DNA of 35,461 nt. Origin: Omnitrophica bacterium GWA2_41_15 (GTDB lineage: Bacteria > Omnitrophota > Gorgyraeia > Gygaellales > Profunditerraquicolaceae). Positions 1 through 35,461 of the stretch are shown piece after piece. A program made the translations under genes and the position numbers. The stretch is from contig CAKKQZ010000029.1 of assembly GCA_919902445.1 (NCBI GenBank), positions 1-35,461 of the forward strand, written 5' to 3'. The notes under the pieces were generated by a model that did no database searches, was not told the origin of the DNA, and was given only the letters and a program-made list of their open reading frames with translations. Position 1 is the first letter of the stretch; each line of letters opens with the position of its first letter.

Positions 1-224
1 TCTTCTAACTTCAATAAATGTTTAAGGGCGAATAAACCTGTAATAAGCGCGGAGGTTCCTGAATTCACGGCAACGCAATATTTGGTGCCGATAAAATTAG
101 CCCATTTTGCCTCAAACGCCTTTACCTTTGCGCCCTCGGAAAGGCGTCCGGAATCTAAAACCTCGTTTATTATTTCCTTTTCTTCGCGGCCTAATTTAAG
201 ATCGCCTACCCTAATCCTTAGCAT
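1..224 (-). CDS. Partial DegT/DnrJ/EryC1/StrS-family PLP-dependent aminotransferase (N-terminus only; runs off window start)
   Basis: My minus-strand translation from an ATG at 224 gives MLRIRVGDLKLGREEKEIINEVLDSGRLSEGAKVKAFEAKWANFIGTKYCVAVNSGTSALITGLFALKHLL, with the typical 'VNSGTSAL' motif. Not in the supplied ORF list because it is truncated. Overlaps the gmd stop by about 14 nt. Confidence 0.88.
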   Translation of the reverse strand, partial: MLRIRVGDLKLGREEKEIINEVLDSGRLSEGAKVKAFEAKWANFIGTKYCVAVNSGTSALITGLFALKHLLKLE

Positions 225-1212
225 CGCAAATGCTCCGTTTCATTGATTTTAACTTTTCAAGGTCAGAATCTACCATCATTCTTACTAATCCTTCGAAATT
301 TGTATCCGGCTTCCACTTCAGTATCCTTCTCGCCTTGGAATAGTCACCTTTAAGCAGATGGACTTCAGCGGGTCGATAAAAAGTTTTATCTATCCTAACG
401 TAATCCTTCCAGTCAAGCCCGACATAATCAAAGGCAAGCTTTACAAATTCCCTTACCGAATGAGTCTCCCCGGTTGCAATCACGTAATCATCCGGCTTAT
501 CCTGCTGCAGCATCAACCACATTGCCTTTGTATAGTCTCCTGCAAAACCCCAATCTCTTTTTGCCTCTAAATTTCCGAGCCTGAGATTACCTTCCAATCC
601 CATTTTTATCTCTGCTACCCGGTTTGTGATTTTACGGGTTACAAACTCAAAGCCACGGCGCGGCGATTCATGATTAAAAAGTATGCCGTTACAGGCGAAT
701 AACCCGTATGCCTCCCTGTAATTTCTGGTCAAATCAAAACCAGCCACCTTGGAGATACCATAGGGAGAGCGGGGATGAAAAGGTGTTTTTTCATTCTGCG
801 GTGTTTCTTTGACCAGGCCAAACATTTCGCTAGAGGCTGCAAAATAAAATTTTGCCTTAGGCGCTTTTTCTTTAATCGCCGACAGAACAAAATGCGTGCC
901 GTTTATATTGGTATTAATGGTTGAGAACTCGTCTTCAAAAGAATAGCTGACAAAGCTCTGCGCAGCCAGATGATAGCATTCATGCGGCTTTATTTTTTCA
1001 ACTAACTTAAATATGCTCGGATAACTTTCCAAAGAAGCGGGGTGCAGTTTAATTTTATTTAGGAGGTGCCTTAATCTCCAAAGATGATGCTCTTCATCTT
1101 CCAACGCCACTCGCCTTACCATCCCATGGACTTCGTAGCCCTTTTCCAGAAGGAGTTCAGAAAGATACGAGCCATCCTGCCCGTCAATACCTGTGATAAA
1201 TGCCTTTTTCAT
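211..1212 (-). CDS. gmd: GDP-mannose 4,6-dehydratase
   Basis: MKKAFITGIDGQDGSYLSELLLEKGYEVHG (Rossmann GxxGxxG), SPYGISKVAGFDLTRNYREAYGLFACNGILFNHESPRRGFEFVTRKI are signature Gmd sequences. Confidence 0.95.
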   Translation of the reverse strand: MKKAFITGIDGQDGSYLSELLLEKGYEVHGMVRRVALEDEEHHLWRLRHLLNKIKLHPASLESYPSIFKLVEKIKPHECYHLAAQSFVSYSFEDEFSTINTNINGTHFVLSAIKEKAPKAKFYFAASSEMFGLVKETPQNEKTPFHPRSPYGISKVAGFDLTRNYREAYGLFACNGILFNHESPRRGFEFVTRKITNRVAEIKMGLEGNLRLGNLEAKRDWGFAGDYTKAMWLMLQQDKPDDYVIATGETHSVREFVKLAFDYVGLDWKDYVRIDKTFYRPAEVHLLKGDYSKARRILKWKPDTNFEGLVRMMVDSDLEKLKSMKRSICDAKD

Positions 1213-1472
1213 TATTTTTTCCTCCCATAAGAAAAATAAAGAAATAATAGGATAATCAAAGTTAACAAGGTTATAAAATTGGCGGTTATAATTACAGCGT
1301 TTTTAAGGTGTATTCCGTAAACAAACCAGAGTAATACCCCCAGAGAAAGCTGAAATAACATAACCGGGCTTACATCCTTGGCAGACTTATGTTTAAAAAC
1401 CCTGATAATCTGCGGGATAAAAGAAAACATGGTTAATGTTGCTGCAACTGAACCTACTATTGTCCAGAACAT
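1212..1472 (-). CDS. SemiSWEET / PQ-loop (MtN3-like) small sugar transporter
   Basis: 86 aa, three predicted TM segments, PQ motif (SFIPQIIRVFKHKSAKDVSP), matching the bacterial SemiSWEET pattern. Stop overlaps the gmd start. Confidence 0.85.
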   Translation of the reverse strand: MFWTIVGSVAATLTMFSFIPQIIRVFKHKSAKDVSPVMLFQLSLGVLLWFVYGIHLKNAVIITANFITLLTLIILLFLYFSYGRKK

Positions 1473-1530
1473 TTACGCCGCACCTCTACTTTATTAAAAC
1501 GGAATCTGCATACCGGCTTCGATCCAGGAC

Positions 1531-3093
1531 TCATCCCTGATTCTCTTCAAACGCGCTGCATCCTTTCCTTGCTTTAAAATCAAAAACATGGCCCAACACC
1601 TGCTTTGCGGCCCGCAATGAATATTTCAAATCATCGATATCCTTCATTGCTGATATTTTCCTTAAGATAAACTCCGGCTGAAAAGAAACCTTGTACATCT
1701 TCCGGACTAATCCCATTAACTTTTCATCAGTAATCGGCGAGCGCATTACCGGCTGTTTCATATCGTAATCATCCCAGTCAATGGACTTAAGCCACCCGTT
1801 ATCTTTGCATTCTTTAAAAAGCCGGCTTCCCGGATAAGGAATCACAATAGTTGCCTGCATGGTATAGGCATAACCTTTCTTAAGGAGCCAGCTCCCGAGT
1901 TTAAGAGTATTGAGAGCGCTTTCGTAGGATTCCCAGGGGTATCCGAACATTATAGTGATGTGCGGAAAAAGCCCTGCTTTTACAGCACAGATACAATCCT
2001 GAATAATCCTGTCTTCAGTTACGTTTTTATTTATCCTGTCAAGGGTATTTTGATTTGCCGATTCCAATCCGAATAAAAGGAGGCGAAAATTAGCTTTCTT
2101 CATCAAAGAAAAATCTTCGTCCGACAAGGCGCCAAAGCGCATATTGCAGTCTAAGTATATCTTTTTATTAATACCGCGCTTGATAGCCCCCTTACAAAAA
2201 TCCCTTAACCACTCCCCAACGCTAAAGCATCCGCTATCATCCATTATTTCGCGAACATTATACTTATCGATTAGTTCACCTATTTCATCTAAAACATTCT
2301 CAACGCTTCTTGCCCTGAATTTAGGGTAAAGTGTAGGCCAGGAACAGAATGTACAAGCATGATACCAGCAGTCGCGTGAAGACATAATATAAGTTCCGGG
2401 CGTGCGTTTATAATTTCCGTTCTTAAAAGCATAGGACTGCCAACCGGTCAATTCCCTGTCTATAAAGGGGAGTGAATTCAAATCGTGATTGAGTTGGAAT
2501 TCTCCCGTATTCTTTATTCCTCCGTTTTCGCGATACCATATCCCAGGCTCTAAATTGCCAAGGTTTGGCTCTTTTAACTCATTACAGAGATTTAATAATA
2601 AAAAGTCATAATCTCCTCCAGTTAAAACAAAATCCACTTTAGAGTTTTGAAAAGATTCTTCCGGTAGCGCGCTTACATGGTCGCCGAATAAAACAGTCTT
2701 AGGGACTGTCCAATTACTCTCTTCAGGGACAGTCCCTCTTGTTATGCAATTAAGAGCTCTGACGGGGACAGTCCCTGCGCTCGGGAAGAGACTTTTTATT
2801 TCATTAATTATTTTCCAGTGCTGCTTAATTACCGGTGTTTTTGTTTCAAAAGCGATTAGGTCCGGCTTTTCTTTACGGATAAAATCCAAAAACTGTTGAT
2901 AATTCCATCCTTGCGCAAGGCAATCATTCCAGATAACTTCATGGCCAGCCTCATTTAAAAGCGTGGCTGCCTGGGCAGGGACAACCGGATAAATAAAAGT
3001 TGGCTTGTTAAAATACTGAAACTGCCTGTTCTGCCCGAGAGTCGGGCATCCTTTTTCGCTATTTAATGGAGGATAGGATATAACTACCTTCAT
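1531..3093 (-). CDS. B12-binding-domain radical SAM protein
   Basis: N-terminal cobalamin-binding-like domain (GDHVSALPEES, VDFVLTGGDYDFLLLNL) and a radical SAM cluster motif (SSRDCWYHACTFCSWP). Contains an in-frame repeat insertion at about 2701-2775. Confidence 0.88.
   Translation of the reverse strand: MKVVISYPPLNSEKGCPTLGQNRQFQYFNKPTFIYPVVPAQAATLLNEAGHEVIWNDCLAQGWNYQQFLDFIRKEKPDLIAFETKTPVIKQHWKIINEIKSLFPSAGTVPVRALNCITRGTVPEESNWTVPKTVLFGDHVSALPEESFQNSKVDFVLTGGDYDFLLLNLCNELKEPNLGNLEPGIWYRENGGIKNTGEFQLNHDLNSLPFIDRELTGWQSYAFKNGNYKRTPGTYIMSSRDCWYHACTFCSWPTLYPKFRARSVENVLDEIGELIDKYNVREIMDDSGCFSVGEWLRDFCKGAIKRGINKKIYLDCNMRFGALSDEDFSLMKKANFRLLLFGLESANQNTLDRINKNVTEDRIIQDCICAVKAGLFPHITIMFGYPWESYESALNTLKLGSWLLKKGYAYTMQATIVIPYPGSRLFKECKDNGWLKSIDWDDYDMKQPVMRSPITDEKLMGLVRKMYKVSFQPEFILRKISAMKDIDDLKYSLRAAKQVLGHVFDFKARKGCSAFEENQG
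2697..2778. repeat. GGGACAGTCCC palindromic element, copy A (inside the radical SAM CDS)
   Basis: agggactgtcc...cagggacagtccctcttgt...aagagctctgacggggacagtccct. Shares the GGGACAGTCCC(T)CTT ... AGAGCTCTGACgGGGACAG core with the copies near 13693 and 35249. Confidence 0.85.
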
Positions 3094-4058
3094 AATTCCT
3101 CTTTGAGCTTCTTAGAGAGCAGCCCTTTTAAAAAAAGCAAACCATAAGCAATATGGCTTGATATTATACCAGAAAATACAAGAGGAATCAAACGTAACTC
3201 TTTAGAAATACTAAAGATAAAAACCAAATAAAGATAAAAGAATAGCGCTGATGAATAAACCATCTTTAAGGGAATGCAGAATAAAGACAAAGCGCCCCCA
3301 AACAAAAGGCCAAGTAAAAAAAGCGAAGGGATAAAATAAGAAACCTTAAAAGATGTCTCCGGGTACTTTTTTACAAAATAACCGCGATGAAGAGCGTAAT
3401 TTGCAATCTGTTTAAGATGGGGAGTAAAAACAGGCCTGCGGTGATGGTAGACTAGAACCTTTGGGTCATAGATTATTTTCTTTTTAAGTTTTTTCGTAAT
3501 ATCAAGGCAGAGCTTTGTATCTTCTCCCGGCCAAAAACTAGTATTAAACCCGCCTAAATCCTGCATAACTGATTTGCGCACCAGAAAATTACAACTGGGG
3601 AGATCATCCGCTTCTCTTTTTTTACCGGGTATATAACGGTAAATAAAATTACCGCTTACAAGGTAAGAAGAATATATTGCGCCACTTGCTTGCTGGCGCA
3701 AACTGTCATTAAAAGGGGTAACCGAAGGCCCTCCCACAGCAGCAACAGAATTATCCTCAAAATCTTCAATGGCGCACTTAAGCCAGTCTTTGGCAGGATA
3801 CGCATCATCGTCTATAAAAGCCAAAATTTCGCCTTTGGCATATTTCAAAGCTAAATCACGCTTATCCGCAGGACAAACATGCCCGGTGGGAAAAATACTT
3901 ACCCTGCCCGATGAACTCAACGGGTATTCTTTTTCTAAAGGTGCGTCCGGAAGAATTAAGATTTCAAAATCAGAATAATCCAGTTCCAGGCACTTACTTA
4001 CGCATTCTTCTAAATTCTTTTGCCAGGCCTTTACGGCGATAATAATCGATGTTGTCAT
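3090..4058 (-). CDS. Family 2 glycosyltransferase with C-terminal TM segments
   Basis: TSIIIAVKAWQKNLEECVSKCLELDYSDFEILI...GEILAFIDDDAYPAKDWL, a GT-A fold GT2 with a DDD motif. Confidence 0.88.
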   Translation of the reverse strand: MTTSIIIAVKAWQKNLEECVSKCLELDYSDFEILILPDAPLEKEYPLSSSGRVSIFPTGHVCPADKRDLALKYAKGEILAFIDDDAYPAKDWLKCAIEDFEDNSVAAVGGPSVTPFNDSLRQQASGAIYSSYLVSGNFIYRYIPGKKREADDLPSCNFLVRKSVMQDLGGFNTSFWPGEDTKLCLDITKKLKKKIIYDPKVLVYHHRRPVFTPHLKQIANYALHRGYFVKKYPETSFKVSYFIPSLFLLGLLFGGALSLFCIPLKMVYSSALFFYLYLVFIFSISKELRLIPLVFSGIISSHIAYGLLFLKGLLSKKLKEEL

Positions 4059-4788
4059 AGTATTTTAATATGTGCATCCTGTAAAACACAGCCAGCGTAT
4101 CTATCAGGGTTGAGATAACTGCAAAAGTGCCTATCCGCCCATATTTCCTCTTAGGGCTAAGAACTATGGGCGCTTCCGCAATACGGTAACCCAAATGATG
4201 CGCATTGGCCAAAACCTCAAGGTCATAAGCGAACCTTCTGACTAAAATCCTCGGGAAAACTTTACGCACCACTTCTATTTTAAATAGCTTAAGCCCTGTC
4301 TGAGTATCATGGCAAGGCAGATTAAATAATATCCTGACAAATAAATAATAAACAAAACTCACAATTCTGCGTTCAAACGGATAATTCACAACAGAATTAG
4401 GATGAAGTTTTGAACCGATTACGATATCCGCATTATCCAGCCGCATAATATCGAAGAGTGTTTGCACCTGTACAGGATGCAAGTCCATATCAGCGTCGAG
4501 AAAAACTACGTAGTCTCCGGTTATGTAATGAACTGCCTTTTTTATTGCCCTGCCCTTACCGAGGTTATAGGGGTTTTTCTTCACGGTAACTTGTTCGGGA
4601 TACTTAAAAGAAGACTGCTCGGCTATTTCAAACGTATTATCCGAAGAACCATCATCAATAACGATTAACTCCCACTGGCAGCCGAAATCATTGAAGGTCT
4701 TTACAGTCTCTTCGATGCTGTAGCCGATATGCCCTGCCTCATTAAAAGCCGGCATAATTACGGATATTTTACCCTTTACGTTTTTCAT
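3994..4788 (-). CDS. Family 2 glycosyltransferase, DPM/DPG synthase-like
   Basis: ISVIMPAFNEAGHIGYSIEETVKTFNDFG..ELIVIDDGSSDNTFEIA..VVFLDADMDLHP..DTQTGLKLFK. Confidence 0.92.
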   Translation of the reverse strand: MKNVKGKISVIMPAFNEAGHIGYSIEETVKTFNDFGCQWELIVIDDGSSDNTFEIAEQSSFKYPEQVTVKKNPYNLGKGRAIKKAVHYITGDYVVFLDADMDLHPVQVQTLFDIMRLDNADIVIGSKLHPNSVVNYPFERRIVSFVYYLFVRILFNLPCHDTQTGLKLFKIEVVRKVFPRILVRRFAYDLEVLANAHHLGYRIAEAPIVLSPKRKYGRIGTFAVISTLIDTLAVFYRMHILKYYDNIDYYRRKGLAKEFRRMRK

Positions 4789-4898
4789 TATTTTTAGTCT
4801 TTTATGGAGCCCTGCGCCTTTAGAGGGCGTGGTGCCTTCTACTACCCGCCTTCAACACTCTCTATGCGACATTCACCGAAAGCGCTCGTGGCCCGCAT

Positions 4899-6173
4899 TC
4901 ATCGTGCGAATTTTACCACCTGGAGTTTTTTGCGCGGAGACAGATAAACTAACGCAAAATGAATAAAGAATAACGAAACTGAATTTATACAAAGAATCAC
5001 CTGGATAGTTATTAAGGAGCGGTGAAAAAGCATTATTCCCAAAACCTGAAGCAGGGTAAATACAATTAAATATTTAATAAAACGCAGGTCATTTATAGAA
5101 AGGGAGTAGGAGATTAAAACAAATAAAAGCGCAAAGAAACTCATTGAGACTGCGAAAAGCCTTCCTAAGAGCACCGGCTCAGCGTAAGTTTTACCGGTTA
5201 GAACCAATAGGATAAATGCAGGAACAATATTGTAGATTAAAAGGGCAATAATGCATAAACCGGACACGTACAATAGTGACATCTTTAATGTAAAAAGCGT
5301 ATCCATTTTCTTTGCGTGCAAGCCGCAGGTTTTGGGAAACATTACAATACTTATTGCGGCCGGCAGAAAAAGAAAAATCTTCCCTATCATCTGGGCCAAG
5401 GAATATATTCCGGAATCTGCTTGAGTGAAGAAATATTTCACTAAAACCATATCCATGTTTGTCAGCGCTGCAAAACAAAAAATAGCCAGAGCCACAGGGA
5501 ACAAATAAGAAAATATTTCTCTGTAGTTAATATCTTCTTTTTCAGCTTTTATTTGGAAGAATTTCCTGAGCGGAAAATAAAGAATGGCAAGACCTAAAAC
5601 GGTAGAAAGCAACAACGCGCTTAAAGCCCCTGCGATATTAAACCCTAATAAAATAAGTATAAAGGCAAAAATTAATTTTAAGGCCCCGGAAATGACAGAG
5701 GACGACACAAACCAACCAAAAAGCTCTAATCCTTGGGCTGCTCCCGAGAAAACAGGAATGAACCATGCTAAGGCAATTAGCCCAGCCAGGATATAGCCGC
5801 AAGATACTGAATGTATCTTTAAAATATTGATTACGCGCGAAGCGAAAAGTGAGAAAATCAACAGGGTTATTAAACCCATAACAGCTGCTTTCTTAAGCAG
5901 GCCGGAGAGTAAAAATTTTAACTTCGTAAGCTGGTTATTTGCGTTAAACTCTGAACTATATTTGACAACTGCTGTCTGTATTGTGGACAGGGGGGAAAAA
6001 ATTAAAATATACACTGAGAGAAGTGAGTTAAAGGAGGCAAATTCTGAAGCAGGGAGTTTATGGGCGATCAATAACTGATAGAGCAGATTAAAAAAGCTTA
6101 AAACAGAAGTTCCCGCAAAAACAATTAAGATGTTCTGATTGAAACTGCCTATCTTTTGAATCTTATCTAACAT
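4899..6173 (-). CDS. Polysaccharide/oligosaccharide flippase (Wzx/MOP superfamily)
   Basis: 424 aa polytopic membrane protein (about 12 TM) with an N-terminal MOP-like helix pattern, next to glycosyltransferases. Confidence 0.85.
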   Translation of the reverse strand: MLDKIQKIGSFNQNILIVFAGTSVLSFFNLLYQLLIAHKLPASEFASFNSLLSVYILIFSPLSTIQTAVVKYSSEFNANNQLTKLKFLLSGLLKKAAVMGLITLLIFSLFASRVINILKIHSVSCGYILAGLIALAWFIPVFSGAAQGLELFGWFVSSSVISGALKLIFAFILILLGFNIAGALSALLLSTVLGLAILYFPLRKFFQIKAEKEDINYREIFSYLFPVALAIFCFAALTNMDMVLVKYFFTQADSGIYSLAQMIGKIFLFLPAAISIVMFPKTCGLHAKKMDTLFTLKMSLLYVSGLCIIALLIYNIVPAFILLVLTGKTYAEPVLLGRLFAVSMSFFALLFVLISYSLSINDLRFIKYLIVFTLLQVLGIMLFHRSLITIQVILCINSVSLFFIHFALVYLSPRKKLQVVKFAR

Positions 6174-6185
6174 TTAGGAGAGTAT

Positions 6186-7352
6186 TTAACGAGCCAGCTT
6201 TAAGAATCTTCGGGAACCGACTTTTAAGTTGCCGCTTTGGCTGGGGATGAAGTTTTCTTCTGCTATTTTCACGTTGTTAAAAATAACTGCGCCCTGCTTT
6301 AAGAGCCGGCGCGCTTCGTTTCCGCTTTTTACCAGTCCGCCCTTCAATAAGATATTCAGGATTGTCTGCTTGCCGTCTATTTTATATTCAGGGATGTCTT
6401 GCGGCAGCTCTTTTTGGCCGAACACTCTCTCAAACTCATACCTTGCGCTTTTAGCCTCTTTTTTTGAATGATACTGTGTAATAATATTTTCCGCTAGTTT
6501 AACTTTTGCCTCTTTAGGGTGCATCTTTTTTATATCGGCAAGATTCTCATCGGTCAAAAACTCATAGTATTCAATCATTAGTTCGTCGGATATAGACATA
6601 ATCTTGCCAAACATATCTTTTGATGTTTCATTAATGCCGATATAGTTTCCGTAAGATTTGCTCATCTTTTGCACTCCGGAAGTCCCCTCTAAAATAGGCA
6701 TGGTGATTACTACCTGCTGCGGCTGGCCGAAATCCTTCTGCAGTTCGCGGCCAAACAGAAGATTAAATATCTGGTCAGTGCCCCCTAATTCAACATCTGC
6801 CTCTAATACCACAGAATCATATCCCTGCATCAAAGGATATAAAAACTCTAGGATGGATATGTTTTCACCATTAGAAAAACGTTTCTTGAAATCGTCTCTG
6901 GCAAGCATCTGAGAAACTGATGCGTGCGTAGTAAGCCTCAACATTTCAACAACCGGCATCTTCTCAAACCACTTACTGTTAAAGACTACTCTTAACCTAT
7001 GCGTATCAAGTATTTTCGAAATTTGTTTTTTATAGGTTGCGGCGTTGGTTTCAACTTCTTCCCTGCTGAGTTGTTTTCTTATTTCGCAGCGCCCTGAGGG
7101 ATCGCCTATCTGCCCGGTAAAGTCGCCTATCAAAAAATAAACCTCATGGCCTAATTCCTGAAACTGGCGTAATTTTCGTAATAGCACAGTGTGGCCGAGA
7201 TGGATATCGGGGGCGGTAGGATCAAAACCGGCTTTAATCTTAAGCGGCTTATTAATTTTAATACTCTGCTCTAGTTTTTTGCGTAATTCTTCTTCGGAGA
7301 TTATTTCTACTGCTCCGCGTTTGATAATTTCTAATTGTTTGTTGATATCCAT
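6186..7352 (-). CDS. tyrS: Tyrosyl-tRNA synthetase
   Basis: [28 protein letters not shown] (HIGH-like), [22 protein letters not shown]-terminal S4-like domain. Confidence 0.97.
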
Positions 7353-7364
7353 GCTGCCTCATTT

Positions 7365-7439
7365 AGGGACGTTTCTTAACTTAGCTATAAGGTGTCCCCA
7401 ACTTGGGGACACCTTATATTCAGCTTGAGAAACGTCCCT
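7365..7439. repeat. Nested palindromic element in the rpsA-tyrS gap
   Basis: Outer arms AGGGACGTTTCT (7365-7376) and AGAAACGTCCCT (7428-7439). Inner 16-bp arms TATAAGGTGTCCCCAA (7386-7401) and TTGGGGACACCTTATA (7403-7418) around one central base. Confidence 0.9.
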
Positions 7440-7442
7440 GTT

Positions 7443-8984
7443 TTAGGTTTTGGCGCTAAGGCCGATTTTTGCCTGCTCAACATCCACCTTGATCACCTTG
7501 ACTTTTATTTTATCTCCCGGTTTTAATTTGGCAGCCTCATCCTTGTCAATCTCGCTTGCAAAAATTAGGCCTTCTAATTCATCGGTTATCTTAACAAAAA
7601 CTCCGAAATCGGTGATACTGGCAACCTCTGCTTCTAAAACAATATCTAAAGGATACTTTGCGGCAATATCAGCCCATGGGCTTGGCTGCAACTGCTTAAA
7701 ACCTAAAGCGATTCTGCGGTTTTGGGCATCCACTGAAAGCACAACCACATCCACCTTCTGCCCTTTCTTTAAGGCATCCTGCGGATGGGCTATCCTTTTT
7801 GTCCATGACATATCAGAGACGTGGATCATCCCTTCCAGATTACTGTCCAGCTCGACAAAAGCGCCGTACTCCGTAAAACCCCTTACCTTGCCGGAAACTT
7901 TTGTGTTAACGGGATATTTGGACTCTGCCTCAAGCCAGGGATTCTGCTCCAGCTGCCTTAAGCTTAAAGATATGCGGCGTGAATCTTTATCCACGCTTAA
8001 CACCTGCGTCTCCAAAATATCTCCGACTGCAAACATCTCTCCGGGATTGCTTATCCTCTTTGTCCATGATATCTCTGAAACATGAATCAACCCTTCAATC
8101 CCTTTTTCTAACTCTACAAAAACTCCGTAGGGAAGGATATTCACAACTTTCCCTTTTAGCTTGTCACCAACCTTATACTTTGATTCAATATCCTGCCACG
8201 GGTCAGGTAACCTCTGTTTTAACCCGAGCGATATCTTTCCTGAATCTTTGTCTAAATTCAAAATCGCGACTTCAATTTTGTCTCCCAAAGCAACAATTTC
8301 CGAAGGATGGCTTATCTTTGACCAGGACATATCGGTAATATGCAAGAGCCCATCAACTCCGCCTAAGTCCACAAATACGCCAAAGTCGGTTATTGCCTTG
8401 ACAGTTCCGGGATAAACGCCGCCTACTTTTAGGTCCTGCCAGATCTTGCCCTTTGCTTCCTCTTTATCCTTTTGCACCGCTTCGCGGCGGCTGACAATGA
8501 TGCTGCGGCGTAGATTGTTCACCTTGACGATTTTAAACTTAAATGGTTTATACATTGTGTCTTTTTCAGGGACATTCTTGAAGGCAGAAAGCGAAGACGG
8601 AAGAAACCCCTCTATCCCCATAACATCTACGAGAAACCCTCCTTTGACTTTTTTAACAGGCCTGCCCTCGACCAGTTCTCCGGTCTGAGAAAATTTTACA
8701 ATCTTATCCCAACCCTGAATACGCATCGCTTTTTCGCGGGATAACTCTATATTGCCGGCATCATTTTCGATAGACTCGACATAAAACTCGAGCTCCTTTC
8801 CAACCTGAAGGTCCGACTTGCTAAACTCCGCAATAGGAACAACTCCTTCGGATTTAAAACCAACGTCAACAAGCACATCTTTTTGTTTTATGTAAACAAC
8901 CTTTCCCGCTACTACCTGCCCTTCCCTGATCAACTTGATACTTTGATTGTACAACTCCTCCATCTCTGATTTTATTTCAGCCAT
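7443..8984 (-). CDS. rpsA: 30S ribosomal protein S1 (six S1 domains)
   Basis: Six S1 repeats recognisable, e.g. VYPGTVKAITDFGVFVDLGGVDGLLHITDMSW, LKGKVVNILPYGVFVELEKGIEGLIHVSEISW. Confidence 0.96.
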   Translation of the reverse strand: MAEIKSEMEELYNQSIKLIREGQVVAGKVVYIKQKDVLVDVGFKSEGVVPIAEFSKSDLQVGKELEFYVESIENDAGNIELSREKAMRIQGWDKIVKFSQTGELVEGRPVKKVKGGFLVDVMGIEGFLPSSLSAFKNVPEKDTMYKPFKFKIVKVNNLRRSIIVSRREAVQKDKEEAKGKIWQDLKVGGVYPGTVKAITDFGVFVDLGGVDGLLHITDMSWSKISHPSEIVALGDKIEVAILNLDKDSGKISLGLKQRLPDPWQDIESKYKVGDKLKGKVVNILPYGVFVELEKGIEGLIHVSEISWTKRISNPGEMFAVGDILETQVLSVDKDSRRISLSLRQLEQNPWLEAESKYPVNTKVSGKVRGFTEYGAFVELDSNLEGMIHVSDMSWTKRIAHPQDALKKGQKVDVVVLSVDAQNRRIALGFKQLQPSPWADIAAKYPLDIVLEAEVASITDFGVFVKITDELEGLIFASEIDKDEAAKLKPGDKIKVKVIKVDVEQAKIGLSAKT

Positions 8985-9072
8985 TTGTTATTTCTCCTTT
9001 AAATTTTATTTTTTTAATTTTATTCAAACGTTTAACTTGACCATTAGAACTTACGGCTTAAAAACACCTCCT

Positions 9073-9669
9073 CTATGAAGAATTTTTGGCAAGCTGCCTT
9101 ATATCCGCCATTATTATATCGGCGATATCCTGATAAGGTATCTTTGTATCTATGCGGATTTGCTTACCGAAATAAACCGAAACTTTTTCAGGCCTGAAGA
9201 AGTTAGCTCCTCTAGGGAATGCTTTTTCCGCACCCTTAACAAAAGCGGCAATTACAGGCACATTAACTTTTGATGCTAAAAATCCCACTCCCGGCTCAGG
9301 CCTTTTATTTAAGGTTATATTTTCTACCCGGGCTCCCTCAGGAAATAAAATCAGGCCTTTTCCGTCTTCGAGGCGCTTAATTGCTTCTTTTAAAGCAGAG
9401 ATATCCGCTGTCTTTCTCTTTACAGGAAAGGCTCCTACATTATACAACCAGCAGGAAAAAAAACGGTTTGAAAACAAATCGTGGCGCGCCATGTAATTTA
9501 ATTTCCTGGGGCAGGCAACTCCAACCATAACCGGATCCAGGAAACTAACATGGTTGCTGGCTATAATAAACCCTCCCCTTTTAGGTATGTTTTCTCTTCC
9601 CTGCCAGCTAATCCTAAAAAAAAACTTACTTATCAAGAAACAGATAAATCGGCTGACGGTATGGATCAT
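9073..9669 (-). CDS. plsC: 1-acyl-sn-glycerol-3-phosphate acyltransferase
   Basis: IIASNHVSFLDPVMV (NHxxxxD), LILFPEGARV motifs. Confidence 0.93.
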   Translation of the reverse strand: MIHTVSRFICFLISKFFFRISWQGRENIPKRGGFIIASNHVSFLDPVMVGVACPRKLNYMARHDLFSNRFFSCWLYNVGAFPVKRKTADISALKEAIKRLEDGKGLILFPEGARVENITLNKRPEPGVGFLASKVNVPVIAAFVKGAEKAFPRGANFFRPEKVSVYFGKQIRIDTKIPYQDIADIIMADIRQLAKNSS

Positions 9670-11042
9670 TTCGCGATTATCTTCTCAGCGAGCGCTAACA
9701 ACTGTTTTGACTTGGTTAAACTTCTTGACTCTGCATATAAACGCATAATCGGTTCGGTGCCGGAAGCGCGGAACATAAGCCAGCTATCTTCACAAATGAG
9801 CTTTACCCCGTCATAATCTTTTACATCTATAACCTTCTTGCCTAATAACTCACTTGGAAGCATCCCTTTCGTCGGCTCATATCGCTCTTTCAAATGCAGG
9901 TCACGGCGCACATAATAATATTTCCCAAACTTTTTTTCAGTTTCATTTAAGATCTCCAAAATATCTTTATTGCGGTAGGCCATCATCTCTAAAAGTAAAA
10001 GGCCGGCCATGGTCCCGTCGCGCTCAGGGATATAGTTCTTTACCCCCATACCGCCCGCCTCTTCCCCTCCCGCAACAATGTCTTCCCTTTCCATAAGCTC
10101 AGAGATGTATTTGAAGCCGACCGGAGTCTCGTAAAGTTTAACCTTTAAAAACTTTGCTATATTATCAATCAAGGTCGAGCCTGCAATTGTCTTAACAATC
10201 CCTCCAGACCAACATTTATCAAGGCTTAAATGCAATGCTAAGAGGCCCAATATCTTTTGCGGATGTATAAAAACTCCTCCAGGCGCAACAGCTGCAATCC
10301 TATCCGCATCGCCATCAAGGGCAATACCTAAATCGAATTTTTCTTTTCTTACCCTTTTCTTTAACTCCTCTAAATTCTCTTCAACCGGCTCAGGGCGCCT
10401 TCCTGCGAAAGATGGGTTAACGCTGTTGTGCATAAATTGTAATTTTATGGCAGTGCCTTTTAAAACCTGCGCCATAAAACTGTTCCCTGCCCCATACATA
10501 GCATCAACCAAGACTTTAAACTTTTTATTTTTTATCTTTTTTAAATCAACATAAGAGCGCATAAACTTTACATAATAAGCTGATAAATCTTCTTTTTTTA
10601 CCGGAATGGGCGAACTGTTTTTTTCTTTTACAACGGATTTGCCGAGAAGACTCTCTACTGCAGTTGTGATTTCCAGCCCTGCCGAGCCTCCGGTTGCATC
10701 TTTAATCTTAAAGCCGTTGTATTCCGCAGGATTATGCGATGCGGTAATCATGACCCCTAAGTCAAGTTTTCTCGATTTTACACAAAGGCTTAATGCGGGT
10801 GTAGGAATATACCTATCTGAAAGGATGACCTCTATTCCGTTATTACTAAGCACCCCTGCAACTGCCTCTGCAAAAGTCCCTGACATAAAACGGGTATCGT
10901 AACCAATAGCGACATTCTTACCGGGGCCGAGGTAATCAGAAACGGCCTGTGAAAGAATTTTCACATTTTTTAACGTGTAAGTATCTCCGATTACCGCTCT
11001 CCATCCGTCAGTCCCGAATTTAATCTCGTTATTACCCTGCAT
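9666..11042 (-). CDS. Phosphoglucomutase/phosphomannomutase family protein
   Basis: GVMITASHNPAEYNGFKIK (active-site Ser), ALDGDADRIAAV (metal loop), MFRASGTEPIMRLYAE (phosphate loop). Confidence 0.95.
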   Translation of the reverse strand: MQGNNEIKFGTDGWRAVIGDTYTLKNVKILSQAVSDYLGPGKNVAIGYDTRFMSGTFAEAVAGVLSNNGIEVILSDRYIPTPALSLCVKSRKLDLGVMITASHNPAEYNGFKIKDATGGSAGLEITTAVESLLGKSVVKEKNSSPIPVKKEDLSAYYVKFMRSYVDLKKIKNKKFKVLVDAMYGAGNSFMAQVLKGTAIKLQFMHNSVNPSFAGRRPEPVEENLEELKKRVRKEKFDLGIALDGDADRIAAVAPGGVFIHPQKILGLLALHLSLDKCWSGGIVKTIAGSTLIDNIAKFLKVKLYETPVGFKYISELMEREDIVAGGEEAGGMGVKNYIPERDGTMAGLLLLEMMAYRNKDILEILNETEKKFGKYYYVRRDLHLKERYEPTKGMLPSELLGKKVIDVKDYDGVKLICEDSWLMFRASGTEPIMRLYAESRSLTKSKQLLALAEKIIAK

Positions 11043-11676
11043 TTCTTATCCTTTCTACCGCGCTTTTTACGTCTTTTGACCCGAATATATACGAACCGGC
11101 AGCGAGGATATTAGCCCCGGCTTTGATTGTTAATTTTGCGCTCTCAAGGTTTATCCCCCCGTCTACTGCAATATCCCCGGAGAATATCGAGCGCAACTCT
11201 TTTATCTTAGGAACGCACTTCTTAATAAATGATTGCCCGCTAAAACCGGGGCTAACTGACATTACCAGGACAAGATCCACTAAATCCAAAACACCTTTAA
11301 TTTTTGCAAGAGGCGTATCAGGATTTAAAGACACCCCTAATTTCACTCCCCGAGACTTTAATTTTTCCTTTAGGAGTTTAATCTTTTCTTTGGATATGGT
11401 TTCAATGTGCACGGTAATCATATTGCTTCCGGCTGATACGAAAGAATCAATAAAATCTTGCGGGTTTTCAATCATCAAATGCACATCCAAAGGCAGTTTT
11501 GTAACCTTGCGTATATGTTTTACTACAACAGGGCCGATTGTAATGTTGGGCACAAAATGCCCGTCCATTATATCGATATGCAGCATATCCGCACCGGCAT
11601 CCTCCACTTTTTTTATCTCTTTATCCAGACAGCTGAAATCAGCGGAAAGTATAGAAGGCGCTATTTTTATCTTCAC
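11032..11676 (-). CDS. rpe: Ribulose-phosphate 3-epimerase
   Basis: IAPSILSADFSCLDKEIKKVEDAGADMLHIDIMDGHFVPNITIGPVVV ... VDGGINLESA. Confidence 0.97.
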   Translation of the reverse strand: MKIKIAPSILSADFSCLDKEIKKVEDAGADMLHIDIMDGHFVPNITIGPVVVKHIRKVTKLPLDVHLMIENPQDFIDSFVSAGSNMITVHIETISKEKIKLLKEKLKSRGVKLGVSLNPDTPLAKIKGVLDLVDLVLVMSVSPGFSGQSFIKKCVPKIKELRSIFSGDIAVDGGINLESAKLTIKAGANILAAGSYIFGSKDVKSAVERIRNAG

Positions 11677-11753
11677 CTAAGCCCTTCCTCTCTTATATAT
11701 ACTTCTATCCCTACGTGTCTTACCGGCTCTAATAGATTTAGGAAATGCGGGGT

Positions 11754-12320
11754 TCATTTATAAAGCCCTCGTTTGTTGATGTAATTAAAAACCCCCTCCG
11801 GGACAAGGTAGTGAAATGACTTATTTTCCTTTACGCATTCGCGTATTTCAAAAGCAGAGATATCCACTGCCCTGATCGGCAAAGTATCGATGTAAGAAGG
11901 TATTTTTTCCAGCGGAAAGCCGGGGCGCGTTGCAACGATGAACCTTACCAATTTGATAATCTCATTTAAATCCTTCCATTCATCAAGATACTTTAAAAGA
12001 TCTGAACCGATAATAAAATAAAGGTCATCAGTGCGAAATCTTTCTTTGAATTCTTTTATGGTATCTATCGTATAAGAGCGGCCGTTCCTTTTAATCTCGG
12101 TATCCGAGACCACAAAATATTTATTTGTCTTGATAGCGAGCTTTATCATTGAAAGCCTATCTGTCGCTAGGGCGATACCGGAATTATCCTTATGCGGAGG
12201 AAGAAATGTAGGCACAAAAATAACTTTATCAAGGCCTAATTTTTCGCGCGCCTCTTCTGCCAAAATAAGGTGGCCGATGTGAACCGGATTAAACGTCCCT
12301 CCTAAGATACCGATTTTCAC
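11754..12320 (-). CDS. nadD: Nicotinate-nucleotide adenylyltransferase
   Basis: IGILGGTFNPVHIGHLILAEEAREKLGLDKVIFVPTFLPPHK; FIIGSDLL. Confidence 0.96.
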   Translation of the reverse strand: MKIGILGGTFNPVHIGHLILAEEAREKLGLDKVIFVPTFLPPHKDNSGIALATDRLSMIKLAIKTNKYFVVSDTEIKRNGRSYTIDTIKEFKERFRTDDLYFIIGSDLLKYLDEWKDLNEIIKLVRFIVATRPGFPLEKIPSYIDTLPIRAVDISAFEIRECVKENKSFHYLVPEGVFNYINKRGLYK

Positions 12321-12372
12321 CCAGCTCTTCCTCCTTATTATACCCTACCCTTCCAGATAGGAAGGGCTGAGT

Positions 12373-13641
12373 TCATTCCCTGATTTGCCCTGTTCCGAAA
12401 ATCATATATTTATACGTTGTTAATTCTTCAAGGGCCATGGGCCCGCGCGCATGCAATTTATCCGTTGAGATCCCTATCTCAGAACCCATCCCGAATTGAC
12501 TGCCATCGGTAAAACGAGTTGAGGCATTCACGTAAACACAGGCAGAATCAACCTGCTTTAAAAACTCTAAGGCATTTTCATAATTATCAGTAACTATACT
12601 GTCGGAATGATGCGTTCCATAATAATTTATATGTTGCATCGCCTCTTGTAAACTCGCTACGACTCTTACGGAAAGCACTAACCCGAGGTACTCTGTATGA
12701 TAGTCATTCTCTGTTGCGCGTTTTGCATATTTTACTATTCTTTGCGTCATAGGACATCCGCGGATTTCCACCCCTGCGTCCTTAAACTTTTTAGCCACTG
12801 CGGGTAAGAATCTTGCCGCAACATCTTTGTGCACAAGCATGCTCTCCATTGCATTACAGACACCGGGCCGTTGGACTTTAGCGTTATAGCAGATATTTTC
12901 CGCCATATTCAAATCCGCCCACTCATCCACATACACATGGCAGACTCCCTTGTACTGCTTTATCAGTGGGATGCGCGATAAATTAACTACGCGCTTAATC
13001 AGTCCTTCTCCTCCGCGCGGAATAACAAGATCAATATAATCTTTAAGTTTTAATAACGCATCCACTGCCCGCCTGTTTTTGGTGGTTACTATATTTATAA
13101 CCCCGCCAGGAAGTTTGTGCTTCTTAATCACGCTCATCAGTATTTCAAAAATTGCGATATTGGAATTCAACGCCTCGCTTCCACCGCGCAATATCACGCT
13201 GTTTCCGGATTTAAAGCATAAACCGATACAATCAGAAGTTACATTAGGGCGTGACTCATAAATAATAGCGATAACCCCTATAGGAACGCGCACCTTATGG
13301 ATCCATAATCCGTTAGGCCTGCGCCATGCTTTCATAACCTCACCTACGGGATCGTTTAATACAGCCAACTCCATAAGCGAATCAGCCATATCTTTAATAC
13401 GCTTTTCATTAAGCGTAAGACGCTCGAGTAATGAAGGGGCTAACCTCTCACGATTAGCCAAAAGTATATCTTTTTTATTCGCTCTTAAAATAGCGTTTCT
13501 TTTGCCTATCAACTCCCGCGCCATATCTTTGATAATTTTATTTTTTGTTGCGCTAGAGAGCGAAGACAAAAACCTTGAGGCAGATTGCGCTTCTTTAGCC
13601 ATACTGGTTAATTCTTTTTTCAGGTCCATCTTGCCCTTCAT
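12373..13641 (-). CDS. proA: Glutamate-5-semialdehyde (gamma-glutamyl phosphate) reductase
   Basis: VPIGVIAIIYESRPNVTSDCIGLCFKSGNSVILRGGSEA; RPGVCNAMESMLVH; TDGSQFGMGSEIGISTDKLHARGPMALEELTTYKY. Confidence 0.97.
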   Translation of the reverse strand: MKGKMDLKKELTSMAKEAQSASRFLSSLSSATKNKIIKDMARELIGKRNAILRANKKDILLANRERLAPSLLERLTLNEKRIKDMADSLMELAVLNDPVGEVMKAWRRPNGLWIHKVRVPIGVIAIIYESRPNVTSDCIGLCFKSGNSVILRGGSEALNSNIAIFEILMSVIKKHKLPGGVINIVTTKNRRAVDALLKLKDYIDLVIPRGGEGLIKRVVNLSRIPLIKQYKGVCHVYVDEWADLNMAENICYNAKVQRPGVCNAMESMLVHKDVAARFLPAVAKKFKDAGVEIRGCPMTQRIVKYAKRATENDYHTEYLGLVLSVRVVASLQEAMQHINYYGTHHSDSIVTDNYENALEFLKQVDSACVYVNASTRFTDGSQFGMGSEIGISTDKLHARGPMALEELTTYKYMIFGTGQIRE

Positions 13642-13692
13642 TTAAGCATCTTTTTGGCTTAAAGCCGCAGTCAAACCATATCTATCTTGGTA

Positions 13693-13757
13693 GGGACAGT
13701 CCCCCTTAAACAGAACTCAAGAGCTCTGACGGGGACAGCCCCTACTGCAGTAGTTCT
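13693..13757. repeat. GGGACAGTCCC palindromic element, copy B (proB-proA gap)
   Basis: tagggacagtcccccttaaacagaactcaagagctctgacggggacagcccctactgcagtagttct. Aligns with copies A and C. Runs right up to the proB stop codon. Coordinates plus/minus 2 nt. Confidence 0.85.
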
Positions 13758-14825
13758 CTACAGAATTACTATGTTATTCCTATGAATTACCTCTTTATCG
13801 TAGCGAGCGCCTTTGACCTTTTTCAATTCTTCACTTGAGACCCCGGCTTTACCTCTTGCAACTTCTTCTCCTTGTTCATCTCTCACAGTAACAATATCCC
13901 CTCTGACAAATTCTCCTTCAAGAGCAATAACGCCTACGGCAAGCAGGCTCTTTTTATTTTCAAGCGCCTCACGTGCCCCGTCATCAACAATTATTTTTCC
14001 TTTGGGCTTAGTGCCGAATGCTATCCAGCGCATCTTCGCAGCAAGGGCTTCTTTTTTCGGGACAAATAAAGTCCCTATCTCATGGCCTTTCTCAACGCAG
14101 GTTTTAATCACATCCTTAACCCTGCCGTTTGCGATTATACAGGGAATTCCTGAATCAATGGAGATTCTTGCTGCCTCCAATTTAGTAATCATCCCTCCAA
14201 CGCAAGTCTTTCTACCGGTCGGACAGGCAAGCTGCTTTAAGGCGGGGGTGACCTTATCTACTATCCTAATCACTTTTTTATCCTTATCGAGCAGGCCATC
14301 GACATCAGACAATATTATTAAAAGGTCAGCTCCTACCATTATAGAAACCAGGGCTGAAAGCTTATCGTTATCTCCGAATTTAATTTCGGAGGTTGAAACA
14401 GTATCATTTTCATTAACTACCGGGACAGTATTTAATTTTAAAAGAGTGAGCAATGTATTCTTTGCGTTGAGGTATCGGCTGCGCTCATCAAAATCCTCCC
14501 AGGTCAAAAGAACCTGCCCGCAATTAACGCTCGTTTGCTTGAAAAATTTGCGGTAATTATCCATCAACTCGTGCTGGCCTATGGCTGCCGCCGCCTGCAG
14601 ATAACTTAATTCCTTTGGCCGCGACTCTAATTTTAAGATCGACATCCCGATTGCTATAGCGCCGGAAGAAACCAGGACAATTTTTTTACCTTGCGCCATT
14701 AATCCTGAGACCTGCGCGGTGATTTCACTAAGAAGGCTGCAGTCCAAAGTATTCTGTTTGGAGAAAATGAGGCTTGAGCCGATTTTTATCACTATCCTAT
14801 CGTATTTTTTTTGCGATTGCTTCAA
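13758..14825 (-). CDS. proB: Glutamate 5-kinase with C-terminal PUA domain
   Basis: RIVIKIGSSLIF..VLVSSGAIAIGM..VPVVNENDTVSTSEIKFGDNDKLSALVS..; C-terminal PUA-like GKIIVDDGAREAL. Confidence 0.96.
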   Translation of the reverse strand: MKQSQKKYDRIVIKIGSSLIFSKQNTLDCSLLSEITAQVSGLMAQGKKIVLVSSGAIAIGMSILKLESRPKELSYLQAAAAIGQHELMDNYRKFFKQTSVNCGQVLLTWEDFDERSRYLNAKNTLLTLLKLNTVPVVNENDTVSTSEIKFGDNDKLSALVSIMVGADLLIILSDVDGLLDKDKKVIRIVDKVTPALKQLACPTGRKTCVGGMITKLEAARISIDSGIPCIIANGRVKDVIKTCVEKGHEIGTLFVPKKEALAAKMRWIAFGTKPKGKIIVDDGAREALENKKSLLAVGVIALEGEFVRGDIVTVRDEQGEEVARGKAGVSSEELKKVKGARYDKEVIHRNNIVIL

Positions 14826-15753
14826 TTAATTCCTCCAGGCCGCGTTTTTCAAAAGCCGAAATCGGGTACACATCCTTCTTTATAATCTTTTTAAACCTTT
14901 TTAGATTAAGGCCAGCGCCTTCCAGATCCATTTTATTTGCAGTAATGACCTGAGGTTTCTTAGAGATTGCGTGGCTATATTTTTTTAATTCTTCATTAAT
15001 AGTCTCATAATCTTTTACCGGGTCTCTTCCTTCAAATCCTGACATATCCAGAAGGTGCACGATGACTTTTGTGCGCTCAACATGCCTTAGGAATCTGTGG
15101 CCCAGGCCTTTTCCCCCGGCCGAACCCTCGATGAGGCCGGGGATATCAGCTATAACAAAAGTTTTCTTATATGCCTTGACCACTCCTAAAGCAGGCACTT
15201 TTGTTGTAAACGGATATGCCGCTATTTTAGGATGGGCATTTGAAATACTAGAAATGAGCGTAGATTTACCTACATTCGGAAAACCGACTACGCCGGCGTC
15301 AGCGATAAGCTTTAAATCTAAGAGTAACTCTTTTTCCTCACCCGGTTCACCTAAGGTCGCTTCTCGGTTATGAGAATTACCGCGGCCGCCATTGCCGCCG
15401 CTGGCAACAACAAGTTCTTCCGTATCTTTTTCTAAATCGCGCAACACGCAATCTATCTTTATATCCTTAATAACCGTTCCTACCGGAACGCGGATTATAA
15501 TACCGGGCATCATCTTGCCCTTTTTATTTTTTGAAGAACCATGGCCTCCGTGCCGGCCGAAGAAATGCCTGTTATACTGAAAATCTAAGAGCGTATACAG
15601 GTTCCTGTCCGCCCTGATAATTATATCAGCGCCTTTTCCTCCGTCCCCTCCGTCTGGAATTCCTTCTCGCTGAAATTTATCGCGGTAGAAACTCTCGCAG
15701 CCTTTCCCGCCGCTGCCCCCCTTAACATATATCTTTGCCCGGTCAATAAACAC
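14797..15753 (-). CDS. obgE: Obg family GTPase
   Basis: MFIDRAKIYVKGGSGGKGCESFYRDKFQREGIPDGGDGGKGADIIIRAD (Obg fold); GFPNVGKSTLISSISNAHPKIAAYPFTT; ITANKMDL. Confidence 0.97.
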   Translation of the reverse strand: MFIDRAKIYVKGGSGGKGCESFYRDKFQREGIPDGGDGGKGADIIIRADRNLYTLLDFQYNRHFFGRHGGHGSSKNKKGKMMPGIIIRVPVGTVIKDIKIDCVLRDLEKDTEELVVASGGNGGRGNSHNREATLGEPGEEKELLLDLKLIADAGVVGFPNVGKSTLISSISNAHPKIAAYPFTTKVPALGVVKAYKKTFVIADIPGLIEGSAGGKGLGHRFLRHVERTKVIVHLLDMSGFEGRDPVKDYETINEELKKYSHAISKKPQVITANKMDLEGAGLNLKRFKKIIKKDVYPISAFEKRGLEELIEAIAKKIR

Positions 15754-15756
15754 CTT

Positions 15757-16071
15757 TTATCCTGCCGTTATCTCTTTTATTTTAAGCCGCGTCAATTCCT
15801 GCCTGTGGCCTTTACTGGTATGAGAGGCCTTGCGCCTGCGGTACTTAAAGGCAACGGTTTTTTCACCCCTTAAATGTCCGACTACAAGTGCTTTTACCTT
15901 GGCCTCCTTTAAATAAGGCTGCCCAACCTCAAGCTTCTTATCACCTGATATTAAAAGCACTTTACCCAAAGAGATTTCCTTACCCTTATCAGCGGTTAGG
16001 CGCTCAACATCAATGATATCCTCTTTTTTTACACTGTACTGTTTTGCTCCAACTTCAATTACCGCATACAT
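15757..16071 (-). CDS. rplU: 50S ribosomal protein L21
   Basis: MYAVIEVGAKQYSVKKEDIIDVERL...VAFKYRRRKASHTSKGHRQELTRLKIKEI. Confidence 0.96.
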   Translation of the reverse strand: MYAVIEVGAKQYSVKKEDIIDVERLTADKGKEISLGKVLLISGDKKLEVGQPYLKEAKVKALVVGHLRGEKTVAFKYRRRKASHTSKGHRQELTRLKIKEITAG

Positions 16072-16117
16072 TTGTATTCCTCCTGTAAGTAAAAACGGTT
16101 ATTTTAATAGAAGTATA

Positions 16118-16170
16118 ATGTTAGCACATAAAAGGTTTTGGGTCAAGGAGAAAATAGCGGAGAAAATAGC
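16118..16170 (-). promoter_or_regulatory. Candidate sigma70 promoter for rplU-obgE..., preceded by a 12-bp tandem repeat
   Basis: Minus strand: TTGACC (16146-16141), 17-nt spacer, TAACAT (16123-16118). Two exact copies of GCTATTTTCTCC lie immediately upstream (16170-16147). Confidence 0.5.
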
Positions 16171-16176
16171 GGAAAT

Positions 16177-17619
16177 TTAGGATATTTTGATATCCTCTAT
16201 GTGCATGGCGGGGCTTGAAATAAGGTTAATCCTGGTTCTAAACCTGCGCTCTATAAACTTTAAATTTTCTTTATCCTTAAGAAGCTCTTCGATTGCTGCC
16301 GGAGCAAGCGTAAGGTTGACCTGTTTTAGCGATTTGCCTTTTAAAAACCTCTTTAATTCCTTAAGCGCATAAATAGCGATTGTGGCAGGAGAACGCACCT
16401 TTCCTCTTCCCTGGCAATATGGGCAGGGCTGATAAGAAAGCATGTGGACCGTCTTGTGAATACGCTCCCTGGTCATTTCAACTACGCCGAATTTAGAAAT
16501 GCCCAAGATATCGTACTTTGCCTTATCCTTACTCAATTCCCTCTTTAATATATTAAGCACTTCACGTCTGTGAGAATCCTTCTCCATATCGATAAAATCG
16601 ATTACGATAATCCCCCCCAAATCCCTTAAGACCAGCTGGTGGGCAATCTCAACCGCTGCCTCGCAATTTACTTTAAAAGCGGTTTCTTCCTGTGAAAATT
16701 TTTTTCTGAAGCCCCCGCTGTTAACATCAATTACAACCAGCCCTTCGGTCGGCTCAATTACCAGGTAGGCTTTGGATTTTAAATACACCTTGCTCTCGAA
16801 TATCTTATGTATTTGTCTTTCGATGTCTTTATCTTCAAATAAATTATCGCCCTTATACAGCTCTACCTTATCCTTAAGATAACTTAAGAAAGTCTTCATA
16901 AAATGCTGTATCCGGTAAAATTCTGCCTTTGAGTCAATAATAAGTTTGGATACATCGTCGGTAAAAGAATCCCTGATCACCCTTAAGACCAAATCATATT
17001 CCTCGTAGATGAGGGCCGGAGCTTTTTTCTGGCCGATTGATTTTTGCAGCCTCTTCCATAACTTATAAAGAAACTGCGCATCGCGTGATAATTCCTGCTT
17101 TGTCCGGCCGCACGCTGCGGTGCGCACAATAAATCCGGCGTCAGGAATTTTTAACTCGGTTAGCACCGTTCTCAGGCGTTTTCTCTCTGCCTCATCCTCT
17201 ATCCTTCTTGAAACGCCGACCTGGTTATCCAGCGGCATAAGCACCAGGTATCTTCCGGCAATCCCGATATCCGAAGACAAGCGAGGCCCCTTAGTGCCGA
17301 ATGATTCTTTTACTACCTGCACCAACACCTCCTCGCCCTTCTTTATTTCTTTGGGCTTAGGCGTTTGAGGCTTTTCCAGCGCCTCATAAGCAGATTCCAC
17401 TTCTGATAAGTACAAGAAGCCTTTTTTCGGCAATCCTATATCCACGAAAGCGGCTCCTATCGAAGGAAGGACAGCCTCAATTATCCCCTTGTAAATATTG
17501 CCCACTATAGTTTTATCCTGAGGCCTCTCGATATAAAACTCTTCCGGTTTACCGTCGGAAACTATAGCTACGCGCTTCTCCTGTGGCTCTACATTAATTA
17601 ATATTTCCTTAGAAGACAT
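16177..17619 (-). CDS. rng: Ribonuclease G/E family
   Basis: VGNIYKGIIEAVLPSIGAAFVDIGLPKKGFLYLSEV; GGIIVIDFIDMEKDSHRREVLNILKRELSKDKAKYDILGISKFGVVEMTRERI; CPYCQGRGKV. Confidence 0.96.
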   Translation of the reverse strand: MSSKEILINVEPQEKRVAIVSDGKPEEFYIERPQDKTIVGNIYKGIIEAVLPSIGAAFVDIGLPKKGFLYLSEVESAYEALEKPQTPKPKEIKKGEEVLVQVVKESFGTKGPRLSSDIGIAGRYLVLMPLDNQVGVSRRIEDEAERKRLRTVLTELKIPDAGFIVRTAACGRTKQELSRDAQFLYKLWKRLQKSIGQKKAPALIYEEYDLVLRVIRDSFTDDVSKLIIDSKAEFYRIQHFMKTFLSYLKDKVELYKGDNLFEDKDIERQIHKIFESKVYLKSKAYLVIEPTEGLVVIDVNSGGFRKKFSQEETAFKVNCEAAVEIAHQLVLRDLGGIIVIDFIDMEKDSHRREVLNILKRELSKDKAKYDILGISKFGVVEMTRERIHKTVHMLSYQPCPYCQGRGKVRSPATIAIYALKELKRFLKGKSLKQVNLTLAPAAIEELLKDKENLKFIERRFRTRINLISSPAMHIEDIKIS

Positions 17620-17917
17620 CTTTTATCTGTATCCCTTCCGGCAGCTGTTTCTGTAATCTGTCTTTAAAATCCTGAGGGCTTACGATAAGCTTTAAGACTA
17701 TGGCTGCCTCTTCATGCTCGCTCTCAAGCCCTAATTTTAAGGCGCGCTTGATACTAAATTTCGGATGTGGGCTAAACCCTTCTGTTATTTTGATAGGCAA
17801 ATCAGCCCTGCGCATCGCGCGCATAAATAAGCGCATAAGGTCCAAATGCGAAATGTATTTCATCTGTCCCTTTTTGCAAAAAACGAAATTTACTTTATAC
17901 ATGGAAAACAACCCCAC
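17609..17917 (-). CDS. DUF2344 / TIGR03936 radical-SAM-associated protein, short form
   Basis: VNFVFCKKGQMKYISHLDLMRLFMRAMRRADLPIKITEGFSPHPKFSIKRALKLGLESEHE is the characteristic N-terminus. Only 102 aa, overlapping the rng start. Confidence 0.82.
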   Translation of the reverse strand: MGLFSMYKVNFVFCKKGQMKYISHLDLMRLFMRAMRRADLPIKITEGFSPHPKFSIKRALKLGLESEHEEAAIVLKLIVSPQDFKDRLQKQLPEGIQIKDVF

Positions 17918-18009
17918 GCATTTAGTGACATCCCGCAGAACAGCTTTTTCTTCGCATTCATCATAAGTGCATGCGCGTGGTCTTCTGCGAAGGCGGGTTA
18001 AAACAATAG

Positions 18010-18059
18010 GGGGACACCCTTCCGATTGGTTCCAAGGGTGTCCCTAAAGGGTGTCCCTA
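18010..18059. repeat. GGGACACCC palindrome plus an extra half-site, just downstream of pilQ
   Basis: gggggacacccttccgattggttccaagggtgtccctaaagggtgtccctat: inverted repeat GGGACACCCTT/AAGGGTGTCCC with a further direct AAGGGTGTCCCTA. May double as the pilQ terminator hairpin. Coordinates plus/minus 2 nt. Confidence 0.75.
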
Positions 18060-19862
18060 TTTTTTCTTATTTTTAGAGACTGCGGCTTGCGAAGTGATAT
18101 TCACTGCCGCGGGGCTGCTAAACCTCTGTTCCAATTTTGCGATTTCCGCTTCGGTAAATTCACCTTCTTTTACTATATGCGCGGTGATAAATATTAAAAG
18201 GTCAACCTTTTGGGTATCAAATATCTCCCTTTTAAAAAGATTCCCTAAAATAGGAATTTTGCCTAAAAAAGGGATTCCGATTGTTTCTTTACTTTTTACG
18301 TCTTTAATCAAGCCGCCTAACACAATAGTTTCTCCGTCTTTCATCAATATCTGCGTCTGGGCTTCACGCACGTCAATTACGGGATAGTTTACCGTGCTGG
18401 TAATTGCGCTTGAGCCGGTACCTGCAACATTTGTAGCAGTGACATTTGAACTAGAAGAGGTAACGCTTGGATGGACAATCATATTTATGTAGCCTTCTTC
18501 GCTGACCTGCGGCACGACATTAAGCCGGATACCTATCTCCTGATAATAATCCAAGCTCTGTGTCTGCGTCGGTCCGGTAGTAGTACTGCCCGCAGTCACG
18601 GAAGATGTCAATATGGGGGTATGAAAACCCACCAAGATGGATGCCTCCTGGTTATCCAGGGTTAGAATCCTGGGAGCTGAAAGCGTATTTGTATGGGCAT
18701 CCTCTTCCAAGGCGTGCAAAATTACCTCAAATTGAGTGCCTCCCAGCTTTTTAAATAATATTTCCATCCCTGCCTTGTAAGGATATGTCCCGGGAAAAGT
18801 AGTAGTTCCTTCGATAGGGTTGAATTTACCGGGTGTAAATTCAGACGCGAGATTCCTCCCTGCCAGGGTTTTGGTATTTTTTGCGTTCAGGCCTATATCT
18901 GTAGGTGCTGTAGTTGACCCTGAAGCGCCACCCGTACCGCTACCCCAGTCAAAACCGATATCCTTTAACCTATCCAGGTTAACCTCCATAATCTTTGTTT
19001 CAATCAATACCTGTTTTGGTTTTTTATCTACCTGCGGAAGGATAACGTTGCGTATGCTATCCAGTGAAGCCGTAGTATCGGTGATAATCAAGGTTTTGGA
19101 TTTAATCGAGGGTTGAAATTCTGCTTTTTTAGAAACAACGTCTCCTGCAGCATTTCTTTCAATGGAAATTGTTTCTCCTTTTATCGCATCTTGCTGTTCA
19201 CCTTGTAATGCAGTACTCGTAGTCGTTTCTTTTCCTATCTTAAATGTGCCAAACTGCCATCCTTTCTGGCCGCGTGCATACAATACTGAAATTTTACCCC
19301 GCGGAGAAAGTAAAGGTATAAGGATCTTCTGGGCATCCTGCGCATCCAAAAACTTAAGGGTAAAAATTTCCGTCTGCAGCGACTCCTCAGCCGCTATTTT
19401 AGAGATATTCTCAAGCTTCGTAACTAAAATAATATTCCCCTGTTTCTGATAAGCAAATCCGTATGTTTTTAAAATCATGTCTAATGCCGTATCCCAGGGT
19501 ACATCCATAAGCCGGATAGTAACATTCCCCACTACATCGGGAGTAGTAACAATGTTTACTCCGGATTTATAGGAAATAATCTTAAGTACGTTTTGTATAT
19601 CGGCTTCCTTGAAATCCAGAGTAACATTTGTGGCTGCTAAAAAATTTTCCGTATTTTCTGCGCCTTCCTTAGCCTCTTCAACCGGTTGCTCTTTTGGCTT
19701 TTCAACTAAAGGCGCGGGTTCCCGTTGTAACGGCTTAACCGAAGACGGCTTTTCATCTGTTAGCGCCTGCTTATTATTATTCTGGGCTAATGAATAAGAA
19801 TAAGGAATAAGCATAATTAAGGAAACAAAGATTAAAAAATTAATCTTTCTTAAGCTTTTCAC
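18057..19862 (-). CDS. pilQ: Type IV pilus secretin
   Basis: N-terminal NVTLDFKEADIQNVLKIISYKSGVNIVTTPDVVGNVTIRLMDVPWDTALDMIL (STN-like); secretin core VVPQVSEEGYINMIVHPSV..; GETIVLGGLIKDVKSKETIGIPFLGKIPILGNLFK. Confidence 0.95.
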   Translation of the reverse strand: MKSLRKINFLIFVSLIMLIPYSYSLAQNNNKQALTDEKPSSVKPLQREPAPLVEKPKEQPVEEAKEGAENTENFLAATNVTLDFKEADIQNVLKIISYKSGVNIVTTPDVVGNVTIRLMDVPWDTALDMILKTYGFAYQKQGNIILVTKLENISKIAAEESLQTEIFTLKFLDAQDAQKILIPLLSPRGKISVLYARGQKGWQFGTFKIGKETTTSTALQGEQQDAIKGETISIERNAAGDVVSKKAEFQPSIKSKTLIITDTTASLDSIRNVILPQVDKKPKQVLIETKIMEVNLDRLKDIGFDWGSGTGGASGSTTAPTDIGLNAKNTKTLAGRNLASEFTPGKFNPIEGTTTFPGTYPYKAGMEILFKKLGGTQFEVILHALEEDAHTNTLSAPRILTLDNQEASILVGFHTPILTSSVTAGSTTTGPTQTQSLDYYQEIGIRLNVVPQVSEEGYINMIVHPSVTSSSSNVTATNVAGTGSSAITSTVNYPVIDVREAQTQILMKDGETIVLGGLIKDVKSKETIGIPFLGKIPILGNLFKREIFDTQKVDLLIFITAHIVKEGEFTEAEIAKLEQRFSSPAAVNITSQAAVSKNKKK

Positions 19863-20212
19863 TCCCCCTCCTTTTTTAGGTCAACTTCCACAACTTGGCC
19901 CTCTTTAATAAAAATAACCCTGTTTTCTTCTACTCTTAAAACCTGGTAGCCTCCCACCGCATCACCGACACCGGCGACAGAGCCGTTAACTATTGCGAAA
20001 GAACGGCCATACTTGTCGTATATTATGCCTTCAATAATTAAATCCCCTTTCGCTTCCTCCTTATCCAGTTTCATAAGCCGGCCATCTTGAGTAATCAAAG
20101 GGATGAAGGGGTTGCGTTTTCCTTTAGGGCCGTAGATAAATCCTTCTTGCGCAAAGGTAATATTGCACAATGCGAGGAAAACACATGAGAGGATAATTTT
20201 ATTTTTTAACAT
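19859..20212 (-). CDS. pilP: PilP-like pilus assembly lipoprotein/periplasmic protein
   Basis: 117 aa with a signal-like N-terminus, FIYGPKGKRNPFIPLI, and synteny between pilO and pilQ. Confidence 0.75.
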   Translation of the reverse strand: MLKNKIILSCVFLALCNITFAQEGFIYGPKGKRNPFIPLITQDGRLMKLDKEEAKGDLIIEGIIYDKYGRSFAIVNGSVAGVGDAVGGYQVLRVEENRVIFIKEGQVVEVDLKKEGE

Positions 20213-20813
20213 AGACCCTTAGTACCAGGTTGACTTTCTGCTTAAAATATTCACCAGCACCGGAGGATATCTTCATGCTCTGCACAGCAATAAAAGACTG
20301 GGCGCCCTCAATGTCATTTATGAATTTTCCGAAGTGATGATAATCTCCTGTTAGGTCCAATGTTATTAAAACAGGCTGAAGATTGCCTATCCCGGCAACC
20401 TTATCCTGTTTGGAAGTTTGCGAATCCTTAGAGGGCTTAATCTGTTCGATCTTGACCTCATTCTTATTGGCTATATCGGATAAATCCTGCAGCAGTATAG
20501 CCAGCTGCTCCGATGAAATTATTTTTTTAATCTTTGCTGCGGCTTTTTGAACAGGCTCTATTTGTTTCTTTTTCAATTCCTCCATCTTTGCCGTGTCTTT
20601 TTTGAAGTTATCCAAATCTCTTTTTAATACGGCGATTTTTGGCTCTGTTGTTTTTAGGGCCTGTATTTGGCTTTTAAAAATAAGGCTAAAATCCAAATAG
20701 AGAAAAATTATGCAGATAAGGGCAATCAAAAATATTTTCTTTTTATCCAGCCCCAATCTTTCCAGCGCCTTAAAGGGGATTAATTTTTTTAAAAAAAGCC
20801 CGTTCATTTTCAT
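20199..20813 (-). CDS. pilO: PilO-like pilus assembly protein
   Basis: Single N-terminal TM, coiled coil, LDLTGDYHHFGKFINDIEG near the C-terminus; synteny pilM-N-O-P-Q. Confidence 0.85.
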   Translation of the reverse strand: MKMNGLFLKKLIPFKALERLGLDKKKIFLIALICIIFLYLDFSLIFKSQIQALKTTEPKIAVLKRDLDNFKKDTAKMEELKKKQIEPVQKAAAKIKKIISSEQLAILLQDLSDIANKNEVKIEQIKPSKDSQTSKQDKVAGIGNLQPVLITLDLTGDYHHFGKFINDIEGAQSFIAVQSMKISSGAGEYFKQKVNLVLRVYVKK

Positions 20814-21412
20814 TTCAAAGCCCCCTGCAGAATAAAATCGAATATATCATAGCCTCCGACTGTTTTCTTTTGCACAGAGCTTAATTCAAGGCTACTAAAG
20901 TCCTTGAAAAAGTCAGGGTCATTCTTAAGGTTGGAGATTAATTTATTAATCAAGACCAGCTCCTCTTTCTGCAAGGCCACAACTGTTCCCTGCAATATGA
21001 ATTCCTTTGGCGAAACATTAATTTCATTGTACCATATGCCTGAAGGAAGCCCCAGGCTTAAGAGATTTAATTTTTGCGCCCAATTAATCCTTGATTGAGA
21101 AATCTGCTGTATGGCCTTTGCATCCTCAGAAATTAGCGCGTATTCGGCGTTAAAAACCTCCAGCTCGCTTCTTTGCTGCTCCAAGCCCTGCCATTTATTG
21201 GCCAGCTGCCTTAGCGCGCCGGTTTTAACAAAATACATTAACCCCAAATAAATATGGGTACAAATCAATATGCCTAAGGCCAGCGGAATAAGATAAATAA
21301 AATATTTTACCTTAAAATTAGCCAGCACCGCGCTGATGTCAGCAGCGGTTTTTTTTGTTTTACCCTTATGTTTATCTTTTAGTTCTTCCGGTAACAGGTT
21401 AATTTCTATCAT
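20810..21412 (-). CDS. pilN: PilN-like pilus assembly protein
   Basis: MIEINLLPEELKDK (INLLP motif), single TM, synteny. Confidence 0.87.
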   Translation of the reverse strand: MIEINLLPEELKDKHKGKTKKTAADISAVLANFKVKYFIYLIPLALGILICTHIYLGLMYFVKTGALRQLANKWQGLEQQRSELEVFNAEYALISEDAKAIQQISQSRINWAQKLNLLSLGLPSGIWYNEINVSPKEFILQGTVVALQKEELVLINKLISNLKNDPDFFKDFSSLELSSVQKKTVGGYDIFDFILQGALK

Positions 21413-21417
21413 TTTAT

Positions 21418-22410
21418 TCAGCGTAAGGCCAGGCCCGCAGCAACCGATAATTGTGCGGATAATCCCTTAACTTTTTGCGCGTCAACTTGCGGGGATAAAT
21501 TTATTTTGCTAAAAGGGCTCCAATAAACCACCTCTATCCCCAAAAGATTCGCTAAAATATCTTTTAAGCCGTTAAATAAGCTTGAGCCGCCGCTTAAGAA
21601 AATCCTTGCCACTGTTGAAGCGCCCTGGCTCTCATAGTAATCAAACGAGGTCCTTATTTCGCCTGCCATGCTGGAAAACGCTGCCTCAAGCGCAGCTGCT
21701 ACATTATTCGCCTTTTCTTTTTCGGGATTCAGCTTAAGCGCTTCAGCTGATTTAAAATCTACGCCAAAAATATCCGCAAGTTTCTGGGTGAAATTGTTGC
21801 CTGAAACCTGGATATCGCGGCTTAAACGCGGAATACCCTCCTCAATGATATTTAGGTTAGTCATCGATGCCCCTATATTAACCAAGGCAACCGCCTTATG
21901 TTTTAGATTATCGTCGAGTTCGTAACTAAAATTGAATGCGTTGATTAACGCAAGCGAGTCGATATCTATTACATTTACCCCGATACCTGCATCTTCTAAG
22001 AGTTTCAGGCGCTCCTTTACAAGCTCTTTTTTCACTGCAGCAATAAGAGTGAGCATTTTATTATCCGGTAAGTCACTTTTAAGGATAGAGCCGTCCAAAT
22101 TTATCTCGGAAGTAGAAAATGGGATGTGTTTCTGCGCTTCGTACTTTAAGGCCTGCCTCATCTCCGCCTCGTTCATTTTAGGAAAGTTTATGTATCTAAG
22201 CAGTGTCGCAGCCCCTGAAACCGATATATTTGCGGATTCGATACCCTGCTCACTCTTAATCCGCTTTAACTGCTCGGATAAATTTAATCCTATCGGCTCT
22301 AAAGCAAAAGAAAATAATTCCTGGCTATCTTTAACCAGCCTTAATTTTACCAGTTTTATTGAGTGCGTGCCGATATCAAACCCTACTGAAAATTTTTCTT
22401 TTGCGCTCAT
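21418..22410 (-). CDS. pilM: PilM actin-like pilus assembly ATPase
   Basis: FSVGFDIGTHSIKLVKL; YEAQKHIPFSTSEINLDG; FLSGGSSLFNGLKDILANLLGIEVVYWSPFSKI. Confidence 0.94.
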   Translation of the reverse strand: MSAKEKFSVGFDIGTHSIKLVKLRLVKDSQELFSFALEPIGLNLSEQLKRIKSEQGIESANISVSGAATLLRYINFPKMNEAEMRQALKYEAQKHIPFSTSEINLDGSILKSDLPDNKMLTLIAAVKKELVKERLKLLEDAGIGVNVIDIDSLALINAFNFSYELDDNLKHKAVALVNIGASMTNLNIIEEGIPRLSRDIQVSGNNFTQKLADIFGVDFKSAEALKLNPEKEKANNVAAALEAAFSSMAGEIRTSFDYYESQGASTVARIFLSGGSSLFNGLKDILANLLGIEVVYWSPFSKINLSPQVDAQKVKGLSAQLSVAAGLALR

Positions 22411-22429
22411 GGGATACCCCTCGTGATAA

Positions 22430-22657
22430 TCATTGTAAAAGCGGGCCCCCGGTTTGAACCGGCTCCCTTTCCGGCTCCTCCTTAGAGGAAACTTTATTAT
22501 TTTCGGATGGCGCCCCTATAGTTACAACTGCCGCTTTAGGCGGCTCTAACCTTAGAGACTCTGCCCCGTATTTCTTTATCATAATATTGATGCTGAAAAT
22601 TATTATTGCAAATATACTTACGCCAATGATAAACAAAAACAACATTTTCTTATCCAT
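22430..22657 (-). CDS. Small single-TM protein of the pilus operon, function unknown
   Basis: Probable start MDKKMLFLFIIGVSIFAIIIFSINIMIKK at 22657, just after the upstream stop (TGACATGG), rather than the listed 22711. C-terminal half polar/disordered. Confidence 0.65.
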   Translation of the reverse strand: MDKKMLFLFIIGVSIFAIIIFSINIMIKKYGAESLRLEPPKAAVVTIGAPSENNKVSSKEEPEREPVQTGGPLLQ

Positions 22658-22658
22658 G

Positions 22659-24329
22659 TCAAACCCCTTTATCCTGCCAAACAAGCTTATTATCCAATCC
22701 GCCATTATCAAAAGAGGTAAAATTGGTCAAGTAAGGAAAATAAGGCGGAGCCATTCCCTGTAACATCCGGGCATCGTAAACAAAGTTCCTTCCGTAACCT
22801 GCTCCGGAAACAGTGCCGAATGGCCCGTAAAAATCAGTTATAGCGCCTCCCAGTAATGTAGCAGTCCCACGCGCAGATCCGCTGTTATAATTATCTACAG
22901 TAAATACTCCGTGCGGCGCCATAACTACACCGTGGATATTTATATTATTGGGCGCTGATGTGCCTATCCTAACATTGCCTCCCCATGAAAGTATGCCTAG
23001 CAGGTTATTATAACCTGAAGCGCTCAAGGGGCTTGAGGTATACTCCTGATATTGCACATGGTTGGTAATTACGATATCCCTTTCGCTGGATACGGTAAGG
23101 GCTGTATTTTTCTGCACTGTGCCCGAAAAATTATTTATATTATCCTTTGCGTAAATAAGCGTGCCTATATTGCTTTCTCCGTCTGGTATCCCCTGGTATG
23201 TTTCTGTTACGGAGCCGGTTTGAATTTTTGTCTGGTTATTGGCATAATCAACAGTGACAATCTTTGTAGTTGCCCCCTGGGTGATTGTGTATACAGGATT
23301 ATTATTCGTACCCAAGCCCATACTGACCGAGGAATTACCGACGATATAAACTCCTCCGGTCAGGATTGTGCCGTTATTAGGCACATATATGCCGTTTGAG
23401 CCCGGATTACTCAGCGTGCCCAATGCCTCTTTTTTTAAATCTGCCTGCGAAACAGAGGACTCCAGGTTCATTATATCCGCGCCTCTGGTGAACCCATTAT
23501 CAAAAACAGGCACGTCATTTGGCGGGTTACTATCTGCGTTTAAAAGTATGGTTAATCCGTTGTTATAAAAACGTGCTTTTGTCTCATGCTGCGATGCCTC
23601 CTCAGTAAAATGGCCGGAGGGGTTATTCCTAAAGCTGAACCTGGTATTTGTGGAAACAGGGCCGGTAAAGTTGGTGGTGTTGGTAAACCAGACTGTTGTG
23701 CCTGATGGCGTAGAGTGATGCGAGGTAAAAAGCGCATACTTTGCAAAAGTATCACGGCGCACGGTAAGCGTAAAAACGCCCTGCAATAAACGCGTGCGCT
23801 TTTGTATGTTAGGGGTCTGGCGCGTTATGGTCCCGATAGAATCAATAGTGTATTTATAAGGAAAGAGGTAAATTTCTCCGGATGGATTACTGGGATTACC
23901 GTTTGCCGTCACTATAATTGTTGCGTTATAGTTTCCCGAAACCGCAGTATTTAAATTTAAAGCAGAAACAGCTACTGTTGCCTGGCCTGACGAAACGACA
24001 AATTGAGGCTGCCCTGCGCCGTAGGCATAATCCCTTAAAAGGCCTAATGAATCGTTGTTGGTAACGTAAGCCTTTATCACCGAACCCTGTGTAAAAACAG
24101 ATATATTATTTAATAAGTCAACCCTTATCCGCTTTCTTAATTCCGATACCCCCTGATTAGCCCCGGCTTCAGCAAGCCCCAAAGCCTGCAGGGTGAATTC
24201 CTCTGAGTCCGCCGATTTTTTTTCAGTCATAAGGCTTAAAAAATAAACCCCGGTCAAAACCAGAAGTATGGTCATTACTATCAAAGAAACAACTAAAACT
24301 ACTCCTCTTTTATTTGCCATTTTAATCAT
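22659..24329 (-). CDS. PilX-like large pilus-associated protein with long repeat-rich ectodomain
   Basis: MANKRGVVLVVSLIVMTILLVLTGVYFLSLMTEKKSADSEEFTLQALGLAEAGANQGV is PilX/GspK-like N-terminal organisation, followed by a roughly 500-aa Asn/Gly/Thr-rich probable beta domain. Confidence 0.78.
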   Translation of the reverse strand: MIKMANKRGVVLVVSLIVMTILLVLTGVYFLSLMTEKKSADSEEFTLQALGLAEAGANQGVSELRKRIRVDLLNNISVFTQGSVIKAYVTNNDSLGLLRDYAYGAGQPQFVVSSGQATVAVSALNLNTAVSGNYNATIIVTANGNPSNPSGEIYLFPYKYTIDSIGTITRQTPNIQKRTRLLQGVFTLTVRRDTFAKYALFTSHHSTPSGTTVWFTNTTNFTGPVSTNTRFSFRNNPSGHFTEEASQHETKARFYNNGLTILLNADSNPPNDVPVFDNGFTRGADIMNLESSVSQADLKKEALGTLSNPGSNGIYVPNNGTILTGGVYIVGNSSVSMGLGTNNNPVYTITQGATTKIVTVDYANNQTKIQTGSVTETYQGIPDGESNIGTLIYAKDNINNFSGTVQKNTALTVSSERDIVITNHVQYQEYTSSPLSASGYNNLLGILSWGGNVRIGTSAPNNINIHGVVMAPHGVFTVDNYNSGSARGTATLLGGAITDFYGPFGTVSGAGYGRNFVYDARMLQGMAPPYFPYLTNFTSFDNGGLDNKLVWQDKGV

Positions 24330-24979
24330 TAAAATTCTCCTGATTCAGGCTGCTGGACCTCAGTGTCATCGCTTAAGGCTATGTTGGTATTCCTCAAGCT
24401 GGCCTTTGAGGTTAGGCTGAAACCTTTATCCTCCAGCGTCTGTATGTCTATCTTAACTACCGGGCAATCAGCTGCAACAGTAGAACAGGTATAAGCGCTG
24501 CATCCTGAACAGCCTCCTCCGAAATTAATAGATTGCACCTTGGTGGCAATAACAGCCTCATTCTGCGTCCCTACCTTTTTTAATAACTGGGTTGTGTCCG
24601 AGGGATTAAGTTTAAAGGTGACCTTCTGCAGCATGCTAATATTTCCCTGCTCATCGAATACGGGCTGATAAAAATCGATCCTATTATTTGAGGTTATGGT
24701 TACCGGATAGTTTGTTGCGTTTATAACCCAGTTGGGGTTAGACTGGCGAAGCAACCAATTCATATTATCCATCGCCTTTCTTGCCTCTTGCTGTTCAGTA
24801 ATCTTGTCCCTTCCCGTGCGCCAGCTTTTGTCTGAACTCGTCATAACTACAAGTATAGCGCCAAACAAAAAAGCAAATATCAAAACCACAAACATCATTT
24901 CTACCAAAGTAAAACCCCTCTTCACCCTATACCTAAAATTTGTGTAATGTTTAATGTATAATGCGTAATGTAATCTCAT
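24329..24979 (-). CDS. Type IV prepilin-like protein (PilW/GspJ-like)
   Basis: KRGFTLVEMMFVVLIFAFLFGAILVVM prepilin leader and hydrophobic helix; Cys-rich C-terminal segment GGGCSGCSAYTCSTVAADCP. Confidence 0.88.
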   Translation of the reverse strand: MRLHYALYIKHYTNFRYRVKRGFTLVEMMFVVLIFAFLFGAILVVMTSSDKSWRTGRDKITEQQEARKAMDNMNWLLRQSNPNWVINATNYPVTITSNNRIDFYQPVFDEQGNISMLQKVTFKLNPSDTTQLLKKVGTQNEAVIATKVQSINFGGGCSGCSAYTCSTVAADCPVVKIDIQTLEDKGFSLTSKASLRNTNIALSDDTEVQQPESGEF

Positions 24980-25007
24980 TGCTGTACAACCACTTTAGGA
25001 AGCGGGG

Positions 25008-25490
25008 TCATTTTGCAATTAGCGTAACCAATTCGACAGGGGAATCCAAGCGGCCATTAGCATCGGCATCCTCTCCTGAATTCAATACTCCGTTAAAATT
25101 ACTATCCTCTCCTACTGTCTGAAAACGGCTTTTAAAAGATGCGCTAATCCTTACTCTTTTCAGGTCCGAATAACCGGTATTAGTTACCTCTATAAGGCCT
25201 TTGGCAGTTGATCCGCTAAAACCGTCAAGGTCAAAGGTTGTGTCATTAAGAGCAGAAAGATTATCGAAACCCGTCTTTTTTATTTCTTCCATCTTAGCCT
25301 GAACAGCATTAGTTGTCAGTGTTATATCGCGCGACAAATCAGATAGAAAGAACATATTTATATAAGTTATCAAAATACCGCAAAGGCAAAAGCTGAGCAT
25401 GGTAACTGTTAATAACAACTCAATCAAAGTAAATGCCTTCTTTGAGTGTTTCAGAAGCCAAATTTTGTAACTTATTCTTTTTTGTCGCAT
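25008..25490 (-). CDS. Type IV prepilin-like protein (PilV/GspI-like)
   Basis: KKAFTLIELLLTVTMLSFCLCGILITYINM: leader with Ala at -1 and Glu at +5. Confidence 0.85.
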   Translation of the reverse strand: MRQKRISYKIWLLKHSKKAFTLIELLLTVTMLSFCLCGILITYINMFFLSDLSRDITLTTNAVQAKMEEIKKTGFDNLSALNDTTFDLDGFSGSTAKGLIEVTNTGYSDLKRVRISASFKSRFQTVGEDSNFNGVLNSGEDADANGRLDSPVELVTLIAK

Positions 25491-25885
25491 TCTTCCGATA
25501 CCAGCAGAGCGCCGGTGGTGATAGTAAAGGCAGCGCTTCCAGTTACTTTACATATAGTCGGGGCCGCGGAACAATTGTATCCTGAAGGCTCTAATCTTGA
25601 GCAGCTGTAAGTATAACCCTTTACAGGGGACTGCGTAATGTAATCTATGTCCAGATAGGGAGGTTTTGTTTCGGTTAGGGACTGAAAACTTACCGGGTAT
25701 AAGCCTTTAGAGTCCTTCGCATAATTCTCCAAAGCTGTGGCAATTAACTTAATCGTACCCAGAGCGGAAGATTTATTCTGCGCGGTATTCCTCTCAATGA
25801 CTCTTACGGTGATAACCCTAAGAAGGACTGCTGAAATAGCGATAATAACCATTATGGTTATAAAATTTTTTCCCTTATTATTCAT
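25472..25885 (-). CDS. Prepilin-like protein with atypical leader
   Basis: Body resembles pilins (IKLIATALENYAKDSKGLYPVSFQSLTETKPPYLD...GYTYSC), but the leader reads KGKNFITIMVIIAISAVLLRVITVRV, lacking Gly(-1) and Glu(+5). Confidence 0.75.
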   Translation of the reverse strand: MNNKGKNFITIMVIIAISAVLLRVITVRVIERNTAQNKSSALGTIKLIATALENYAKDSKGLYPVSFQSLTETKPPYLDIDYITQSPVKGYTYSCSRLEPSGYNCSAAPTICKVTGSAAFTITTGALLVSEECDKKE

Positions 25886-26050
25886 TATTATCTTAAATTA
25901 AAAGCCGTAACTATTTATGTCGAATAATGTTAGCATAAAAAGGAAGCCTTCGCAAGAAAAATCTGTAAATAGGCTTTAAAAAAGGCGGGTTAATTTACGC
26001 CGTTAGGGATATAAGCAGGCGGGAGAAAACTATGGTGTATCTCTCGGGGT

Positions 26051-26497
26051 TTACTTAAAAATCTTAAAATCGGTATCTGATGGAGATGGGGTGTCAGTGC
26101 GCCGTAACTGGCCACCGGTGACAATCTGGTAATTATGGTCTGATAGCGCGGGATTTACTGCCATGGCCCGCATGTCATACCCCCCGGGCCCAATAGAGCC
26201 AACCGTATACTGAAAATTTCCGATCTGCCCAATATTGACTAAATCCTGAAAAAGGCAGCCATCAGCAACTAAGAATTCTAAATTGCTTTCTGTTCCCTGG
26301 GCATATACTCCGGAGTGACGCGCGGCGTAAACTTCAAAACCAGTAGCTATCGTATTAAGATTTACCTGAGCATTGGATTCATTGGCCTGCTTCCTGAATT
26401 GGACCCCCTCAACTATTGCCATCGAAACCAGAAGGGCGATAATAGCCAAAACTATCATTATTTCTATTAATGTAAACCCCCTTATATTATTTTTCAT
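26051..26497 (-). CDS. Type IV prepilin
   Basis: NIRGFTLIEIMIVLAIIALLVSMAIVEGVQFRKQANESNAQVNLNTIATGFEVYAARH. Confidence 0.92.
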   Translation of the reverse strand: MKNNIRGFTLIEIMIVLAIIALLVSMAIVEGVQFRKQANESNAQVNLNTIATGFEVYAARHSGVYAQGTESNLEFLVADGCLFQDLVNIGQIGNFQYTVGSIGPGGYDMRAMAVNPALSDHNYQIVTGGQLRRTDTPSPSDTDFKIFK

Positions 26498-26548
26498 ATT
26501 AGTTTTAAGATTGAACCTTAAAGCCTACAGCTTATTACAGTGTTATAG

Positions 26549-26577
26549 ATTTTAACATAAATTTATTATTTTTTCAA
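26549..26577 (-). promoter_or_regulatory. Candidate sigma70 promoter for the prepilin-pilMNOPQ operon
   Basis: Minus strand: TTGAAA (26577-26572), 17-nt spacer, TAAAAT (26554-26549). Overlaps the 3' end of the upstream CDS. Confidence 0.6.
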
Positions 26578-28512
26578 AGTATTTTTTCTGATCTCGCTTA
26601 ACAACGCCTTTGACCTCTCATGAGCCGGGTCAATCTTCAGCGCAGCCTTAAATTCTAAGGATGCCTGCCTCTTTAGGCCCTTGTTTAAATATGCGAGCCC
26701 TAAATTAAAATGCGCATCGGCATAAGAAGGGGATAAGTCTAACGACCTGCTAAAAGATAATATCGACTCGTCAAAAAGGCGCGCCTGTGCAAATTTTACC
26801 CCGAGGTCGTTATAAAAAGCGGGGGAACAACTTATATTCTTTTGCTCTTTCAGGAAATCAGAAACTATTCTTAAAACAGGGGTGCCTTTGCGTAGATCTC
26901 CTGAAAGCGAATATAAGATTTCAGAACCCGCTAAATCCGCATTGCCCTTAATAAGGTAAATCCTGGCAATATTAAAATGAGAAAATTTTAATGACGGGTC
27001 AAGGCTCAAGGCCCGGCTGTACCTTGCTTTTGCCTGATCAAGTTTGCCCTGCATTTCATAGAGAGCTCCCATATTATTCTGGATCTCCCCTGCCTTGCTT
27101 CCGGGGGCTGTTTTCTCGACGATTAAATATTCCTTTTGGGCATCATCGAATCTGGCGAGTTTAAAATAAAGATTAGCCAGATTAGAATGCGCCTCCAGTA
27201 AATCCGGCATTATCTTTAATGCCTTCTTATAAGAGTCTATTGCCTTATCGAACAAGCCGCACTTTTCGTATTCCAACCCCAGATTATTAAGGGCTTGAAA
27301 ACTATCAGGAGAAAATTTAATAATTCTCTCAAAAAATACCTGCGGATTGCCCCACTCGATGTTACGGGTATGCGTGAGAAGACCATAAAGAACTAAAATC
27401 AGCGGAATAGAGAGTATGAATATCTTTTTCTTCAGGGCCTTAAAAAGTAGGTATGAAAACGCAACAAAAAAACTTAGCGAAGAGAGGTACACAAAATGCT
27501 CAGAGACAAAAGCGTTTATAGGAAATATACCTGATTGCGGTAACAGAAAAATCAAAAACCAGGATAGGAAAAATGAGGCGGCTTTCATTTTATCTTTATA
27601 CTTTAGAAAGTGAACACAGCTTACAAAAATCATTCCTAAGATAAACCAGGAGGCAAAAATACCGAAAAAACTCACCGGCCTTACAAGCTCGCGCGACATA
27701 TGCAAATCTACAGGCAAAAATAAAAGTTTTAAATAAGAAAAAATGACCTTAGGTTGCACGGTGAGCCTGATAAGAAAAGGGAACTTAACTAATGAGGGCG
27801 GCCTTAAAGTAGAGAATTTAAAAAAGAACAGCCTCAAGTATACATATAATCCGGAGATAAGAAAAAACGGGAGTGAAGACGCGATGCGGGCTCTTTTAAA
27901 ATAATATAGATAAGCAAGTATGGCTAAAGGAAATACTACTGATAGCTCTTTGGATAAAAGCCCTAACCCAAATGAAAATAAGGAAAGGGTAAGGAAGGTT
28001 GCTTTAAATTTAGCATTCTCAAATTTAATAAATAACAGCAGGGAAGAAAGCAAAAATATTGCCATCAGCATATCTGCCCTGCCTGAAATATAGCTGACCG
28101 CCTCCGTATGAATAGGGCTGACTGCAAATAATAAGGAAGCGGCTAAAGATATGGCGGGTCTTTTAAAAATCAGGTAAAGCAAAAGAAACACAAGGAATGA
28201 AACAATACCCTGCAATAAAATATTAGTAATATGGTAGCCTTTGGGGTCTAACTGCCAGAAATAATAATCCCACATATAAGATACGGTTTGAATAGGGCGG
28301 TAGAAATTTGAGCCTGAGGAAACTCCGTAATAAAGGTCGCTTGAAAATGCCCTAACCAGCAAATTTGCATCTTTTATTAACGGATTCTTGAGTATTAACG
28401 CATCGTCATCCCAGATAAACGGATTATTAAGGGTATTGAAATAGGCCAAAAAGGTGCAGGATAATATTAGGATAAGGGCGAAAAAAAATAACCTCATTTT
28501 GGAGTTAGGCAT
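26566..28512 (-). CDS. TMTC-like GT-C membrane glycosyltransferase with C-terminal TPR repeats
   Basis: FNTLNNPFIWDDDALILKNPLIKD, FYRPIQTVSYMWDY, SPIHTEAVSYISGRADMLMAIFLL are typical of TMTC/DUF1736-type proteins; C-terminal TPRs (ALNNLGLEYEKCGLFDKAIDSYKKALKIMPD...). Confidence 0.85.
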   Translation of the reverse strand: MPNSKMRLFFFALILILSCTFLAYFNTLNNPFIWDDDALILKNPLIKDANLLVRAFSSDLYYGVSSGSNFYRPIQTVSYMWDYYFWQLDPKGYHITNILLQGIVSFLVFLLLYLIFKRPAISLAASLLFAVSPIHTEAVSYISGRADMLMAIFLLSSLLLFIKFENAKFKATFLTLSLFSFGLGLLSKELSVVFPLAILAYLYYFKRARIASSLPFFLISGLYVYLRLFFFKFSTLRPPSLVKFPFLIRLTVQPKVIFSYLKLLFLPVDLHMSRELVRPVSFFGIFASWFILGMIFVSCVHFLKYKDKMKAASFFLSWFLIFLLPQSGIFPINAFVSEHFVYLSSLSFFVAFSYLLFKALKKKIFILSIPLILVLYGLLTHTRNIEWGNPQVFFERIIKFSPDSFQALNNLGLEYEKCGLFDKAIDSYKKALKIMPDLLEAHSNLANLYFKLARFDDAQKEYLIVEKTAPGSKAGEIQNNMGALYEMQGKLDQAKARYSRALSLDPSLKFSHFNIARIYLIKGNADLAGSEILYSLSGDLRKGTPVLRIVSDFLKEQKNISCSPAFYNDLGVKFAQARLFDESILSFSRSLDLSPSYADAHFNLGLAYLNKGLKRQASLEFKAALKIDPAHERSKALLSEIRKNTLKK

Positions 28513-28532
28513 TTGTTTAAAGTTACCTCGCT

Positions 28533-28699
28533 GTTTCCTTAAGAAAGCAAGATGCGGGTCCCCGCTTACGCGGGATTTCGCTAATAGAAACTTTGTGTGC
28601 TCAATAATTCGCGCAAATAACTTACTCTACACTTACGTGTTCGTAAGTCCCTTCCTTAAATAGGTATAGGAAGGACTACCTCGTGGGGTAAGTTATGCC
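28533..28699. repeat. Diverged upstream unit of the structured repeat (tandem to 28700-28812)
   Basis: ctcgctgtttccttaagaaagcaagatgcggg...aattcgcgcaaataacttac...gtaagttatgcc parallels cccgctgtaccttagtaaagcaagaggcggg...aattcgcgcaaataacttatg...cataagttatgcgc, with a different apical insert. Confidence 0.7.
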
Positions 28700-28812
28700 T
28701 GAACTTCTCCCGCTGTACCTTAGTAAAGCAAGAGGCGGGATTAATTCGCGCAAATAACTTATGTTCGTAACGAGCGTAAGCGAGTACTCCATAAGTTATG
28801 CGCTCATTAAAA
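28700..28812 (+). repeat. 113-bp structured dispersed repeat, left copy
   Basis: Reads as the reverse complement of 35344-35456 with 4 mismatches and no gaps by my hand alignment; internal stems CCCGC/GCGGG and ATAACTTATG/CATAAGTTAT. Confidence 0.92.
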
Positions 28813-28844
28813 AAAGGGGAAGAGAAAAATTCTCCTCCCCTTTT
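28808..28844 (-). terminator. Intrinsic terminator of the major pilin gene
   Basis: Minus strand: AAAAGGGGAGGAGAatttttCTCTTCCCCTTTTTTTT, a strong GC stem followed by a T tract. Confidence 0.88.
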
Positions 28845-28864
28845 ACAAGATGCAAAGGATTTTA

Positions 28865-29266
28865 TTATAACGGCGTAAGAACTCCGCCTGTGCTAGCTGT
28901 GTAAGTTACGCTTCCGGTTGTGCCTAAGGTAACAGGCGTGGCTACAAATGTGTAACCACCTGCTGTCAATGTGCAGGCGTAGTTGTAACCCTGAACTGCG
29001 GTTGCCCCACCTGCTGCATTTGCACAATAGTTACCGCCTGAAGCAATAAAACCTGTCAACCTGGCTACGGTATCCGGATATGCGCCGCTATTAGAGGTTG
29101 AGTAAGTTTCAGCTGCCGTAGAAAGACTGCGCAGAGTTGCCTTTGCAGCTGCTTCATTCGCGGTTCTCCTTGCCGTGAGCAAGTTAGGTATAGCGATAGC
29201 GGCTAACAAAGCGATAATTGCCACAACGATCATGATTTCTACGAGTGTAAAACCTTTTCTGTTCAT
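28865..29266 (-). CDS. pilA: Major type IV prepilin (PilA-like)
   Basis: MNRKGFTLVEIMIVVAIIALLAAIAIPNLLTARRTANEAAAKATLRSLSTAAETYSTSNSGAYPD. The start at 29266 is preceded by AAAGGAGG; the listed start at 29287 is probably too long. Confidence 0.94.
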   Translation of the reverse strand: MNRKGFTLVEIMIVVAIIALLAAIAIPNLLTARRTANEAAAKATLRSLSTAAETYSTSNSGAYPDTVARLTGFIASGGNYCANAAGGATAVQGYNYACTLTAGGYTFVATPVTLGTTGSVTYTASTGGVLTPL

Positions 29267-29405
29267 ATTATAAAGCCTCCTTTCCAAGGTAAAATTAACT
29301 TTTGTACGCGCACACTTTTGGCCTCTTATTTTTTATCTTTAAAATGATATCTTCTATTTCTCATCTTAAGAGCCATTTTTTCTTGCGCTTAGTCACCTCG
29401 ATTAA

Positions 29406-29434
29406 TTTATACCATTTTATTAAAGGATTGTCAA
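29406..29434 (-). promoter_or_regulatory. Near-consensus sigma70 promoter of the major pilin gene
   Basis: Minus strand: TTGACA (29434-29429), 17-nt spacer, TATAAA (29411-29406), leaving a leader of roughly 130 nt before the ATG. Confidence 0.8.
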
Positions 29435-29459
29435 GAATAAACCTGCATTAATCCTTGCA

Positions 29460-30746
29460 TTAAACCAATTGCGCTAAGAACGAGCTTATTTCTAACTTTT
29501 TTAATTTTACAGGAATAAGCTTGTTTTTTAAGTTAAGCCCTGATTCTAATATTACTCTTATATAATTATCGGTGTGGCCTTCCAAAAAACCGGGAGCGGC
29601 TTTAGATTCGCCTTCTATAAGCACTCCCATAACTTTATTTAGAAACTTTTTCCTATATTCGCTGGAGCATTTATCTGCTGCCTCTTTTAGGCGCTTCACC
29701 CTTTCTTTAATTGTACCTGAAGGCACATCCGAGCCTAAATTAGCCGCGGATGTGCCTTCCCTCTTAGAATAAGGAAAGATATGCACCCTTAAAGGCGCTA
29801 TCTTTCGGATTAAATCCGCCGTATTTTTAAAGTTCCCATCCGTTTCACCCGGAAACCCCACTAAACAATCGGTTGTTATCGCTATTCCAGGAATCCTATT
29901 CTTTATTTTTTTTATCAAATTCAAATAAACCTTGCCAGTATAATTACGGTGCATTTTTTTTAAAATTGTATCGTCCCCGCTTTGTATCGGTATATGCAAA
30001 TGAGGGCATAATTTTTTAGAATCTGCTATTTTTTTGATTAGCCCGTCGGTAACATCCCCCGCTTCTATAGAACTCAATCTAATTCGTAACAAGCCGCCTA
30101 TATTCTCTAATGCCTCAATTACATGCAGAATGCCTTTTTTTTCTTTCAGGTCTTCACCGTATGCGCCAAGGCAAATACCGGTTAAAACTATCTCCTTAAA
30201 ACCGGCCCCTGCGAGTTTTTCTGCTTCTTTGATAACGCTATCTAATGGCTTACTCTTGGAGGGGCCTCTGACTAAAGGAACTTTACAATACGAACAAAAA
30301 TTGTTACAGCCGTCCTGAATCTTTAAAAATGCCCTCGTATGGCCCTTAAAATTAGAAATACCAACATATAAGTTTTTACTATTCGGCTCTAATTTCTTAT
30401 CTTTTTCAAACATGCTATAGAAAAGTTTTGCTATTTTCCCCTTATCCTTATTCCTCACGCTTAAATCTACAATCCCCTCTTCTTTTATTCTCCCTGTGTC
30501 TAGCTCTGCCAGGCACCCTGTAACGATGATCCTTGCATAAGGATTTTCCCTTTTTGCCTTGCGGATTAGCCTAAGCGATTCAGAGTCAGCTTTATGGGTG
30601 ACCGTGCAGGTATTGATTACATAAACATCTGCCTTCTCATCCGAAGCCAGTTCCTTAAAACCCAAGGGAATAAACTGTTCCCTGATGCTTTGCGTATCGT
30701 ATTGGTTTACTTTACATCCTAATGTATAAAATTTAATGGTTTTCAC
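29460..30746 (-). CDS. mtaB: tRNA (N6-threonylcarbamoyladenosine37-C2) methylthiotransferase
   Basis: FYTLGCKVNQYDTQSIREQF; KIQDGCNNFCSYCKVPLVRGPSKS; TDCLVGFPGETDGNF; C-terminal TRAM-like region. Confidence 0.95.
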   Translation of the reverse strand: MKTIKFYTLGCKVNQYDTQSIREQFIPLGFKELASDEKADVYVINTCTVTHKADSESLRLIRKAKRENPYARIIVTGCLAELDTGRIKEEGIVDLSVRNKDKGKIAKLFYSMFEKDKKLEPNSKNLYVGISNFKGHTRAFLKIQDGCNNFCSYCKVPLVRGPSKSKPLDSVIKEAEKLAGAGFKEIVLTGICLGAYGEDLKEKKGILHVIEALENIGGLLRIRLSSIEAGDVTDGLIKKIADSKKLCPHLHIPIQSGDDTILKKMHRNYTGKVYLNLIKKIKNRIPGIAITTDCLVGFPGETDGNFKNTADLIRKIAPLRVHIFPYSKREGTSAANLGSDVPSGTIKERVKRLKEAADKCSSEYRKKFLNKVMGVLIEGESKAAPGFLEGHTDNYIRVILESGLNLKNKLIPVKLKKLEISSFLAQLV

Positions 30747-30798
30747 TCCACACCTTCTTTTTATTCATAACAAACTGCCCCGTTCCCTCATTAAATTT

Positions 30799-31530
30799 TT
30801 AGAAGGCATATAGCCTGATAAAACTTGCAACCGCCACTGCGGCTGTCTCAACGCGCAAAACAAGGTCTCCCAATGTAACCGGAATACACCCGTAATTTTG
30901 CGCAAGTTTTATTTCCTCGCAGGTAAAATCACCCTCGGGCCCGATAAAAATCAGCACATTCCTTGGCTTAAGCCTTGAAAGTATATCTTTTAAATGCTTT
31001 CTGTTTCCCTCCAGAGCCGGAATAAGTTTTAAATCGTAGGGGCTCGAATTACCCAACACCGTTTTTATATCCTGAACCCCCTCTATAACCGGAATAGTAT
31101 TTCTCTGGCTTTGCAAAGAGGCGCTCTCTGCGATTTTCCTCCAACGCTTGACTTTTAAGATTTTTTTATCCCTGTCTAATTTTACCACTACCCGCTCTGT
31201 TTCCATGGGGATAATTCTGTCTACTCCCAACTGGGTAAGCTTATCCACTATATCGTCCATCTTTGATTTTTTCGGTATTGCGCAGGCGATAGTAAGACCA
31301 AGGTTTCCTAATCTGCTGCGCGCAGGAACTGACTTTACCGATAAGATTATACTCTCAGGGAGTAAATCTTTTATTTCTGACGCGTATTCATCCCCTTTTT
31401 CATCAAAAAGCATAATCTTCTCTCCGGGCTTAACTCGCAGAACATCCTTTAGGTAATGTACCTGATTGTTATCTCGGATGCACATTTTACCATCATGAAT
31501 ACCTTTATAAGAAACATGCAGTCTAATCAT
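30799..31530 (-). CDS. rsmE: 16S rRNA (uracil1498-N3)-methyltransferase
   Basis: KMDDIVDKLTQLGVDRIIPMETERVVVK; LIFIGPEGDFTCEEIKLAQNYGCIPVTLGDLVLRVETAAVAV. Confidence 0.95.
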   Translation of the reverse strand: MIRLHVSYKGIHDGKMCIRDNNQVHYLKDVLRVKPGEKIMLFDEKGDEYASEIKDLLPESIILSVKSVPARSRLGNLGLTIACAIPKKSKMDDIVDKLTQLGVDRIIPMETERVVVKLDRDKKILKVKRWRKIAESASLQSQRNTIPVIEGVQDIKTVLGNSSPYDLKLIPALEGNRKHLKDILSRLKPRNVLIFIGPEGDFTCEEIKLAQNYGCIPVTLGDLVLRVETAAVAVASFIRLYAF

Positions 31531-31535
31531 AACGG

Positions 31536-32993
31536 TTAATTTTCTTTTTCGGAAAAAACCTCGGCAGTGAATATATATATCTCGGAAGTTTTATCTTTCC
31601 AGGCATCGGCATTTAGGCCTGCCTTGTGGGCGCAAAGGTTAGAAAGAAACTCATCCTTAGACCACCCGGTTTCTTGCGCAACCTGCGGCAGGAAAACACC
31701 GCTATCAAGCCCTTTTCTTATCAGTACGCCGTGCTTCCCTAGTTGAATTTTATCGGCTGAATCTACTCTCTCTAAAGGGGATAGTACGGAAACTTCGATT
31801 TCAATATTTTCCAATTCCTGCGTTTCCACCCGCGCAAAACGCGGGTCACTTACAGCCGCTTCAATTGCCATATCCCTTACAGTAAGATAAAGCGGCTCTC
31901 GCCCAACGATGTTTCCGATGCACCCGCGCAGCTGGCCTTTCTCTTTAAGGGTTACGAAAGCGCCTAACTCTTTAAGTAAAATAGGGTCGGTTTCCTTAAC
32001 TTCTATTGTCTTGCCTGTCTTTAAATAAGTTTCCATAGACTTACGCGCAATCTCCAGTAGTTTCTTTCTCTGCTCCTTATTTAACATCTGCGGCTCTCCT
32101 TTTTCATTATCTATGGCACAACTGGCATAACCAACTGTCCACAACCCCTTAACCTTTTTGCCTGTAACAATAGCGGAATTGGTATGCGCTAAACAATCTA
32201 ATTTTTTATGGCCTAACTCCTTGGCTAAAATCAGCGCGGTTACAACAGCAAAACCCCCGCAAAGTTCTAGTTTACGTTCGCGCAGACCGTAATATAAACC
32301 CTCTGCATCCATATTGCTTAAATATGCCAAGGTCAAGTTATCCACAGCATCTGCCTCGTCATAATCATGACCGTGATACATATCAGTCGAAGCAATAACT
32401 AAAACATCCTGCCGGCTACCAATCGCCTCTTTAAGTAAAGCGGCTAATTTCCTACAGGTAGAAAAGGGTGAGTCCCCCATTACTATAGGAACGATTTTAA
32501 AATCCGATAAAACTTTTTGCAAGAAAGGTAGTTGCGCCTCTACCGAATGTTCTTTTTCAAAAGCTGCAGGGTCAAAGATTATATCCGTATCTTTATTCAG
32601 TAATTTTTGCGTAAACTCTTTATCTATTTCCAAATCGCCTAAAGGAGTCCTGAAATTTCCCTGCGGATATATCCATACGCCATTAAACCCATAGTGGCTT
32701 GGGCCAATTATAATTACAGTCGTGTAAGGCCTGCCTTTGATTAATCTATACCCGAAGGCAGCGGTCTTTCCTGAAAAACCGTAGCCTGCATGCGGAGAAA
32801 TTAAAGCAAAAATATCGCCGCTCAAAGGCTTAGGCGTTGCCTCATTAAGAAACCCTTCAATCATCGCAGACAATTCTTTTGGGTTATCAGGATAGAATGT
32901 TCCGGCTACATTGGGTTCTTTTGCATTTTCAGCAAAACAAGCAGAACTAAAAAGAAGCATTAAAACGAAGATTGGTTTTACTAAGCGTTTCAT
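31536..32993 (-). CDS. Memo (AmmeMemoRadiSam protein B) - AMMECR1 (protein A) fusion with N-terminal signal peptide
   Basis: MKRLVKPIFVLMLLFSSACFAENAKEPNVAGTFYPDNPKEL (signal peptide then Memo N-terminus); ISPHAGYGFSGKTAAFGYRLIKG; C-terminal AMMECR1: GAFVTLKEKGQLRGCIGNIVGREPLYLTVRDMAIEAAVSDPRF. Confidence 0.92.
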   Translation of the reverse strand: MKRLVKPIFVLMLLFSSACFAENAKEPNVAGTFYPDNPKELSAMIEGFLNEATPKPLSGDIFALISPHAGYGFSGKTAAFGYRLIKGRPYTTVIIIGPSHYGFNGVWIYPQGNFRTPLGDLEIDKEFTQKLLNKDTDIIFDPAAFEKEHSVEAQLPFLQKVLSDFKIVPIVMGDSPFSTCRKLAALLKEAIGSRQDVLVIASTDMYHGHDYDEADAVDNLTLAYLSNMDAEGLYYGLRERKLELCGGFAVVTALILAKELGHKKLDCLAHTNSAIVTGKKVKGLWTVGYASCAIDNEKGEPQMLNKEQRKKLLEIARKSMETYLKTGKTIEVKETDPILLKELGAFVTLKEKGQLRGCIGNIVGREPLYLTVRDMAIEAAVSDPRFARVETQELENIEIEVSVLSPLERVDSADKIQLGKHGVLIRKGLDSGVFLPQVAQETGWSKDEFLSNLCAHKAGLNADAWKDKTSEIYIFTAEVFSEKEN

Positions 32994-33033
32994 CCAGTTA
33001 TTGCTTTAGGCAGAATTACATTAATTCGGCACA

Positions 33034-33065
33034 CCAAATAAATTTCATTAATGAAATTTATTTGG
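33034..33065. repeat. Perfect 32-bp AT-rich palindrome overlapping the tRNA 3' end
   Basis: CCAAATAAATTTCATT|AATGAAATTTATTTGG: each half is the exact reverse complement of the other, with no loop. Confidence 0.95.
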
Positions 33066-33134
33066 AGCTGGGGGGAGTTGAACCCCCGACCCCCTCGTTG
33101 CGAACGAGATGCTCTCCCACTGAGCTACAGCCCC
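33063..33134 (-). tRNA. tRNA-Ala (anticodon CGC)
   Basis: Minus strand GGGGCTGTAGCTCAGTGGGAGAGCATCTCGTTCGCAACGAGGGGGTCGGGGGTTCAACTCCCCCCAGCTCCA: 7-bp acceptor with G3:U70 (Ala identity), anticodon loop TTCGCAA, T-arm GGGGGTTCAACTCCCCC. No encoded CCA. Confidence 0.95.
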
Positions 33135-33202
33135 GAGAATAATTACTCTGTAAAAATTTAACCCCGAACAGCAACTTATCAATTATCTGACTTTTTGAAA
33201 AT

Positions 33203-33230
33203 ATTATACCATTAATTTATAAGGGGGCAA
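33203..33230 (-). promoter_or_regulatory. Candidate promoter for tRNA-Ala and possibly downstream genes
   Basis: Minus strand: TTGCCC (33230-33225), 16-nt spacer, TATAAT (33208-33203). Confidence 0.55.
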
Positions 33231-33247
33231 ATAAAAATGATGGGGGG

Positions 33248-33868
33248 TTAGTTAGTGGAAACAAAAGGCATATCTATCTTGGTGCGCATGGTAGTCTCAG
33301 GGTTATCTACCGATACGGCTTCAGCGGGCCTAAAACGGCAGACAACCTTTCCTTCGATAGGCCTATCGGTCAACCATCTCTGAGGATCAAAATTTCCGAT
33401 AAATTCAAGCCCGGAGGAACTACCCTGTTTTATAACTACCTTGCGGGCAATTGATTGGTAGGAGCCGGCGGGGGCCTCACCGTTACCGGCATTCTCATAA
33501 TATCTTATTTCAGCATCTGTAACAGGAGTGCCTATATTTTCGATCCTGTAAGCAATCCATGTATCAGCCGCATCAGCCATTCCATTCTGATTGCTATCTA
33601 CCCTTACCCTTACCCCACTACCATCAGCGTAGGCCTTCACCATCGGGTCACTGACTGTATTGCCTATTGCCTGGCTTATATGTTTAGTCATATGCTCCAA
33701 AGCTAAAGAAGCCTCATTCTGAAGCTTTACCCTTCTGTCCGAACTTAATACGTGATAACGGCTGAACACCTCAATACTAGTTATAGCGATTATCACGAAT
33801 GATACTAATACTATTGCGATCAAAAGTTCAAGGAGGGTTACGGATTTGATTCTATTGGGTAGGTTCAT
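33248..33868 (-). CDS. Prepilin-like protein (PilW/GspJ-like)
   Basis: NRIKSVTLLELLIAIVLVSFVIIAITSIEVFSR: prepilin-type helix with Glu at +5 but Ser rather than Gly at -1. Confidence 0.82.
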   Translation of the reverse strand: MNLPNRIKSVTLLELLIAIVLVSFVIIAITSIEVFSRYHVLSSDRRVKLQNEASLALEHMTKHISQAIGNTVSDPMVKAYADGSGVRVRVDSNQNGMADAADTWIAYRIENIGTPVTDAEIRYYENAGNGEAPAGSYQSIARKVVIKQGSSSGLEFIGNFDPQRWLTDRPIEGKVVCRFRPAEAVSVDNPETTMRTKIDMPFVSTN

Positions 33869-34298
33869 TCCAGCTAACAGTAGCTACGACCCTGCGTATA
33901 TTATTCGGCTCTGTACGAGTAGTAACATTGGCTATATTATACTGCGCACTATAGGCAATGTTGTCAAGTGTCCGGTCCTGCAAAGACGGGCATCCGGATT
34001 GTTGAGTGTGTCCGCTTACGCCATCGCAATACCTTAAGCCCTCTGGATCGCCTGCTGTAAGCTGAAGCTGGTTTCCTGCAGCACCCCATGTATCCGTTCG
34101 CACGCCCATCTGCAAGGGGGCAAGAAAAAGTTTTCCCAATTCTCCTGCGCTCATGCGCTCGCGGCTATGCAGAATCCATCTTTTTCCGGAAATAAAAACA
34201 TTGACTATTCCTATTAATACCAGGGCCAGGATTATGGTAGATACGAAGACTTCAAGAAGGGTAAAACCTTTTGCCTGATATGGGATTTTTTTTAGCAT
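33852..34298 (-). CDS. Type IV prepilin-like protein (PilV/GspI-like)
   Basis: YQAKGFTLLEVFVSTIILALVLIGIVNVFISG. Confidence 0.87.
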   Translation of the reverse strand: MLKKIPYQAKGFTLLEVFVSTIILALVLIGIVNVFISGKRWILHSRERMSAGELGKLFLAPLQMGVRTDTWGAAGNQLQLTAGDPEGLRYCDGVSGHTQQSGCPSLQDRTLDNIAYSAQYNIANVTTRTEPNNIRRVVATVSWNEPTQ

Positions 34299-34300
34299 AA

Positions 34301-34693
34301 CTACCAGTTACAACCCGTTTTATAAGGATCATCTGCAGCCTGGTCAATGCACCAGACATTAGTGGCGTCATTTGCTCTTTGTGCCTTTGCGGTGAAACCT
34401 GAACCAGTAACAATCTTATAGTTCCAATTCTGTGCAGGTAAAGATAATTTTAGATTATCGTTTATTGCAATACGGTCTGCGCTCGTAAAGTAAATATTGT
34501 TCTCCATATGGTAGATTTTCTCAGCGGCACTGATAAGCCTAAGATTTATCTGGGCTTCCTTGTCAAGGGTTGACTCTTTGGCCTTGCCAAAGTTCGGAAA
34601 GGCCAAAGCAGCCAGAACCCCGATAATAAGCACCACAACCAAAAGTTCCAGAATGGTGAACCCTTTTTTTAATGAGCGCATACTTACGAACAT
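34301..34693 (-). CDS. Type IV prepilin
   Basis: MRSLKKGFTILELLVVVLIIGVLAALAFPNFGKAKESTLDKEAQINLRLISAAEKIYHMEN. Confidence 0.9.
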   Translation of the reverse strand: MFVSMRSLKKGFTILELLVVVLIIGVLAALAFPNFGKAKESTLDKEAQINLRLISAAEKIYHMENNIYFTSADRIAINDNLKLSLPAQNWNYKIVTGSGFTAKAQRANDATNVWCIDQAADDPYKTGCNW

Positions 34694-34800
34694 TGAAAGT
34701 GTGATTAATTTATCTCCCTCGAATTAACCACCTTAACAGACGAGTCCATGCGGTTAAGTGTCGCTGTATTCTAAGGTCAAGGAGCTTATTTTAAAAGCGT

Positions 34801-35184
34801 TTAATAATAACCTGCTGTCCCGCCCCATGCGCTGGTTGAATATGTCAATGTAATAGTATACGCTGAGGAGCCCTGCGGAGTTTTACCGCCTGCAGTACAT
34901 CTTGTAGCTGTTACCACGGTGTCAGTAGTATTATAACTGAAATGATGGGTAGTTGCACAGGTAGTTGGAACTTCCACTGATAAGTTTCCAATAGTGCCAG
35001 TATAAACGCCATTCTCTAATTTATATGCTTCCTGGGCAGAACGGATAGTGCCTAAAATCGTCTTTGCTTCTGCTGTCCTTCCTTTTTCCACTACTCTCGT
35101 GTACTGGGTAAAACCCAAGGTTGCCAAGATTCCGAGAATAATTATTACTACAATCAGTTCCAGCAACGTAAAACCCTTTCTCAT
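34801..35184 (-). CDS. Type IV prepilin (GspG-like)
   Basis: MRKGFTLLELIVVIIILGILATLGFTQYTRVVEKGRTAEAKTILGTIRSAQEAYKLENGVY. Confidence 0.92.
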   Translation of the reverse strand: MRKGFTLLELIVVIIILGILATLGFTQYTRVVEKGRTAEAKTILGTIRSAQEAYKLENGVYTGTIGNLSVEVPTTCATTHHFSYNTTDTVVTATRCTAGGKTPQGSSAYTITLTYSTSAWGGTAGYY

Positions 35185-35248
35185 AATATCTCCTTTTCTC
35201 GCCTTTACCTTCTTTTGGCTTTTCTTGCGGTCAAGCCTTATCTCGCTA

Positions 35249-35315
35249 GGTAGGGACAGTCCCTCTTGTCAGATAGGTCTTAGCTTTGACAGTGACAGTC
35301 CCTACTGCAATAGTT
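35249..35315. repeat. GGGACAGTCCC palindromic element, copy C (intergenic)
   Basis: ggtagggacagtccctcttgtcagataggtcttagctttgacagtgacagtccctactgcaatagttt aligns with copy B across its length, including the ggtaggg and ctactgca ends. Confidence 0.85.
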
Positions 35316-35343
35316 TAATATTATAAAAATAAATGTCAAATAA

Positions 35344-35456
35344 TTTTAATGAGCGCATAACTTATGGAGTACTCGCTTACGCTCGTTACGAACATAAGTT
35401 ATCTGCGCGAATTAATCCCGCATCCTGCTTTCCTAAGGTACAGCGGGAGAAGTTCA
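35344..35456 (-). repeat. 113-bp structured dispersed repeat, right copy (inverted relative to 28700-28812)
   Basis: ttttaatgagcgcataacttatggagtactcgcttacgctcgttacgaacataagttatctgcgcgaattaatcccgc...agttca is the reverse complement of 28700-28812 (109/113 identical by eye). Confidence 0.92.
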
Positions 35457-35461
35457 ACCGC

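Follow-up and report, generated by a model that had tools for sequence, protein, structure and literature searches.

In the 35,461-nucleotide stretch of DNA analysed here (the window), a gene for a cobalamin-type radical SAM enzyme very probably carries a copy of a REP/REPIN-like element, probably spread by a RAYT, that is read through as a disordered loop of a working enzyme. The element would consist of two GGGAC(T/A)GTCCC palindromes that form one hairpin and are often GTAG-tagged outside genes. Its most likely means of spread would be transposition of the RAYT type (Y1, HUH), and an in-frame copy would be transcribed and translated straight through, adding a disordered, presumably neutral, loop to an enzyme that keeps working. 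The features concerned are:

1531..3093, minus strand: gene for a cobalamin-type radical SAM enzyme, host of the insert (520 aa, unbroken translation)
2701..2776, minus strand: whole REP-derived in-frame segment (76 nt, amino acids 107-131), missing from most of 82 homologues
2725..2776, minus strand: young REPIN unit within the insert, with two GGGACTGTCCC arms 39 nt apart

The source genome (G000) is an Omnitrophota MAG of 1.29 Mb in 97 contigs with a completeness of 95%, and the titles of homologues and relatives also place the window in Candidatus Omnitrophota. The 520-residue protein matches Pfam Radical_SAM (E 1e-13), whilst HpnJ was its top match in an NCBIfam scan, with a score under the HpnJ cut-off. 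Its AlphaFold model (pTM 0.87) has a cobalamin-type radical SAM fold, and Foldseek matched this model to AprD4, MgmA, TsrM, and OxsB.

Residues 107-131 of the protein read GTVPVRALNCITRGTVPEESNWTVP and are bounded by INEIKSLFPSA and KTVLFGDHVSALPEES. The original prediction of an in-frame insert in a radical SAM open reading frame was borne out, as the 520-residue translation is unbroken and the peptide is found at these residues as described. The DNA of the segment contains palindromes at 2702-2712 (GGGACTGTCCA), 2726-2736, and 2765-2775. In the young REPIN unit, the outer A and T are present and the outer GTAG tags are absent; its RNA is predicted to fold into a hairpin of -20.7 kcal/mol (z -3.2). 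In the AlphaFold model, residues 106-126 are the only stretch besides the C-terminus with a pLDDT <50, and they sit between helix 86-102 and strand 132-136. According to the model, the insert is a disordered occupant of a helix-to-strand loop that is otherwise short, which answers the question, raised with the original prediction, of where in the structure it falls.

On both flanks of the insert, pN is about 0.14-0.20 vs. a pS of 0.70-0.85, and the radical SAM cysteines Cys242, Cys247, and Cys250 (CX4CX2C in this family) are retained. Judged by these substitution rates, the sequence flanking the insert is under purifying selection, and the possibility of a pseudogene, considered from the outset, is contradicted by both observations. 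More generally, the host genes with copies could be decaying pseudogenes or assembly errors, as might be suspected in a MAG in 97 contigs. This is scarcely credible, however, in view of the low pN/pS on both flanks and the conserved cysteines, the occurrence of copies in the single-copy genes valS and gatA, and the presence of similar inserts in the same loops of independent genomes.

The palindrome is abundant in the source genome, where exact GGGACWGTCCC was counted 118 times in 1.29 Mb as compared with once for a reversed control pattern. When up to two mismatches were allowed, 15 palindromes were seen in the window, whilst 3.8 were expected and the maximum in 100 shuffles was 9. Two relatives of the window unit are intergenic, i.e., those at 13692-13743 (81% identity over 52 nt) and at 35252-35303 (77% identity), and they are parts of the following copies:

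13667..13743, minus strand: intergenic REPIN, GTAG-tagged at either end (GTAGGGGCTGTCCCC...GGGGACTGTCCCTAC), flanked by two unrelated genes, both complete
35227..35303, minus strand: intergenic, GTAG-tagged REPIN copy, with similarity to the window unit

Together with the 118 genomic copies, these relatives substantiate the earlier claim that the inserted DNA is a dispersed repeat and not native coding sequence. The hairpin of the REPIN at 13667..13743 has a predicted energy of -34 kcal/mol (z -6.5), and the z scores of the folded copies range from -3.2 to -6.5. The repeat unit measures 50-53 nt, and copies overall span about 27-53 nt with 11-nt arms, which are open in all six frames and mostly spaced at 16-17 or 39-42 nt. 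Extragenic pairs are often GTAG-tagged at their outer ends (GCAGTAGGGACTGTCCC...GGGACTGTCCCTACC) and form one hairpin with a central mismatch, and in many long copies CGTC comes after the left arm but not after the right arm. As far as the sequence goes, such paired, hairpin-forming, and dispersed palindromes represent REPIN anatomy. The window also contains a 113-nt inverted repeat pair of a different family at 28700-28812 and 35344-35456, which is 96% complementary and 6.5 kb apart.

Copies inside other genes were sought in the stretches around the first 100 listed of the 118 palindromes and in the window, together 352 kb, which yielded 64 clusters. A cluster was considered to be in a gene when an open frame extended for at least 30 codons on either side of the repeat. 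Thirteen of the 64 sampled clusters were inside open frames, and all 13 were in frame without a stop, which provides the count of genic and intergenic copies proposed with the original prediction; two more spanning open frames, of 111 and 152 aa, were excluded as probably spurious. Besides the window gene, at least eleven other genes of this genome are hosts: dinB, an amrS-like radical SAM gene, an ABC-F ATPase gene, purL, gatA, valS (two sites), malQ, the gene for fumarase alpha, both of two PLD paralogues, and an unknown frame that a contig end truncates. Gene interiors make up roughly 71% of the sampled stretches but harbor 20% of the clusters; therefore, copies are strongly depleted in gene interiors. 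No gene split by a copy was found: around the other clusters, ~20 pairs of neighboring genes on the same strand were checked with Pfam, and none represents two halves of one gene; therefore, all in-gene copies are in frame. The GTAG tag was found in 0 of the 13 in-gene clusters (window copy included) vs. 25 of the 51 clusters elsewhere (Fisher p = 0.0009). GLSP is the commonest coding phase, and a GTAG tag there would give a TAG stop. The untagged in-gene copies may form a separate subclass, or the tag may have been lost since.

Conceivably, the protein lacks the insert that the DNA contains, either because the ribosome bypasses the hairpin, as happens in T4 gene 60 and at mitochondrial byp elements, or because the RNA is spliced. 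The strong hairpin (z -3.2 to -6.5) and the GGA with which the left arm begins in the GLSP frame would suit such a process. However, a skipped insert needs no frame, and a random insert is in frame in approximately one third of the cases, whereas the frame is kept, without a stop, in 13 of the 13 in-gene copies sampled, and no split gene was found. Since all sampled copies keep the frame although skipping would not require it, bypass or splicing is very improbable. Instead, from the sequence and the structural model, we strongly infer that the window segment is read straight into the protein as a tolerated loop, which is the simplest reading.

Empty sites are available for several of the other hosts. 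ValS and GatA each have one match in the source genome. Neither ValS insert is present in Thermus ValRS (1gax), and the inserts are also missing from several relatives, whilst the two PLD paralogues are mutual empty-site controls (WKKGD-CPHSGTVP-FLL vs. WKKGD-TFLL). At the insert sites, the native loop is short in many Omnitrophota ValS proteins and in almost all AmrS-like homologues, and in some genera these loops contain REP-coded peptides of their own, e.g., KGQSPKHNFDIAISGTVPY (G033) and KGLSPSGDESPQGTVPE (G028). Relative to the comparison sequences, GatA and fumarase differ little in net length, and the copies may for that reason replace a native loop rather than add to it. For PurL and MalQ, the PDB alignments stopped outside the insert region. 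A REP insert (LLLKGLSPSEASGTVPKVVVI) was also seen in G028 in a nucleotide-sugar epimerase-like Rossmann protein (L209:526-1491), where, by sequence, it has a helix-to-strand position.

Among 82 distinct homologues of the window protein, the loop at the window site usually measures 0-5 residues. The expectation that the flanks are nearly contiguous in homologues thus holds for most of the 82, but it fails for eight other distinct Omnitrophota homologues, which have shorter, KGLSP...GTVPK-like peptides in this loop, with recognizable REP arms in the DNA (e.g., AAGGGACAGTTCCCGTCAAGGCTAAATCAGAGTAACTTAAAGGGGACTGTCCCTAAA in L092). Because of these eight, the insert is not unique to the genome. A clean insertion of 25 residues found in this genome only, as had been anticipated, is not supported, since this loop is filled by older REP-coded inserts in several further genera, and the window copy is apparently nested in an older REP copy, of which two probable parts are recognized:

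2778..2796, minus strand: probable older-REP remnant, left half (AAAAGTCTCTTCCCGAGCG, codes KSLFPS), as suggested by alignment
2701..2724, minus strand: probable older-REP remnant, right half (GAAGAGAGTAATTGGACAGTCCCT, codes EESNWTVP), as suggested by alignment

The left half aligns with AAGGGACTGTCCCC (KGLSPS), in the same codons, in L053, L058, L092, and L136, and the right half matches AGAGTAACTT..GGGGACTGTCCCTAA of L092 and other relatives. When the inner REPIN is set aside, the rest of the window loop aligns with older copies (AGAGTAATT, GGACAGTCCCTAAG), and on this basis we consider the window segment the probable product of a young REPIN nesting within a decayed, older copy. In a tree of the 82 homologues, the REP-bearing rows are all within one 25-row clade, mixed with empty sites. 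The backbone of this clade lacks resolution, and one old insertion followed by losses fits as well as several insertions.

The recurrence of REP-coded peptides at this loop in several genera, with the open frame retained and with codons mostly in one phase (KGLSP...GTVPK), might indicate that the peptide was recruited for a function, e.g., in partner binding or regulation. Such an adaptive role is nevertheless quite unlikely: the sequence and length of the peptide vary freely between relatives, many relatives have no insert, unrelated repeat-derived inserts are found at the same loop in L064, L139, L085, and L125, and the insert is disordered in the AlphaFold model. In L064 (match 1766-3448), the loop has ~60 extra residues from a different palindromic repeat, VIPAQAGIQRGYDRMDARFHGHDK.

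If the copies are read through as tolerated loops, survival within a gene would depend on an intact, stop-free frame in combination with a surface loop that is permissive, and these constraints would explain why the same loops are occupied repeatedly across Omnitrophota. Tentatively, the repeated colonization of permissive loops in core enzymes by genome-specific repeats could be a lineage-wide feature of protein evolution in Omnitrophota rather than a set of scattered accidents, although the odds lean somewhat against it. The loops concerned would be the one in this radical SAM protein, the two in ValS, and those in the AmrS-like protein and GatA, and the colonizers would be REPs and GTCGAC-rich, GGSASGG-coding, and VIPAQAGIQ-coding repeats, whichever is active in a given genome. 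Other repeat-like peptides, including STVDRRPSTVD, PRLRSGQANDE, ANRQTGKPANRQT, and QLTAYSLQLPL, were observed in these loops of ValS and GatA in further Omnitrophota (L215, L224, L228, L250, L243, L245, and L255). In G030, DNA coding for STVDRRPSTVD is found in each of the two ValS loops and also on two contigs elsewhere.

Three Y1 transposases are encoded in the source genome; for two of them, an NCBIfam scan gave the REP-associated tyrosine transposase as the best match, with 73 bits vs. a cut-off of 80. The repeats that flank the Y1 transposases of this genome (TAGGGACGTTTC...GTGTCCCCA; TTAGGGACACCC...; AGGGACGTTCCC) have the AGGGAC/GTCCC style of ends in common with the REP but are otherwise different in sequence. 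GGGACWGTCCC was not found flanking a Y1 transposase, either at the three in G000, whose assembly is incomplete, or at others in relatives. Since no checked Y1 transposase has such flanks, mobilization by a RAYT is something we infer. Opposite double palindromes ~700 bp apart on contig 2 of G028 appeared transposon-like, but an ORF scan revealed no transposase-like frame between them. An intergenic, near-perfect palindrome of 75 bp at 7365-7439 of the window has halves that match the terminal repeats of the L016 Y1 transposase (AGGGACGTTTC...GTGTCCCCA) and looks like a miniature element of the L016 transposon. At 17999-18069, an inverted repeat (AGGGGGACACCCTT / AAGGGTGTCCCTA) resembles the hairpins flanking the L017 Y1 transposase.

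The lack of a well-described equivalent, as suggested when the insert was first noted, was not borne out, as comparable elements have been reported in other bacteria. According to a report from 2013, GTAG/CGTC-tagged intragenic REPs are in frame and code for 20-30 aa; their hosts include Opitutus terrae, Rickettsia, Thauera, Xanthomonas, and others, with the highest numbers in O. terrae and Rickettsia conorii, and the genes concerned include those for DNA polymerase, repair proteins, and tRNA synthetase (PMC3733652). Where such a REP adjoins genes, the GTAG end is often a TAG stop, and Y1 transposases flanked by TIRs with a common GGGGWSAS are described alongside (PMC3733652). The Omnitrophota elements are similar in being short, often paired palindromes, some in frame within conserved genes, and in the TIRs of the Y1 transposases, the L016 TIR having GGGGACAC vs. 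GGGGWSAS. They differ in their palindrome, in the lack of tags on in-gene copies, in that pairing with a RAYT of their own was not found, and in showing reoccupation of the same loop across genera as well as nesting. The phylum Omnitrophota is not among the hosts given in the sections consulted (PMC3733652), and a literature search revealed no reports on repeat insertions in Omnitrophota.

The likeness to Rickettsia palindromic elements that had been pointed out also stood up, as the insert is palindromic and in frame, the gene is otherwise intact, and the loop is disordered. The Rickettsia elements are in-frame palindromic repeats within conserved protein genes as well (Ogata 2000, 2002; PMC2229807, PMC10969869), and a guanylate kinase (gmk) bearing one was expressed and active (reviewed in PMC2229807). 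However, they measure 105-146 bp and appear unrelated in sequence, and the Omnitrophota unit of about 27-53 nt is set apart by its size and is not assigned to that family. With REPINs mobilized by RAYTs (PMC3116915), the Omnitrophota elements share the inverted REP pair, the single hairpin, the high copy number, and the presence of RAYT-like genes in the genome, but no RAYT flanked by the Omnitrophota REP was found and a sizeable fraction is intragenic.

Protein-coding palindromes, known in Rickettsia and a few other bacteria, are thus extended to Omnitrophota. Of added interest are their density in core genes, the reuse of loops by REPs and other repeats across genera, and the apparent nesting. 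The data set is unusually clear: essential single-copy genes harbor in-frame copies, both filled and empty sites are seen in related genera, and a young copy apparently lies within an old one. It can be used to test directly how selfish repeats make protein loops and which positions tolerate them. Annotators should regard the GTVP/GLSP-like peptides of these proteins as derived from repeats and not as functional motifs. An insert of another kind was seen at L048:2242-4995, where an RtcB RNA ligase gene with a LAGLIDADG-domain intein (918 aa) adjoins the gene for seryl-tRNA synthetase.
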